Shown: positions 1-64,000 of the stretch, in pieces
How positions within the stretch are numbered: the first letter of the stretch is position 1
Layout of the letters: every line of letters starts with the position of its first letter
Source: Phycisphaerae bacterium
Lineage (GTDB): Bacteria > Planctomycetota > Phycisphaerae > UBA1845
Direction of reading: 5' to 3'
Length of the DNA: 64,000 nt
Assembly: GCA_028289375.1 (NCBI GenBank)
Contig: JANQQK010000038.1
Coordinates: 148,110 to 212,109, forward strand
Program-made: the position numbers and the translations under genes
Notes under the pieces: model-generated
What the model was told of the DNA's origin: nothing
Database searches by the model: none
Seen by the model: the letters and a program-made list of their open reading frames with translations, nothing else

Positions 1-3000
1 GAAGGTGAACAGATCCAGCGGCGTCACGTCACCGCTCTGATCCACGTCGCCCGGCAGGAATGCAATGTCCACCCGATCCGGCTCGTCAACGCCCGGGCCA
101 AGATCACCGAACGACGAAATCTCATTACCCGCGTCGTCCTGCACCTCCGCGATCACGGTCACCCACTGCCCCGCGGGAATCGGGTCAGAAAGCGTCAATC
201 GCATCACGGGGTTTTCGCGTGCATCCACAGACACAACGGCCAATTCCGCATCCCCGCTTGTGGACACGCTGAAGGCCGTGCTGTCGACAACACCGCCATC
301 CATCCGTGTCACCGGCTCGGAAAATTCCACGGTCAACTCCGTCAAACCCAGATCAAGAGCAACGCCGTCGCTGCTCTCGGCACGCGGATCGATGTAACCA
401 CTGAACGGCGCGGTGGCCGACGCATGGAGGATTCCCGGCGAAACACTGTCAACCAAGCATACGAACTTCTCAACCTCGAACGCGTCGACCGCAGCCTCGA
501 CAACCGAACCCGGAGCCGCATCCTCAGCCGTGAAACGCACACGCATCTGATCGGTCGGCGACAGCAGATTGTCCACCACGTGCACCACCTCGAACCAGCC
601 GCCATCCACCTCAGGACCAGCCGGTCCAACCGTCTCCAGGTTCACCCAGCTTTCACCATCATCGTTTGAAATCTCGACAACGAAGATGTCGGAGTTCGGC
701 GAGTCGCCCTCGGTGTTTGAATACCAGCGGGCGTAGCTCACTTTGTAGACGGCCGCCGGATCGCCCATGTCAAATGCCGTCGTCGTAAACGTCGTCGAAC
801 CATCGTCCACGTCACTGTTGCAGCCAAACGGATCATTCTCCGTCAGCCAGCACTGACCCGAGCCATCGAAGTCGGAAGGAGGATCGCCACGATTGCAGCC
901 AACCGGATCGCCGATCTCCCACGTCCCCTCCGACGCATTGCCCACGACAGAAAACGCGGGATCTTCCTCGAAATCGAACGCTGCGAGGCTTGTGATGCTC
1001 GTGGCCACCACCGTTTCAAACACGTTCAACGGCGCGGCCGTCGGACTTGTCGACTGACCGCCGCCTTGCGCGGTCGCCGCAACAAACCACTCGATCGTGT
1101 CAAAACAGGGCGAGCCCGGTAGCGAGGCCTCATACACATCATCCCCGACAGCCGTCATGGCGGAACCCTCAAACGGACCACCGTTGATCGACACATTCAG
1201 CGTCGGCGCGACGTTCGTATCAAGCAGGCCCGCCACAGGCTCGATCGACACGCGGATCGGCGCCCCATCGGCCGGGTCGGCCATCGACGGCACGCCATCG
1301 GGATAAGTGAACGCCAGCAACGCCAGCGGCGGCGCGTCCATATTGTGCAAGCCGAAACCCTCGGCAATCTCAGCGTAATGCGGCGTCCCGTTCTCCAATT
1401 GGGCATCGTCATCATCAAGCGTCAGGAAATCGATCGTGATCTGCGGCGTGATGCTCGAGCCGATGTGCAGCAGCATGGCGTTGATGGCCAGGTTCGAGAT
1501 GATGTCGCGGAAGTCTTCCGGATGCGATTGCGCCAACGCGTTCCGCGTGTCCCACACACAACCCGAAAGCAGCGTCCCGCACGTGTGAATCGGACCCTTG
1601 CAAGGGAACTGCATGTTGTTGTCCGCCGACCGCAGTGCCGAACCGCAGTTCCCCTGGAACCCGACACCCGTCCTCGGATCGTCCGTGATGAGAACCCCGA
1701 TCGTGTCCCCCATGCCTTCTCCATACGCACCTTGCCCACTTCCAGCCGTCTGCACCAGGTGGTGTCCATATTCGTGGTGCACGACGACCGAAAACGCCAT
1801 GTTCGCACAACCGGACGTTTGTCGGCAGAATCGAATCACATCGCCGGTGTACTGCGCGTTGCACGGGCAGATGACGCCCTGCCAATTGGTTCGCACCGTG
1901 AAGTCAAACTGATCGGAAATCACCGGGTAGTCCGGATTGAATCGCAATGTGTAATCGCGGGCGATGTTCGAATGCAGATACGCATTGACTTGCGACAAAA
2001 CATCCTCATCGGTTTCGCTGCCGTCATGCAGAATCGTCGCCACCTCACCGTCCGACACGGCAACGCTTTCGGTGCTCACCGAACCAACGTCCGTGATCAC
2101 GTCAAAATACCGACCGTTCAACGTCGACGAGATCGTGTTCACGCCATCAGGAAGATCCGTCAGCGTGAACGCACCAAACTCATCCGCCTCCGCACTGCTG
2201 CCACCGGACGTCACATTCAGATACGGCAATGGCTCCTCGACCAGATCGTGACAATCAGATGCACCCACACCATCACTCACCAGCGCCGACACCGAACCGT
2301 CGATCTCCGCGTCGGCGATCAGATTCTCCTCGTGCAAAATGGCACCGGTCACCGCGTCGGCCAGCACTTCCCACTTGCTCTCGACGAGACCGGCCCCCTT
2401 ACCGTCGTCGCCCACAAACCGATGGGCCAATCGCGGCACCACGATCTGATCGTCGACGCCGGCGAAAATCACCAGATCCGGATTGGAAAACCGCGTCAAC
2501 TCCGGACGCTTCGCCTTGGCACTGTTGATCGAACGCTGAGCAGCGGTCGCCGCCAGCGGTCCAACCTCGAAGTCACCCAGATCACGCAATCCGTTGGCTG
2601 CGAGGACCAGCGGATGGCCTTCTTCATTGCGAACCAGCAGTCGCAGGTCGGACTCATAAACCGGAATGCCACCACGTCGCTGCGTGTAATAGACCAGCGT
2701 GAATTTGTACGTGCCGGTCGCGGCATCGTACATCACGCCCTGCGTGTGACGACCATCAGCCAGTGGGCCCGTCTCCGACAAATCCGCCAACTTCGCGCCC
2801 AGCATTTCGGAGTATCGCCGGACAAAATGGGTCGCCGATTCTTCGGCCGATGCACCCGAAGACATGGCCGTTCCATACACGCGTGTCACACGCGGACCCG
2901 ACTCATAGAATCGCGCTTTCGGATACTGCTTCAAAAAGGTCTCGCGAACTGCGACGCCCTCAGCAGCACGCGCATCACCACTCATCCACAAGGCGCACGC

Positions 3001-3045
3001 CAATACGTTCAGCACAAAAACCACAGATAGATTGATCTTGCTCAC
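1..3045 (-). CDS. Secreted M36-like zinc metalloprotease with dockerin-like tail (3' end outside window)
   Basis: This is an open frame of 1015 codons that runs off the left edge. It starts at a GTG preceded by GAGAGGAG. The N-terminus is a signal peptide ending near ARA. Next comes a region resembling the FTP propeptide of fungalysin/thermolysin enzymes, with a 'RRGGIPVYES' stretch. The catalytic motif is HEYGH at residues 424-428, and the probable third zinc ligand is Glu443 in GEGMGD, the pattern of gluzincins of family M36. The long C-terminal part looks like beta-sandwich modules and ends in 'PGDVDQSGDV', the start of a dockerin-type calcium repeat. It probably degrades extracellular protein. 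The protease class is well supported; the exact family and substrate are inferred. Confidence 0.85.
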   Translation of the reverse strand, partial: MSKINLSVVFVLNVLACALWMSGDARAAEGVAVRETFLKQYPKARFYESGPRVTRVYGTAMSSGASAEESATHFVRRYSEMLGAKLADLSETGPLADGRHTQGVMYDAATGTYKFTLVYYTQRRGGIPVYESDLRLLVRNEEGHPLVLAANGLRDLGDFEVGPLAATAAQRSINSAKAKRPELTRFSNPDLVIFAGVDDQIVVPRLAHRFVGDDGKGAGLVESKWEVLADAVTGAILHEENLIADAEIDGSVSALVSDGVGASDCHDLVEEPLPYLNVTSGGSSAEADEFGAFTLTDLPDGVNTISSTLNGRYFDVITDVGSVSTESVAVSDGEVATILHDGSETDEDVLSQVNAYLHSNIARDYTLRFNPDYPVISDQFDFTVRTNWQGVICPCNAQYTGDVIRFCRQTSGCANMAFSVVVHHEYGHHLVQTAGSGQGAYGEGMGDTIGVLITDDPRTGVGFQGNCGSALRSADNNMQFPCKGPIHTCGTLLSGCVWDTRNALAQSHPEDFRDIISNLAINAMLLHIGSSITPQITIDFLTLDDDDAQLENGTPHYAEIAEGFGLHNMDAPPLALLAFTYPDGVPSMADPADGAPIRVSIEPVAGLLDTNVAPTLNVSINGGPFEGSAMTAVGDDVYEASLPGSPCFDTIEWFVAATAQGGGQSTSPTAAPLNVFETVVATSITSLAAFDFEEDPAFSVVGNASEGTWEIGDPVGCNRGDPPSDFDGSGQCWLTENDPFGCNSDVDDGSTTFTTTAFDMGDPAAVYKVSYARWYSNTEGDSPNSDIFVVEISNDDGESWVNLETVGPAGPEVDGGWFEVVHVVDNLLSPTDQMRVRFTAEDAAPGSVVEAAVDAFEVEKFVCLVDSVSPGILHASATAPFSGYIDPRAESSDGVALDLGLTELTVEFSEPVTRMDGGVVDSTAFSVSTSGDAELAVVSVDARENPVMRLTLSDPIPAGQWVTVIAEVQDDAGNEISSFGDLGPGVDEPDRVDIAFLPGDVDQSGDVTPLDLFTF

Positions 3046-3318
3046 GATGTCGACCACTCCTCTCGCGGGCATAATGGGGAAGGCGGCAAGGCCCATCCTT
3101 CAAACCTTGCCAAATGATCAATTGACACGATGCTATTGGACGCAACAACGCAATGGCAATGTCACATTCCCGACTGACGCGACATTTCCACCGGTCCAAC
3201 GGCGTGACTGCACGGATTAAAGCGGCGCCGCCGTCCACGCGCACATTATTTGCAACCGCACCAAAACCACGCAACAATTCTGAACGATTTTTCAATGCCG
3301 ATTTTGGGACCCAAGCGG

Positions 3319-4065
3319 ATGAGCGCACACAATACCCCCTACCCCGACGCCCCGATTCTCCTGCTGCAGGTGCGCGAGCGGGTCGATGTCGAGCAACAGG
3401 AATGGGCATGCTTCGTGGAGCAGTGCGGCGTCGCCGAGGAACAGCTCGACACCATCAACCTTGTCCGTGAACCATCCCCCGACATGAAACGCATCGCCGA
3501 TGCCCAGGCGGTGCTCATCGGTGGCGCCGGCGTTTATTCCGCCACGAAGGACTATCCCTTCACCAACGCCCTCACCGAAATCATCCAACAACGCGATACG
3601 GATGCGACGCCGCTTTTCGGCGCCTGCTATGGCCACCAGTTCATCGCGCGTGTCCTCGGCGGGCGCGTTGAGACCGATGTATCGCGCGCGGAGGTCGGGA
3701 CCCACGAAGTCACCCTCTCTGATTCCGGGACATCCGACCCACTGCTGGCTGGCCTGCCCACCCAATTCCCAGCCAACATGGGGCACAATGATCACGTGAC
3801 ACGCCTGCCGGACAGCGCCATCGAACTCGCCCACAGCCCACGATCTCGGAATCAGATCCTGCGGATCGCGGACAAACCCATCTACGGCGTCCAGTTCCAC
3901 TCCGAATTGACCCACGAAAGGCTGATTGAACGCCTTGTGATCTACCAGGAACTCTACATGCCCGAGGACGACGAGTTTGCCAGGATCAGCCAAAACCCGA
4001 CCCCCACGCCCGATGCGGTCAGCATCCTGCGGCGATTCATCGAGATGTACGTCCCGAACGCGTGA
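3319..4065 (+). CDS. Class I glutamine amidotransferase-like protein
   Basis: This 248-residue protein has the class I amidotransferase layout. The nucleophile is Cys103 in FGACYGHQ, and His194 and Glu196 lie in GVQFHSE, so the triad is complete. It resembles stand-alone GMP-synthase-like amidotransferase domains, which hydrolyse glutamine or gamma-glutamyl compounds. No synthetase partner is encoded next to it, so the acceptor is unknown. The ATG at 3319 is preferred because the domain begins just after it, but in-frame ATGs lie at 3295 and 3250 and no ribosome site is strong at any of them. Confidence 0.85.
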   Translation: MSAHNTPYPDAPILLLQVRERVDVEQQEWACFVEQCGVAEEQLDTINLVREPSPDMKRIADAQAVLIGGAGVYSATKDYPFTNALTEIIQQRDTDATPLFGACYGHQFIARVLGGRVETDVSRAEVGTHEVTLSDSGTSDPLLAGLPTQFPANMGHNDHVTRLPDSAIELAHSPRSRNQILRIADKPIYGVQFHSELTHERLIERLVIYQELYMPEDDEFARISQNPTPTPDAVSILRRFIEMYVPNA

Positions 4066-4195
4066 CCGTCCCGCACCGCAGGCGCCATCCGCTCACTTGA
4101 GACGAGGAGACACCGGGCGACTTTCCAGCCCGCCACAACCCGCTACAATCGCCGATTCGGAAATCGCGTAACCCTCCTGTGCGAAGGACGATGCC

Positions 4196-6115
4196 TTGAC
4201 CGCCAAGATTCAGACCCTGCTCGCCGTGCTCATCGTACCTGTGACCATCGGCGTCCTGTTTGTCGCCGCACCGGTGCTGACCTCCGGTAGGCCCGTCGTC
4301 GATGAGCAGGCAGGCCGACACGTCGAAACCGCCCGCCGCATGGCTCGCCAATACAGCGAGAACGCCGAACGCCTCGCCGATCTGCTCGCTCAACTCGACC
4401 AAATGGGTGAATCGCCCGAGATGGGCAGCGAACGCATCAACACGCTCGTCGAAGCCGACCGCACGCTCTTCGAGCCGGCACTGCAGCAGCTCAAGGCCAT
4501 CAACAGCAACGTCAACCTCATGGCCCAGCGCGACGCGGAATCCAAGTTCGAATCGATGGGCGGCGTTATCCAGGGCCCGCTGGCACCAACGGGGAACTTC
4601 CCTGCCAGCACAGGTCAGATGGCAAGCCTGATTCGCGAATCGCTCCAGCAGCGCGACCAGCTCATCGCCGAAAACGAACGCTTGCTCACCTCGGCCATCT
4701 CCGAACTTGATCAGGCGATGAATGTCACGTCAGGCAGTCTCAGCGGTCGCGATCTCGCGTCGGTCTCCCGCCTCAAGGGGGCGGTTCAGCTTGTCCAGGC
4801 AGCGCGGGACGTCCGCAAAGCGAATCTGCTGGCCCTGCAGGCTGAAGAAGCCCGCGAGCGTTTGAACGACCTCGCCAACAAAGCCGCGCACCTCGCCACC
4901 GAGTCGAACGTGCTTGAAGCCAGCGGCATTGGCGCGAAGATCGAAGAGCAGCGGTCGGCCTCGCTGGAATTGCAAGAGTCCATCGAAGATACCGAAGCGC
5001 AAGCACGCCAATTGGCTGGCACCATCAGCGATTTGGAAGCACGAATCGCCGGATTCCGCGACCGTGCCACACAAGCCCGTGCGACGATGGATCGCCTCGA
5101 AGCCGAAGGCGTCGACATGACCAATCCGAACGGCGCGGACGTGTTCGCCACCGCCTACGCCGAAGCTGCCACGCAATTCCGTGAAGCCACATCCAGCGCG
5201 CACCGACTTGAGCGCGGCACACTGGAGAACGCCCGCATCGACGACTCCATGGACTACGTCCTCGGCAAGTACGAACCTGCCGACGGCGGCGAGATCGTCG
5301 TTGAGCGTGGCCTCATTGATTACCGCGATGATCAGGAGAAGCTCGCGGTTGAGCTTGAGGGCCTGCGCTCGACGTTGGACGCGACAAGAGCGGTCATCGC
5401 CGAAATGCAGGAATCAGCCGACTCGCTTGCATCCCGTTCCGCCAATGCCCAAAAGCGTCTGACGGACCTGCAGGCGGTCGCGGCAGAGCACATGCGAGCG
5501 TACGAATCGGCGATTCTCGAAGCCGACCCGTCGCTGCAGAGTGCCATTCGCATCGCCCGCCAGGCGAAGCAATCCATCACGACGGCGTCGTCTGCCGCAG
5601 ATCAGCGGATGCGCGATGCGTCGGACAAGCTGTCACTCGCCAGCCCCGATGCCCAGACGCGTTCGCCGTTCAAGACGCTGTCGGAAGATCGCTGGCAGGG
5701 CGGACACCTTCGCAACGAAGCTGCCCATGCGGAGTTCCTCATTGGACGGGTGATGGTTGAGCGATTCATGCTCAGCCGTGATACAGCGGACGTCCTGGCG
5801 ACGCTGCCCGAGGAACTGACCGCCGACTTTGAGAAACTCGTCGCACATGCCGAACAGCGGGACACGCTTCGGCAGGAAGCGATTGACGCATTGCGAAGTG
5901 CCGTGTCATCGCTAGAACGCAGCGCTCGCGATCTGAACCGCAATTGGACCATCGCCGCTCAGCTTGGTGGTGCCCATTACCTGCTTTCCTTGGTTGAGGA
6001 TACCCGCCATCGCGACACCGCCATCCTCAATTATCAGGCTGCTGTCGACGGGCGTGAATCCGAGCCTTATGCCGAGCCATTCGTCGATCGCCTCAAGCAG
6101 TTGCGACGCAATTAG
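4196..6115 (+). CDS. Membrane-anchored coiled-coil protein of unknown function
   Basis: The predicted protein has 639 residues. The start is a TTG placed 7 nt after GAAGGA; the nearby ATG at 4191 is out of frame and stops after two codons. One hydrophobic segment (about residues 5-26) acts as a signal anchor or uncleaved signal. The rest is almost entirely charged helix rich in Glu, Ala, Arg and Gln, with heptad-like spacing typical of long coiled coils. No enzymatic motif is visible. By shape it could be a periplasmic scaffold or filament-forming protein. The genes on either side are unrelated, so context gives no role. Confidence 0.7.
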   Translation: MTAKIQTLLAVLIVPVTIGVLFVAAPVLTSGRPVVDEQAGRHVETARRMARQYSENAERLADLLAQLDQMGESPEMGSERINTLVEADRTLFEPALQQLKAINSNVNLMAQRDAESKFESMGGVIQGPLAPTGNFPASTGQMASLIRESLQQRDQLIAENERLLTSAISELDQAMNVTSGSLSGRDLASVSRLKGAVQLVQAARDVRKANLLALQAEEARERLNDLANKAAHLATESNVLEASGIGAKIEEQRSASLELQESIEDTEAQARQLAGTISDLEARIAGFRDRATQARATMDRLEAEGVDMTNPNGADVFATAYAEAATQFREATSSAHRLERGTLENARIDDSMDYVLGKYEPADGGEIVVERGLIDYRDDQEKLAVELEGLRSTLDATRAVIAEMQESADSLASRSANAQKRLTDLQAVAAEHMRAYESAILEADPSLQSAIRIARQAKQSITTASSAADQRMRDASDKLSLASPDAQTRSPFKTLSEDRWQGGHLRNEAAHAEFLIGRVMVERFMLSRDTADVLATLPEELTADFEKLVAHAEQRDTLRQEAIDALRSAVSSLERSARDLNRNWTIAAQLGGAHYLLSLVEDTRHRDTAILNYQAAVDGRESEPYAEPFVDRLKQLRRN

Positions 6116-6175
6116 ACTGCTGCTTTAATTTTGGACGAATTTCACGCTTTCCGCTTCGCAATTGTCGTTGCGGCG

Positions 6176-6205
6176 TTGACTGGCCACTTTCTGCACGACG
6201 ATAAT
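6176..6205 (+). promoter_or_regulatory. Probable sigma-70-type promoter of the sigma factor gene
   Basis: TTGACT (6176-6181) and GATAAT (6200-6205) are separated by 18 nt, about 150 nt before the GTG start of the sigma factor gene. This rests on consensus match only. Confidence 0.45.
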
Positions 6206-6353
6206 GTACTGTGGACGTTGTGTGCGCAGTTGCGTACGCCGTCCATCAGCCCGTTTTCAGGTGGAAACGGTGCGGACTTTTTCGCTGTTCGACGCGTAGG
6301 CCTCTAACCGGAGTGCTACTTAACGTGTCTGAACAGTGAAGAAAGGAATACCT

Positions 6354-8027
6354 GTGGGCGACTTTGCAAACGCAAATCTTGCTGATCTGGCGTATCAGCT
6401 CGCACGAGGTCCGCGCCATCTTCGCGCCCGTCAGCTTCGCGGTGTCGAAACGCTGCTGGCGATGGCGGAGCCGAAGAAGTCGTTCCCCTACGATCTGGTC
6501 TACTTCCACATCACGGGCACGCATCCACGACATCCGAATCAGAAACCGATTGTCTCGGCTGACGCATTGCGATCGGACCTGCCTTTGCTGGCGGAGGAGA
6601 TCACACGTCGTGCGGCCATGCCGGTGACGGACGTGGACGTGGATTGCATCACACAGGAAGCCTTGGCGGAGCAGTTCGGCGTCAGCAAGAAGACGCTTCG
6701 CCGCTGGCGTTCGCGGGGTCTGGTCGGTATTCGCGCGGTCTGCGACGACGGCGTGAATCGGCTGATGTTCCCGGTGGACGGCGTTGCACGATTCAAAAAG
6801 CAGAATGAGGCGATTGTCGAACGGGGTGCATCCTTCAAACTTCTGACCGATGCCGAGAAACGCCACATCGTTGAGCGCGCACGTGAATTGCTGACGCAGA
6901 AGCGTCGCAAACTGCACGTGCTGTCCAAGATGATCGCTGAAGAGACGGGCCGCGCGGTTGAAACGGTTCGTTACACGATTCGCCAGTATGACACAGCCAA
7001 CCCGGAGCAGGCGTTGTTCGCCCGCGATGGTGATCCGGTGGTTTCGGGGCAGGATCGTGCGATCTGGAATTGCCACAAGAACGGGGAGTCGGCTGAGCAG
7101 ATTGCCGAGGGCCTTGGGATGGAGACGTCGGCGGTGGCGTCGACGATTCTGGAGCTTCGTGCTCGACAGTGGCAGGAGACGTCGATCGAGTACATCGACA
7201 ATGAACTGTTCGCTGCTCCTGATGCCGAGAAACTGATCCTTGACGTGCCGCGACCGGTTTCCGACGAGCACGCGAAGAAGGTGCGTGCTCCCAAGGATTT
7301 GCCGGCCTATCTGCGGGCGTTGTATGACATCCCGCTTCTCACACGTGAGCAGGAAGGCGATCTGTTCCGGCGGTACAACTTCATTCGGTATTGTGCGGCG
7401 CAGGCGGCCAAGACGCTCGACGTCTACTCGGCGACGGAAGCTGATCTGGACAATATTCAGGGGCTGCTCGATCGGGCAGAGTCGATTAAGAACGAGATCA
7501 TTCAGGCCAACCTGCGGCTGGTGGTGAGCATTGCCAAGCGGCACGTCGGTCGGTCGAATTCGCTGTTTGAGATCATCAGTGATGGGAACATGTCGCTGAT
7601 GCGGGCGGTTGAGAAGTTTGACTACGCGCTGGGCAACAAGTTCAGCACGTATGCTTCGTGGGCGATCATGAAGAACTTCGCCCGGACCGTACCCGAGAAC
7701 CACTACCATCTCCGCCGCTACGTGACCGGTCAGGAAGAGATGCTTGATGCCCAGGCGGCTGTCGCCGATGCAGCGCCAGCCAAGAGCGACGTGGATGCTG
7801 TCCGCGGAGCCTTGACCGAGGGGCTGTCGCATCTGACCGAGCGTGAGCGGATCATCGTGTCGAACCACTTCGGCCTCTTCGACGCCAGTGATTGTCCTTC
7901 GACGCTTGAAGAGCTTGGTTCACGATTTGGCGTGACCAAGGAGCGCATCCGCCAGATTGAGAAGCGGGCAATCGACAAGCTGCGGAAGGTTCTGTCGCCG
8001 AGTCTGCTTGAGGCATACGCGGGTTAG
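6354..8027 (+). CDS. Sigma-70 family RNA polymerase sigma factor with long N-terminal helix-turn-helix extension
   Basis: The start is taken as the GTG at 6354, because AGGA lies 6 nt upstream; an in-frame GTG at 6336 has no such site. The 557-residue protein has a MerR-like helix-turn-helix near residues 100-130 ('FGVSKKTLRRWRSRG'). A region 1.2-like segment lies near 315-350. Region 2 is at about 385-445, including 'NLRLVVSIAKRH' and 'KFSTYASWAI'. Region 4 is at about 495-550, ending in 'GVTKERIRQIEKRAI'. Region 3 is reduced to a short linker. It should direct RNA polymerase to a subset of promoters. It is encoded alone, with no visible anti-sigma factor. Confidence 0.9.
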   Translation: MGDFANANLADLAYQLARGPRHLRARQLRGVETLLAMAEPKKSFPYDLVYFHITGTHPRHPNQKPIVSADALRSDLPLLAEEITRRAAMPVTDVDVDCITQEALAEQFGVSKKTLRRWRSRGLVGIRAVCDDGVNRLMFPVDGVARFKKQNEAIVERGASFKLLTDAEKRHIVERARELLTQKRRKLHVLSKMIAEETGRAVETVRYTIRQYDTANPEQALFARDGDPVVSGQDRAIWNCHKNGESAEQIAEGLGMETSAVASTILELRARQWQETSIEYIDNELFAAPDAEKLILDVPRPVSDEHAKKVRAPKDLPAYLRALYDIPLLTREQEGDLFRRYNFIRYCAAQAAKTLDVYSATEADLDNIQGLLDRAESIKNEIIQANLRLVVSIAKRHVGRSNSLFEIISDGNMSLMRAVEKFDYALGNKFSTYASWAIMKNFARTVPENHYHLRRYVTGQEEMLDAQAAVADAAPAKSDVDAVRGALTEGLSHLTERERIIVSNHFGLFDASDCPSTLEELGSRFGVTKERIRQIEKRAIDKLRKVLSPSLLEAYAG

Positions 8028-8091
8028 CGTTCCCACAATCCAACAAGGCATATCGAGACGAGTTTGGTGCGTGTTTGCAACCCTTTGCCTG

Positions 8092-8132
8092 TCGATTCGA
8101 CTCCCCCACCGCTAGAGCAATGGGCCACCCGG
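8092..8132 (+). repeat. Short interspersed repeat, family 2, copy A
   Basis: This element reads TCGATTCGACTCCCCCACCG followed by a short loop and GGGCCACCCGG. Related copies occur at 47750-47791 (inverted) and 63352-63393. It overlaps the last codons and stop codon of the beta-helix gene on the minus strand. Confidence 0.7.
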
Positions 8133-10265
8133 TGCGGCGGGATGGGTTGTTGGGTGCGCGCCATTTCGCGCGCGGAAGATGATGGTGGCGGCTGTGGCCA
8201 GACATAAAGCGAAGACTACGGTGGACCATTGGGAGAGGGTTGGTACGGCGGCGCAGGTGGTGTTGTCGCCCTGGCAGACGCCGCAGTTGTCCAGGAATTG
8301 GCCTGAGTAGAGCACGCCGGGGCAGGATGAGCAGCCGTCGTTTGATGGCTGTCCGATCAGGTCGAGAAGGTAGGCGGGCTGGAGGCCGGCAGTGGGGACG
8401 CCGGTGTACACAGAATCGCCGCAGCGGAGCGGTTCGGATTCGGTGGCGAATGTGTTGGCGCTGAGCATCAGTTGGCCTGGGGTCGTGTTGACGTAGAGGA
8501 TGTACGGGATGCCAGACATTGATCGGTAGAAGGCGTTGTTCTGCAGCGTGTTGGCGCCGGCGATGTGGACCTTGACGGGTGGTCGGACGGTGGAGAAGAC
8601 GGCGTTCTGGTCGTAGAGGATGTTGGACGTGGCCTGGTCGAGGAAGAGGCCGACGTTGGAGGCGACGCCTGGGTTAAGGGGTATCTGGTGGATGACGTTG
8701 CGGCTGATGGTGGTGCCGTACTGGTTGCCGAGCGTGTAGATGCCGCCGCCGTCGGACATGACCTCGACGACGTTGTGGATGTGGTTGTCGGTGATGGCGT
8801 TGTCGTGGCATGGCGTTTCGTCCTGGTTGAAGAACCCGCCGATGGAGATGCCGGACCATGCCGCGTGCCGGACGATGTTGTGGGCGACCGTGTTGTCGTG
8901 CGTGATACCGACCCAGATGCCGGGGCAGCCGAAGAAGACCTTTCCAGTGTGTTCGACGAGGTTGTTGGTGGCGGTGTTGTGGTGGGCGGCTTGTTCTTTG
9001 GCAACGTCCCACCATTGCCCCAGCGGTTCGTTCATCGGGCCTCGCAGGTTTCGGAATTGGTCTTCGCCGAGGATGATGCCGGTGCCGGCGATGTCGGTGA
9101 CGACGTTGCCGGTGATGGTGCAGTACTGCGTGGTTCGGCCTGTCATGATGCCCCATCCGCCGGAATGGGCGACGCGTCCGTTGGTGAAGGAGCAGTTGTC
9201 GGCTTGTTCGATTGAGACGGCTGCTGGCCAATCGTAGAACGGGGTGCCGTCGCGCGGTTCGTAGAAACCGGCCTGGTATTCGGCGAAACCGCCGACGGGT
9301 AGTGGCCAGGCGCTGTGTTGGCAGTGGAGGCCGTCGAAGTGAAGGTTCTTTACGAATTCGGGGGCGATGGAATGTGTCTCGAACGTGCCGCGAACGATGA
9401 TGAGTTGTTCGGAGATGGGGGCAATAACCTCGATGCTGGCGGGGGATTCGCCGGGCATGGGCTTGTAGGTGAGCAATCCGGTGTCGTCGTCGAGGTGCCA
9501 TTCGCCGGGAGCGTCGAGTAGGGCGCGGTCGTTTTCGACGTAGTAACGGGGGTTGGGTTCGAAGAAGGTGATGTCCCAGATGGGGCCGGCGGGGCCTATG
9601 GGGTCGACCATGGTGATTGTGTTGGCTGCGTGGTCGGCGTTGTCGATGGCGACGCGGGAAATGCTCCAATCGTGGAAGAAGACGAATTCTGCGCCGGTGA
9701 GGTCTGTTGATTCGGGGATGTCGCCTTCGTTGAATTCGATGACGGTGCGTTGATTGGCGGCGGCGAACGCGATGCGGTTGGTCGTGTTGTTGGGATGTCG
9801 GGCACGGGGGCGACGTTGATCGTTGACGAAGAGTTCGCGGAAGGTCCAGTCGCCGGTGGCGACGTCGGGGATGGTCGTGGTCCAGGTGCCGTCGGGTTGC
9901 GCCGTGAATCCGGAGATGGGTCGGCCTCCGCTGATGACGGGTTGTTGGCCGGGGGCGGCGGCGTAGTGGATGGCGAAGTTGTCGGTGCCGGAGTCCTGCA
10001 CGTCGAAGATGATGGGTTCGGTGATGCGGTAGGTGCCGCCGTGGATGATGACGTCGATGTCTTCGGTGAGTCCGGCGGCGACGAGGGGGCGGATGGCGTC
10101 GCGGGCGCGGGTGATGGTGGCGAAGGGTTGGGCGGCGGTTCCCGGGTTGGCGTCGCTGCCTGCTGGGGCAACGTGGAATTCTGCGGCATCCAACTGGGGG
10201 CTTGCCAACAACAACGTCAGGAGTGCCATGAGGATGTGGATTCGAATCGAAGCGCCCGTGATCAT
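8112..10265 (-). CDS. Secreted right-handed parallel beta-helix protein with IPTL-CTERM signal
   Basis: The 717-residue protein opens with a signal peptide (hydrophobic 'ILMALLTLLLASP', cleavage near LDA). Next comes 'FHVAPAGSDANPGTAAQPF', the usual opening of parallel beta-helix proteins of the DUF1565/pectate-lyase-like type. Many N- and G-rich coils follow ('NTATNNLVEHTG', 'HDNAITDNHIHNV'). A short Cys-rich linker precedes the tail 'VPTLSQW', a hydrophobic helix and FRAR, which is the IPTL-CTERM sorting signal. It is probably exported and surface-processed, and may act on or bind polysaccharide. The last residues (PGGPLL) and the stop codon lie inside a repeat element. Confidence 0.85.
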   Translation of the reverse strand: MITGASIRIHILMALLTLLLASPQLDAAEFHVAPAGSDANPGTAAQPFATITRARDAIRPLVAAGLTEDIDVIIHGGTYRITEPIIFDVQDSGTDNFAIHYAAAPGQQPVISGGRPISGFTAQPDGTWTTTIPDVATGDWTFRELFVNDQRRPRARHPNNTTNRIAFAAANQRTVIEFNEGDIPESTDLTGAEFVFFHDWSISRVAIDNADHAANTITMVDPIGPAGPIWDITFFEPNPRYYVENDRALLDAPGEWHLDDDTGLLTYKPMPGESPASIEVIAPISEQLIIVRGTFETHSIAPEFVKNLHFDGLHCQHSAWPLPVGGFAEYQAGFYEPRDGTPFYDWPAAVSIEQADNCSFTNGRVAHSGGWGIMTGRTTQYCTITGNVVTDIAGTGIILGEDQFRNLRGPMNEPLGQWWDVAKEQAAHHNTATNNLVEHTGKVFFGCPGIWVGITHDNTVAHNIVRHAAWSGISIGGFFNQDETPCHDNAITDNHIHNVVEVMSDGGGIYTLGNQYGTTISRNVIHQIPLNPGVASNVGLFLDQATSNILYDQNAVFSTVRPPVKVHIAGANTLQNNAFYRSMSGIPYILYVNTTPGQLMLSANTFATESEPLRCGDSVYTGVPTAGLQPAYLLDLIGQPSNDGCSSCPGVLYSGQFLDNCGVCQGDNTTCAAVPTLSQWSTVVFALCLATAATIIFRARNGAHPTTHPAAPGGPLL

Positions 10266-10477
10266 CCTTCAATCCTAGTCGATTGCCACGATCAAATGCA
10301 AAGCCCTGCTGTTACGATATCGCTTCGGACGGCACGAAGTCATGTCCCGAAGCAACACAAAGCAGCTCAATATCGCATTGCGGCTGCAATTCCGCACTTC
10401 GATTTGCTACACTGACGGGGCGTTGCGCTCGGCTTTCGCGGGTGATCACAGCAACTGCTGCTTGGGAGAGAAGAGAC

Positions 10478-11161
10478 ATGTCAAAGAGAATATTGTTCTG
10501 CGCGCTTGTTTTGTGTTGGGTGCCATCAGCTCAGGGTGAGTCCGTGTTCTCGCTTCGGTACGACGCGCGCTTTCAATACCCGGAATCACTGGGTTGGCAG
10601 CGACATCACTCGAGTGGCGTCACGCGAACGCTTGGTTCCGGTGTGCTCCGCGTCAGTGCAGACGATGCGTTCGACTTCTACACGATCCAATCGGATGCTT
10701 TTTCGTTGGCGGACGGCGAGTCGTTGGTCGTCCGGTGGCGAATGCGAACTCTCGAGGGTGGCAAGACCGGTCCAGGCCAGGTGACCCTCGCGATTCACAA
10801 TGAATCTGCAGAATCCGCGTGGTTCACATTGAGCGAGGGGTTTGTAGCGGATACCGCCCTGATGACAGGCCCTATATTCGTCGAGACCGGCGTCTTCCAT
10901 GAATACGAATTTCGCACTGACGATATGTCCGATTACACATTGATGGTGGACGGCGAGTTGGCTATTGACGGTACCTTTTCACCTTCGCCGGGAACACCCG
11001 ATTCGAACAGCGTTTCGTGGGGCGATTCTTTCATTGGCTCTGGAGCACAGAGTATCGCGGAGTGGGACTTCGTCGAGGTGACCGTGGTTCCAGAACCTGG
11101 GGCGGCGATGGTTCTGCTGGTGGCTGGTGGCATCGGGTTGATGTCCCGACGACGACGTTAA
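10478..11161 (+). CDS. PEP-CTERM domain secreted protein
   Basis: The ATG at 10478 follows GGGAGAGAAGAG and opens a clear signal peptide ending near AQG, so the longer upstream frame is not used. The 227-residue protein is beta-rich. It ends with 'VPEPGAAMVLLVAGGIGL' and then SRRRR, a textbook PEP-CTERM motif: VPEP, one transmembrane helix and an arginine cluster. Such proteins are processed by exosortase; none is encoded in this window. The body of the protein resembles LamG-like sandwich domains only loosely and no function can be given. Its stop overlaps the stop of the convergent membrane-protein gene by 4 nt. Confidence 0.85.
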   Translation: MSKRILFCALVLCWVPSAQGESVFSLRYDARFQYPESLGWQRHHSSGVTRTLGSGVLRVSADDAFDFYTIQSDAFSLADGESLVVRWRMRTLEGGKTGPGQVTLAIHNESAESAWFTLSEGFVADTALMTGPIFVETGVFHEYEFRTDDMSDYTLMVDGELAIDGTFSPSPGTPDSNSVSWGDSFIGSGAQSIAEWDFVEVTVVPEPGAAMVLLVAGGIGLMSRRRR

Positions 11162-11781
11162 TCGGCAGGCGGATGTTGGACTCGACGTTTCCCCCGGGCG
11201 ATGACGATGACGGCCGCGATGGCACCCAGGGTGTTGAAGACCAAGTCCCAGAGGGTGTTGTCGTATCCGCCAACGCCGGTTTCGGGGAGGATCTTCACGG
11301 CGACGAATTCGATGATCTCGTTGAGGGCGCCGACGCCCATGCCCATCAGCACGACGAGGATGGCCAGCACAAGCGTGAGGCGATGCTCATCGGCGAGGTA
11401 GGGGCGAAGCAGGTGGTGGCAGACGAGGGTTGTGGTTCCGAATCCGAAGAAGTGCACCAGTTGGTCGTAGCGCAGGACGACGGGGACGAGTTGCAGGCTG
11501 TAGAGCACGCCGTCGCCGATGCGAATGGTGCCGCCGGCCATGTGGAGGATGCCCCACAGTGTCAGACCGGCGAGGATGGTGGGGGCGAAGTTGGTGCGTT
11601 TCTGGGTTCCGATGAGCAATGCGTAGAAGGCGACGATGACGGCGGCGTAAAGGACGAATTCGTGGTTGGCGCGGGTGGCAGCCAGGCTGGTGAAGACCGT
11701 GATGTAGGTTGCGTTGACGGCGATGATGATGCGTTCGGCGCGCGTGAAGGGTCGTTGGGTTTTGCTGTCGGAACTGTTCAT
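11158..11781 (-). CDS. DUF2238 (YjdF-like) integral membrane protein
   Basis: The 207-residue protein has about six hydrophobic segments. It carries the conserved polar positions of the YjdF/DUF2238 family: 'YDQLVHFFGFG', 'GALNEIIEF' and 'YDNTLWDLVFNTLG'. The biochemical role of the family is not established. Its ATG overlaps the stop of the upstream methyltransferase gene in ATGA, so the two are probably co-translated. Confidence 0.8.
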   Translation of the reverse strand: MNSSDSKTQRPFTRAERIIIAVNATYITVFTSLAATRANHEFVLYAAVIVAFYALLIGTQKRTNFAPTILAGLTLWGILHMAGGTIRIGDGVLYSLQLVPVVLRYDQLVHFFGFGTTTLVCHHLLRPYLADEHRLTLVLAILVVLMGMGVGALNEIIEFVAVKILPETGVGGYDNTLWDLVFNTLGAIAAVIVIARGKRRVQHPPAD

Positions 11782-12920
11782 TTCTTGTGCATCATGACAA
11801 TGGTTTCGCGGGGGGCGACGTTCTGCAGGGTGCCGAATTTGCGCCCGGTGTCAATCAGGCGGCGGGCCACGCGCATCTCGTCGATGTGGAAGCCTTCCTG
11901 CTTCGCGAGGTCGGCGAAGATGGTGTCGGCGGGGATGTAGACATCCTTGAAGCGTGCACCGCCGATGACGCACCAGATCGGGGCAGCCGGTTTGCATATG
12001 CGATGCCAATGCGTCAGGGTGCGGTGCATGTCGTCGAAGTAGGTGCGGACAACGCGGGCGAGTTTGGCTTGTCGGATCATGTTGAGGGTGTCGGCGGCTT
12101 CGAGGATGGCGGGGTGGTGGCAGGTGTTTTTGGGCTTGGTCTTGGCGCGGGGATGGGCGGCGATCTGGTTGGATTGCTGGGCCGGGTACCAGTGGTGATA
12201 GACGTCCTGGAATGCGGCGGTCAGCTTTGAGTAGTCGTGGCGGGACAGGTACGGCGGGGAGGTGAGTATGCCGCCGATTGATTCGTCGCCGATGAAGGAA
12301 GGGTCGCGGGCGTCGGCGCAGATGATGAGATTCCGGCAGGAAAGCGGATGGTTGAGGTCGTCGCGAATGGTCTCGACGAGGGACGTGAAGGCGCTGCGAA
12401 TGGACGGTGCGTTCGCGTTGATGGCGCCGGTGGCGGTGAGGCGGGATGATTGGGCGGCGATGAGCGCGGCGCGGTGGAGCGGATGGGTCAGGTGGTCGGC
12501 GATGTCGGGCCAATCGAGGTTGTCGGGTATGTCGGGGAGATCGGCCCATTCGCGGATGAACTTGGCAGTGGCGGTGAAGGCGGTTGCGGCGATGGGTTCG
12601 ATGCCGATGGCGGGGACGTTTCGTCTGGCGCATTCGACGACGGTCGTGCCGGTCCCAGAGAATGGGTCGAGGATGGGCAGGTCCGCGTCGGCGTTCCGCA
12701 GGAAGAGGCGGACAAGTTCGGGGGAGAATGCCTGTTTGAACACAAGCCAGCGGTGGTAGCGTTCGGTCCGGGCGTCTGCGGCGGTGACGAGGCGTGCGAG
12801 GGTCGTGTCATGATTGGTGAGGCGGAACCAGCGACGTTCGACGGCTTCGCGTTCGGCTGTGGGTTCGCCGGGGATTCGTGTCTGGGCGACGATGGGTTTT
12901 CGTTTGCGGCTGCCTCTCAT
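11778..12920 (-). CDS. Site-specific DNA methyltransferase (amino-methylating type)
   Basis: The 380-residue protein contains the SAM-binding motif I as DPFSGTGTT (85-93) and the catalytic motif IV as SPPY (221-224). These are typical of DNA N4-cytosine or N6-adenine methyltransferases. Motif I precedes motif IV with about 130 residues between them, which may contain the target-recognition part. No restriction endonuclease gene is adjacent, so it appears to be an orphan enzyme. A role in modifying another nucleic acid cannot be excluded. The stop codon overlaps the start of the YjdF-like gene by 4 nt. Confidence 0.8.
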   Translation of the reverse strand: MRGSRKRKPIVAQTRIPGEPTAEREAVERRWFRLTNHDTTLARLVTAADARTERYHRWLVFKQAFSPELVRLFLRNADADLPILDPFSGTGTTVVECARRNVPAIGIEPIAATAFTATAKFIREWADLPDIPDNLDWPDIADHLTHPLHRAALIAAQSSRLTATGAINANAPSIRSAFTSLVETIRDDLNHPLSCRNLIICADARDPSFIGDESIGGILTSPPYLSRHDYSKLTAAFQDVYHHWYPAQQSNQIAAHPRAKTKPKNTCHHPAILEAADTLNMIRQAKLARVVRTYFDDMHRTLTHWHRICKPAAPIWCVIGGARFKDVYIPADTIFADLAKQEGFHIDEMRVARRLIDTGRKFGTLQNVAPRETIVMMHKK

Positions 12921-12990
12921 GGTGCCTGTTGATCACAATTGGGGCCGGGGATTACGCGGCATGTCGTTTGATTGGTGGTGTCCGCATAAC

Positions 12991-13024
12991 ATGACCCCCG
13001 AATGCATTCACACTCGGGGGTCAT
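12991..13024. terminator. Stem-loop, possible terminator of the cold-shock gene
   Basis: ATGACCCCCGA and TCGGGGGTCAT form a perfect 11-bp stem around a 12-nt loop, about 155 nt beyond the cold-shock gene stop (minus strand). There is no T-run directly after it on either strand, so termination is only suggested. Confidence 0.4.
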
Positions 13025-13178
13025 TGATGATTTTCCTTGGGCAAACACCTGACCGGGCTGAGGTTCCAGCGTGTTTCAGTGAATCCTGCGTCAGAGCAAA
13101 GCTTCGGTCGCGTGGGTGCTTGTCGTCAGAGCTTGCCGGATGCGACGTGGCGATCCGGCGGGTGCGGAATCATCGGTC

Positions 13179-13379
13179 CTACTGAACGGTTCGGACGTTC
13201 GAGGCCTTTGGACCCTTGTCCGAATCAACGATTTCGAACTCGACCTTTTCGCCTTCCTGCAGATTCTTGTAGGAATCGACGATGGCGGTCGTGTGGACGA
13301 AAACGTCGCGAGAACCGTCCGTCGGCATGATGAAACCAAAACCCTTCGTGGCGTTAAACCACTTGACTGTACCTTCCAT
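13179..13379 (-). CDS. csp: Cold-shock protein, CspA family
   Basis: This 66-residue protein is a single cold-shock domain of standard length. The RNA-binding motifs RNP1 (KGFGFI, 12-17) and RNP2 (VFVHTTAI, 26-33) are both present. It binds single-stranded nucleic acid and acts as an RNA chaperone. AAAGGTG lies 8 nt before the ATG. It is divergent from the nickel superoxide dismutase gene, with a 235-nt shared upstream region that could hold a long leader, as is common for cold-shock genes. Confidence 0.95.
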
Positions 13380-13533
13380 TGCAAAACACCTTTACGCGGC
13401 CGCACTGCGCTTAAGGCCTGGCTGAAACAAACGCTGTTCCGTGGTGGAAAAAACCGGGACTCAGACGTGTGCGCTGAGAGGGAGGCTATCGCTGTTGCCT
13501 TGCGGCGTCAAGTGATGAGACCATGGGGCATGG

Positions 13534-13563
13534 TTGACAGATTTCGGTAAGCTGCCTGACAAT
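13534..13563 (+). promoter_or_regulatory. Probable promoter of the nickel superoxide dismutase gene
   Basis: TTGACA (13534-13539) and GACAAT (13558-13563) are 18 nt apart. They would give a leader of about 45 nt before the ATG at 13615. This rests on consensus match only. Confidence 0.5.
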
Positions 13564-13614
13564 CTCCAACGGTTCCTGGAACGATCCTTCAGCTCTTTTC
13601 TCGGAGAAACATCG

Positions 13615-14097
13615 ATGAAACGGTACATGTTTGCGGGTCTGGCAATGATGACGGTGATGGCGACGACGTTTACGTGGATCGTCTTCAAGCCGGCGACGGC
13701 GGAAGCGCACTGTCAGGTGCCGTGCGGCATTTACGACGATCCCGCGCGGATCAACCAATTGCGCGAAGATGCGGCGACGATTGCCAAGGCGGTGAAGAAC
13801 ATTCAGCAGATGGCTGGGTCGCACGACGTGACCGCGTTCAACCAGGCGTCGCGATGGGTGATGACCAAGGAGGAGCATGCGTCGCACATCATCGACGTTG
13901 TGTCGAAGTACTTCCTCACGCAGAAGGTGAAGGTCGTGACCGACGGCGGTGATGCTTACAAGGCATACCTCCAGAAGCTTGCGGATCATCATGCGGTGAT
14001 GGCTGCGGCCATGAAAACGAAGCAGACGGTGAGCACCGATGCTGTGCACGCGCTCGAGCATGCGATCGAGGGACTTGCGAAGCACTACAAGAAGTAG
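13615..14097 (+). CDS. sodN: Nickel superoxide dismutase with N-terminal signal peptide
   Basis: The nickel hook HCQVPCGIY is seen at residues 32-40. His32, Cys33 and Cys37 correspond to His1, Cys2 and Cys6 of mature NiSOD. The rest is a helical bundle of the expected size (129 residues after the hook begins). Upstream is a 31-residue presequence with a basic start, a hydrophobic core and the ending AEA directly before His32. Signal peptidase cleavage after Ala31 would therefore create the nickel-binding N-terminus. The ATG at 13615 follows GGAGAAAC; an in-frame codon at 13534 lies inside the probable promoter. No SodX-type maturation peptidase gene is adjacent. It detoxifies superoxide, probably outside the cytoplasm. 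Confidence 0.93.
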   Translation: MKRYMFAGLAMMTVMATTFTWIVFKPATAEAHCQVPCGIYDDPARINQLREDAATIAKAVKNIQQMAGSHDVTAFNQASRWVMTKEEHASHIIDVVSKYFLTQKVKVVTDGGDAYKAYLQKLADHHAVMAAAMKTKQTVSTDAVHALEHAIEGLAKHYKK

Positions 14098-14134
14098 TCG
14101 TACCGCCTTAAGCGAGATTCGATAGGATTCGCAG

Positions 14135-14164
14135 CCCGCGCGCAGATGAGCGTGCGGGTCTTTT
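14135..14164 (+). terminator. Rho-independent terminator of sodN
   Basis: CCCGCGCGC (14135-14143) pairs with GCGTGCGGG (14150-14158), including one G-T pair, around a 6-nt loop. TCTTTT follows. It lies between the convergent sodN and LOG-family genes. Confidence 0.75.
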
Positions 14165-15003
14165 CATGCGCCGTCGCCGGAGTGGAAACTGCTGATGATC
14201 TCCCACGCCTCCTCGGCTGTTTCGGCGTAGTGCATCAGGTCGAGGTCGGTGGGCGCGATGACGCCGCGGTCGACGAATTCCTGCCAGTTGATCATCGACT
14301 CCCAGAATTCGCGTCCGAACAGGACGATGGGGATGTGTGCGGTCTTGTCGGTCTGCACGAGTGTGAGCGCCTCGAACAATTCGTCCATGGTGCCGAAACC
14401 GCCGGGAAAGGCGACGAGTGCCTTGGCCCGCAGGAGGAAGTGCATCTTGCGGATGGCGAAGTATCGGAACTGGAAGCATAGCTCGGGCGTGATGTAGGGA
14501 TTGGGTGCCTGCTCATGTGGGAGCGTGATGTTCAGGCCGATGCTTTTGGCGTTGACGTCGTGGGCACCGCGGTTGGCGGCTTCCATGATGCCCGGTCCGC
14601 CACCGGTGACGATGACGTATTCGCATCGGCCTTCGAGCTGGCATGTTGAGGAAACGAGACGTCCGAACTGGCGGGCGAGATCGTAGTAGCGTGACAATTC
14701 GAGTGTTGTTTCGGCGAAGCGGACGGCGTCGTGTTTGACTTCGCTGCTCTGGTCGTCGCCGACTTCTGCTTTGGCTTGGGCGAGTCGCTCTTCGGCGATC
14801 TCGCGTGTGACGATGCGTGATCCGCCGAACACGACAATGGTGGAGCCGATGTTCTGCTCTTCCTGCAGGAGTTCGCACTTGAGGTACTCGAGCGAGAGGC
14901 GTGTCGCTCGAAGCTGATCGCGCTTGAGCAATGCGCGGTCGTCTTCGGCCAACAGATAGGCGGGCGAGTCGAGAATCTTGCGGGTGGCAGCGTCGATGTC
15001 CAT
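14164..15003 (-). CDS. LOG-family (TIGR00730-like) Rossmann-fold protein
   Basis: The 279-residue protein carries both signature motifs of the LOG/lysine-decarboxylase-like family: GGGPGIMEAANRG (134-146) and PGGFGTMDE (200-208). Characterised members are nucleoside 5'-monophosphate phosphoribohydrolases that release cytokinin-type bases. Bacterial members of this longer type mostly have unknown substrates. The ATG at 15003 is used here; a TTG at 15018 would add five residues, but its GGAAG is too close. The next gene upstream on the same strand is unrelated. Confidence 0.85.
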   Translation of the reverse strand: MDIDAATRKILDSPAYLLAEDDRALLKRDQLRATRLSLEYLKCELLQEEQNIGSTIVVFGGSRIVTREIAEERLAQAKAEVGDDQSSEVKHDAVRFAETTLELSRYYDLARQFGRLVSSTCQLEGRCEYVIVTGGGPGIMEAANRGAHDVNAKSIGLNITLPHEQAPNPYITPELCFQFRYFAIRKMHFLLRAKALVAFPGGFGTMDELFEALTLVQTDKTAHIPIVLFGREFWESMINWQEFVDRGVIAPTDLDLMHYAETAEEAWEIISSFHSGDGA

Positions 15004-15024
15004 CGTGGGGACCCCCAATTCTTC

Positions 15025-16008
15025 CTAGAGTGTGCCGGCGACCTGGAACATGAGGACTGGGCCGTCGGAAATGGAGATGCGGTTGTCGCCTCGGTCGTCG
15101 TAGTTCTCGCCTTCGAAGAAGAAACGGTCGAAGGCATATCCGCCGGCGATGTCGAGGGCGATATTGTCGCTGATGTTCCATTTGAAACCGGCGACGGCGC
15201 GTTTTTCGAAGTAGAAGAGGCGGTCGTCGTCGTCATCGCGGGCGGCGCGGAAGTAGCGATCGTTGGTCCAGTCGAACGCGGTGTAGAACTGCAAGCCGTC
15301 TGCGATATCGACGCCGACCTGTGCGTGGACGATTCGCGGGATCAGGTAGGAGGCTTCGAGGGTTAGGTTGTCTGTGGGTTTGAAGTAGATGTTGCTGAAG
15401 GGCAAACCGATGGAGCCGCGAAGGTTTGGACCGCGATCGAACAGGTATGCAAAACCGGGCAGCGGGATATGGTCGGCGAATTGCCGGCCATTGGCGTAGT
15501 TGAGCAGCAGCACCCAGGCGTCATCGTTTTCGGCCGGCATGCGCAGGAAGAAACTCGCGTTGACCACGACCTCGTCAGGCGATGAGAACAGCTGATCACT
15601 CGCAGAGCCAAGCGTGATGTTGGCGCCGGCGATCCAATCGTTGTCGAGTCGTCGGCGATAGGTCGCACCGACGCGGACGTCCCACCATTCGCCGGGCAGC
15701 GATTCGAACGTGTCGGGGAGGATGGCGTCGGTGTCGAGAATCAGGGAGCGCAGTCGGGCGTTAAGAGTCCACTCGTCATCTTCGGATTGGGCGATGGGCA
15801 GCGAGAGGTTGAAGTCGTGGCGGGTGATCTGCATCTTGCGACGTTGCTCGGAGACGTCTTCGTTGAATGAGCCACGGACGTTATAGTCGGCACGAAGCGA
15901 CATTGAGCCGATGTTCGGGTCGAACCAGTCGCGGAAGTTTGATTGTGCGACGGCGAGTGCGGCGGCGACATGCAGAATGACAATGGCGTAGATCGGGGTT
16001 CGGTTCAT
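15025..16008 (-). CDS. Probable outer-membrane beta-barrel protein of unknown function
   Basis: The ATG at 16008 follows GGAG with 8 nt spacing and opens a signal peptide ending near AVAQ, so the 93 upstream codons are discarded. The 327-residue mature part alternates polar and hydrophobic residues and has many aromatic residues ('WWDVRVGATYRRRL', 'AGFKWNISDNIALDIAGGYA'). It ends in beta-strand-like sequence, as in bacterial outer-membrane barrels. It resembles planctomycete proteins of the DUF6268 type, but that family call is from memory. The N-terminal 'FRDWFDPNIGSM' may be a plug or periplasmic part. Confidence 0.6.
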   Translation of the reverse strand: MNRTPIYAIVILHVAAALAVAQSNFRDWFDPNIGSMSLRADYNVRGSFNEDVSEQRRKMQITRHDFNLSLPIAQSEDDEWTLNARLRSLILDTDAILPDTFESLPGEWWDVRVGATYRRRLDNDWIAGANITLGSASDQLFSSPDEVVVNASFFLRMPAENDDAWVLLLNYANGRQFADHIPLPGFAYLFDRGPNLRGSIGLPFSNIYFKPTDNLTLEASYLIPRIVHAQVGVDIADGLQFYTAFDWTNDRYFRAARDDDDDRLFYFEKRAVAGFKWNISDNIALDIAGGYAFDRFFFEGENYDDRGDNRISISDGPVLMFQVAGTL

Positions 16009-16052
16009 CGGGCGTGCTCCTTGAACGGGCCATCGTAGGTGTTGGCGGCGGA

Positions 16053-16721
16053 ATGGACAACATGAACCACCGTCGGACGTTGCAACAAATGTACGACGCG
16101 ATGCTCGATGCGCTGGGACCGCAGGGATGGTGGCCTGCTGAGACGCGGATCGAGATGATCGTTGGTGCGATTCTGACACAGAATACGGCGTGGACGAATG
16201 TGGAGCGTGCGATTGCGGCGTTGAAGGAGGCGGATGTCCTGACGGTGCGCGGATTGACCGAGATTGATGAGAAGCGGTTGGCGACACTGATTCGATCAGC
16301 CGGGACGTATCGGGTGAAGGCGCGGCGGTTGAAGGCGTTTACCGATTGGCTTGATGTGACGCATCGTGGTGATCTGGATCGGATGTTCGCGACGGACGGT
16401 GCGACGTTGCGGCGTGCGTTGCTGGGTGTTTCGGGGATCGGGCCTGAGACGGCGGACTGTGTTCTGTTGTACGCGGGCGATGTGCCGTCGTTTGTGGTTG
16501 ATGCGTACACCAAGCGGATTCTGCGGCGCCACTTTCTGATTGATGAGCGCTCGTCGTATGACGAGGTTAAGGCCATTTTCGAGGATCGTCTGCCGCCGGA
16601 TGCTCAGATGTTCGGCGAATACCATGCGTTGCTGGTGGCCGTGGGGAAGCACCATTGCAGGCCGACGGCGACGTGCGATGGCTGTCCACTGCAGACGTTC
16701 GAGCATGATGCGGCGCGTTAA
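16053..16721 (+). CDS. Endonuclease III-related DNA glycosylase (HhH-GPD, iron-sulfur)
   Basis: The 222-residue protein has the HhH-GPD fold: 'GAILTQNTAWTNVERAI', the helix-hairpin-helix 'LLGVSGIGPETADCVLLYA', then the catalytic Asp in FVVDAYTKRI. The C-terminal cysteine cluster C-x6-C-x2-C with an earlier cysteine suits a [4Fe-4S] cluster. It matches the endonuclease III-related (HP0602/MagIII-like) branch, which removes alkylated bases, better than Nth itself. The start is the ATG at 16053 after GGCGGCGGA, with 16062 as an alternative. It is divergent from the outer-membrane protein gene by 44 nt and overlaps the convergent Nudix gene by 4 nt. Confidence 0.85.
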   Translation: MDNMNHRRTLQQMYDAMLDALGPQGWWPAETRIEMIVGAILTQNTAWTNVERAIAALKEADVLTVRGLTEIDEKRLATLIRSAGTYRVKARRLKAFTDWLDVTHRGDLDRMFATDGATLRRALLGVSGIGPETADCVLLYAGDVPSFVVDAYTKRILRRHFLIDERSSYDEVKAIFEDRLPPDAQMFGEYHALLVAVGKHHCRPTATCDGCPLQTFEHDAAR

Positions 16722-17188
16722 TCGGGGATGGCCAGTCGGAGCGAGTCCGCGGTCACGCCGCCGGGGATGATGATGTCGACGATGTCGCGGATGGCGTCGC
16801 GTTGGCCTGGCCAATGGTAGCGGGCGGTGGCCGCGTCGAATTCAAGCCAATCGAACGCGTCGTGTTCGTGGTTGAGTTGGACGGATGCGTCGTGCTCGAC
16901 CTGTGCGGCGAAGCCGGGGCAGAGTTCGATGGTGTCGGTGCCGGCGACGTAGAAGGTGTTCACGCGTTCGAGTTGATGCCAGACCATTGGCACGAGTTGT
17001 GTTTCCTCGAGTAATTCGCGGCGGGCGGTGTCGAACGCGGACTCGCCCGGATCGATGTGGCCATGGACCGCCTGCCACGTGCCGCCGAGTCGCTTGTTGG
17101 CGGCGCGTTGCATGACGAGGAACTGCGGGTGATCGTCCACGATGCGATAGACGAAGACATCGACGATGCGGCTGACGATTTCAGGCAT
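16718..17188 (-). CDS. Nudix hydrolase
   Basis: The 156-residue protein has a full Nudix box, beginning GHIDPGES and ending RRELLEET (spacing G-x5-E-x7-REUxEE). It therefore hydrolyses a nucleoside diphosphate linked to another group. The substrate cannot be read from the sequence; the overall look is of dATP/NTP pyrophosphatase-like Nudix proteins. The ATG at 17188 gives the family-typical N-terminus MPEIVSRIVDVFVYR and overlaps the end of dprA by 8 nt, which suggests translational coupling. It is the last gene of ileS-dprA-nudix. Confidence 0.85.
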   Translation of the reverse strand: MPEIVSRIVDVFVYRIVDDHPQFLVMQRAANKRLGGTWQAVHGHIDPGESAFDTARRELLEETQLVPMVWHQLERVNTFYVAGTDTIELCPGFAAQVEHDASVQLNHEHDAFDWLEFDAATARYHWPGQRDAIRDIVDIIIPGGVTADSLRLAIPD

Positions 17189-18353
17189 GTGTCGTTGCCG
17201 TTGATGTTCGGCGGACAAACCGATTGCCCGGCAGTTGGGTGATGACGCCTTTGAGTTGCAGTTTGGTGAGGGTGGCAGCGACCTGAGCGGGCGTGAGGTC
17301 GGCGTGGTCGACGATGTGTTCGAGCGTGGTTTCGACGTCGCCGATGACGGACCAGAGTTTCTTCTCGTTGTCGTCGAGTTGTGGTGCGGGGGTATCGAAC
17401 AGTGTCGGTTCGTTGGCCGCGTGCTCTATGGATGGTTTCATCAGTTGGCCTGCTTCTCCGAGTTCATCAAGGATGTCTTCGACGCAGGTGACGAGTTTGG
17501 CGTGGCCATCGCGGATGAGTCCGTTGGTGCCGGCGGCAAACGGATTGGTGAGCAGTCCGGGGATGGCGAAGGCTTCGCGGTTGTATTCGCAGGCGAGTCG
17601 TGCGGAGATTTTGGCACCGCTGCGCTCGCCAGCTTCGATGACCAGAACGCCAAGGGACATGCCGACGATGATGCGGTTGCGGGGTGGGAAGTTCTTGGGT
17701 TCGGGGGAGGTGTCGATGGGCAACTCGGAAATGACCGCGCCGTTGTTGGCCATGTGGTCGGCGAGGTCGGCATGCTCGGCGGGGTACATGTGTGCGAGTC
17801 CGCAACCAAGGACGCCGATGGTGCGGCCACCGACGGACAATGCCCCGCGATGACCGGCTGCGTCTGCTCCGCGTGCGAGACCGGAGACGATGGTGAAGCC
17901 GGCGTTGGCGAGGGCGGCGCCGAAGCGTTCGGCCTGTTCGAGTCCGTAGTGGGAGCATTTGCGTGAACCGACGATGGCGATGGCGAGACCGTCTTCGTCT
18001 GCGAGTTGACCTCGAACGTAGAGACAGACCGGCGGATCGGGGATGTGGTTCAGAATGGCGGGATAGTCGCCGTCTTCGCAACAGATGATACGGACGCCAA
18101 GTTCAGTCGCTCGTTCGATTTCGTGGACGGCGTCTTCCGCTTGGCGAGCTTGGAAGATGGCTTCGGCGCGGTATCGGCCCACGCCTTCGACGCGTTCAAG
18201 CTCGCGGATCGAGGCGGTGAAGACCGCGTCAATCGTACCGAAGTGGTCGATCAATTTGCGCGTGCAGACGGGGCCGATGTTCTTGGCTTGGCTGAGTCGC
18301 AGGTAGTGCCGGGCTACCGGTGAGATCGTCCGTTGTGCATGCTGCTGCGACAT
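17181..18353 (-). CDS. dprA: DNA-processing protein DprA (DNA uptake/RecA loader)
   Basis: The 390-residue protein has an N-terminal helix-hairpin-helix part ('ERVEGVGRYRAEAI'). A Rossmann-like DprA core follows, with 'AIVGSRKCSHYG', 'SGLARGADAAGH' and 'FPPRNRIIVGMS'. A C-terminal winged-helix of the DprA type ends the protein. DprA binds incoming single-stranded DNA and loads RecA during transformation. It lies 10 nt after ileS in the same direction. Together with the prepilin peptidase at 37.3 kb it suggests that natural competence is possible, although no com genes are seen here. Confidence 0.92.
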   Translation of the reverse strand: MSQQHAQRTISPVARHYLRLSQAKNIGPVCTRKLIDHFGTIDAVFTASIRELERVEGVGRYRAEAIFQARQAEDAVHEIERATELGVRIICCEDGDYPAILNHIPDPPVCLYVRGQLADEDGLAIAIVGSRKCSHYGLEQAERFGAALANAGFTIVSGLARGADAAGHRGALSVGGRTIGVLGCGLAHMYPAEHADLADHMANNGAVISELPIDTSPEPKNFPPRNRIIVGMSLGVLVIEAGERSGAKISARLACEYNREAFAIPGLLTNPFAAGTNGLIRDGHAKLVTCVEDILDELGEAGQLMKPSIEHAANEPTLFDTPAPQLDDNEKKLWSVIGDVETTLEHIVDHADLTPAQVAATLTKLQLKGVITQLPGNRFVRRTSTATTHA

Positions 18354-18363
18354 CGGTTGTCCG

Positions 18364-21300
18364 TCATGCCTTGTTCAGGCTGATGTTCAAGGGGACTTTG
18401 CCGAGCTTGACGTCGGTTTGCGCTTGCGCTCCGGCCAGCGGATCGGTCGCGATGTCGTCGGCGAGTGTCTCCTTGCGGATATAATCGCCGAAGGCGTTGA
18501 TGGCTTCGGCGGGTTCGCCTTCGGTTTGCAGGCCGAGGACGATGCGATCTTCGAGGTTGAGGTCGGCATCTTTGCGCAGGTTTTGCACGAAGCGGACGAC
18601 GTCGCGGGCGATGCCTTCGAGTTTCAATTCGTGCGTGATGCGGCGATCGAGCAGGACGACCGTACCCATGTTTTCCTGGGCGGCCCAATCCTCGCCGTAG
18701 GACTTTTCGACGATTACTTCCGACGGTTCCAATTCGATAACGCTGCCGTTCACGCTGACGGGAACCGGCGATTTCCTATCGACCTGGGCAGCCAGCGCTG
18801 CGCCGTCGCCCTGTTTCAAGGCGGCGTTGATGGCGCCTGCGTCCTTGCCGAACTTGGGGCCTAGTACTTTCATGTCACCGCGAATCGTGATCTGACACTG
18901 TTGGCCGGCTTCGGGATCGATGGTGAGCTTCTTGACGTTCAGCTCTTCAAGCATGTGGTCTTCGAACTGCTTCAGTGCTTCGGCTTCCAGATCACTGGCT
19001 GGCTGGATGCGCATCTCGGCCAATGGTTGACGCACCTTGAGTTTGGCTTCGGTGCGTGCGGCACGGGCCATGGAGATGACGCGGAGGAACAGGCTCATCT
19101 TTTCAGAAAGCGACTGATCGACGCGGGATGCATCCGGTTCCGGGAATCGTACGTGGTGAATGCTCTCGGGCACGTCGGATTGCTGGTTGACGACGAGGTT
19201 CTGATACATCGACTCGGTCATGAACGGCATGATCGGGGCGATCAGTTGGCTGAACGTCGTCAGCACTTCGTACAACGTGTCGTAGGCGGCACGTTTGTCA
19301 TCGGACCAGTCGCTCTTCCAGAATCGGCGACGCGAACGGCGGACGTACCAGTTGCTCAAGTCGTCGACAAAGCGCCCTGACCGTTCGCAAAAGGTAAGCG
19401 TGTCGTACTCGCTGTAGCACTTGTCCGCCAACTCAACCAGATGCTGGAGGTCTGACAGAATCCAGCGGTCGAGATCGGTGCGTCGGTCGATCGGCAGTAC
19501 GTTGCTAGTAGGATCGTACTCGTCGAGCCGCGCGTAGTCGCAGAAGAAGGCGTACGTGTTCCACAATGGCCGGACAAAGCGTGCGTAGACCTCGTCGATA
19601 TGAACGGGACCGAAGGCGATGTTGCGCTCGGGTGAGTGATCGCAGTACATCCAACGCATGACGTCCACACCGAACTTATCCGCAGCCGTCTTGAATTCGA
19701 TGGCGTTGCCTTTGGACTTGTGCATCTCCTCCATGTTGTCGTCGAGTACGAGACCATGACCAAGCAGCGTTTCAAACGGCGCCTTGTCGGTCATCATTGT
19801 GCTAACAGCCAACAATGCGTAAAACCAATTGCGGAACTGACCCGGCAACGCTTCGACGACGAATTCGGGTGGGAACCAGCTTTCCCAGTAGTCGCGGTCC
19901 TCGAAATAACCCATCGTCGAGAACGGGACGATGCTCGCATCAAGCCATGGATTGCCAACATCCTTCACGCGCGAAACGCGTTCATTGCCACACGCGGTGC
20001 ATTGGATCTTGATGTTGTCGACCCACGGGCGGTGAGGCGAATTGCCTTCGAACTGTTCCCAGCCCTCGACGGCACGCTCCTTCAGTTCCTCACGTGAACC
20101 AATGATTTCGAAATGGTCACACTGATCGCATTCCCAGATCGGCAGCGCCAAGCCCCAGTAGCGCTTCTTGCTGATCATCCAGTCGCCCATGTTTTTGAGC
20201 CAGTCGAGTTCGCGTTCCAATCCCCACGACGGAATCCAGCGGGCGGTCTTCGTGACAGCCATGATGCGGTCACGCCACTCCATGTTGATGTACCACTCGT
20301 CGACGAGGCGGTAGACAAGCTCTTCCTTGCATCGCCAGCAATGCGGGTAGCGGTGTAAGTACTTCTCCTTGGCGACGAGCAGGTCGCGCGACTTCAGATC
20401 GGCAGCGATGTCGTCGGCCACGTCGACAAAGCGTCGCCCGGTCAACTCGCCGAATCCGTCAATGAACTCGCCATGATCGTTCAGCGGTGCGACCGACGGC
20501 AGGCCTTGCTCCTTGCCGAGGCGATGGTCATCGCCACCGCAACCCGGTGCGATGTGCACGATGCCCGAACCTTCCGACTCGGTCACGTGGTCCCAATCGA
20601 TCACGCGGTGGCTGATGGCGGCTTGGGCTGCGCCTTCGAGGTGATCGAATGGTCCCTGGTAGGTCCAGCCAACCAGTTCGCTGCCCTTCATTTCACCGAC
20701 GACTTCGTATCCGCCGGCGTTCTTGAAAATGGCCTGGATGGACATCAGGCTTGGTGCGGTCTTGGCTGTTGGTCCTTCGATCGGTTGCTTGCGGGCGAGT
20801 TCAAAGTTGGCTTTGCCGACGTAATAGGTCCAGCCATCGCATTGTACCTTGACGTAGTCCATGTCGCCCTTGACGGCTGCCCCGACGTTGGACGTCAGCG
20901 TCCATGGCGTCGTCGTCCAGACGACCAACGCTTCCTTGCCTTCGGGTGATTGGCCGTTCTTGTCGACAATCGGAAACCGCACGAAGACCGAGAGGTGACT
21001 TGTCTCGCGGTAGCCTTCGTTCATTTCCATCTGGCTAATGCCGGTACCGCATCGCGGGCACCATGGCATCACGTCGGCGCCTTTGTAGACATGCCCCTCT
21101 TCGTGACACTTCTTCAGGAAATGCCAGATGGCGTAGTTGTTGTTCTCCGACATCGTGTAGTACGAGTTGTCCCAGTCCATCCAGTATCCGAGGCGTTTGG
21201 ACTGCTCGGACTGAATGCCCGCGAAATGACGCGCACGGGCTTTGCATTCCTCGACGAACTTGTCGATGCCGTACTTCTCGATGTCGTGCTTGTTGGTGAA

Positions 21301-21606
21301 CCCGTGTTCCTTCTCGACCTCAACCTCAATCCAAAGTCCCTGACAGTCGAAACCATTCTGGTAGCGCATGTCGTGGCCTTTGGCGGCGTGGTATCGGTGG
21401 AACACGTCCTTGTAGGTGCGGCCCCAGGCGTGATGAACGCCCATGGGGTTGTTGGCGGTGATCGGCCCGTCCAGGAACCGCCACTTCTCGTTGCCGCGGT
21501 TCATCTCGCGGAGTTTCTCGAATGCGTTGGTGTCTTCCCAGAATTTGAGGATGTCCTCCTCCATCCGGGGAAAGGCGGGACGCTTTTCAATCTTCTCGAA
21601 CGCCAT
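18364..21606 (-). CDS. ileS: Isoleucyl-tRNA synthetase with divergent signature motifs
   Basis: The 1080-residue class I synthetase has the full IleRS layout: catalytic core, editing domain, zinc-binding cysteine pairs ('CPRCG', 'CWRC', 'CDQC', 'CTAC'), an anticodon-binding helical domain and a C-terminal tail. GAGG lies 8 nt before the ATG. The usual HIGH motif reads GVHH (56-59), and the KMSKS loop reads MHKSK (628-632). Both still align in place, and such variants occur in some bacterial IleRS branches. It charges tRNA-Ile, and is the first gene of an operon with dprA and a Nudix hydrolase. Confidence 0.95.
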   Translation of the reverse strand: MAFEKIEKRPAFPRMEEDILKFWEDTNAFEKLREMNRGNEKWRFLDGPITANNPMGVHHAWGRTYKDVFHRYHAAKGHDMRYQNGFDCQGLWIEVEVEKEHGFTNKHDIEKYGIDKFVEECKARARHFAGIQSEQSKRLGYWMDWDNSYYTMSENNNYAIWHFLKKCHEEGHVYKGADVMPWCPRCGTGISQMEMNEGYRETSHLSVFVRFPIVDKNGQSPEGKEALVVWTTTPWTLTSNVGAAVKGDMDYVKVQCDGWTYYVGKANFELARKQPIEGPTAKTAPSLMSIQAIFKNAGGYEVVGEMKGSELVGWTYQGPFDHLEGAAQAAISHRVIDWDHVTESEGSGIVHIAPGCGGDDHRLGKEQGLPSVAPLNDHGEFIDGFGELTGRRFVDVADDIAADLKSRDLLVAKEKYLHRYPHCWRCKEELVYRLVDEWYINMEWRDRIMAVTKTARWIPSWGLERELDWLKNMGDWMISKKRYWGLALPIWECDQCDHFEIIGSREELKERAVEGWEQFEGNSPHRPWVDNIKIQCTACGNERVSRVKDVGNPWLDASIVPFSTMGYFEDRDYWESWFPPEFVVEALPGQFRNWFYALLAVSTMMTDKAPFETLLGHGLVLDDNMEEMHKSKGNAIEFKTAADKFGVDVMRWMYCDHSPERNIAFGPVHIDEVYARFVRPLWNTYAFFCDYARLDEYDPTSNVLPIDRRTDLDRWILSDLQHLVELADKCYSEYDTLTFCERSGRFVDDLSNWYVRRSRRRFWKSDWSDDKRAAYDTLYEVLTTFSQLIAPIMPFMTESMYQNLVVNQQSDVPESIHHVRFPEPDASRVDQSLSEKMSLFLRVISMARAARTEAKLKVRQPLAEMRIQPASDLEAEALKQFEDHMLEELNVKKLTIDPEAGQQCQITIRGDMKVLGPKFGKDAGAINAALKQGDGAALAAQVDRKSPVPVSVNGSVIELEPSEVIVEKSYGEDWAAQENMGTVVLLDRRITHELKLEGIARDVVRFVQNLRKDADLNLEDRIVLGLQTEGEPAEAINAFGDYIRKETLADDIATDPLAGAQAQTDVKLGKVPLNISLNKA

Positions 21607-21696
21607 CGGTGTATCCTCAAAATCGGTCGTGCGTGCGAATCCGCCTACTATACGTGGATCGCCCGACGACGTGAACCCCGACCGACGGGCGTCGGA

Positions 21697-24294
21697 TCAG
21701 GGTGCGACCGAGTGGCTGGACTGCTGCAGCCGCCGAAACCAGTGCCGAAGTGCGGTTTCGCCCGTCGCACGTGGCGATGACTCCGTCACGCTGCACACAT
21801 CGTCCAACGAAGCGAGGCCTGCATAGTTCGCGATCATCGCGGCGAAATCGGTCGCATCCTGCAGACCGTCCCCGTTCACGTCCGCCCCGATCGATGCTTC
21901 CGGATTGATCGGCTGCTCCCAACCTGCGGCGAGGGTCGAGAAATCGCCCACGTCGACCACGCCGTCCTTGAGGGTCATGGATGTCTGAAGGTCGCCGACC
22001 CGCAATCGATCCGGCCCGGTGAAGTTCACGACCGTCAGGCCACACTCATTCGGCTGAACCGAGCGGGTGGCAGGCAGCGTGTGCCCCTCGACAATGCGGA
22101 CCCAGGACGTCCCAGCCGGTACGTCGCCAATGACGAACGTTCCCATGCCATCCGCGTCGAACACCACTGGCGCTGATCCAAAGACGTCGCCGCCGCCATC
22201 GCAACCACCGAGTTGATACATGACCTCGCGCTCGACCATGTTTGTGAGGGCTTCAATCTCGACACTCACAAGAAGCCCCGCCGGCGAACAGGTGTCTCCA
22301 GGATAGCGGATCGTCACGGTCGCCGCCCCACTCACGTTCTCGCCGTCGCTTGCCCGAAACGACACCTCATCGACACCCGACGCCCCCGCGTTCGGTCTCA
22401 GCAGAAAAGCGCCGCCACCTGCCTGTAGTTCACTCTGAGTTGGCTGATCCAGAATCTCGATCGACAACGGGTCGCCATCCGCATCGGTTGCGGGGAGGTC
22501 GATCAGTACCGGATCGAACGTCTGCAGCGTATTGGTGTAGGAGTACGCAACCGGCGTGCTCACATTGACCGCTGTGCCACGCCACCGCGGCGAAACATCG
22601 AGCATGATGGGTTCCGACTGCGCACGACCGCCATCGACGAAGTCGGCCACCGCTTGAAGTCTTGTCGGACCAGCACCCAGATGAGCGGCGTGAACGGTGA
22701 ACGTCGCCGACGTCTCCTGCGTGCCGGCAATCACCCGCCCATGCTGCACCAACCTGATTTCACACAGGCCCGCCCCTGCCGCCGAAACCGACACATTGAA
22801 CAACGTATCGAGACCACTACTTGCCGGATCGACGGTCAGGCTTGTTGATCGGCCAGCGTTGTCGACCATCATCGAACCGATCCACCGCCCCTGCGTGGCG
22901 ATCGGCGCATCGTCGAATGCCACCACGCGCAGCTCATGCCAACCATCAGCCAACTCGGTCGTATCGACATTGAACGGCTCGCCGGGATCACGCGTCGCTG
23001 TTTGTACACCGTCGATGAACAAATCCACGCGGGCGATTCCACCGCCCGGCCGCGTCGATTCGACGACTGGTGTCAGCGACACCTGACCCGATACGGGTCG
23101 CGATGGCGCGTCGGGTGCAGACACCGTCGGGAAATGGGCGAATGGCTGCGTGAGCGGATCGCCGTACATCAGCATCTGGAAGGGCACGTTGGCCAGACTC
23201 CGAAACGTCGCCTCCCCCAGAGACGCGCCCTGCGCGTAGTAGATGTGCAATCGCGGATGGGGAAACTTCGTCGCGAAATTGCACGGCTCCTCGACAGCAC
23301 CCACCGATCCACTCGCGCCCTTGGCGATCCACTCCGATATCTTCGTTTGCGAAGATGTTCCGAAGAACCCCGCGAAACTCGTCAGATGATCGCAAAACGC
23401 GCCAGGCAAAATCTTCATATCCGCCTCAATCACCCGTGGATCCGCCCATCCCGTCATCACGCCCAGGCAATCATCACGTGCCTCGGGCAGCACATCGAAC
23501 AGGTGCGCCCCCGTCATACCCAGACCCGCCAGAATCTCGACGCCTTGTGGATAGAAACCGTCACGCGGTTCACTCCGCGCCTTGTCCGTCGTTTCCATGT
23601 AATAGAAAGTGCCGGCCGGGTGCGTTCCATCTGCAGCCACGCTCCGATCGATCATGGCCATCGTTTCGTCGATCGTGTTTCCACGGTTTCCGCTGTATCC
23701 AAGCATAAATGAAATGAAATACCGTTGTGCACTCGTCGATTCGCTGGGCTGTCCACCAAACCACCCAACACCCGCATCGAACGCAACCGGTTCATTGTCA
23801 AAAAAACCGTAATAGCGGTTCGGCCTCGCCGATGACGTACCACTCAGAATCACATCGCGTAAGTAGGCGGCGACGAATGGCGTCGTCGCGGCGAAATGGC
23901 GCACCGGCACACACAAGTCCGTCACCAGTCCGTCGGCCGACGTTCGATATCCTGCGCCGGGTGGAATCACGACATAATCAATCGTCTCGGTGATCCCGCG
24001 CTGCGCCATCGTGCCCAGAAACGCATCGAGCTGAAAATCGACGAAATCGATATAGCTGTTCGTGGTCGGCTGCATGTACAGAACGTTGGCATCGGGAATC
24101 TGACGCGCCTGCTTGTAGTAGTGACCGACGCGGGTGGATTCCGCATTCGCCGGATCGATTACGAGCAACACATTCTCCGGACCGCCGCCTGCCACCGCGC
24201 GCAACGACACCATGAGCACAATCACCAATGAGAACGCACAGCCGGCCAATCGGCGCGCGCACCGTCCCTGTCCAGATTGTCGGGGATGCTTCAT
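21697..24294 (-). CDS. TIGR03790-family secreted protein with C-terminal dockerin
   Basis: The ATG at 24294 follows GGAGG with 5 nt spacing and opens a signal peptide ('AFSLVIVLMVSLRAVAG'), so the longer frame is not used. The N-terminal half (about residues 35-420) matches the TIGR03790 family ('NVLLVIDPANAESTRVGHYY', 'YVVIPPGAGYR'), known mainly from planctomycetes and relatives and of unknown function. The middle holds beta-sandwich repeats, including a cadherin/Ig-like 'SFRASDGENVSGAATVTI' stretch. The tail has 'GVVDVGDFSTLAAGW' and 'GADVNGDGLQDATDFAAM', a two-repeat dockerin-type calcium-binding module. The 865-residue protein is probably extracellular. Confidence 0.8.
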   Translation of the reverse strand: MKHPRQSGQGRCARRLAGCAFSLVIVLMVSLRAVAGGGPENVLLVIDPANAESTRVGHYYKQARQIPDANVLYMQPTTNSYIDFVDFQLDAFLGTMAQRGITETIDYVVIPPGAGYRTSADGLVTDLCVPVRHFAATTPFVAAYLRDVILSGTSSARPNRYYGFFDNEPVAFDAGVGWFGGQPSESTSAQRYFISFMLGYSGNRGNTIDETMAMIDRSVAADGTHPAGTFYYMETTDKARSEPRDGFYPQGVEILAGLGMTGAHLFDVLPEARDDCLGVMTGWADPRVIEADMKILPGAFCDHLTSFAGFFGTSSQTKISEWIAKGASGSVGAVEEPCNFATKFPHPRLHIYYAQGASLGEATFRSLANVPFQMLMYGDPLTQPFAHFPTVSAPDAPSRPVSGQVSLTPVVESTRPGGGIARVDLFIDGVQTATRDPGEPFNVDTTELADGWHELRVVAFDDAPIATQGRWIGSMMVDNAGRSTSLTVDPASSGLDTLFNVSVSAAGAGLCEIRLVQHGRVIAGTQETSATFTVHAAHLGAGPTRLQAVADFVDGGRAQSEPIMLDVSPRWRGTAVNVSTPVAYSYTNTLQTFDPVLIDLPATDADGDPLSIEILDQPTQSELQAGGGAFLLRPNAGASGVDEVSFRASDGENVSGAATVTIRYPGDTCSPAGLLVSVEIEALTNMVEREVMYQLGGCDGGGDVFGSAPVVFDADGMGTFVIGDVPAGTSWVRIVEGHTLPATRSVQPNECGLTVVNFTGPDRLRVGDLQTSMTLKDGVVDVGDFSTLAAGWEQPINPEASIGADVNGDGLQDATDFAAMIANYAGLASLDDVCSVTESSPRATGETALRHWFRRLQQSSHSVAP

Positions 24295-24334
24295 TTCCGC
24301 CTCCAACGGATGCTGCCCATTCCCAGCCACCGCG

Positions 24335-24351
24335 GTATGATGCCATCATAC
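24335..24351. promoter_or_regulatory. Inverted repeat between divergent genes, possible operator
   Basis: GTATGATG and CATCATAC flank one central base, forming a perfect 8-bp inverted repeat in the 141-nt space between the TIGR03790 gene and the AMP nucleosidase gene. It could be a regulator site; no function is shown. Confidence 0.3.
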
Positions 24352-24435
24352 TGTCACAGGCTGCGGAATTCGCGTTCGCATCCTAGACGTCCGATAATGG
24401 CTGGACAACCCCAGCGCACCGTGCAGGAGACGGCC

Positions 24436-25209
24436 GTGCTCAGCAAACTCGACATCGCCAAGAACTGGCTACCCCGTTACACCGGCATGCCCCTCGATCG
24501 CTTCGGCGAGTGGATTCTGCTGACCAATTTCGGGGATTACGTCGAACGGTTCGCCGAACAGTTCAACTGCGACCTCTTCGGCGAGGGCAAACCGATGCAG
24601 TCCGCCACCAATGCTGCAGGCGTGTCGATCATCAAGTTTGGGATCGGTTCCCCCAACGCCGCCATCATCATGGACCTGCTCACCGCCGTGGACACCAAGG
24701 GCGCTCTCTTCCTTGGCAAGTGCGGCGGACTGAAGACCACGACCGAGATCGGCCACTTCATCCTGCCCATCGCCGCCATCCGCGGCGAGGGAACATCAGA
24801 CGACTACTTCCCGCCCGAGGTCCCCGCGCTGCCCTCGTTCAAGTTGCACAAGTTTGTCTCCGAGCGGATTGTCGATCGTGGATTGGAATACCGCACCGGC
24901 GTCGTTTACACGACCAACCGGCGCGTGTGGGAGCATGATCAGGACTTTCTTAAGAAACTCCACGAGTGCACAGCCATCGCGATTGATATGGAAACCGCGA
25001 CAGTGTTTATCGTCGGCCACAAGAATCAGATCGCGCGCGGCGCCTTATTGTTGGTATCCGACCTGCCCTTCACAGCCGAGGGTGTCAAGACCGAAGAAAG
25101 CGACAAACAGGTATCCGCCACGTGGACGGACATGCACCTGCAAATCGGCATCGACGCCATGACCCACATCGAAAAGCAGGGCGAGAAGATCAAGCATTTT
25201 CAGTACTGA
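24436..25209 (+). CDS. amn: AMP nucleosidase, short catalytic form
   Basis: The protein (257 residues) matches the short AMP nucleosidases that lack the N-terminal domain of the E. coli enzyme. The start motif is 'KNWLPRYTGMPLDRFG', the phosphorylase core has 'GALFLGKCGGL' and 'TAIAIDMETATVFIVG', and 'LLLVSDLPF' lies near the end. It cleaves AMP to adenine and ribose 5-phosphate. The GTG at 24436 is chosen because AGGAGA lies 6 nt upstream and family members begin at this point. An in-frame ATG at 24397 would add 13 residues without a ribosome site. Confidence 0.9.
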   Translation: MLSKLDIAKNWLPRYTGMPLDRFGEWILLTNFGDYVERFAEQFNCDLFGEGKPMQSATNAAGVSIIKFGIGSPNAAIIMDLLTAVDTKGALFLGKCGGLKTTTEIGHFILPIAAIRGEGTSDDYFPPEVPALPSFKLHKFVSERIVDRGLEYRTGVVYTTNRRVWEHDQDFLKKLHECTAIAIDMETATVFIVGHKNQIARGALLLVSDLPFTAEGVKTEESDKQVSATWTDMHLQIGIDAMTHIEKQGEKIKHFQY

Positions 25210-25334
25210 GTCGCCAATCCGAGAGCGATAAGGGTGTGCGCCCATCCCTTGAATTCGCGATTCGAGAACGCTACTGTGGGGTCAATCGCTCAGCGCCACA
25301 CATTCGTTCAGAATTCACTGAGGGAGAAGGAGCC

Positions 25335-28300
25335 ATGCCCGCTGCTGATCAGCGATATGCAATTCTTGTCTTCTGCCTTGCCATGATCTGCCCCGCCATC
25401 GTACACGCACAGGGCCGCCTGCTGGGACTGAACGATTCTTTCGTCTTCGACATTGACAGAACGACTGGAGAAACGCAGCCGGTTTCCGATGTCGTTCTGG
25501 GGCTGGGGGGGATTCGACGGGCTTCCGCGCTGGCGCGTCATCCGGTCTCGGGACTCTACTACTGTGCTGACGACGCCTCTGATCAGTTGTTTACCGTCAA
25601 CGCGACGTCTGGCGCCATTGACCGCATCGGCAGGCTCGACCCATATGGGATTACCGGGTTAACGTTCGACGCGAATACCGGAACGCTCTACGGATTGGCT
25701 TCGTTCCCGAGTCAACTCGTAACGCTTGACCCGCTGACAGCGGAAACTACGTCAGAAATTCCATTGTCCCCTCCCCGGAATGTTGCGGGTCTGGCATTCG
25801 ACGCCACGACAAACACCTTGTTTGGGATCAACATCAATACAGACAGCCTCATTACGATCAACACGGCGACGGGAGTGATGACGACGATTGGACCGACGGG
25901 CGTGAGCGAAGCTGCGTCACTCGCGCTCGACCCTGCCACCGGCAACCTGTTCACCGTGCACCGTGTTTTTGGGGAACTGTTCCGAATCGATCGAACAACA
26001 GGCGCGGGCACCAAAGTGGCAGATACAGGCGTGAATTCGATAAGGGGGATGACTTATGATCCCGGGACACAAATGCTGATCGGAGCCACCGATCGGTTCT
26101 CAAATACGCCGACCCATTTGGTCCACATCGATCCATCATCGGCAGAAACATCGGTATCGACTGCTCTGGGTTATACCCAAGTCCGCGGTCTGGCGTTCGA
26201 TGAAGATAAAGATGTGCTCTATGCGACGGATAGCGTTGGCCAGAACCTCGGGACCATCGATACGAAGACGGGCAACTTCAGTCTTATCGGCTCCTTTGGA
26301 GACGTACGGCCGAGTCCCATTCGCGGATTGGCGTTTGATCGAGCGCAAAGGATTCTGTGGGGATTGTCGAACAATGTCATCTATCGCATTGATCAAGAGA
26401 CTGGCAAAGCAACAGAGATCAAGTTGCGCAATGGGATTGATATGACAATCGATCCGCAAACCGGATTCGGCTATTTCATTTCTTCCGGTTCAGCAGAACT
26501 CAGGCGGCAAGTTCTCCCAACAGGTCCTTCGATTTCGATTGGACCGACCGGACTTGGTTTTGTCACCGCACTGACCTTTGATTGCGACGAAAGCGTCATT
26601 CTCGCCATTGATAACACGGCGAAGACTTTGGTCGAAATCGATCCGGCAACTGCTTCGAGCACAGTGGTTGGCAGCCTCGGTTTCGGTTCCATCTCAGTAA
26701 GTGGACTTACTTATGATTGCGTTAGACGTCGACTCTATGCGACATCGGAGCAAGGCCATCTCTTTGTCCTGGATCGATCTACGGGCCGGGCCACCTCCGT
26801 TGGAAGCACTGGGCTATTCTTCGTCAGCGGAGCGACGGTGAATCCTTCGACGCAGCACGTACTCATTGCAGACTCTAGCTCTCAGGCCCTCTGGAGCATG
26901 AATCCTGTCACGATGGAATCAACAGCCATCGCGAGAATCGATGTCCCATTCGTGGGTGGCCTTGCGTTCGACCTTGCTGGCAACGTACTCTACATCCCAA
27001 GCCTAACGGGCATGGTCGATTTGTTTGCGATCGATCCCGTTAGTGGAGCATCGACACTCATAGGACCAACCAGTGAATTCCTCGGAGCACTCGCATGGAA
27101 CAGTGCATCGGGCATCCTGTTCGGTATTGCATCAGACGGCCTCTTTGAAATCGACACAAATTCCGGCGCTGCGACCCTCGTGGGAAGTGCACTCGTTCCC
27201 GGGGGTGGCGGACCGATCATCGCGCTTGCGATTGATTCCGCAACTCAGGACATATTCATCAACGAAAAAAGAAACCAGACCCTCATCCACGTCGATTTGA
27301 TGAACTCCCCACCGTCCAACATCGTCGGTCGCATGTCGCACGAAGCCGACGCCATGGTCGTTCTGCCGACGTTTTGCGGTGACGGCAGTGTCAACGCAGC
27401 AGCAGGCGAGGAATGCGACGACGGAAACAACACGAACGGCGACGGTTGCGATTTGAATTGCATCGTCGAGACTTGTGGCAACGGCGTGATCCAGATCAAC
27501 GAAGACTGCGATGATGGCAATGATATCCCCGGAGATGGCTGCGACAATTGCGTTGGCGAGCGTTGTAGCAACGGCATCGTGAACTTCGGCGAAGAGTGTG
27601 ACGACGGCAACCTCGTCTCGGGTGATGGTTGCACGTTCCGCTGCACGACCGAATTCTGCGGCGACGGCGTCGTCAACAACAGTGGATCCGAAGCGTGCGA
27701 CGACGGCGGCGAATCAGCCACCTGCGATGCAGACTGCACACCGCCCGAGTGCGGCGACGGAACGTTGAACAAGCTCGCAGGCGAGACCTGTGACGACGGG
27801 AACACCATCGACGGCGACGGTTGCAACGCAAGCTGCACCGTCGAATTCTGCGGTGATGGTATGGTGAACGACGGCAGCAATGAGGAGTGTGATGACGGGA
27901 ACAACGTCGACGGCGACGGCTGCAACGCAACATGTGCCACTGAATTCTGCGGCGACGGCGTCGTCAACAATTCGGGCATCGAACAATGCGATGACGGCAA
28001 CACCATAGATGGCGATGGTTGTGATGCGACATGCGCGGTCGAGTTCTGCGGCGATGGCACCGTGAACGACAGTGGCAGCGAGCAATGCGATGACGGAAAC
28101 ATGATGGATGGTGATGGCTGTACCGCGGCGTGCGTGATCGAATTCTGCGGCGATGGCGTGACCAACAACGCAGGCACCGAAGCCTGCGACGACGGAGCCA
28201 ACAACTCCGACACCCAGCCCGACGCATGCCGAACCGACTGCTCACAGCCAACGTGCGGCGACAACGTCATCGACTCCGGCGAACAGTGCGACGACGGAGC

Positions 28301-28739
28301 AGCAAACGCCAACGCACCAGACGCCTGCCGATTCAACTGCAGCCTGCCCATCTGCGGCGACGGCATTGTCGACAATGGCGAAGCCTGCGACGTGGGCGGT
28401 TCGTCAGCCGACTGCGACGACGACTGCACGCTGCCGCAATGTGGCGACGGTGATGTCAACACGCAGGCCGGCGAAGCCTGTGACGACAGTGGCCCTTCCG
28501 CGACGTGCAACCCCGACTGCACGCTCTCGCTATGTGGCGACGGTCAACTCAACATCTTGGCCGGCGAACAGTGCGACGATGGCAACAACACCGACGGCGA
28601 TGGCTGCTCCGCCACATGCGAGATCGGGACTGGCATCCCCGTCCCAGCCACGACGCCGACCGGCATGCTCATCCTGATGGCGCTGCTCGGAACTGCTCTT
28701 GCTCTGCATGCGAGACCTGTTCCCAATGAATTCACATAG
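25335..28739 (+). CDS. Giant secreted repeat-propeller protein with 13 cysteine repeats and CTERM signal
   Basis: The ATG at 25335 follows GGAGAAGGAG and opens a signal peptide ending AHA. Of its 1134 residues, about 30-670 are repeats of the form LAFD..TNTLFGI....LITIN..TG..TTIGPTG, typical of beta-propeller-like secreted proteins. Residues 680-1095 hold 13 cysteine repeats of the form CGDG-x(3-6)-E-C-DDGN-DGDGC-C (DUF4215-like). The tail is PVPATTPTGM, a hydrophobic helix and HARP, a variant IPTL-CTERM sorting signal. It has the same architecture as the next gene. It is presumably surface displayed; binding partner unknown. Confidence 0.8.
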   Translation: MPAADQRYAILVFCLAMICPAIVHAQGRLLGLNDSFVFDIDRTTGETQPVSDVVLGLGGIRRASALARHPVSGLYYCADDASDQLFTVNATSGAIDRIGRLDPYGITGLTFDANTGTLYGLASFPSQLVTLDPLTAETTSEIPLSPPRNVAGLAFDATTNTLFGININTDSLITINTATGVMTTIGPTGVSEAASLALDPATGNLFTVHRVFGELFRIDRTTGAGTKVADTGVNSIRGMTYDPGTQMLIGATDRFSNTPTHLVHIDPSSAETSVSTALGYTQVRGLAFDEDKDVLYATDSVGQNLGTIDTKTGNFSLIGSFGDVRPSPIRGLAFDRAQRILWGLSNNVIYRIDQETGKATEIKLRNGIDMTIDPQTGFGYFISSGSAELRRQVLPTGPSISIGPTGLGFVTALTFDCDESVILAIDNTAKTLVEIDPATASSTVVGSLGFGSISVSGLTYDCVRRRLYATSEQGHLFVLDRSTGRATSVGSTGLFFVSGATVNPSTQHVLIADSSSQALWSMNPVTMESTAIARIDVPFVGGLAFDLAGNVLYIPSLTGMVDLFAIDPVSGASTLIGPTSEFLGALAWNSASGILFGIASDGLFEIDTNSGAATLVGSALVPGGGGPIIALAIDSATQDIFINEKRNQTLIHVDLMNSPPSNIVGRMSHEADAMVVLPTFCGDGSVNAAAGEECDDGNNTNGDGCDLNCIVETCGNGVIQINEDCDDGNDIPGDGCDNCVGERCSNGIVNFGEECDDGNLVSGDGCTFRCTTEFCGDGVVNNSGSEACDDGGESATCDADCTPPECGDGTLNKLAGETCDDGNTIDGDGCNASCTVEFCGDGMVNDGSNEECDDGNNVDGDGCNATCATEFCGDGVVNNSGIEQCDDGNTIDGDGCDATCAVEFCGDGTVNDSGSEQCDDGNMMDGDGCTAACVIEFCGDGVTNNAGTEACDDGANNSDTQPDACRTDCSQPTCGDNVIDSGEQCDDGAANANAPDACRFNCSLPICGDGIVDNGEACDVGGSSADCDDDCTLPQCGDGDVNTQAGEACDDSGPSATCNPDCTLSLCGDGQLNILAGEQCDDGNNTDGDGCSATCEIGTGIPVPATTPTGMLILMALLGTALALHARPVPNEFT

Positions 28740-29159
28740 TTCATCGGTTGGTACGAAACATAAGCAAAAGCACCGATACCCCAATACAGAACTTAACGTT
28801 CAGCCGACGGATTGTTACAGTTCAGCTTCATAGAGCTTTTGGATTCAGCTCCGCAAGGTATTGATCCTGCTTGAGTTAGATCAACCGACGATTGCGGAGA
28901 GCGGTCTTCGTTTGTCGCACGATGCATCATGCAGCATCTGAATCACCAGGTTGAATCGCACATTGCGTGTTGTTACACTCCACATGATAGGTGGCTCGAT
29001 TCCGCACTTGCAGGGCAGATTGGGCGCTCACATTTTCTCGCGTGACGCCATCATATGGTCGCACGGCTGATCATTGAATTTGGCAGCACCGTTGTATGGC
29101 GTCGCGATGCCCGATCAAGTCACCACCGGCAGCCAATCCAGAACGGAGGGACACACAAC
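28740..29159. other. Intergenic region between the two giant sister genes
   Basis: These 420 bases hold no convincing gene. They are less GC-rich than the flanking genes. No clear terminator, repeat or strong promoter was recognised apart from the ribosome site GGAGGGA just before the next gene. Confidence 0.5.
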
Positions 29160-31997
29160 ATGCTTTCCCGCAACATCTTCTGCGCGCGAACCACGACCTT
29201 GTTGACGATCATGGCGATGCCGATGGCCGTCGCCCATGCAGGCCCGGGTGTCTGCGGCGACGCCGTCTGCGACGTGACCGAAACGAACTGCTCCTGTCCC
29301 GAAGACTGCCCAGGCTCGACCGCGGAATTGTACGGACTCGGCAGGCACGCGTTCGCGATTGACCCAAACTCCGGAGAGACTCAGCGTATCTCTCAACGTG
29401 GCCTCATCAACATCGGCAACACGGACATCCTCGCATACGATGCAGGCACGAACACACTATTTGCGACTGAGGGATCAGAACTGTTGTCAATCGATCCTAT
29501 GACAGGATTGTCGAGCACGATCGCCCCCCTTGCGAACGTGCCCAGCTTTCGCGACTTCGTATTGGATCCCAATGCCAATATTCTGTATGGATTGGGTGGC
29601 AATACTCTCTTCTCGATTGATACAACGACTGGTATTGTTCGAGTGATCGGACCCGTGGGATTCAACGTGTTTCGTCTCGCGCTTGATCCAAACACGAACA
29701 CATTGTACGCCACGGGAACCGGCAACAACGAACTTGTTTCGATCGACATCCTTACCGGAGCAGGAACGGTCATTGCGCAACTGTCGCCGGGGATCAGAGG
29801 CATCGCCTTCGATTCGTCGACGAACACGCTCTACGCAATCAACCGAGATACCGATCAACTCACATCGATTGATCCGCTCACGGGCGTCGGAACGACGATC
29901 GGGCCCGTGGCCCCCGGTGAGACACTCGATGGCTTTACATTCGACACGACCAACAACCGCATTCTCACGGTTGATCGCAAATCGGCCCAGTTGGCTGCAC
30001 TCGATCCCGCCACGGCTGCAAAGACATTCCTTGCGCCCCTGGGCTATCGCCAAATCCACGCCCAGGCATACGATCAGAATTCCGACACCGTTTACGCTTT
30101 CCACGACCCCACGGACGAACTGATCATCATCGACCAGACGACCAGCATTGGAACGCCAATCGGCCCCGTCGGATTCACGGATATTCAGGGGCTTGCATTT
30201 GATCCCAACGCAAGCGTGCTCTACGGCGTGGACAGCGACACGAACCAACTCGTCACAATCGACGTCGTCACGGGCGCAGGCACCGCCGTTGGATTGATTG
30301 GTTTCACCGCCGTACGTGCACTCGCTTATGATGCCAACACGGACACGCTCTACGGCACCGAAACGGGCGGTGACCAACTCATCACCATCGACACCACCAG
30401 CGGCGCGGGGATGCCGGTCGGCCCCCTGGGATTCACGCGGACAGAGGGGCTTGCGTTCGACAATGATGCGAACATACTCTTCGGCCTCAACTGCCCCGAG
30501 AATCCCGGAAACAGCGAGCAACTTATCCAGATCGACCCGCTTACCGGCGCGGGAACCCTTATTGGTTTCACCGGAGTTTTTGATGCGAACTCGTTGGCCG
30601 TCAGTTCGATCACCGGAACACTCTACTCAGTTGACGCCAATTTCCGACTCTTCGTCCGGCTCAACCGCCAGACGGGAGAATTCACGTCCGTAGGATCAGT
30701 GGCAGCCGTAGATTCTGATGGCCTGGTATTCGATCGCAAGACAAACACGTTCTTTGTCACACCATCCAGTGGACAAGTTGCGACAGTCGACATAGTCACC
30801 GGCAACATCACGCGACTTGATGAGCACCCATTTGAACGGATAAGCGGCATCGCGTTCAACGAGACAATGCGAACGCTGTACGGCGCATCCAGTTCAGCCG
30901 ATGCGCTTATCGCGTTCGACCCGGTGACGGGCAGCGGCGTGCCAATCGTCTCACCGATTCCGGTCTTCACAAGATCGCTCGCATTCGACGACAACTCGCA
31001 AACGCTCTACGCCGTTGACACCGTCAGTAACGAATTGTTTACAATCGATATCGTCGCTGGCACCGTCAGCACCATCGGACCGCTGGGATTCGATTCAGTC
31101 ACGGGACTCGACTTTGACGAAGACAGCAATACCCTGTTTGGCGTGGATCCCGACACAGCCGAACTACTGACAATTGACACAACCACTGGTTCCGCTACGT
31201 CGATTGGGCCGACGGGGTACTCGATCGGACAGGGAATCGCATTCGCAAGAGGTGAAGTATTCTGCAGCGACGGTCTCGACAATGATTGCGACGGCCTGTT
31301 CGACTGCGACGATACCGATTGTCAGGGAGATCCGGATTGCTGCGGAGACGGCATCACGGATCCCGGGCAGGAGTGCGATGACGGCAACGACGACAACACC
31401 GACGACTGCCTCAACATCTGTCAGATTGCAACGTGTGGCGATGGACACACCCGCGCAGGTGTCGAAGATTGTGACGATTTCGGCGAATCGGTTTCATGCA
31501 ACGCCGACTGCACCACAGCCATGTGCGGTGACGGCAAGATCAACACGACTGCCGGTGAAGCATGTGACGACGCTGGCGAATCATCCTCCTGCAATGATGA
31601 TTGCACGCCCGCGAATTGCGGAGACGCAAAGATCAACATGTCGGCTGGGGAACAGTGCGATGATGGCGGTGAGTCTACGACCTGCAATGCCGATTGCACC
31701 ATCGCCGTGTGCGGCGACAGCAAGCTGAACATCTCCGCTGGCGAAGTCTGCGACACCGGGGTCACGACAATGGTGTGCGACGAGGATTGCACGCTCCCGG
31801 CCTGCGGCGACAACGTCCTGAACGTCATCGTCGGCGAACAGTGCGACGATGGCAACAACACTGACGGCGATGGATGCTCTGCCACCTGCGAAATCGAACC
31901 CAGTGCCCCCGTCCCAGCCACGACACCCATGGGCATGATGACCCTGATGGTCTTGCTGGCAGCAGGCCTGGTGATCAGGGCACGTCGAGCGGCGTAG
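29160..31997 (+). CDS. Giant secreted repeat-propeller protein with cysteine repeats and CTERM signal (sister of preceding gene)
   Basis: The ATG at 29160 follows GGAGGGA and opens a signal peptide ending AHA. A short Cys cluster ([19 protein letters not shown]) follows. Residues of about 55-695 are propeller-like repeats ('[20 protein letters not shown]', '[17 protein letters not shown]'). From about residue 700 there are about seven cysteine repeats, the first preceded by a calcium-binding-like '[15 protein letters not shown]'. The tail [10 protein letters not shown], hydrophobic helix and RARRA form a variant IPTL-CTERM signal. The 945-residue protein shares layout and tail motif with the 1134-residue neighbour, so the pair probably arose by duplication. 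Confidence 0.8.
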
Positions 31998-32008
31998 ATA
32001 AAGAAAAA

Positions 32009-32034
32009 CACGCGACCGGTGCATTGGCCGCGTG
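32009..32034 (-). terminator. Rho-independent terminator of the cyclophilin gene
   Basis: CACGCGACC (32009-32017) pairs with GGCCGCGTG (32026-32034) with one mismatch. On the minus strand the hairpin is followed by TTTTTCTTT, so it should end transcription of the cyclophilin gene. Confidence 0.65.
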
Positions 32035-32069
32035 CTTAAACATCGCAAATACCTGATGTGACGCAATGA

Positions 32070-32588
32070 TCAGCGCGTCGCGGGGAACTTCTTGTCCAGG
32101 GTCGCGTTCCACTCGTCGAGTTGCGATTGATGGGCAGCCAGGAGTTCGCTCGGATCGCCCTCGATCTCGACGCGGTCCATCTTGTCACCCTGTGCCACCT
32201 TGTCGACGACATCTTGACCCGAATCGACCTTGCCAAACACCGTGTGCTTGCCATTCAGCCAATCGGTCGCCACGTGCGTCACGAAGAACTGGCTGCCGTT
32301 CGTGCCCGGACCGGCGTTGGCCATCGACAGCACGCCCGGCCCGTCATGCTTCAGACTCGGCGTGCACTCATCCTCAAACTTGTACCCCGGACCGCCCGAC
32401 CCCGTCCCCGTTGGATCACCGCCCTGAATCATGAAATCCGCAATCACGCGATGAAACGTCAGCCCGTCGTAGTAGCCGCGATTGGCCAGGTTCACGAAGT
32501 TCATCACCGTCTTCGGTGCCCCCTCGGGAAACAGCCTGATCCGAATGTCACCCTTGCCCGTCTTGATCGTCGCAAATAAATCCGCCAC
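32070..32588 (-). CDS. Peptidyl-prolyl cis-trans isomerase, cyclophilin type
   Basis: The GTG at 32588 follows AAGGAG with 6 nt spacing and leaves a compact cyclophilin domain of 172 residues; the 49 upstream codons are not expected to be translated. Motifs are '[19 protein letters not shown]' with the catalytic Arg, and 'NGSQFFVTH'. There is no signal peptide, so the enzyme should act in the cytoplasm in protein folding. A C-terminal extension of about 20 charged residues follows the domain. Confidence 0.92.
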
Positions 32589-32703
32589 CGTCAGCTCCTT
32601 CGTCCGTGTAGTCCCAGGTTGATCCCCTCCACGCACCGGCAGCATACCCGCGCGGTCGACGTCATGCCACCAACGTGCGTGCCGGACATCGAATAGAACG
32701 GCA

Positions 32704-33321
32704 TTACGGCCTTCGCCCTGCCGACTCGACCACACCGGCTGTTGCCCTGGTTGTCACGTCAGGCCACTCAAAGTCGCGCGCGTCGAAGTGGTGACCACAC
32801 TCCGGACATCGTCGTTCGGTCAGATTCAGCAGCGAATAGCCGCAGTGAAAGCAAATCGGCGGCACGCGCTCGTGCTTTTCCGTGACCCGCCTGACCCGTC
32901 TTATGATCGCGTAGGCGATGCGGCCAACGATCATATGGTAGATGCCGAGCATGCACCCGAAGACCAATCCAAGGCTCACCCGGGATGCGAGATACAACAC
33001 AAAATCAACAAGCGTCGTCGTCTGATGACTCCACCAGAACAGGAACGTTACGGCCACCGGGATGACCTCAAACCCAACTCCGAAGCCAATCCCGCAGAAG
33101 AAACAGCCACCCATCACCGCATCACGGTCCGGGTATCGCCAAACCAGAAAAATCAGCACAACGGGCATGACCAGCATGCCCACGAAGACGGCCAATGCTG
33201 CATTCCGCGTAGCCGACGGATCTATGGCAGACGCGAATCCAACGAACAGCCCCGCGAGGATTCCGGCGATCGCATAACGCCGACCCATCTCATGCTTGCC
33301 GCGACGACGTATGTACTTCAC
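32704..33321 (-). CDS. Zinc-ribbon membrane protein, fourth gene of paralogous operon
   Basis: The 205-residue protein has about four hydrophobic segments, a '[13 protein letters not shown]' loop shared with its neighbours, and a C-terminal zinc ribbon (CFHCGYSL, then [10 protein letters not shown]-x2-C-x11-C-x2-C). Its GTG start overlaps the stop of the preceding paralogue in GTGA. It does not match a family with known function. The ribbon probably lies in the cytoplasm and binds zinc, possibly to contact protein or nucleic acid. Confidence 0.75.
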
Positions 33322-33980
33322 GTGCCCTCGTCCTCACGTTCGCCGCCCGTGTTCGGCGGATTCGCCAGATCCGCCCTGCCAGCCAACCCAACAGAACAAC
33401 GCCGTTCGACCTCCTCCAGTGGCCAGGCGTACGCATTGACGTCAAACGCCATCCCACATTCCGGACAACGATCCTCCGACAACCCCAGCAACGAATATCC
33501 ACACGCCGCGCAATTCGGCACTGGCAACTGCCCCGGAGCCAACACGCGTCGAGAACGATGCACCACAAATAGCACGGTACGGCCGACAACGCACAGATAC
33601 AGGCTGAACGCCGTCCCTACGATCACAGATGCACCAATGGCCAAGCTAATCGCAGAAAGGAATGAGAATATACTCGTTAGCGTCGAGAAGTGATGCTCAA
33701 TCGCAGCGTAAACGATTATCGGTACGGCACATCCGAAACATGCACTTGGTCCTGAGAGCAAGCAACCCGCCATAACGGTCCCCGTCTCCGGATATCGCCG
33801 GATCATTGGAAAAAGCGCGACCGGCAATACCAGCAACTGAACGCACGACAACACCAGCAGCAGATTCCGCGGTTTGCCGCCCAGTATCACCCATAGAGGT
33901 GCACCCGCCCCGACAACCGCAGCGATCAGCGCATACTTCTTCAGGAGTTTTCTCGTGTTGCGATGGGGAACGAATTTCAC
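33318..33980 (-). CDS. Zinc-ribbon membrane protein, third gene of paralogous operon
   Basis: The GTG at 33980 overlaps the upstream stop in GTGA and trims a long spurious upstream frame. The 220-residue product starts with a basic stretch (HRNTRKLLKK), then has about four membrane segments with the shared 'IRRYPETGTVMAG' loop. It ends with the ribbon CAACGYSL / CPECGMAFD and a polar tail. Function is unknown. Sequence and gene order show that it is a paralogue of the genes on both sides. Confidence 0.75.
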   Translation of the reverse strand: MKFVPHRNTRKLLKKYALIAAVVGAGAPLWVILGGKPRNLLLVLSCVQLLVLPVALFPMIRRYPETGTVMAGCLLSGPSACFGCAVPIIVYAAIEHHFSTLTSIFSFLSAISLAIGASVIVGTAFSLYLCVVGRTVLFVVHRSRRVLAPGQLPVPNCAACGYSLLGLSEDRCPECGMAFDVNAYAWPLEEVERRCSVGLAGRADLANPPNTGGEREDEGT

Positions 33981-34588
33981 GGTTCTACCAACCCATTTCT
34001 CACGCTCGTGCTCTGCAAGAATGGATCGTGATCGAATGCCATACCACACTCCGGACAACGCGCTACAGTCAGATTCACAAGCGAGTAGCCACATTGGACA
34101 CACTCGGGATGACCGTCGTCCGCGAAGTCCGGAACAATGCGATATCGTTGCACAACAATCAGCGCAACCCGAGCCATGAACGCCAAGTATACACTGAAAA
34201 CCAAGCCCACAATCATGGCATAAAAGAGCGCAATTCCACCAAACCACAGAATGCTAAAGAGCCTCCAGGCACTACCCACACCAAATGGCAAGAATCGATG
34301 AACAATCAGCGGAATCGCAAAACCAGTGCACGAGCAAGGGCCACAAAGGACGGCGCCCATGATCGACGTCTCGTAATGCGGATACCGCCACACCATCACC
34401 AAAACAAAAACCGGAATCAACAACATGTCCGCGACGAGCACAAACGTGAGAAAATCCCCGACACGGCCAATACAGATCAGATACAGTGCGAAAATCGATC
34501 CGACCACACAGGACCCAATGGCGTACGCCCAGAGCTCACGCTTCGAATCGCGCGGAGCGATGACGGTGGCATGGCGTTCAGCGGTCAA
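33977..34588 (-). CDS. Zinc-ribbon membrane protein, second gene of paralogous operon
   Basis: The 203-residue protein begins at a TTG that overlaps the upstream stop in TTGA. About four membrane segments carry the loop 'VWRYPHYETSIMG' and a Cys-rich 'GAVLCGPCSCTGF'. The C-terminus is the ribbon CVQCGYSL / CPECGMAFDHD. It is the closest in layout to the third gene. Function is unknown; the tight overlaps imply that the four products are made together, perhaps in fixed ratio. Confidence 0.75.
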   Translation of the reverse strand: MTAERHATVIAPRDSKRELWAYAIGSCVVGSIFALYLICIGRVGDFLTFVLVADMLLIPVFVLVMVWRYPHYETSIMGAVLCGPCSCTGFAIPLIVHRFLPFGVGSAWRLFSILWFGGIALFYAMIVGLVFSVYLAFMARVALIVVQRYRIVPDFADDGHPECVQCGYSLVNLTVARCPECGMAFDHDPFLQSTSVRNGLVEP

Positions 34589-35109
34589 TCAACACCACCC
34601 AACATCTCTGCTTTTTCAGCGTCAAACGGCTTGCCACATTCCGGACACCGCGACACGGTCAGGTGCATCAGCGAATAGCCGCAGTACTCGCACACATTCT
34701 CATCATCCGGCTCGTCGACGCGATACGATCTGACCATCAGCATCACCAGCGACGACAACAGGAGACCCCCAACACATCGGGATGCGACGCCAAAAAACAA
34801 GAACACAACACCCATGCCTGGCTTGGTTCCCTGTAGTTGCACGACAACCTTGGGAGTGATGCTGATGATCGCCACGATGGCGTTTCCCAGATAGCAAACG
34901 CTCATCCGCGGATGGTACGCCGTCGTCATCGCAATCCCGAGAATCGCAACCCATAACGCCAGCAAATCAAGCGTTGGCCCGGGCCGCATATTTCTCACGC
35001 CCAGATAGTGGCCATACCCTTCCATCGAAGCCACAAGCACGCCCGTCACCATATACCCAGCGATCGCTCTACGCCCATACGACCTTGGAATGACTCTGGG
35101 TTCGCCCAT
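34585..35109 (-). CDS. Zinc-ribbon membrane protein, first gene of paralogous operon
   Basis: The shortest member (174 residues from the ATG at 35109; a GTG at 35112 would add one) has about four membrane segments. It shows a looser form of the shared loop ('AYHPRMSVCYLG') and the ribbon CEYCGYSL / CPECGKPFD. It heads the operon and is divergent from surE across 122 nt. Function is unknown. Confidence 0.72.
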   Translation of the reverse strand: MGEPRVIPRSYGRRAIAGYMVTGVLVASMEGYGHYLGVRNMRPGPTLDLLALWVAILGIAMTTAYHPRMSVCYLGNAIVAIISITPKVVVQLQGTKPGMGVVFLFFGVASRCVGGLLLSSLVMLMVRSYRVDEPDDENVCEYCGYSLMHLTVSRCPECGKPFDAEKAEMLGGVD

Positions 35110-35231
35110 CACTTCATTCTATCAACCGCAACAACCAAGGCGCCGACCGTACATCTCGTCACCCTGCCCATTCCTCGCTACAGTGCACAATTGAAAAACA
35201 CCAAACACAACCCAGGGAACCTGCACAGATC

Positions 35232-35996
35232 ATGAACATCCTCCTCTCCAACGACGACGGCATCCTCGCACCCGGCATCTCCGCCATGTACGACGGCCTC
35301 GAAGGTCTCGGCCACATCACCGTCGCCGCACCCGACTCCGTCCAATCCGCCACCGCCCACGGCATCACCGTCCTGCAAGCCATCAACGTCCAGCAAATCC
35401 ACGTCCACGATCGCTTCCACGGCTGGAGCGTCGGCGGACGACCGGCTGACTGCGTCAAAATCGCGGTGGCAGAACTGATGGATCGCAAACCCGACCTCGT
35501 CGTCTCCGGCATCAACGACGGTGCCAACGTCAGCATCAACGTCCTCTATTCCGGCACCGTCGCCGCAGCAGCCGAAGGCGCCCTGCTCGGCTTCCCCGCA
35601 GTGGCCGTCTCGATGGAACGCAGCCCTGAAATGCACTTCGCCGAAGCCGCCCGCATCGCCCGCCGCGTCATCGACCGCCTCCTCGAGACCGGCCTCAAAC
35701 CCGGCGAACTCGTCAACGTCAACATCCCCTCCCTCAAACGCGGCCAACCGAAAGGCATCCGCGTCGCCACCCAGGCCCTCACCGGCATGGTCGACCACTA
35801 CATCGTCACCGAAAACCCCGACGGCTCACGACACTACGTCCTCGACGGCGACTTCCCCGAGATGGAGCATGGCCACGAAACCGACCTCCACGCCCTCAGC
35901 GAAGGCTACGTCGTCATCACCCCGCTCCACTGCGACCTGACCGACATCAGACGCCTCGACCGCATGGAACGCATCGACTGGGGCCCGCTGGACTGA
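35232..35996 (+). CDS. surE: 5'/3'-nucleotidase SurE
   Basis: The 254-residue protein has the SurE metal site: Asp8 and Asp9 in SNDDG, Ser39 in SVQSATAHG, and Asn95 in SGINDGANV. SurE dephosphorylates nucleoside 5'- and 3'-monophosphates and is a survival protein in stationary phase. It stands 122 nt before ispH on the same strand. Confidence 0.95.
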   Translation: MNILLSNDDGILAPGISAMYDGLEGLGHITVAAPDSVQSATAHGITVLQAINVQQIHVHDRFHGWSVGGRPADCVKIAVAELMDRKPDLVVSGINDGANVSINVLYSGTVAAAAEGALLGFPAVAVSMERSPEMHFAEAARIARRVIDRLLETGLKPGELVNVNIPSLKRGQPKGIRVATQALTGMVDHYIVTENPDGSRHYVLDGDFPEMEHGHETDLHALSEGYVVITPLHCDLTDIRRLDRMERIDWGPLD

Positions 35997-36024
35997 CCAA
36001 TCTCGCAACTCAGACCGGTTCGAC

Positions 36025-36030
36025 TATAAT
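36025..36030 (+). promoter_or_regulatory. Possible -10 box before ispH
   Basis: A perfect TATAAT lies about 90 nt before the ispH start. The -35 region opposite (CTCGCA) is weak, so this is only a candidate. Confidence 0.35.
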
Positions 36031-36117
36031 CGTGCAAGAGCGTTGGCCGATGTCCCTGACATCTGCCACGGACGCGGCCTGACACAAACACCAACGAAAC
36101 AAGGACTTACATCAGAC

Positions 36118-36960
36118 ATGCAGGTCAAGGTAGCCACCACACGGGGTTTCTGCTTCGGCGTCGAGGACGCCATCGAACTGGCAGAACAAGCCATCGACGA
36201 CCACGGCGCCGGCAACATCATCGCCCTCGGCCCCGTCATCCACAACAAGACCGTCGTCAACAAGCTGGAACAGGAAGGCCTCAACCAGGCGGGTGAGCTC
36301 GAAACGATCCCCGAGGGCAAGTCCGTCCTCATTCGCTCGCACGGCGCATCGCCTGAAACACTGCAGCGCGCCAAGGAACGCAAGCTCAACGTCGTCGACG
36401 CCACCTGCGTGCTGGTCAAACGTGCCCAGAACGTCGTCAAACAGCTCCACGAGGAAGGCTACAAGATCGTCATGATCGGCGACGCCAACCACCCCGAGGT
36501 CCGCGGCGTCATCGCATACGCTCCCGAAGTCATCGTCATCGACAAGGGCGACGACCTCGACACAGCCATCCCCTACAAGGAACGCCTCGGCATCGTCGCC
36601 CAGACAACCCACGCACCGGAACACGTCGCATCGGTCATCGCCGAGATCGCCAAGCGACCATTCCGCGAATTGAAAATCGTCAACACGCTGTGTCTCGAAG
36701 TGACCCGCCGACAGGAAGCCGCCGTCGCCCTTTGCAAGGAAGTCGACGTGATGTTCGTCCTCGGCGGGTACCACTCGGCCAACACACGCGAGCTGGCCCG
36801 TCTCTGCATCGAGGAAGGCATGTCGACCTACCACCTCGAAACGTGGGACGACTTCAAACCCGACATGGTCGACGGCAAAACCATCGCCGGTGTCACTGCC
36901 GGCGCGTCAACACCCGAATCAGTCATTCAGGACTTCGTCGCCAAACTCGAAGCCCTCTGA
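36118..36960 (+). CDS. ispH: 4-hydroxy-3-methylbut-2-enyl diphosphate reductase IspH
   Basis: The last enzyme of the MEP isoprenoid pathway, 280 residues, makes IPP and DMAPP. The three cluster cysteines are Cys12 (RGFCFGV), Cys97 (DATCVLV) and Cys192 (NTLCLEV). The active-site histidines His42, His75 and His125 are present, and Glu127 lies in HPEV. The ATG at 36118 places the first cysteine at the family-typical position; the longer upstream frame is not needed. AAGGA lies upstream. Confidence 0.96.
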   Translation: MQVKVATTRGFCFGVEDAIELAEQAIDDHGAGNIIALGPVIHNKTVVNKLEQEGLNQAGELETIPEGKSVLIRSHGASPETLQRAKERKLNVVDATCVLVKRAQNVVKQLHEEGYKIVMIGDANHPEVRGVIAYAPEVIVIDKGDDLDTAIPYKERLGIVAQTTHAPEHVASVIAEIAKRPFRELKIVNTLCLEVTRRQEAAVALCKEVDVMFVLGGYHSANTRELARLCIEEGMSTYHLETWDDFKPDMVDGKTIAGVTAGASTPESVIQDFVAKLEAL

Positions 36961-37005
36961 TAATCTCAGCATCCATTCGCAGCACCGAACGAAAGGACAC
37001 GCACG

Positions 37006-37245
37006 ATGGCAGACCCCAAACATGGAACCGCCCCGATCGTCGTCGAGGAGACACCCGGTAAGAAGGCCTACTGCACCTGTGGCCACTCCGCGAACCTGCC
37101 CTACTGCGATGGCGCCCACTCGCGCGAGCAGACCGGACTCGCCCCGATGGTCGTCGAAATCGAAGAGCCATGCCAAAAAGCCATCTGCCAATGTCACCAG
37201 AGCGGCAGCATGCCCTTCTGCGACGGATCGCACAAAAACCTGTAA
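37006..37245 (+). CDS. CDGSH-type iron-sulfur protein with two cluster sites
   Basis: The 79-residue protein has two CDGSH motifs: Cys23, Cys25, Cys34, His38 (YCDGAH) and Cys61, Cys63, Cys72, His76 (FCDGSH). Each should bind a [2Fe-2S] cluster. Bacterial tandem CDGSH proteins are small soluble electron or cluster carriers. It follows ispH, itself a [4Fe-4S] enzyme, by 45 nt on the same strand, so a shared transcript is likely; a functional link is an inference. Confidence 0.93.
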   Translation: MADPKHGTAPIVVEETPGKKAYCTCGHSANLPYCDGAHSREQTGLAPMVVEIEEPCQKAICQCHQSGSMPFCDGSHKNL

Positions 37246-37299
37246 CATACCGAGAACCTCGGATCAGGTTCGGCGCGGACACTGTTACAGGAAACCAAC

Positions 37300-38730
37300 T
37301 TGCACATCGTCGTAACGTTGTGGTGGCTGTTGTTCTTCACGGCCTTCGGTCTGTCGGTCGGCAGTTTCCTCAACGTCGTCATCTTTCGCCTGCCCCGAGG
37401 TTTGCAGCTCAGCAAACCCACCTGGTCCTTCTGCCCCCACTGCGAAACGCGCTTGGCATGGTTCGACAACCTGCCCGTCCTCAGCTACCTGCGTCTTGGC
37501 GGTCAATGCCGCTACTGCAGTCTGCCGATCTCCGTCCGTTATCCCGTCGTCGAACTGCTGACGGCCATCATCGTCGTCGTCCTGCTCGACGCCTTCTTTA
37601 TCGCCCAATGGCGACAGGGACTCAGCAACGGCATTGACCTCAACGAACGAATCTACTTAGATTGGCCCCTGTTCCTCGCGCATGTCATTCTCTTCACCTG
37701 CCTGCTGGCGATGTCCGCAATCGATCTCCAACACTACTGGATCGACATCCGCTTCACTCACTTCGCCACCATCGCCGGCTTCGTGCTCTTTTCCATCTGG
37801 ACCCCGCAGGCATCTCAGAACTGGATCCGCCCCTACGACACAACCGCCGTCATCTGCCTCGCCGTCTTCGTCACCTTCGTGATCACGCTCTACTTCATGA
37901 ACCGCGCCTACCCCGTTGAAGATGAGATTGACCCGCAGATCGCCGAATCGGAAAACAACGACGAATCCCCACCAGATGAGTCACGTGCAATCATCTGGCC
38001 ACCGCTGCTTGTTCTTCTCTTCGTCATCGTGTCCGCGTTGCTCGCGGACGGGGACCGCACAGGACCGGTCTCGCGCATCTGGCGGGCCGCCATCCCACTC
38101 GCCCTGCTTCTCATCGCCATCCTCCGCGAAGCCGCCACCGTCCGCGAATCCGACACCGAGATCATCGAAGCCATCGAAGAAGAAGCCCCCGACGCCCGCC
38201 GTCAGACACTGTTCGAACTCTCCATTCTCACGCCCGCCATCATCGTCGGTGTCGCCATGTTCCTGCTTCTGCGAACCGAATCAACAGGATCCGCCATCAC
38301 CGCCATCCTGCACTGGAACCCCGCCGGCGAGTGGCAACCGCTCTGGGGACTCGGCACTGCCGCAAGCGGATACATCATCGCCGCCGCCATCGGCTGGACC
38401 GTCCGCATCCTCTCCAACCTCGCTTTCGGCAAGGAAGCCTTCGCCACCGGCGACATCCACATGATGGCCGCCGCCGGCGCGGTCATCGGCTGGCCCACCG
38501 TCCTCCTCGGATTCGTCGTCACCTGCGTGATCGCCTCGCTTGGCTGGGTGCTGCTCCTGCCCTTCAAGAAAACACGTGCGATTCCGCTGGGCCCTTGGCT
38601 GCTGCTCGGATTTCTCACAGCCACCATTCTCTACCAACCCCTTATCGAAACACCAGTTATCCAAAACCTGCTCTTTATCGTGGATCACCTCGTCCTGCAG
38701 AACCCACAGGAATCACCCGTCATGCCGTAA
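37300..38730 (+). CDS. Type IV prepilin leader peptidase with long central insertion
   Basis: The TTG at 37300 follows AGGAAA with 6 nt spacing. The N-terminus has the prepilin-peptidase signature 'SVGSFLNVVIFRLPRG', and two CxxC pairs (Cys45/48 and Cys70/73) form the zinc-binding loop. The catalytic aspartates are Asp142 (SAIDLQHYW) and Asp385 (TGDIHMMAA). At 476 residues it is much longer than the usual 230-290, because an insertion of about 200 residues with an acidic loop and extra membrane segments separates the two catalytic parts. It cleaves and methylates prepilins or pseudopilins; none is encoded nearby. Confidence 0.88.
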   Translation: MHIVVTLWWLLFFTAFGLSVGSFLNVVIFRLPRGLQLSKPTWSFCPHCETRLAWFDNLPVLSYLRLGGQCRYCSLPISVRYPVVELLTAIIVVVLLDAFFIAQWRQGLSNGIDLNERIYLDWPLFLAHVILFTCLLAMSAIDLQHYWIDIRFTHFATIAGFVLFSIWTPQASQNWIRPYDTTAVICLAVFVTFVITLYFMNRAYPVEDEIDPQIAESENNDESPPDESRAIIWPPLLVLLFVIVSALLADGDRTGPVSRIWRAAIPLALLLIAILREAATVRESDTEIIEAIEEEAPDARRQTLFELSILTPAIIVGVAMFLLLRTESTGSAITAILHWNPAGEWQPLWGLGTAASGYIIAAAIGWTVRILSNLAFGKEAFATGDIHMMAAAGAVIGWPTVLLGFVVTCVIASLGWVLLLPFKKTRAIPLGPWLLLGFLTATILYQPLIETPVIQNLLFIVDHLVLQNPQESPVMP

Positions 38731-38742
38731 GGGACGCTTGTC

Positions 38743-39102
38743 ATGAAGCGCATCGCAGCCTATCTTAAACTCGTCTTCCTGGTGACGGTGGTATTGGTCG
38801 TCGCCCTGGTGGCCTTCAACAACCGCAAGAACGTTGTAAACGTCTGGTTCTTCAAGTCATACGAACAAATCAACGTCTTGTGGCTGATGCTTGTCACATC
38901 GGTGATCTCCATCGTGACCTGGTGGCTGCTGACGGCCACCTTCGGTGTCTGGCGCGACCTTCGCGAGTTGGCCGCAGAAGCCGAACGCAAACAGAAAGAC
39001 AAACAACATGAAGACCTCGCCAGGAAACTGGCGGAGACGGAAAAGCGCATCGACGGGCAGCGGGAAGAAGCCAAGGTGCGGCAATCAGAAGACACGGGTT
39101 AG
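38743..39102 (+). CDS. LapA-domain (DUF1049) membrane protein
   Basis: The 119-residue protein has two transmembrane helices with 'VAFNNRKNVVNVWFF' between them, the pattern of LapA/DUF1049 proteins. A charged cytoplasmic coiled coil ends the chain. The E. coli relative LapA helps lipopolysaccharide assembly; the role here is not shown. It begins 12 nt after the prepilin peptidase stop and runs toward the OmpA-like lipoprotein gene, suggesting a cell-envelope operon. Confidence 0.85.
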   Translation: MKRIAAYLKLVFLVTVVLVVALVAFNNRKNVVNVWFFKSYEQINVLWLMLVTSVISIVTWWLLTATFGVWRDLRELAAEAERKQKDKQHEDLARKLAETEKRIDGQREEAKVRQSEDTG

Positions 39103-39144
39103 GAACCTGCGCGACGCAGGTCCAAGCGAGTAGGAGGTTACACC

Positions 39145-39813
39145 ATGCACAAAATGCGCAACGCCATCATGACGGTCGCCCTCATCGGCACCGCCATCCT
39201 GACCACAGGATGTGAGTCCACCCAGAATGAGAAAGACGCGCAGATCGCGCTGTTGGAAGAATCCAATCAGCGCTACGCCGAGGAGCTCGCCGCGCTGCGT
39301 CGCGAGATGGACTCCGAAGATGATCAGGTCACAAGCCTCCGCGGTCAGCTGGCCCGCTGTCAGGATGATCTTGATTCCTCACGCATGCAGTTGGCCGCCA
39401 TGCCATCCGGCGCCGAAGACGACGGATGGCAGGCTGTCCCCGGCGGCGCCATGATCGCCCTCGAAGGCAACGTCCTCTTCGCCTCTGGAAAAACCAAGCT
39501 CCGCAACACCGCCGTCTCAAGCCTCGATCAGATCGCCAGCCGCATCCAGTCGAGCTTCTCCGAGAAGGACATCTTCGTCTTCGGACACACCGACAACGAC
39601 CCGATCAAGAAGAGCGGCTGGAAGGACAACTGGGAACTCTCCGCTCAGCGATCGCTCAGCGTGACGCGCTACCTCAACGAACGCGGCATCTCGCCGTCGC
39701 GCACCGTCGCCTGTGCCGCCGGTGAGCACCGCCCGCGCGTCCCCAACACAAACAAGTCCAACAAAGCCAGCAACCGCCGCGTCGAGATCTTCGCCATCGA
39801 TCCGGTTCGCTGA
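39145..39813 (+). CDS. OmpA-like peptidoglycan-binding lipoprotein
   Basis: GGAGG precedes the ATG. A signal peptide ends in LTTGC with the likely lipidated Cys23. A helical coiled-coil segment (about 25-85) follows. An OmpA C-terminal domain comes last, with 'FASGKTKLRN', 'DIFVFGHTDNDPIK' and 'NRRVEIFAI', of the MotB/OmpA type that binds peptidoglycan. The 222-residue protein probably tethers the outer membrane to the cell wall. The lipobox has Thr where Leu is usual at -3, so lipidation is likely but not certain. Confidence 0.87.
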   Translation: MHKMRNAIMTVALIGTAILTTGCESTQNEKDAQIALLEESNQRYAEELAALRREMDSEDDQVTSLRGQLARCQDDLDSSRMQLAAMPSGAEDDGWQAVPGGAMIALEGNVLFASGKTKLRNTAVSSLDQIASRIQSSFSEKDIFVFGHTDNDPIKKSGWKDNWELSAQRSLSVTRYLNERGISPSRTVACAAGEHRPRVPNTNKSNKASNRRVEIFAIDPVR

Positions 39814-39838
39814 TCGACACCGATAATTCAGCGTTCAA

Positions 39839-39870
39839 GGGCGTATCCGCAAACGCGGGTACGCCCTTCT
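39839..39870 (+). terminator. Rho-independent terminator after the OmpA-like gene
   Basis: GGGCGTATCCGC (39839-39850) pairs with GCGGGTACGCCC (39855-39866) across a 4-nt loop, with one T-G pair. TTCTT follows. Confidence 0.65.
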
Positions 39871-39986
39871 TGCTGCGCGCCACATCCACGCAACCCGTAG
39901 AATCACAGCAGCCGAATCACTATCATGGACACCGATGGCCGGGATCGTGGGATCCCGCGTCCACGCAAGAAGTGTGAGGGGAACTC

Positions 39987-41279
39987 ATGAACACCGCATT
40001 CCGCACCCGTCTGGCTCCGTTGCTCAGCCTGAGCGTCATCGCCATTATCGGACCATCGTCAACCGCTCAAGCACAAATCGGCGCCTGCTGCCTCGGAACC
40101 GGTGACTGCATCGCCACCACCGAAAGCGGATGCACAACGGTCATGGGCGACTACCTCGGCACCGACACCGATTGCGCCGACGCCGTCTGCATCGGCGCCT
40201 GCTGCGGGGACAACAACGCATGCGATGTCGTCAGCCGCGACGACTGCACCACCTCCGGCGGTGACTACAAAGGCCCCGCCTCAACCTGCTTCGCCGATTG
40301 CCCCACGCTCGTCGGCACCACGTTCTCCTATCAGGGACAACTCAAGCAGAGCGAACGCCCCTACACCGGGTCAGCCGACTTCGCCTTCTCCCTTTGGCGA
40401 TCCGCCAACGGCGACGAACAAATCGGCGGAACGTTGGAAATCTATGACGTGCCGGTCAACAAAGGCCTCTTCACACTCGACATCGACTTCGGCATCGAGG
40501 TGTTCGACGGTTCGACGCGCTGGCTGGAAGTCAGCGTCCGCACCCCCCACGATCCCGGTGGCACCGCACCGTTCACGCCCCTCGCATCCCGCCAACGCAT
40601 CGCACCCACACCCTACGCACTCCAAACGCGTGGCATTCAGTCCGATGACAACGGTTGGCTTACCATAGGCTCGCAGGAAGACACAACATTCACCACGCAC
40701 TTCGGCTCGTTTCGTGTGCTCGACGACGAGCGATACGGCATCAATCTCGGCGCCGGCAATCAGCAGGGCGTCATTTCGTGGCTGAACCCAAGTGGCTCCA
40801 ACGCCGTCATGAGGATCGACGCCACTGGTCTGGGCCTTTATCGCGTTCCCGCCACCAACACCCTCGAAGTGAACGGAAACGCCTCGAAGCAGACTGCCGG
40901 CTCGTGGCTGTCCAACTCCGACGGACGCATCAAAACGGACATCGAATCCGTCAGCAACGCCACCGAAGCGCTTCTGAACGTCAACCCCGTCAGCTTCCGC
41001 TACACCCAGCAATACCTCAAAGACAACCCGCGGATCGCCGACAAGCGCTACCTCAACGTCATCGCGCAGGAGTTCGCGTCCGTCTTCCCCGAGTACGTAC
41101 AGGTCAGCAATGAGACACTCGACGACGGCTCGCACATCATGCAGGTCGATACCTACCCGCTGATCATCTACTCAGCCGCCGCCATCAAGGAATTGCACAC
41201 ACGCCTCGAAAAGGCGGAAAAGGAAAACGAAGCGCTCCGCCAGCGCATCGAAGCCATCGAATCGAAGTTGGCCCGGTAA
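39987..41279 (+). CDS. Secreted tail-fibre-type protein with S74 chaperone domain
   Basis: The 430-residue protein has a signal peptide ending AQA. Two Cys-rich 'GACC..' repeats (about 33-110) follow. A beta-rich body starts with FSYQGQLKQ. The C-terminal peptidase S74 domain has 'NSDGRIKTDIESVSNATEAL' and 'YLNVIAQEFASVFPEYV' and ends in a coiled coil. S74 domains help fibres trimerise and then cleave themselves off. Bacterial chromosomal copies outside prophages are usually surface or adhesin proteins, and no phage genes are seen here. Confidence 0.85.
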   Translation: MNTAFRTRLAPLLSLSVIAIIGPSSTAQAQIGACCLGTGDCIATTESGCTTVMGDYLGTDTDCADAVCIGACCGDNNACDVVSRDDCTTSGGDYKGPASTCFADCPTLVGTTFSYQGQLKQSERPYTGSADFAFSLWRSANGDEQIGGTLEIYDVPVNKGLFTLDIDFGIEVFDGSTRWLEVSVRTPHDPGGTAPFTPLASRQRIAPTPYALQTRGIQSDDNGWLTIGSQEDTTFTTHFGSFRVLDDERYGINLGAGNQQGVISWLNPSGSNAVMRIDATGLGLYRVPATNTLEVNGNASKQTAGSWLSNSDGRIKTDIESVSNATEALLNVNPVSFRYTQQYLKDNPRIADKRYLNVIAQEFASVFPEYVQVSNETLDDGSHIMQVDTYPLIIYSAAAIKELHTRLEKAEKENEALRQRIEAIESKLAR

Positions 41280-41281
41280 CG

Positions 41282-41647
41282 TCAGGATGCGTCGTCGAGC
41301 GCACGCAGGTAACGAAAATCAAAAATCCCCGTGTCGTGCCCATCCGACCAGAACAGTTGGATGGCGTACGACCCCACGAGTTGAGCGCTGGTCAGCTTGA
41401 TGTCATCCGGCGACGTCTTCAAAATCGGCAGTAGCGAACCCGTGTCCTTCTCGCGCTCCGTGCGGCACGCAGCGCATGGGCAGTTCTTCCGCAACCGAAA
41501 TGCGGGAAACACGCTGGCTTGACCATCCTTCCACGAAACCCGCAACTCCTGCTCAACGCGCTTAAGCGCCAACGACTCAGGCGTCACCGCGTCCACCGGC
41601 AATGACTGCTGATGTGCCTTCGAAATGGGATCATGCGGCTCACTCAT
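41282..41647 (-). CDS. DUF971 domain protein
   Basis: The 121-residue protein matches the DUF971 / gamma-butyrobetaine hydroxylase N-terminal-like domain ('ELRVSWKDGQASVFPAFRLR', the cysteine pair in CPCAACRTE, 'GSYAIQLFWSDGHDTGIF'). Stand-alone copies occur widely and are linked by context to iron-sulfur and Mrp/ApbC functions; its biochemical role is unclear. Its ATG overlaps the stop of the HtrA gene by 4 nt. Confidence 0.88.
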   Translation of the reverse strand: MSEPHDPISKAHQQSLPVDAVTPESLALKRVEQELRVSWKDGQASVFPAFRLRKNCPCAACRTEREKDTGSLLPILKTSPDDIKLTSAQLVGSYAIQLFWSDGHDTGIFDFRYLRALDDAS

Positions 41648-42948
41648 CGCGCGTAGAACCTCTGCGAAAAACGATCCACCGACCCGTCGTTGTAGAACCG
41701 TAGAAACTCCACATCAATCGGATCGCCCTCATCCACATCCTGAAGCAACATACCCAACCGCTCCGGTGGCCACGCACGATAACGCCCCACCAACACCAGC
41801 AAATCCCCGCGGTTGATCTGCCGACGATCGAAAATCTGGTAGTCCACCCCCGTCACCACCAGCCCCGCGTTGCGACGCAGCCCAAACCGACTCTCCGCCT
41901 TCGGCGATATCTCCTCCAGTTCAAGCCCGAGTTTCTCCAACGCCAGCTTCGCACCGTCAGGCGGTTTCGCCTTTGTCAGTCGCACCTTGGCTTCGCGGAC
42001 CTTCCCGTCTCGCGTGAATCCGATATCCACCACGTCACCGGCCCCATGCCCCAACATGGCAATATGAAAGTCCACATCACGCGCGACCGCCTCACGATCC
42101 ACACGCAACACCACGTCCCCCACTTCAAGACCGGCCTTGTCCGCAGGACTCTCCGGCACCACGTCCACCACCTCCGCCACTTCACCCGCCACGCGAAGGC
42201 CGAACTCCACCCGCTCCAGCCCCTCAATATTCAGAATCTCCGGCAGCAACGCACGCAACTGATTCACCGGAATCGCAAAACCCACATTCTCCGCATCGCG
42301 CCGTATAGCCGTGTTCACCCCGATCAACTCCCCCACCGCGTTCAACAACGGCCCGCCCGAATTACCCGGGTTGATCCCCGCATCCGTCTGAATCAGATTG
42401 CGATACTCGACCTCCTCATCGAACGACAACGTCCGATCCACGGCGCTGATCACACCCATCGTCACGGTGTTTTCCAGCCCGAACGGATTGCCGATCGCGA
42501 TGGCATACTCGCCGATCATGATGTCATCGCTCTGTCCGAGCTTCAGCGGCTGCAATGGCGAACTCGGCTCCACCTTGAGAATCGCAAGGTCATGTCGCGG
42601 GTCCGTCGCAACCACCGTCGCCTCATACTCCCGCCCGTCACCGAACTTCACGCGATGGTCCGCCGATCGCGCCACCACATGATGATTGGTCACAATGTAC
42701 CCGTTCTGATGTATCACAAACCCGCTGCCGCTCGACACCTGCGGATAGTCAAAAATCTCGTCGAAAAATCGACCGAAAATCGAAGGCCGACGGACCTTCA
42801 CCTTCTGCGTCGACGAGATGTTCACCACGCTGGGCCGCACCTGCTCGACGACGTCCACCACGAAATTGCGGCGACGCGCGCGCAGCTCGTCTCGCTCATC
42901 AGCCTGCAGACCAACCGCGAATAACATCACACACAAAACCGCTCGCAT
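41644..42948 (-). CDS. HtrA/Deg-type serine protease with PDZ domains
   Basis: The protein is a periplasmic quality-control protease. The start is taken at 42948, where AGG lies 6 nt upstream and a short signal peptide (MRAVLCVMLFAVGLQA) follows; ATG 42951 and GTG 42972 are alternatives. Of 434 residues, the trypsin-like domain has His90 (TNHHVV), Asp120 (RHDLAIL) and Ser197 (GNSGGP). One clear PDZ domain follows ('ESPADKAGLEVGDVV') and a second, weaker one is near the end. It degrades or refolds damaged envelope proteins. Confidence 0.92.
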   Translation of the reverse strand: MRAVLCVMLFAVGLQADERDELRARRRNFVVDVVEQVRPSVVNISSTQKVKVRRPSIFGRFFDEIFDYPQVSSGSGFVIHQNGYIVTNHHVVARSADHRVKFGDGREYEATVVATDPRHDLAILKVEPSSPLQPLKLGQSDDIMIGEYAIAIGNPFGLENTVTMGVISAVDRTLSFDEEVEYRNLIQTDAGINPGNSGGPLLNAVGELIGVNTAIRRDAENVGFAIPVNQLRALLPEILNIEGLERVEFGLRVAGEVAEVVDVVPESPADKAGLEVGDVVLRVDREAVARDVDFHIAMLGHGAGDVVDIGFTRDGKVREAKVRLTKAKPPDGAKLALEKLGLELEEISPKAESRFGLRRNAGLVVTGVDYQIFDRRQINRGDLLVLVGRYRAWPPERLGMLLQDVDEGDPIDVEFLRFYNDGSVDRFSQRFYAR

Positions 42949-43056
42949 CATCAGCCTGAATCCGTTGCTCACACCTTGTTTCCAAAGGGTAGACGCCGAC
43001 AGACCTGGATTCCTGTCATTCCGACACATTCTGACACAAGCCAATGAAGAAACCAA

Positions 43057-44154
43057 TCAGACAGCTTGCGCGTGAGTGGCATCCGCTGACGACGCATCAG
43101 CCGCGACTTCGGTAGGCCAATCAGCATCAGGCTCTCCACCGCCGGCGAGATGCGTATCAAAAAACGTCACCAAGCGCTCAGCGTACGCCTCCGGCTGCAT
43201 CGACATGCTCCGGTTGTGTCGCGCCCCCGGCACCGCCCAGAACGACTTCGGACCAATGGCCAGATCATGCAACGCCCGCGCCTGCGCGATCGGAATATAC
43301 GTATCCCGCTCCCCATGGATGAACATCATCGGCATCCCCGTCAGCCGCCGCAGCGCCTTCCGCACCGAAGGAAACGCACAACCGAATCGCTCCTTGGCCT
43401 TCTGCAGGATCACCCAGCGAAGGAACCGCCACACCGCAGGCGGATGGTTCTCGTACACCAGCCGGATCTTCGCAAAAACCCGCGCCCAGTGCTTCAACAG
43501 ATACTCGACCGTCGCATCGCTGCTGTACACCCCGTCCACCGCAATCGCAGCCACGTTGTCGACATCCACCGCCGCCAGTACCCCCGAAGCAGCCCCGCGC
43601 GACAACCCCAGAATCCCGATCCGCCGCGACTTGCCCGACTGCTCCAACTCGTCCCCCACATACGCGATCGCCCCCAGCATGTCCGCCAGTTCGCGATCAC
43701 TCGGCAACTGCCGTGGCTTGTACCCTTCCTCACCAGGCGACTCACCATGCCCGCGAAAATCAAACGCGAACACGTCATATCCCGCCTCACGCAGCGGCTT
43801 GCCATACGGATAGTAACTCCACCGATCAAGCCCGAACTCATGCGCGAAGATGATCGTACCCTTCCCCCGCACGCGTGGTGCCGCCGGAAACAGCGTCCCG
43901 CGCAACTGATGACCGTCAAACGCGCTGAACGTCACGCTCGTCCCCTCGATCGGCGCGAAGTCCCGCTTCTCCGGAAAACGCGGCGGACAGAAATCATCAA
44001 TCAGATTCAGCGCGATCCGCGTGTACTTCCGCACGATGTAGCATGGAAAGAGTATCAGCACCGCCACCGTCGGCACGATGCTCGTCAGCGCCCAGTTCCG
44101 TGCAAAGAACTCGAACACCGTTGTCCACGTCGCATTGTCAATCAACAACGACAC
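43057..44154 (-). CDS. Membrane-anchored alpha/beta hydrolase
   Basis: The GTG at 44154 follows GAGG with 8 nt spacing; the longer frame adds 24 residues without support. The 365-residue protein has one transmembrane segment near the N-terminus ('IVPTVAVLILFPCYIV'). The hydrolase fold follows, with Ser185 in GLSRGA, an Asp in GERDTYIP and a His in GARHNRS. It resembles BEM46/dienelactone-hydrolase-like serine hydrolases; the substrate is unknown. It lies before the HtrA gene on the same strand. Confidence 0.85.
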   Translation of the reverse strand: MSLLIDNATWTTVFEFFARNWALTSIVPTVAVLILFPCYIVRKYTRIALNLIDDFCPPRFPEKRDFAPIEGTSVTFSAFDGHQLRGTLFPAAPRVRGKGTIIFAHEFGLDRWSYYPYGKPLREAGYDVFAFDFRGHGESPGEEGYKPRQLPSDRELADMLGAIAYVGDELEQSGKSRRIGILGLSRGAASGVLAAVDVDNVAAIAVDGVYSSDATVEYLLKHWARVFAKIRLVYENHPPAVWRFLRWVILQKAKERFGCAFPSVRKALRRLTGMPMMFIHGERDTYIPIAQARALHDLAIGPKSFWAVPGARHNRSMSMQPEAYAERLVTFFDTHLAGGGEPDADWPTEVAADASSADATHAQAV

Positions 44155-44247
44155 CGCCGCGCCCTCGTGCTCCCCAACTGCCACACCAACCCCGTAAGGT
44201 GTAGCCGCAACACCCCACGCAATCAAGCGACATTCACATCGTGTAAT

Positions 44248-45192
44248 TCACGCCGAAAATCGCGGCTCCTCACCCCGCAAGACCGCCACCACGTCCTCGA
44301 CCACATCCTCCATCGCTGACATCGACGGCCCCGTCCGCGACGCCACGTGCGGAGACAGCAGACAATTCGGCGCTCCCAGCAACGCATCATCCGACGCCGG
44401 CGGCTCCCGCTCCAACACGTCCAACGCCGCCCCCGCCAACCGCCCGTCCTTCAACGCCGCCGCCAACGCCCCACCATCGACCACCGCCCCGCGCGAGGTG
44501 TTGATCAGCATCCCCGTTGCCTTGAATCGCCGAAGCGCCGCCGCATCCACCAGTCCCCGCGTCTCATCCGTCAGCGGCACATGCAGCGACACCACATCCG
44601 CCGCCGAATACAGCTCGCCCTTCTCGATCCTTGTCGCCGCAAACGGCAACACCCCCACGTCCCGAATGTCATTGAACACCACCCGCATCCCCAACCCATC
44701 CGCCGCGATCCGCCCCACCGCCTGCCCGATCCGCCCCATCCCGACGATCCCCAGCGTCAACCCCGCCAACTCCCGCGATCGAAACGTCCGCCGCGCCGCA
44801 TCAAAGCGACCATCCCGCACCATCGCGTCCCCATCCACAATCCGCCGCTCCAAAGCCAGCATCAGCCCCACCGTGTGCTCCGCCACCGCCCGCGTCGACG
44901 CAGCCGGCGTGTACACCACCGAAACTCCCCGCTCCCGCGCAGCCGCCACATCAATGTTGTCCAGCCCCACCCCCGCCCGACCGATCACCCGCAACCGCCC
45001 AGCCGCCGCCAGCACATCAGCCGTCACCCGCGTGTAACTCCGCACCACCAGCGCATCACAATCCCCCACCGCCGCCATCAGCGCCGCCCCATCCCGCCCG
45101 TCGACCGTCCGCACCTCACCCGCCGACGCCAACCGCGCCATCGCCGACTCACCGTACGTTTCCGTCACCAGAATTGTGGGCCTGTCCGCCAT
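44248..45192 (-). CDS. D-isomer-specific 2-hydroxyacid dehydrogenase, phosphoglycerate-dehydrogenase-like
   Basis: Starting at ATG 45192, the 314-residue enzyme has the NAD-binding GMGRIG (151-156) and an Asp after the second strand. The catalytic residues are Arg234 (TSRGAVVD), the Glu in DVLEREP and His282 (SPHVAS). It oxidises or reduces a 2-hydroxy acid. The short form without ACT domain is compatible with phosphoglycerate dehydrogenase or with glyoxylate/hydroxypyruvate reductase; the sequence does not decide. It is divergent from the inositol-phosphatase-like gene. Confidence 0.88.
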   Translation of the reverse strand: MADRPTILVTETYGESAMARLASAGEVRTVDGRDGAALMAAVGDCDALVVRSYTRVTADVLAAAGRLRVIGRAGVGLDNIDVAAARERGVSVVYTPAASTRAVAEHTVGLMLALERRIVDGDAMVRDGRFDAARRTFRSRELAGLTLGIVGMGRIGQAVGRIAADGLGMRVVFNDIRDVGVLPFAATRIEKGELYSAADVVSLHVPLTDETRGLVDAAALRRFKATGMLINTSRGAVVDGGALAAALKDGRLAGAALDVLEREPPASDDALLGAPNCLLSPHVASRTGPSMSAMEDVVEDVVAVLRGEEPRFSA

Positions 45193-45264
45193 GATTGCAC
45201 CGACCCCATCGTCCCACGCACCGCCGCAGTGGGCAACCCAGACACTCCCCCTTACCATCCACGC

Positions 45265-46092
45265 ATGACCATCGACCTCGCCCACGCACGACGTTTCGCC
45301 GAGTCCCTCGCCGCCGACGCAGCCAACATCTCACGCGAGATGCTCGGACGTGCCGCCGTCCAACGCAAGTCCGACGACAGCCCCGTCACCGAAGCCGACC
45401 ACCGCATCCAGGAAATGTTCCACCAGCGCATCGCCGCCGAATACCCCGACCATGGCTTCCTCGGCGAGGAAACCATCGCCAACCCCGACCTCTCCCCCGA
45501 CCACAACGATCGCCCCGACTACTGCTGGATCGTCGACCCCATCGACGGCACCCGAAACTTCACCCGCCGATACCCCTGCTTCGCCTCCGCCATCGCGCTC
45601 ATGCACGAGGACACCCCCGTCATGGGCGTCGTCCGCGACCACATGAATGGCTGGACCGCCTCAGGCCACCGCGGCGGCGGCGTCACCTGCAACAACCAAC
45701 CCGTCACCCTCACGGACAACGCCCCCAACGCCGACACCATCATCGCCGTCCCCTCCGGACGTCGCATCCCCATCTCGCCGATCATCAACCTCTGGGTCGA
45801 CAGCTACGTCATGCGCAACGTCGGCTCCACCGCCCTGCACCTCGCCCAGGTCGCCTGCGGCGTCGTCGACGCTTCCTTCTGTCTCGAATGCAAAATCTGG
45901 GACGTCGCCGCCGGATGGCTACTCATCACCGAAGCCGGCGGCATCTGCACCACCCTCACAGGCCAACCCATGTTCCCCTACGACACCACCGGCTACACCA
46001 ACCAGCAGATGCCCTTTCTCACCGCCACCCCCACCACCCACGCCGCCCTGATGGCCAACCTCCAGCAGGTCACAACCCAGCCAACCCCCTAG
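45265..46092 (+). CDS. Inositol-monophosphatase-family phosphatase
   Basis: The 275-residue protein has the family metal sites: Glu68/Glu69 (GEET), Asp91 and Asp94 (DPIDGTRNF), and WDVAAG near the C-terminus. It is a magnesium-dependent sugar or inositol phosphatase; histidinol-phosphatase activity also occurs in the family. The ATG at 45265 gives the expected N-terminus; the 306 upstream codons in the same frame run antisense to the dehydrogenase gene and are not coding. A repeat element begins right at the stop. Confidence 0.9.
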   Translation: MTIDLAHARRFAESLAADAANISREMLGRAAVQRKSDDSPVTEADHRIQEMFHQRIAAEYPDHGFLGEETIANPDLSPDHNDRPDYCWIVDPIDGTRNFTRRYPCFASAIALMHEDTPVMGVVRDHMNGWTASGHRGGGVTCNNQPVTLTDNAPNADTIIAVPSGRRIPISPIINLWVDSYVMRNVGSTALHLAQVACGVVDASFCLECKIWDVAAGWLLITEAGGICTTLTGQPMFPYDTTGYTNQQMPFLTATPTTHAALMANLQQVTTQPTP

Positions 46093-46130
46093 GCCAAGTC
46101 AATCCCGGCCCGCCGCGAGGACCTGACGGC
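46091..46130 (+). repeat. Short palindromic repeat, family 1, copy 1
   Basis: A 40-nt element with core GTCAATCCCGGCCCGCCG and GAGGACCTGACGG. The core differs from copy 3 at three positions. It begins at the stop codon of the phosphatase gene. Confidence 0.75.
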
Positions 46131-46334
46131 CTGCCCAAGACGTGGCCCGACCGATGCTACATCACCCATCCAACCGACAATTGACTCTCTTCAGCATCCA
46201 CGAGGCCTTCACAAGCTCTATACTTGAACAAGTTGCCGCTTTGACCGCTGTTACGTCGTTGACTTAAGCAGCGACACTCACGGCAACGAAAATAAAATGA
46301 GTTTCAGGAAATGGTTTGCAAAGGCACTTGAAAT

Positions 46335-46583
46335 ATGACATGGCCGTTAGTCGCAATGGTCGTATTCGGATGCTGGACACCAGTCTTCTTGGCAAGAAAA
46401 TCAGGTTCGACGGTATCTTTCACTCCAGTTGCAGAGATGTGGACACTGTTTGGGATCCTCGTTGGGTGGGGCTTGAACCAAGCGATGTTCAACCTTGGCA
46501 CATTCATCGTCGGCGGCGCTCATGTCGCCTTTGGCTTGACTTCCATCGTAGCCTTCGCAATTGATCGGCGCAAACGGCGATGA
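46335..46583 (+). CDS. Small two-helix membrane protein (hypothetical)
   Basis: The 82-residue frame has two hydrophobic segments (about 3-20 and 36-75, the second perhaps two short helices) and a basic end (IDRRKRR), a natural membrane topology. AAAGG lies 11 nt before the ATG, a weak site. Overlapping frames look less protein-like. There is no recognised family. It might be spurious. Confidence 0.45.
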   Translation: MTWPLVAMVVFGCWTPVFLARKSGSTVSFTPVAEMWTLFGILVGWGLNQAMFNLGTFIVGGAHVAFGLTSIVAFAIDRRKRR

Positions 46584-46634
46584 GCTCGTGCTGATGAGAT
46601 AGATCCTTGAATTCCAGGAGAACCGGACGATCTC

Positions 46635-47066
46635 CTACCCAGCAGAAGTCCCACACTCCGGGCAGCGATCGGTCGACGCCCGCAAGTCATATCCACAATG
46701 CGCGCAAAGACCCGCCCGAAACTGTCGGTCACGACGGAACAGCCAAATGGCAGGCAACATCGCCGCCAGCAAAGGAACCCACATCGGCAACGAAATCTGA
46801 TCCGCAGCCCCTTGCCGATCAACGAGAACAAAGCGAATCCAACTGCGTGGCCCGACAATCTCCCATCCAGACTCTTGCAGATCCAGGCCAATGATCACCG
46901 TCAGCCGCCCGCGCGAGATACTGCCGATATGATCGAAACCCCAAAGGTCAAGCGTCCAAGCCAATGAACACGACAGCGTCACGAGCGTGACACCAACGAG
47001 CAACACGCACACCGCCAACGCCACCCATTTCAACCAGGAACGACGACGTGGTAATCTCGAAGCCAT
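46635..47066 (-). CDS. Zinc-ribbon membrane protein (dispersed relative of the 33-35 kb operon)
   Basis: From ATG 47066 the protein has 143 residues with a basic start, one N-terminal membrane helix, a polar middle, a second helix (WVPLLAAMLPAIWLF) and the ribbon CAHCGYDL / CPECGTSAG. It follows the nitroreductase gene directly; a TTG at 47099 overlaps that gene's stop in TTGA and is an alternative coupled start. The function is unknown. Confidence 0.65.
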   Translation of the reverse strand: MASRLPRRRSWLKWVALAVCVLLVGVTLVTLSCSLAWTLDLWGFDHIGSISRGRLTVIIGLDLQESGWEIVGPRSWIRFVLVDRQGAADQISLPMWVPLLAAMLPAIWLFRRDRQFRAGLCAHCGYDLRASTDRCPECGTSAG

Positions 47067-47095
47067 GCTCCCGATCATACCACGACGGACAACAC

Positions 47096-47698
47096 TCAAA
47101 ACGCATTCGTCACCACAACCTCATCAAACCCCAACTGCCCCGGCTTGGGCCACGCGGGCTTCGTCCCCGTCCCGATCGCGATCATGTTCCCCATGCAATG
47201 ATCCTCCGGCAGGTTGATCAGCTCCGCCACCTTCTCGATGTCAAACCCGATCATCGGACACGACTCATACCCCAACGCCTTCGCAGCCAGCATGATCGTC
47301 TGCGACGCCATCCCGATCGATCGCTGTGCCTCATCACGCTGCAACCAATCACGCCCCTCATGGAAAGGCCCCATCCAGTTCACCAGCAGCTCCGCCACCT
47401 CCGCCGGCGCATCCTTCCAATACCGCGCAGGCTCCTTCTGCCAGGCTTTGATGTCCGCTGTCATGATGATCAGCACCGACGCCTCGGTCATCTGCGCCTG
47501 ATCATTGCCCAGCTCGCGAATCTTCTGCCGCAGCCCCTCGTCCCGCACGACAACGAATCGCCAATGCTGAATGTTGAAACTCGTCGGCGCCTGCATCGCC
47601 GCTTCGAGAATCTTCCGCAGATCCGCCTCCGGCATCTCAAATGCCGTGTCGTAATGCTTCACCGCCCGCCGCCCATAAATCGCCTCAAACGTGTCCAT
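47096..47698 (-). CDS. Nitroreductase-family flavoprotein
   Basis: The 200-residue protein has the FMN-binding pattern of the family: RRAVKHYDT near the start, 'APTSFNIQHWRFVVV', and 'LAAKALGYESCPMIGFD'. Such enzymes use NAD(P)H to reduce nitro compounds or quinones. No partner pathway is visible. Its promoter region contains repeat copies of both families. Confidence 0.92.
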   Translation of the reverse strand: MDTFEAIYGRRAVKHYDTAFEMPEADLRKILEAAMQAPTSFNIQHWRFVVVRDEGLRQKIRELGNDQAQMTEASVLIIMTADIKAWQKEPARYWKDAPAEVAELLVNWMGPFHEGRDWLQRDEAQRSIGMASQTIMLAAKALGYESCPMIGFDIEKVAELINLPEDHCMGNMIAIGTGTKPAWPKPGQLGFDEVVVTNAF

Positions 47699-47749
47699 TG
47701 CTCATCCTGTGTCTCTCGAATCACCAGCCCGACCTGCTACGCTTGTCGT

Positions 47750-47791
47750 CCGGGTGGCCCATGGCTTTAGCCGTTGGGGAGTCGAATTTCC
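47750..47791 (-). repeat. Short interspersed repeat, family 2, copy B
   Basis: Read on the minus strand it matches copies A and C: ATTCGACTCCCC, a variable loop, then GGGCCACCCGG. It lies 52 nt before the nitroreductase start and about 76 nt from a family 1 repeat. Confidence 0.7.
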
Positions 47792-47867
47792 GACCCCACT
47801 CATCACGCCAAGTTATAGGTACATCCCGACGCCTTGTCCGCAATTCGTTCTCGTCAGAGAACCGCGT

Positions 47868-47907
47868 AGGCCAGGTCAATCCCGGCGCGCCGGGAGGCTC
47901 TGACGAC
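47868..47907 (+). repeat. Short palindromic repeat, family 1, copy 2
   Basis: Contains the perfect palindrome TCCCGGCGCGCCGGGA. It ends 5 nt beyond the stop codon of the minus-strand zinc-ribbon gene and differs from copy 3 at about three core positions. Confidence 0.75.
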
Positions 47908-47912
47908 TACCA

Positions 47913-48476
47913 TCAACGATCTTCCCGGCAAGCCAAGTCAGAAGAATCAAACGTCCGCCCACACTCAGGACACACGGACGACACGTTGCCAATCAACGAA
48001 TATCCACACCCTCTGCACACAGGAGAATTCTCGGTCTCACCCCAATCCAAACTCCGCTTGACGCGTGAATTCCCCACTTGCGTGAACGACGCAAGTGCAG
48101 CGCCAACAACCATCACGGCCATCCACCCAAACAAAGCACCCGGCATGCGGGTCATCATCCGATACGTATTGCCCGCAAACATCTTGAAGATGGGAATCAT
48201 TGCGCATGCCGTACCTGCGACAGCAGCCGCTCCGCAGACAGCCGCATGGAGCCCGGACGCGCACCGCCGCCACAATGACCCACAAAGAAACAGGAACATC
48301 AGCACGTCCAACCCGACAATGCCGTAGAAGAAGTACACCGCCGTCCAACTGTCCCGAGACCTCGGCGACCAGCCCAAAATCCACGCAGCGCCCAATATCA
48401 GCCAAGGAAGAAGAAACCCGAAGACGGCCGACAGAATTGCGAATCGAAACTGAATGGCGACGCTCCGATTGAGCAC
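47913..48476 (-). CDS. Zinc-ribbon membrane protein (dispersed relative of the 33-35 kb operon)
   Basis: The 187-residue protein has four hydrophobic segments ('FGFLLPWLILGAAWILGW', 'VGLDVLMFLFLCG', 'AAVAGTACAMIPIF', 'ALFGWMAVMVVGAALASF'). A polar linker and the ribbon CRGCGYSL / CPECGRTFD follow. Topology and ribbon match the four operon members, though the shared RYP loop is not seen. Function is unknown. It is flanked by family 1 repeats on both sides. Confidence 0.72.
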   Translation of the reverse strand: MLNRSVAIQFRFAILSAVFGFLLPWLILGAAWILGWSPRSRDSWTAVYFFYGIVGLDVLMFLFLCGSLWRRCASGLHAAVCGAAAVAGTACAMIPIFKMFAGNTYRMMTRMPGALFGWMAVMVVGAALASFTQVGNSRVKRSLDWGETENSPVCRGCGYSLIGNVSSVCPECGRTFDSSDLACREDR

Positions 48477-48497
48477 CGCCCTTCGGTGCCGACTTGT

Positions 48498-48537
48498 GGA
48501 TCAGGTCAATCCCGGCGCGCCGCGAGGACCTGACGAC
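48498..48537 (+). repeat. Short palindromic repeat, family 1, copy 3
   Basis: CAGGTC and GACCTG form the arms around CCCGGCGCGCCG. The element ends 3 nt from the stop codon of the minus-strand gene at 48541. Confidence 0.75.
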
Positions 48538-48540
48538 ATG

Positions 48541-49356
48541 CTAATCTCCCCCGACACCGTGTGCGGCATCACGAATCCTTGCGATCACTTCATCGAGTTT
48601 CTGTCGCTTTTCCTCAGCTGGTCCGCGATACCTCCCCGCCTTCATGAGCCCAAATGCTCTCCCCTCGTAGGCGATGAAGTAGCCCGTGGCCAGATCAAAA
48701 AATACAGGATCATCTAGCTCTGCTGACTCCAGGCGATTGGCCCAATGCTCAAACGCGTTCTTCTTCCACAATCCCAGATCAACCTTCTGGATGTCCAATT
48801 CACTGGGTGTTTGATCGAGATGCTCAAGAAGAAATGAATCAGGTACGCTATGCGGCAACGTGTATGTCACGAGGACGCAATGCAAGTCGGTCCCCCGAAC
48901 AGCATGCCACCCAATCCTGCCCTGCTCCTTGCCGCTTTCAAAACGCCATCGATACACAATCAAAGTATGCTGACGCGGCCCTGCGACGACACTGCGCAAC
49001 TCACACCTTATTTCCTCGTTCGCTTCCTTCTCCCTCTTAAGCGTTTGGTCGAGACGAGCAAAGTGATCGAAAAACACGGTCGTTGCGACTGGGACATCGC
49101 CCTTCAAAATAATCTTCTCTACAGTCACCTCACCCGACTTGCCACGTTCGCCCGCATACTTCGTTGTCGCAATGGCGGAATCGAGTGATGGATCCACAAC
49201 CGAGGCCAACCTGCCAAAACCGACACGCTCCGGTGTCGAATACTTGAGAACCAATTCCCCGCTGAATTGCTTGGCCCATGGATCGTCGGCGCCCAAACAT
49301 GTAGAGACTGCGACGGCAAGTGCGACGAATCCAAGTGCAGCCATCCGCTGATGCAT
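48541..49356 (-). CDS. Hypothetical secreted protein
   Basis: ATG 49356 follows GGGAGA with 6 nt spacing and opens a signal peptide (ALGFVALAVAVSTCLGA). The 271-residue protein is mixed alpha/beta, with no motif that I recognise. A cysteine at the signal end (STCLGA) could be a lipobox but the spacing is poor. The 'VYRWRFESGKEQGRIGWHAV' region and the helical tail suggest a compact periplasmic domain. Confidence 0.6.
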   Translation of the reverse strand: MHQRMAALGFVALAVAVSTCLGADDPWAKQFSGELVLKYSTPERVGFGRLASVVDPSLDSAIATTKYAGERGKSGEVTVEKIILKGDVPVATTVFFDHFARLDQTLKREKEANEEIRCELRSVVAGPRQHTLIVYRWRFESGKEQGRIGWHAVRGTDLHCVLVTYTLPHSVPDSFLLEHLDQTPSELDIQKVDLGLWKKNAFEHWANRLESAELDDPVFFDLATGYFIAYEGRAFGLMKAGRYRGPAEEKRQKLDEVIARIRDAAHGVGGD

Positions 49357-49413
49357 CGACATTCTCCCAAAGAACAGACCTGTAGGCCCGATCAAGCAAG
49401 GCGATGAAACGAT

Positions 49414-49794
49414 TCACTCCGAATACAAATGCAGCCGGACATCTTTGGCGAGCGCTTCAAAACAGCCATTACCGTCAGCGTAGAACATGAAATGGCGCAG
49501 ACCGAGCACTGGTTCACCAAACCTATCGCGGGCCTGCGGTGCGAACTCCGCAACCCACGGTGAGTCCATGATCTCTATGACCTTTTCATAGGCTTTGATC
49601 ATGACGCCAGTGCAGTGCGGGTCGTTCGTGAAGCGGTACATAACGCCCCGGTAAAACTCTATCTCGCCGGCCTTTTCCCCAGATTCATCCTCTGCCCTTG
49701 TCCAGCACAAATATATGTTACCTGATGCGAACTCAAACCAAAATGAGAACGACTCTTGAACCACATGAATCGGCACACTCAGTATTTCTTTCAT
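49414..49794 (-). CDS. Hypothetical protein
   Basis: From ATG 49794 the frame encodes 126 residues with no signal peptide and a composition typical of a soluble alpha/beta protein ('FEFASGNIYLCWTRAED', 'VMIKAYEKVIEIMD'). No family is recognised and no ribosome site is strong. It lies 57 nt before the gene at 48541 and may share its transcript. Confidence 0.5.
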   Translation of the reverse strand: MKEILSVPIHVVQESFSFWFEFASGNIYLCWTRAEDESGEKAGEIEFYRGVMYRFTNDPHCTGVMIKAYEKVIEIMDSPWVAEFAPQARDRFGEPVLGLRHFMFYADGNGCFEALAKDVRLHLYSE

Positions 49795-49948
49795 GTTCGA
49801 ACCACCAGCACGGCAGGCCAAATTGAACTGGCCAAACGTCGCATGCATGTCGCTGACCGCGCACCTGCCACGATATGAAGACTATGCTCACAACCAGAGC
49901 GTCAGGCTACCCAAGCGCGCAGGAATTGACCTGGCCTACCGCCCCCCT

Positions 49949-50326
49949 TTATTCCGAATCTGTCAGCACTTGCTGTATCGCCCGCTTGAGAAACGTCATC
50001 CGTGTGTTGGTCGACTCGTCCACCTTCAGCACGACCTCGTTCTCTTTCACGTTCATCACCGTCCCCACAACACCCCCCACCGTCAGAACCTTGTCGTTCT
50101 TCTTCAGGTTCGACAGCATGTCAGCCGTCTTCTGACGCTCCTTCTTCTGCGACCGTGTGCTGATGAAAAAGAACACGCCCATGAACACGATCAGCCCGAT
50201 CCAGATCACCGCAGGATTAGGCCCACCCGGGGCAGCCGCTCCACCACCGCCAGCCGGCGCCCCCTGCCCCAGTAGCGTCATCATCGAACTCGAAACCTGC
50301 CCAAGCATTGAAGTTACCAGCGTCAT
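49949..50326 (-). CDS. yajC: Preprotein translocase subunit YajC
   Basis: The 125-residue protein has one membrane helix ('VIWIGLIVFMGVFFFIS') and the conserved YajC cytoplasmic domain ('QKTADMLSNLKKNDKVLTVG', 'GTVMNVKENEVVLKVDE'). It belongs to the SecDF-YajC accessory complex. A Gly/Ala/Pro-rich stretch precedes the helix. It starts 9 nt after tgt, the common tgt-yajC pairing; secD and secF do not follow here. Confidence 0.95.
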   Translation of the reverse strand: MTLVTSMLGQVSSSMMTLLGQGAPAGGGGAAAPGGPNPAVIWIGLIVFMGVFFFISTRSQKKERQKTADMLSNLKKNDKVLTVGGVVGTVMNVKENEVVLKVDESTNTRMTFLKRAIQQVLTDSE

Positions 50327-50335
50327 GGTGTCATC

Positions 50336-53048
<2,713 letters not shown>

Positions 53049-53186
53049 CTCGCCATCGTCACGCCGGTATCAGGAATCGTCAATCGCACCGGCAAGCCGT
53101 CTTCAAACAAACCGGCGGAACGCCGACGTGCCCGCCGATAAGAGGAGAGCCGTCGCATGGGTTGTCGTCGAATTCGACAATTCGAT

Positions 53187-53214
53187 TTGCGCCGACCCGG
53201 TGTGCGGTTCTATA
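53187..53214 (+). promoter_or_regulatory. Probable promoter of the aminotransferase gene
   Basis: TTGCGC (53187-53192) and TATAAT (53209-53214) are 16 nt apart, about 65 nt before the ATG at 53281. This rests on consensus match only. Confidence 0.45.
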
Positions 53215-53280
53215 ATGGGCAGGGGCGATCCGGCTTGGGTCGCAGGCAACAACGAACACCACGTCATCGAAAGCGAACCG

Positions 53281-54408
53281 ATGGACTGGGAATCGATACG
53301 CGAAGAATTTCCGATCACGCGGAATTACAACTTTCAGAACCACGCGGCGGTGGCTCCGGTGTCCCGACGTGCGGCTGAAGCGGGCAAGCAGTACTTCGAT
53401 CTGAGTCGCGACAACTGCTATCTCGGCAGCGGATTCTACCGTCGGGCCGACGAGGTGCGTCATCTCGCCGCCCGACTGATCAATGCCAACACCGATGAAG
53501 TCACGTTCGTGAAGAACACCAGCGAGGGTATCTCGATGGTGGCCAACGGTCTTGCGTGGAAGAGCGGCGACAACGTCGTGACCAGCAACGTCGAATTCCC
53601 GTCCAACATGTATCCATGGATGAACCTGCAGTCGCGCGGCGTGCAGGTGCGGATGGTGATGGAGGAGAGCGGGCGGATCCCGATCGAACGGCTGATCGAG
53701 GCAATCGACAGCCGGACGCGGATCGTGGCGATTTCGAGCGTGCAGTTCGCCAGCGGATTCCGGAGCGACCTTGAGACTTTGGGCAAGTTTTGCGTAAAGA
53801 AAGGCGTGTTCCTCTGTGTCGATGCGATTCAGTCACTCGGTGCGATGCCGATCGACGTCAAGGCCATGCACATCGACTTCCTTTCCGCTGACGGACACAA
53901 GTGGCTTTGCGCGCCTGAAGGTGTGGGCATCTTCTACGTGTCCAAGCCGATTCAGGGGCACCTTCGGCCAAGCTGCGTAGGCTGGTTGTCGGTCAAGAAC
54001 CCGCACCAGTTCGACCACTTTGAGTTCGAGTTCGCCGACGACATCCGGCGATTCGATAGTGGTGCGTACAACCTGCCGGGCGTGTTTGCGATGGGGGCTG
54101 CGATCGAACTGGCATTGGAGATCGGCATCGAGAACATCTGCAAGCGGCTGCTGTTTCTGACGGATCGCATGGTTGAAGGTCTGCGCGACAAGGGCTATCG
54201 CGTGTTCAGTTCACGCGAGCGTCCCGAAGCCAGTGCGATCGTCGCGTTCAGCAGCGACGTGCACAACCATGACGAGATTCAGCGGCATCTGCAGGCAGAG
54301 CATCGGCTGGTCGTGGCGGTCCGCAAGGGCAAGCTTCGGGCCAGTCCGCACTACTACACGTCGCCGAAGGAGATCGATCAGCTTGTTGAGCTTCTGCCGA
54401 AGCACTGA
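53281..54408 (+). CDS. Class V aminotransferase (cysteine-desulfurase-like fold)
   Basis: From ATG 53281 the 375-residue protein has the fold-type I PLP enzyme pattern. 'EVTFVKNTSEGISMVANGL' and 'NVVTSNVEFPSN' bind phosphate and substrate, and the PLP lysine lies in SADGHKWLCAPEG. It belongs to the SufS/isopenicillin-epimerase-like superfamily. A loop equivalent to the cysteine-desulfurase active-site cysteine is not obvious, so the reaction is open. It is divergent from the methyltransferase gene. A promoter fits the upstream region and supports this start over the longer frame. Confidence 0.85.
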   Translation: MDWESIREEFPITRNYNFQNHAAVAPVSRRAAEAGKQYFDLSRDNCYLGSGFYRRADEVRHLAARLINANTDEVTFVKNTSEGISMVANGLAWKSGDNVVTSNVEFPSNMYPWMNLQSRGVQVRMVMEESGRIPIERLIEAIDSRTRIVAISSVQFASGFRSDLETLGKFCVKKGVFLCVDAIQSLGAMPIDVKAMHIDFLSADGHKWLCAPEGVGIFYVSKPIQGHLRPSCVGWLSVKNPHQFDHFEFEFADDIRRFDSGAYNLPGVFAMGAAIELALEIGIENICKRLLFLTDRMVEGLRDKGYRVFSSRERPEASAIVAFSSDVHNHDEIQRHLQAEHRLVVAVRKGKLRASPHYYTSPKEIDQLVELLPKH

Positions 54409-54440
54409 CTGGTTCAGCCTGACAATTTGAGCGCATGAAA

Positions 54441-54470
54441 AAAGGAGCACCATGGTGCTCCTTTTTTTGT
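54441..54470. terminator. Bidirectional rho-independent terminator
   Basis: The perfect palindrome GGAGCACCATGGTGCTCC (54444-54461) is preceded by AAAAAA and followed by TTTTTTT. It lies between the convergent aminotransferase and cysteine-repeat genes and suits both. Confidence 0.9.
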
Positions 54471-54494
54471 GGTTTATCTAGATCGAACTGCTGA

Positions 54495-56576
54495 CTACGC
54501 AGCGGCAGACTGACGACGCGTTTTCACGCCAAGTCCAATCGCCAACAGGACCGTCAGCAGCATCATGCCCCACGCCGAAACGGCGGGGACCGGCGGGGCT
54601 GGCTCGAGTTCGCAGGTGGCTGAGCAACCGTCGCCATCCTCGTTGTTGCCGTCGTCGCACTGCTCGCCGGCGATCAGATTGAGGTTGCCATCGCCGCAGA
54701 CAGCCAATGTGCAGTCGCCGTCGCACGCGACCGACGCACCACCGTCGTCACACTCCTCACCGGCGTCGGTATTGAGGACGCCGTCACCACAGAAGGGCAG
54801 CGTACAGTCGTCGTCACACGTGGCGGACGATCCGCCGTCGTCGCAGGCTTCGCCGTTGTCGACAATGCCGTCGCCGCACTCGGGCAATTGACAGTTGGTG
54901 CGGCAGGTGTCGGGAGCGTCGGCATTGCCGGCACCGTCGTCGCACTCTTCATTCGAATCGATGACACCGTCGCCGCACTCGGGCAATTCGCAGTTCGTGC
55001 GGCAGGCGTCGGGCGTCGTGTCGGAATTGGCTGCCCCGTCGTCGCACTCTTCGGTGCCGCCATTGTTGATCGTGCCGTCACCGCAGATTTCGGTCACGCA
55101 GTTGGCATCACAACCATCACCGTCCACGTTGTTGCCGTCGTCGCACTGCTCGGTGCCGTTGTTGTTGACGACGCCATCACCACAGAACTCGGTCACGCAG
55201 TTGGCATCGCAGCCATCGCCATCGATGTTGTTGCCATCGTCGCACTGCTCGGTGCCGTTGTTGTTGACCACGCCATCTCCACAGAACTCGGTGACGCAGT
55301 TGGAATCGCAGCCATCACCATCGACGTTGTTGCCATCGTCACACTGCTCGGTGCCGTTGTTGTTCACGACGCCGTCACCACAGAACTCGATCACGCACAT
55401 GCCATTGCAGCCATCGCCATCGTCATTGTTGCCGTCATCACACTCTTCGGTGCCGCTGTCATTGACCACGCCGTCACCGCAGAATTCTTCGATGCAGTTG
55501 GCGTCGCAACCGTCGCCGGGGATGTTGTTGCCGTCGTCGCATTCTTCGTTGACGTTGTTCACGATGCCGTCACCACAGAACTCGATCACGCACATGCTAT
55601 TGCAGCCATCGCCATCGATGTTGTTGCCATCGTCACACTGCTCGAGGCCGTTGTTGTTCACCACACCGTCACCGCAGAACTCGGTGACGCAGTTGGAGTC
55701 GCAACCGTCGCCATCGACGTTGTTACCGTCATCACACTGCTCGAGGCCGTTGTTGTTGACGACGCCATCACCACAGAACTCGGTCACGCAGTTGGCATCG
55801 CAGCCATCGCCGTCGATATTGTTGCCGTCATCGCACTCTTCCATGCCGCTGTCGTTGACGACGCCATCGCCGCAGAACTCATTCATGCACTCGGAATTGC
55901 AGCCATCTCCGTTATCCGTATTGCCGTCGTCGCATTCCTCACCAGCGTCGAGCGTGCCGTCACCGCAGGAGCTGCCAGCCCCAAAATGTACATTGTCGAT
56001 GCCGATGAAGTTCTCACCCTCACCGCCGCCTTGAAAGGACACGAAAATCTCTGTGACGAGGTTGGAAGCGGGCAATTGGAAACCGAGAAATTGCCACTCC
56101 GTGCCAGGATTGAACGAGTAGGAATCGCCGGAGTCGGGGAACTCGATCGTAATCTCAAGTTCCGGGGAACCGTCCAAGACCGTTCCGATGTCCAGTCCGA
56201 ACACGTTCACCGGAAAGGGGAACTCGATCTCAAACGTGGATGTCAAAGGCTCGAAACCGATCAGATATTTCGAGCCGGCGTCGTCGTACGGACCTCCGGG
56301 AATAACCGAGTTGGGCATCGGGCCCATGTACGTATCAGATATAACCCAGTACTCGCCGAAGAATGTCACGCCACTTTCCATGGGGTCCAGTTCTTCCGAA
56401 GACGCTGGCGGACCCGGATCGTACGGCGTGAAGCCTTCAAAGGTCACGACCGTCAGACCTGGATTGTCCGTGTTGAACGTGAGAGCGTCCGTATGGCTTG
56501 GGCTGATGCCCGCGATTGTCAGAGTGGTCATCCATGCGGCCAGACCAGCCGCCATGCAGAGTGAGCCTCGCTTCAT
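54495..56576 (-). CDS. Secreted protein with 14 DUF4215-type cysteine repeats and IPTL-CTERM signal
   Basis: GGAGGG precedes the ATG. After a signal peptide, residues 30-200 form a beta-sandwich ('VVTFEGFTPYD', ending GIDNVHFG, as in many PEP-CTERM proteins). From Cys204 there are 14 repeats of about 30-36 residues: [21 protein letters not shown]....C. Several are nearly identical. The tail VPAVSAWGM, a hydrophobic helix and KTRRQ is an IPTL-CTERM signal. The acidic DDGN/DGDGC stretches suggest calcium binding together with disulfides. The 693-residue protein is probably a surface stalk or adhesin; the partner is unknown. Confidence 0.85.
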   Translation of the reverse strand: MKRGSLCMAAGLAAWMTTLTIAGISPSHTDALTFNTDNPGLTVVTFEGFTPYDPGPPASSEELDPMESGVTFFGEYWVISDTYMGPMPNSVIPGGPYDDAGSKYLIGFEPLTSTFEIEFPFPVNVFGLDIGTVLDGSPELEITIEFPDSGDSYSFNPGTEWQFLGFQLPASNLVTEIFVSFQGGGEGENFIGIDNVHFGAGSSCGDGTLDAGEECDDGNTDNGDGCNSECMNEFCGDGVVNDSGMEECDDGNNIDGDGCDANCVTEFCGDGVVNNNGLEQCDDGNNVDGDGCDSNCVTEFCGDGVVNNNGLEQCDDGNNIDGDGCNSMCVIEFCGDGIVNNVNEECDDGNNIPGDGCDANCIEEFCGDGVVNDSGTEECDDGNNDDGDGCNGMCVIEFCGDGVVNNNGTEQCDDGNNVDGDGCDSNCVTEFCGDGVVNNNGTEQCDDGNNIDGDGCDANCVTEFCGDGVVNNNGTEQCDDGNNVDGDGCDANCVTEICGDGTINNGGTEECDDGAANSDTTPDACRTNCELPECGDGVIDSNEECDDGAGNADAPDTCRTNCQLPECGDGIVDNGEACDDGGSSATCDDDCTLPFCGDGVLNTDAGEECDDGGASVACDGDCTLAVCGDGNLNLIAGEQCDDGNNEDGDGCSATCELEPAPPVPAVSAWGMMLLTVLLAIGLGVKTRRQSAAA
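54616..55967 (-). repeat. Tandem coding repeats (about 87-108 bp units, 14 copies)
   Basis: The DNA encoding the cysteine repeats is itself repetitive, with blocks such as GCCATCGCCATCGATGTTGT recurring at about 99-bp spacing. This favours slippage and copy-number change. Confidence 0.8.
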
Positions 56577-57325
56577 CCTTGATCCCTCCGTATCGAGTCC
56601 GTATCCCCTCGTTTCCGTCCTATAAGTAGTCGGGCACTCTAGCGGGTTGGCTGCAGAATCTCAAGCATTTCAGTGACGGTTTAGTGCGCCGTTCACTTTC
56701 CCTCGACTGGGATCGCGCCCCGGAAGTTAAAATGGGCAACCTAGCCCTCTTTGGCTGTGCTAACACGCCGACGAACCAGATTCCAAACCGTTCCTTCTGG
56801 GCCGAGCCACCAAACAACGCCCCTAGGCCGGAAAGGCAAGGCGTGCGATCACTTCCTGGCCTACTGCACGATGCTCCCGACGATGGACGCACAGGCCGAT
56901 GAACAACACGAGCAACGCGGACGATCTCGACTACGAAAACCCTCAATTTGATGCCCTGTCTGCAAAATAGTTATATTGAAAAAGGCATAATCTTGCCCAT
57001 TCTTCCCATAGACACCTAAGGACCACGAACCTCGCCCAATCGACCCCAAGTGCGTCATCAATACCTTAGAAAAAAAATACCGCGATAACCTTATTCAACA
57101 CATTACGCTACTGATTCACAACACCAAATCCCACCAACTTGTCTTGACTTCTGTTACCTGATCCATATATCTTCTCAAAGTCGCTTCAAACACATCATCA
57201 ATTGGTGTGTTCCCGAGCGCACGGGCCATCACTGTTCCGCACCATGCGCCCCAGCATTCTACCAGCGGTCGAGAATTCGATTGCGTCGGAATCGCAATCA
57301 TATCGCTTACAGAAAGGACGATCCC
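56577..57325. other. Long intergenic region, AT-richer than neighbours
   Basis: These 749 bases carry no convincing gene; the short frames present do not look protein-like. The part from about 56950 to 57190 is AT-rich and includes an A8 run near 57069. A probable promoter lies at 57144-57171. Nothing else was recognised. Confidence 0.5.
57144..57171 (+). promoter_or_regulatory. Probable promoter of the secreted Cys-rich protein gene
   Basis: TTGACT (57144-57149) and TATATC (57166-57171) are 16 nt apart, about 155 nt before the ATG at 57326. This rests on consensus match only. Confidence 0.45.
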
Positions 57326-58756
57326 ATGAATGCATTTGTACCGAAGACACGCATTGCCGTTGTTGCAGCAATGATTTGTTCAGTGCCACTGATGGCGGAC
57401 ACGATCGAACCCCGGGTCGGCAGCAGCACTTCCATTACGGCTCGTGGGAAAGATATCCTGACCGTTGATGTGTATATCGATTCACTCACCTCGGGACCGA
57501 ACAACGACGACGATATCAAGGCATTTCGGGTGACGCTTCCATGCAGCGCAACGGTAGGCACGGGCGGAGCCGGCACAATTGAGTTCGTTGACACGATGAC
57601 CGATCCTAGCCCAGTCCTCGACGCCATGAACACGGACTATATCTTCTACAACTCGTCAGAGGATACTATCACGTTAGACTCAGGCAGCTGCCAGTCGACC
57701 ATGCTCGCCGATTTTCCATTTGTCGCTGCAGGCGTAACGACTGACGTCGTCGATACAGGCACTGACGTATTTCTCGGCACATTCCGATTTGAAGTATCAG
57801 ACGATGCGGCGGGTACATTCACGATAGCGCTCCAGTCGGGTACGTGTGGCACTGACGGCACATTTTTGCAGCGAAAAGACAACCTCTGCCACACCGTAAC
57901 ACTGGGATCGCTCACCGTCACTGTGCCAACGGGGCGATGCTGCGTCAGCAACCCCTGTGACGTGACCTGTACCGCCGACGTGACCGAGTATCACTGCGAA
58001 GAAACGCTCGGTGGCGTGTTCACTGCAAGCACGAATTGTACGGGTGGATGCCCATGTGAATGGGGCTCTCATTGTGATGACGGGGATCAGTGCACACTGG
58101 ATCTTTGCAGCTCCGGGACTTGCGATAACACCGGGTCCGCCGTTTGGGGAGACCTCGTTGGCGCTACAATTGATGCCGCAAACAACCTCTTTGAGTGTGG
58201 TGGAAACGGTCAAGTTCAGACCGCTGACACGTTGGCATGTATTAGTGCGTTCGGCGGGACACACAACTGCGAACCATGTGACAACGGCTCGGAGTGCAGC
58301 TCCAATTTCACAGAAGCCACAGCGGAGAACGCCGAAGCGAACGTGGCGCAATATGGCAAGTTGACGATTAAGGGACAACAGCGAGCAGGGTCGCCCGGAG
58401 GCCTTCACTATTTTGACGTCTACGCGCAGGGATTCGTCAACTCCGGAAATTACTCGTTCTTGGTCGAGTCGACGGGTGGTCGCTCGGGTGCTCTGGATGT
58501 CGAGAAGCTGTACGTTGACCAACTGCGCGAAGACTACATATTCCATGACCAAGGCACCATATTGGTGACGAATCTGGCGCGATCGCAGATCACGTCGATC
58601 GCGACACGAGAGGACCAAAAGGTCAGCTCCCAGAGGAACGCCTATCTCGGTACGTTCGGGGTGCGCGCCTCGGATAACGCTAAAGGGGAATTCCAGCTCG
58701 CTATAGTGGACCAACACGGCTTCGTATTGGCTGCCGAAACGTTCGAAGTCCGGTAA
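57326..58756 (+). CDS. Secreted Cys-rich protein of unknown function
   Basis: AAGGA lies 8 nt before the ATG. A signal peptide ends near LMA. Residues 25-205 form a beta-rich domain ('LTVDVYIDSLTSG', 'DVFLGTFRFEVSDDAAGTF') that resembles cohesin-like or exported adhesive folds only in general pattern. A Cys-rich middle follows (GRCCVSNPCDVTC, 'GGCPCEWGSHCDDGDQCTLDLC'), then a second beta domain. There is no CTERM or dockerin tail. The 'RCC' repeat recalls the 'GACC' repeats of the S74 protein at 40 kb. Function is unknown. Confidence 0.7.
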   Translation: MNAFVPKTRIAVVAAMICSVPLMADTIEPRVGSSTSITARGKDILTVDVYIDSLTSGPNNDDDIKAFRVTLPCSATVGTGGAGTIEFVDTMTDPSPVLDAMNTDYIFYNSSEDTITLDSGSCQSTMLADFPFVAAGVTTDVVDTGTDVFLGTFRFEVSDDAAGTFTIALQSGTCGTDGTFLQRKDNLCHTVTLGSLTVTVPTGRCCVSNPCDVTCTADVTEYHCEETLGGVFTASTNCTGGCPCEWGSHCDDGDQCTLDLCSSGTCDNTGSAVWGDLVGATIDAANNLFECGGNGQVQTADTLACISAFGGTHNCEPCDNGSECSSNFTEATAENAEANVAQYGKLTIKGQQRAGSPGGLHYFDVYAQGFVNSGNYSFLVESTGGRSGALDVEKLYVDQLREDYIFHDQGTILVTNLARSQITSIATREDQKVSSQRNAYLGTFGVRASDNAKGEFQLAIVDQHGFVLAAETFEVR

Positions 58757-59215
58757 CTGACCAGGGCCTCGTCGCCCGGAGGTTGTCTCGACAATTCAGC
58801 ACCACGCCGCCGAGTCGCGCGGCGTGGTGCTTCTTGTTGATTGACTGGCAATTGCACGGCCTCATCCGTCCTGATCGTCTGGTTTCGCTCGGTCCCCTTG
58901 ATGTCGAAAACGGACGACCCACGATCTTGGCTCATCAGAGCTCAGACCTCCAGGGCTGTCGACCAGGCATCCGCAAGCCCAAATCCGTTTACGCCGACGA
59001 ACGTATCGTCCGGTTTGTCTTGGGCAAATACCCCACGTATCGTGGCGAAGACGCCGTCATCAGAATTGTTGCGGAGATTGAACGCGGTGCCAGCCTGCAC
59101 ATTGGCGAGTTGCATGGTGGTTGATTCGCCGGGGTTGAGGCGGGTGGCGGCAGGTCTATACTCGTCGCTGCAAATGATCGAACCAATTACGGCCGAGCGC
59201 GGCCAACAGGTGCTC
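58757..59215. other. Intergenic region before mutL
   Basis: These 459 bases include the terminator at 58798-58838. A minus-strand frame ending at 58942 reads like the tail of a secreted protein but has no clear start (see findings). No promoter for mutL was recognised. Confidence 0.45.
58798..58838. terminator. Strong stem-loop terminator
   Basis: AGCACCACGCCGC (58798-58810) and GCGGCGTGGTGCT (58819-58831) form a perfect 13-bp stem with an 8-nt loop, followed by TCTTGTT. It lies 41 nt after the Cys-rich protein gene. Confidence 0.75.
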
Positions 59216-61111
59216 ATGTCCATCATACGGGTGCTCCCGGACATCCTGGTGAAGAAGATCGCAGCCGGCGAGGTAATCGAGCGGCCTGCGAGCGTGATCA
59301 AGGAGGTGATGGAAAACGCCATCGACGCCGGGGCGACGCGCGTCTCGGTGCAGATCGAGGATGGCGGCAAGACGCTAATGCGTGTCGCCGACGACGGATG
59401 CGGGATGTCAGCCGAAGACCTGCGACTGGCCGTTACGCCACATGCGACAAGCAAACTTGCAGAGGAAGATGACCTGTACCACATCGGCTCGCTTGGGTTT
59501 CGCGGGGAAGCGTTGGCCAGCATCGGGTCGATTTCGCGATTGACGCTGCGATCCAAGCCACACGAATCCGTCGAAGGGGCGGAGATTTTCGTGGAGGCGG
59601 AGCAGGTGCGGGCAGATCGGGCGGCGGGGTGCCCGGCTGGCACGACGGTGGAGATTCGCGATCTGTTTTTCAACGTGCCGGCCCGTCGGAAGTTCCTGAA
59701 GAACAGCGGCACCGAGTTCGGGCACATCAACACGCAATTCGCCCGCATCGCATTGGCCCATCCGGACATCGGGTTCGAGTTGCACAACAACGGGCGGATG
59801 GTGCAAAACCTGCCAGCCAATCAAACGCCACTGGAACGGATCAGCAAGTTCTACAGCCGGGAACTCGGCGACGACATGATCGCGTTCGAGCGTCGGACCG
59901 GTGACATCGAGATCATCGGGTTTGCGGGTCAGCCATCGGGGGCACGGTCGAGCGCGAACTGGCAGTTTTCGTTTCTGAATCGGCGATTCATTCGCGACAA
60001 GTTCATTCAGCACGCCATCAAGGAAGCCTATCGCGGCTTGATCGATCCGCGGCGGTTTCCGGTGGTGTTCCTGTTTATCACTGTCGATCCGTCGACGGTC
60101 GACGTGAACGTGCATCCGACCAAGGTTGAGGTGCGGTGGCAGGAATCGGGGATCGTGCACCGCGAGGTGCTGTCGTCGTTGCGGGAGGCGTTGGGCGGAT
60201 CGGACCTGACGCCGACGTTCGATCCAGCCAGCACGTCGCGACCACCGGTTGATCCGGCGCAGCAGGACGCGGTGCGGCAGGCGTTCGCCGAGCAGTTCAA
60301 GACGATGACGCCGCAGCAGCCGTCGCTGTCGTTCGGGCCCGATCGGCCAGCAGGCGGCGGTGGTGGTTCCTACCCATCGCCATCGATGCCCACGCAATCT
60401 GGCAGCGATCCGTCGCAGGGGATGGACATGTGGCGACAGGTGTATGGTCAGAGACTTGACGCTGCGCGTGACGAGCGTGATGTGATGCCGCCGGATCAGC
60501 CTTACGCGGTGGCTGGTCCGGACGTGTTGCCGCCGGGGGCGATTCGCGGAGCCATCCAGTTGCACAACACGTATCTCGTGTGCGAGACGGACGACGGGAT
60601 GATGATCATCGATCAGCATGCGTTGCACGAGCGGATCATGTTCGAGCAGCTGAAGGATCGCATCACGCGGGGGGCGCTCGAATCGCAGCGGCTGCTGTTG
60701 CCGGAGACGCTGTCGGTGTCGGCTGAGCAGTGGGCGACGCTGGAGGCGGAGCGGGACGTGTTGGGGCAGTTGGGGTTTGACGTGTCGCGGTTCGGGACGG
60801 ATGCGGCTGCCATACAAGCCATCCCGAGCATTCTGAAGGATCGCGATGCGGTGGCGTTCTTCCGCGATTTTCTCGACAAGCTGTCAGCCAAGGAGGGCGA
60901 CGAGCCGGCTGAGTCGTTCATTTATGACATTCTGTCGATGATGGCATGCAAGGCTGCGGTGAAGGCGGGCGATCCGCTGTCGGGCGAGGAGATCGATGCG
61001 CTTTTGGCGCAGAAGGATCTTGTCGAGAAGTCGAGCAACTGCCCGCATGGCCGACCGACGACGCTGCGCCTGACGGTTCGCGATCTGGAGCGGCAGTTCA
61101 AGCGGACGTAG
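59216..61111 (+). CDS. mutL: DNA mismatch repair protein MutL, endonuclease type
   Basis: From ATG 59216 the protein has 631 residues. The N-terminal GHKL ATPase has ENAIDAGA, DDGCGM and GFRGEAL. A Pro/Gly/Ser-rich linker (about 340-420) follows. The C-terminal domain carries the nuclease metal site DQHALHERIMFE beginning at Asp466, plus 'ACKAAVKAGD' and CPHGRP. It should therefore nick DNA itself, as in bacteria without MutH. AGG precedes the start; the 125 upstream codons are not expected to be translated. Confidence 0.96.
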   Translation: MSIIRVLPDILVKKIAAGEVIERPASVIKEVMENAIDAGATRVSVQIEDGGKTLMRVADDGCGMSAEDLRLAVTPHATSKLAEEDDLYHIGSLGFRGEALASIGSISRLTLRSKPHESVEGAEIFVEAEQVRADRAAGCPAGTTVEIRDLFFNVPARRKFLKNSGTEFGHINTQFARIALAHPDIGFELHNNGRMVQNLPANQTPLERISKFYSRELGDDMIAFERRTGDIEIIGFAGQPSGARSSANWQFSFLNRRFIRDKFIQHAIKEAYRGLIDPRRFPVVFLFITVDPSTVDVNVHPTKVEVRWQESGIVHREVLSSLREALGGSDLTPTFDPASTSRPPVDPAQQDAVRQAFAEQFKTMTPQQPSLSFGPDRPAGGGGGSYPSPSMPTQSGSDPSQGMDMWRQVYGQRLDAARDERDVMPPDQPYAVAGPDVLPPGAIRGAIQLHNTYLVCETDDGMMIIDQHALHERIMFEQLKDRITRGALESQRLLLPETLSVSAEQWATLEAERDVLGQLGFDVSRFGTDAAAIQAIPSILKDRDAVAFFRDFLDKLSAKEGDEPAESFIYDILSMMACKAAVKAGDPLSGEEIDALLAQKDLVEKSSNCPHGRPTTLRLTVRDLERQFKRT

Positions 61112-61232
61112 CATTGATCAGCTGGTATCCTCTGGAGCCAAAGAGTGCTTCGCATACCCTCTATAGCGTTATGTGTTGACCTGCACCTGTCTAGGAATTT
61201 TTGCCGTGGTTAGGATGGGTATTTCTAATACT

Positions 61233-61275
61233 GAATTCCTAAGCCGAAAACATTCCGTTTTCGGCTTAGGAATTC
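61233..61275. terminator. Perfect 19-bp stem-loop between convergent genes
   Basis: GAATTCCTAAGCCGAAAAC and its exact reverse complement flank a 5-nt loop. It lies between mutL and a minus-strand gene that both end here. No T-run follows, so a terminator role is likely from position rather than from sequence. Confidence 0.5.
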
Positions 61276-61295
61276 GCTGCCCAAGACTGGTTATC

Positions 61296-61994
61296 TCATC
61301 CAAAGATCACGAAAATCACAATCACCAAGACCGCAATGCGAACTGCAGCTTCAAGACAGGGACTACCCTCAACATCAGCCCCTCCAATGTAATCCGCACA
61401 ATCGCTGACGTTCCCAGCTATCCGCCCGGGGGAGATATCAATACCTTTATGACCACCAGAATGGACATCACTGGAAACGCTCGGCAAAACAATGACTTCA
61501 CCCTTTTCGCCTGCGCGAAGGAAGTGACTCAAGTCAATCGAATCCGGAAACCGATACCTAGATCGAGCTTCAAGGAGACTCTTCCGCAGGCCAGCAAACG
61601 TAGACTCGACCTCCAACTGCCGTACATCGTTTAGTTCGATTCTTGCCACCACAATGGGGTCATCGAGATGCATAGAGTCGGAACGGAGTTCAATAGCGAG
61701 ATACTGATCGCCCTGATACAGTTCAAACAAGGCTGTCAGATGCCCAACATCGTTCTGATAATCCCAAGTGATTGCCCCTGTTTGGTACAGATCATCACCT
61801 CTTTTCCCAATCCGAAAGCTGCCATCTGCCTCAATCGCCATTTGCGTTTCGGCATCCAGCACAAGTGTTCGTGCACTTTTCGGAAAAACTTGGTCACGAG
61901 AATTATCCTCCTGAGCCCGCACATTTGCGATCGACATAGACAGCACAATTGCAGCAGAGACCGCCACCACAGCCAAAGGAACGCGTAACTTCAC
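61296..61994 (-). CDS. Hypothetical exported protein with C-terminal membrane helix
   Basis: The GTG at 61994 follows GAGAGG with 6 nt spacing and opens a signal peptide ('VAVSAAIVLSMSIANVRAQ'). The 232-residue protein is mostly polar, with 'LVLDAETQMAIEADGSFRIG' and 'GHLTALFELYQGDQYLAIEL'. It ends in two cysteines and a hydrophobic helix (IAVLVIVIFVIFG) with no charged tail. The upstream 27 codons are discarded. Base composition is less GC-rich than usual here. No family is recognised. Confidence 0.6.
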   Translation of the reverse strand: MKLRVPLAVVAVSAAIVLSMSIANVRAQEDNSRDQVFPKSARTLVLDAETQMAIEADGSFRIGKRGDDLYQTGAITWDYQNDVGHLTALFELYQGDQYLAIELRSDSMHLDDPIVVARIELNDVRQLEVESTFAGLRKSLLEARSRYRFPDSIDLSHFLRAGEKGEVIVLPSVSSDVHSGGHKGIDISPGRIAGNVSDCADYIGGADVEGSPCLEAAVRIAVLVIVIFVIFG

Positions 61995-62279
61995 AGCACA
62001 CCTCTCAGATCTAACTTCGGAAGAAGAAGGTGAATTCCTCAACTTCCTCAAACAAATCACTCCAGTCCTCTTCATCTTTCCAATCCTCCATCGCCTAATT
62101 AACCGTGCGACGATCCCTTAACCGTCAACGCTTGTAAATTAAATCACTGATCTGTGACTTGCATTCTAAATCTCCATGATTACTTCCCTGCGTAGACCCG
62201 CGGACTCTTCACTTCACACTTGACACTAGGGGGAAACATCGCTACGACGCGGGCGGATTTCGATAGGAGGTGCGGCGAA

Positions 62280-62687
62280 ATGGAAGTGGAAGGGTTGGCA
62301 CCACTCCAGATGGAGCTACTTGCTGTGCTGGTACTTGCGAGCGACGAATGGCCAAGTGAATCGCTTCAGGACCGTGAGATGCGGACAGTGCAGGGCATAC
62401 ACGATATTTTGACTGGGCATTTCACGCGGTGGGGACTTGAATCGGACGTTCCGCGACAACAATCCGTTCAGCGAGTGCTTTCCCATTTTACCACAGCAGG
62501 TGGGACGAAAACGAAGCCCGAACGTGATCCCTGGGCCGAAAGCAGCGATTTCTTGCACGGCGGGAAACGAAAGAACAGCTACCGCGCGACGAACGCAGGT
62601 CGCCTTGCGTACTCGTATTATGGGCCGCGGTACAAAATTCGTCTTGACGCGATGAAGGATTTGATTGATATGGGACTCTCGTCCTAA
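62280..62687 (+). CDS. Hypothetical protein, possible winged-helix
   Basis: AGGAGG lies 9 nt before the ATG at 62280, a strong ribosome site that decides the start. The 135-residue protein has helices near the N-terminus ('LQMELLAVLVLASDEW') and a late 'NSYRATNAGRLAYSYYG' segment like the wing of winged-helix DNA-binding proteins. No family is recognised. It lies 22 nt before the next gene on the same strand. Confidence 0.6.
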   Translation: MEVEGLAPLQMELLAVLVLASDEWPSESLQDREMRTVQGIHDILTGHFTRWGLESDVPRQQSVQRVLSHFTTAGGTKTKPERDPWAESSDFLHGGKRKNSYRATNAGRLAYSYYGPRYKIRLDAMKDLIDMGLSS

Positions 62688-62709
62688 GATGCAAGAAAGG
62701 AAGGATCCC

Positions 62710-63048
62710 ATGGCAACGCCAGTGCGTGATTCAATCGTCGAAGGAACGCAACGCGAGGATGGAGGTGGAAATGCCGATTGTAGGAAAGTTATGGCACACG
62801 AACCACCGAAAAGCACATCCGACCCGTTTGAAAAAGCCCTTTGGCGCGACGATGGGACCGCAAACAGCGAGTTTCTAGCCGCCATCGCCCGAGCCGTGTC
62901 AAGGGATCTTCAAGATGACTTTGAGGAAGACATGGTTGATCTGATGTCGCGTTTGGAACACAAGCACGGATGGTCTCGATCGCAGATCTGTGCACACGTG
63001 ATCAAAGAGTTTCGAGGCGCGGTTTGCGAACAGGTTGGCGACTGCTAA
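62710..63048 (+). CDS. Hypothetical acidic protein, second gene of a small operon
   Basis: GGAAGGA lies 5 nt before the ATG at 62710. The 112-residue product is acidic and helical ('AIARAVSRDLQDDFEEDMVD', 'RLEHKHGWSRSQICAHVIKE') with three cysteines. No family is recognised. It is probably co-transcribed with the preceding gene. Confidence 0.55.
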   Translation: MATPVRDSIVEGTQREDGGGNADCRKVMAHEPPKSTSDPFEKALWRDDGTANSEFLAAIARAVSRDLQDDFEEDMVDLMSRLEHKHGWSRSQICAHVIKEFRGAVCEQVGDC

Positions 63049-63405
63049 CCCCTGCCATTCGAGCAACGGCCGGACTTTGGCGAAAGTGGGCGACCGACCC
63101 ACAGTATAGCCACTGAACGAACTTTCCCTATCAAAATCAAGACTCACGCTTATTGATTCGATTCCGTCCAATCGTCGAAACTGTGCAAATGTTCAAGAAA
63201 AGGGGCGGCAACGCTCGAGGTCCGCGCGAATCGGTACTGGCCGCTCACCATATGGGGGCGTGCCTCAGGCGGGGGTTGTCGAGGGGTGTACGCCGCATTG
63301 AAGAGCATCCGCGTGATGGGCGTTGTTTCGCTAGTTCGACGCGCTGAGGGCTCGAATCGACTCCCCCACCGCTGAAAACGGTGGGCCACCCGGAAAAGAG
63401 AATGA
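63049..63405. other. Intergenic region with family 2 repeat
   Basis: These 357 bases separate two convergent genes. Apart from the repeat at 63352-63393 no gene, promoter or clear terminator was recognised. Confidence 0.5.
63352..63393 (+). repeat. Short interspersed repeat, family 2, copy C
   Basis: TCGAATCGACTCCCCCACCG, loop, then CGGTGGGCCACCCGG. In this copy CCACCG and CGGTGG form a perfect stem. It ends 13 nt from the stop of the minus-strand AlkD-type gene. Confidence 0.7.
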
Positions 63406-64000
63406 TCAACCCTGGCGTTTGACCATTTCGTTGATCCAGATGGGGGCGAACGGGGAGGTGCAGCCTTTCGAGGTTGGGTAGTCGCGGTAGACGCCGAGGG
63501 ATTCGCCGATGGCGAGGGCGCGTTTGCGGTGCTTGGGATGGTTGATGCCGATCTCGGCCAAGCAGGTGTTCATCGTCCATTGTGTTTCAGACGCGGCTGA
63601 CCCCATTTCCGATTCGATGCGATCGAGCAGCGCCGGAATGTCGAGACCGTCCGGACTCTTGGCGACTCGACCGGCTGTCGCGTTCCATCCCGCGCGGGCG
63701 GCCATCGGATCATCGGTGGTCATCCACTGTTGGCGAAGCGTTTCCTTGTCGGCGTGAACTTTGACGACATAGGAGTAAAGCCAATCAGCAACCTGCACGA
63801 ACGTGACCGAACGGACCAATTGATCCAACTCGTCGGCTGACAGCTCTTTGGGGTCGATGATGAGCGTTGCGAGGAATCGGGCATCGACGTTTTCCGTCTC
63901 CCAGAGGGCGAGGGCCAGCTTGTGGTCGGTCTTGATCTTCTTGGCGATTTTCCGAATGTCACCCATTTTGACGCCGAACTGATTGTCGCCGGCACCATAC
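63406..64000 (-). CDS. AlkD-type DNA alkylation repair protein (5' end outside window)
   Basis: The frame stays open to the right edge ('YGAGDNQFGVKMGDIRKIAK'), so the internal ATG at 63966 is not the start. The visible 197 residues match the HEAT-repeat DNA glycosylase AlkD family: 'HKLALALWETENVDARFLATL', 'VQVADWLYSYVVKVH', 'NTCLAEIGINHPKHRKRAL'. These remove positively charged alkylated bases. The catalytic residues cannot all be checked because the start is missing. Confidence 0.85.
   Translation of the reverse strand, partial: YGAGDNQFGVKMGDIRKIAKKIKTDHKLALALWETENVDARFLATLIIDPKELSADELDQLVRSVTFVQVADWLYSYVVKVHADKETLRQQWMTTDDPMAARAGWNATAGRVAKSPDGLDIPALLDRIESEMGSAASETQWTMNTCLAEIGINHPKHRKRALAIGESLGVYRDYPTSKGCTSPFAPIWINEMVKRQG

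Follow-up and report, generated by a model that had tools for sequence, protein, structure and literature searches.

Tandem membrane proteins with a class-wide zinc ribbon in a Phycisphaerae genome, tentatively read as an orphan immunity array

Four consecutive genes, A to D, in the stretch of Phycisphaerae DNA analysed here (64,000 nucleotides, hereafter the window) are very probably genus-restricted tandem duplicates of a small inner-membrane protein. Its ends are predicted to be cytoplasmic, and it has four helices (a simple scan finds three in A), an RYP loop and a long last helix leading into a zinc ribbon that occurs across the class. As function we tentatively propose that A to D may constitute an orphan set of tandem paralogues that confer immunity at the membrane. 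In itself the cluster is narrow; what deserves following up is how the ribbon has spread within a single class and how it is associated with RHS loci.

Organization of the gene cluster

The genes and their junctions are located as follows.

34585..35109, minus strand: gene A, ATG start, 174 aa, about three predicted membrane segments, C-terminal ribbon
33977..34588, minus strand: gene B, TTG start, 203 aa, four membrane helices in the model, C-terminal ribbon
33318..33980, minus strand: gene C, GTG start, 220 aa, RYP loop, C-terminal ribbon
32704..33321, minus strand: gene D, GTG start, 205 aa, RYP loop, four membrane segments, C-terminal ribbon
34585..34588, minus strand: A/B junction, 4-nt overlap TTGA
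33977..33980, minus strand: B/C junction, 4-nt overlap GTGA
33318..33321, minus strand: C/D junction, 4-nt overlap GTGA

All of these reading frames and junctions were found as claimed in a preliminary description of this DNA, and the tight coupling by three 4-nt overlaps on one strand and the non-ATG starts after the first gene were confirmed with them. Aligned N-termini, MK[FY][VI]xxR in both proteins, support the GTG starts of C and D. For gene B the sequence offers no alternative start codon before the first membrane helix. The products are probably coupled in translation via the overlapping stop and start codons. Two further gene pairs of the window overlap by ATGA (11778-11781 and 41644-41647), and 4-nt junctions are therefore ordinary here. 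Three of them in succession would fit a unit with overlapping stop and start codons that was duplicated in tandem.

The GC content at third codon positions (GC3) is 0.59-0.68 in A to D versus 0.78-0.84 in the flanking genes. No sigma-70-like promoters were found for A to D, although such a search is uninformative for this bacterial group. Downstream of D, a gene for a cyclophilin-type peptidyl-prolyl isomerase (window 32070-32735) is located on the same strand and could share the transcript; no such gene was seen at the surE site of the sister species.

The ribbon of A to D

The ribbons were mapped to the following positions.

34634..34692, minus strand: ribbon of A (CEYCGYSLMHLTVSRCPECG)
34044..34102, minus strand: ribbon of B (CVQCGYSLVNLTVARCPECG)
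33454..33512, minus strand: ribbon of C (CAACGYSLLGLSEDRCPECG)
32795..32853, minus strand: ribbon of D, 20 residues

All four proteins contain CxxCGYSL-x7-CPECG followed by a tail. The motif had been given as C-x2-CGYSL-x(8)-CPECG; it is present in every protein, with a spacer of seven residues and not eight. The proteins had also been said to end in the ribbon, but they extend about 10-45 residues beyond it. The first half of the motif has six matches in the window versus 0.00 in dinucleotide shuffles. Each ribbon provides the four cysteines in two CxxC knuckles that are expected of a zinc ribbon, and it presumably binds zinc.

Searches of A to D against Pfam, NCBIfam, PADLOC and PHROGs yielded nothing above a curated cut-off. 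This agrees with the earlier statement that the proteins belong to no described family, and a characterised family with an unrelated role was not matched in these four collections. Literature specifically concerned with this ribbon in planctomycetes was not found.

Paralogy and membrane topology

BLAST with masked ribbons connects B, C and D (E 9e-21 to 5e-7), whereas gene A is tied to them by alignment and profile only. It is a shortened relative lacking a true RYP loop, with AYHPR as the aligned stretch. The pairwise identity within A to D is about 22-35%. The claim of four paralogues thus holds in full for B, C and D and in this restricted form for A.

An AlphaFold2 model of B, computed from a four-sequence alignment (pLDDT 72, pTM 0.60), contains helices at residues 15-40, 46-68 and 72-99 and a long helix at 107-150, followed by the ribbon, which was modelled with low confidence. 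According to this model the RYP motif would be located in the short turn joining helices 2 and 3. A fold search with the model against the PDB gave no usable match (best E 0.86). A simple hydropathy scan indicated three segments in A and a possible fifth segment in C; the model of B suggests that the latter is part of the long last helix. From the positive charges both protein ends are predicted to be cytoplasmic, and the view of A to D as membrane proteins with predicted cytoplasmic ribbons stands.

Distribution of the membrane family

To cover the order, 114 genomes including this one were searched with a profile of B, C and D from which the ribbon had been removed. Its only matches outside this genome were a single gene of the sister species (G001:C64, L101:3091-3669) and a marginal candidate (E 6e-4). 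Within this genome a fifth relative (L033) is encoded on the same contig, at a distance of about 95 kb. No tandem run was found in the 113 other genomes. The sister species has kept the surE-ispH-CDGSH block, but no such operon lies beside it, and other SurE loci among the relatives have no ribbon within 1.5 kb. Viral contigs and plasmids contained no relatives of A to D. Judged by these collections, the run of tandem genes appears to be an accessory feature of one species. An operon conserved across the order was considered and rejected, since the 113 genomes provided one sister gene and one marginal match.

These data bear on the preliminary description, in which the four paralogues were suggested to form a multi-subunit membrane complex, that is one hetero-oligomer with a cytoplasmic zinc face. 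The single strand, the three 4-nt overlaps and the same fold in three of the four proteins would suit such a complex. However, neither gene set nor gene order is kept in any of the 113 genomes, the sister has one gene only and no such operon at its surE-ispH site, and the ribbon occurs well beyond the set. What was found comes close to scattered singletons lacking any tandem order, and we regard a complex of this kind as unlikely.

Similarly improbable is a recent acquisition of A to D as mobile cargo of unknown role. The low GC3 relative to the flanks and the lack of the operon at the site of the sister would agree with it, as would another ribbon array of this genome (L070), whose surroundings include a RusA-like gene and in our reading resemble a prophage. 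Against it stand the lack of relatives in viral contigs or plasmids and the confinement of the only relatives to the same genus; furthermore, no integrase or phage gene was noticed beside A to D in a non-systematic look.

The ribbon as a module of the class

A strict DNA pattern detected 61 copies of the ribbon in this 5-Mb genome, and 61 reading frames were recovered, a few of them possibly over-extended at the start. At least one hydrophobic segment is present in 60 of the 61 frames. The ribbon is near the C-terminus in 36 and near the N-terminus in 18 of the 61, and a crude charge rule predicts it to be cytoplasmic in 53 of 60. After masking of the ribbon, 24 proteins fell into six small families and 37 had no relative in the set (E 1e-3). 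Because the masked proteins amount to six families plus 37 singletons, the module is borne by roughly 40 unrelated proteins of this genome. The feature that had made A to D look like a special set is thus found on 61 proteins of this genome.

The consensus is CxxCGY[DNS]LxG[LN]xxxRCPECG. In a sample of the phylum the pattern was present in 5 of 149 genomes, all from the class of the window, and in 0 of about 140 genomes outside this class, where a strict pattern would miss looser ribbons. Counted relatives within the order have 3 to 32 copies each. The named matches in public genomes belong to Phycisphaerae or other planctomycete MAGs, and two are labelled only as uncultured bacterium. The ribbon is a general module, apparently confined to one bacterial class.

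Two other ribbon genes of the window had been regarded as further relatives of A to D.

46635..47099, minus strand: ribbon protein of a different two-segment family with 11 BLAST-linked members in the genome; only the ribbon is common with A to D
47913..48476, minus strand: ribbon protein, four predicted segments; outside the ribbon no relation to A to D was detected

Both were rejected as paralogues, since by ribbon-masked BLAST and hhalign only the ribbon is shared. The family of the first protein has two membrane segments around an outer domain with a W- and P-rich IPLWxP motif. It forms arrays of six, three and two genes at L041 (G000:C18:24000-33500), L070 (G000:C92:5500-10000) and L045 (G000:C25:3000-9000), and two RHS-linked proteins are distantly similar to it (hhalign 53-78%). 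At L070:1-3593 (G000:C92) three tandem ribbon genes follow the RusA-like gene in the region that in our reading resembles a prophage. Two further arrangements were seen in this genome: a five-protein array at L061 (G000:C65:7000-15000) with N-terminal ribbons, one of them degenerate, in which four proteins have about six membrane segments, and a pair of four-segment ribbon paralogues at L057 (G000:C53:1-3500) with a 4-nt overlap (803-806), unrelated to A to D outside the ribbon.

Ribbon genes downstream of RHS cores

In the relative G043 four ribbon genes in a row follow an RHS gene (L103). Counting same-strand ribbons up to 3 kb downstream of RHS cores gave seven in G036 (expected 0.21), four in G043 (0.05) and two in G001 (0.04); the opposite strand had none in these three genomes. 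As G043 had prompted the RHS idea, a held-out test was made with G038, G066 and G094, which were picked by their number of RHS cores and blind to ribbons. Seven same-strand ribbons were located within 1.5 kb downstream of an RHS core versus 0.23 expected, and again the opposite strand had none. All expected values were computed for independent, uniform placement. Because RHS genes cluster, the P values are too small; strand and side are nonetheless consistent. At 29 other RHS loci of the order a ribbon within 1.5 kb downstream was present in three, and most ribbon proteins of the relatives are encoded away from RHS genes.

The ribbon proteins at RHS loci have mostly two to five membrane segments, and their genes lie between a toxin C-terminus and the RHS core that follows. 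Six relatives have ribbon proteins in the position directly downstream of a toxin gene, which is typical of immunity genes. Among the cargo beside them are a pretoxin HINT domain and a weakly matching phospholipase-A2-like domain, and in our reading of the sequences hydrophobic glycine-rich tails suggest an action on membranes. At L119:4595-5893 (G036:C20), an RHS core with a phospholipase-A2-like C-terminus, which scores below the Pfam cut-off, precedes a four-segment ribbon protein.

A to D themselves do not occupy this position, as there is no RHS core on their contig. The three RHS cores of this genome are all on other contigs, where the ribbon pattern finds none, and 0 of its 61 ribbon genes are tied to RHS. 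Comparison of the membrane part of A to D with the RHS-linked proteins gave hhalign probabilities below 1% for the sets compared; architecture and ribbon are common to both groups, the membrane part is not.

Proposed function

We propose that A to D could represent an accessory, fast-diverging membrane immunity array without a neighbouring toxin. From its place in the inner membrane, each copy would block a toxin domain that acts on membranes and that a relative delivers, either by binding this domain or by occupying its target in the membrane. The ribbon would not be the toxin-binding part but a docking or stability tag common to the membrane proteins of the class. Like immunity arrays, A to D are tandem, divergent, patchy in distribution and lower in GC3 than their flanks; the TsaI arrays of S. 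aureus provide a precedent. The contig without an RHS core, the unrelated membrane part, the lack of any RHS tie among the 61 ribbon genes of this genome and the position of most ribbon genes of the relatives away from RHS genes argue against this function.

The four genes could also be ordinary lineage-specific duplicates, i.e. membrane proteins with a generic ribbon and a regulatory, scaffolding or metal- or redox-responsive role outside of any conflict. Tandem duplication of an overlapping stop/start unit would then have kept the junctions. This reading is quite possible; we consider it more probable than immunity, and it fits the data at least as well, without being better supported in detail. 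The 61 ribbon proteins with none near RHS genes, the roughly 40 unrelated membrane parts that carry the ribbon, the fifth relative, the single gene in the sister and the frequency of 4-nt overlaps are in line with it. Duplication alone leaves unexplained the fast divergence, the absence from relatives and the RHS link of similar proteins. We put immunity first as an explanation, since no other reading names a mechanism and has independent evidence from related proteins.

The widest form of the proposal is that Phycisphaerae mark dozens of their membrane proteins with a zinc-ribbon tag private to the class, that an unrecognised subset of these confers immunity against membrane-acting RHS toxins and that A to D are an orphan array of that kind. 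Taken as a whole we hold it to be rather doubtful. Per genome, the ribbon is attached to tens of membrane proteins unrelated to each other; it looks confined to one class and is repeatedly linked to the RHS immunity slot. If this holds, many hypothetical membrane proteins would gain a role, and an immunity repertoire that has been described as cytoplasmic with few exceptions would be extended by membrane proteins. A further question is which common partner holds the GYxL...RCPECG surface constant across unrelated proteins.

Comparison with known systems

With the double zinc ribbon families of Pfam (DZR, PF12773; DZR_2, PF18912) the ribbon shares its two CxxC(G) knuckles and their order. All of A to D score below the curated cut-offs of these families (best 22.2 versus 27.3 bits, A), and the GYxL and RCPECG residues are the signature that sets the Phycisphaerae module apart. 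The ribbon of ribosomal protein eL37 shows weak profile similarity within the ribbon (best E 0.0019); the match is limited to the cysteine knuckles, and nothing here points to ribosome or RNA binding by A to D.

The TsaI immunity arrays of S. aureus consist of 2-16 tandem copies with five predicted helices, located behind the toxin gene tspA (excerpts of PMC9484751). A to D resemble TsaI (DUF443) as tandem, divergent, small polytopic membrane paralogues. They differ in having three to four helices, no adjoining toxin gene and a zinc ribbon, a feature that does not occur in the excerpted description of TsaI (PMC9484751). In Pfam A to D had no DUF443 match at E up to 10. Nearly all known immunity proteins of RHS polymorphic toxins are called cytoplasmic and globular, with few exceptions (PMC3482391). 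In contrast, A to D are membrane-bound by prediction and located away from any RHS gene; what links them to such immunity proteins is that other ribbon membrane proteins of the order hold the immunity position behind RHS cores.
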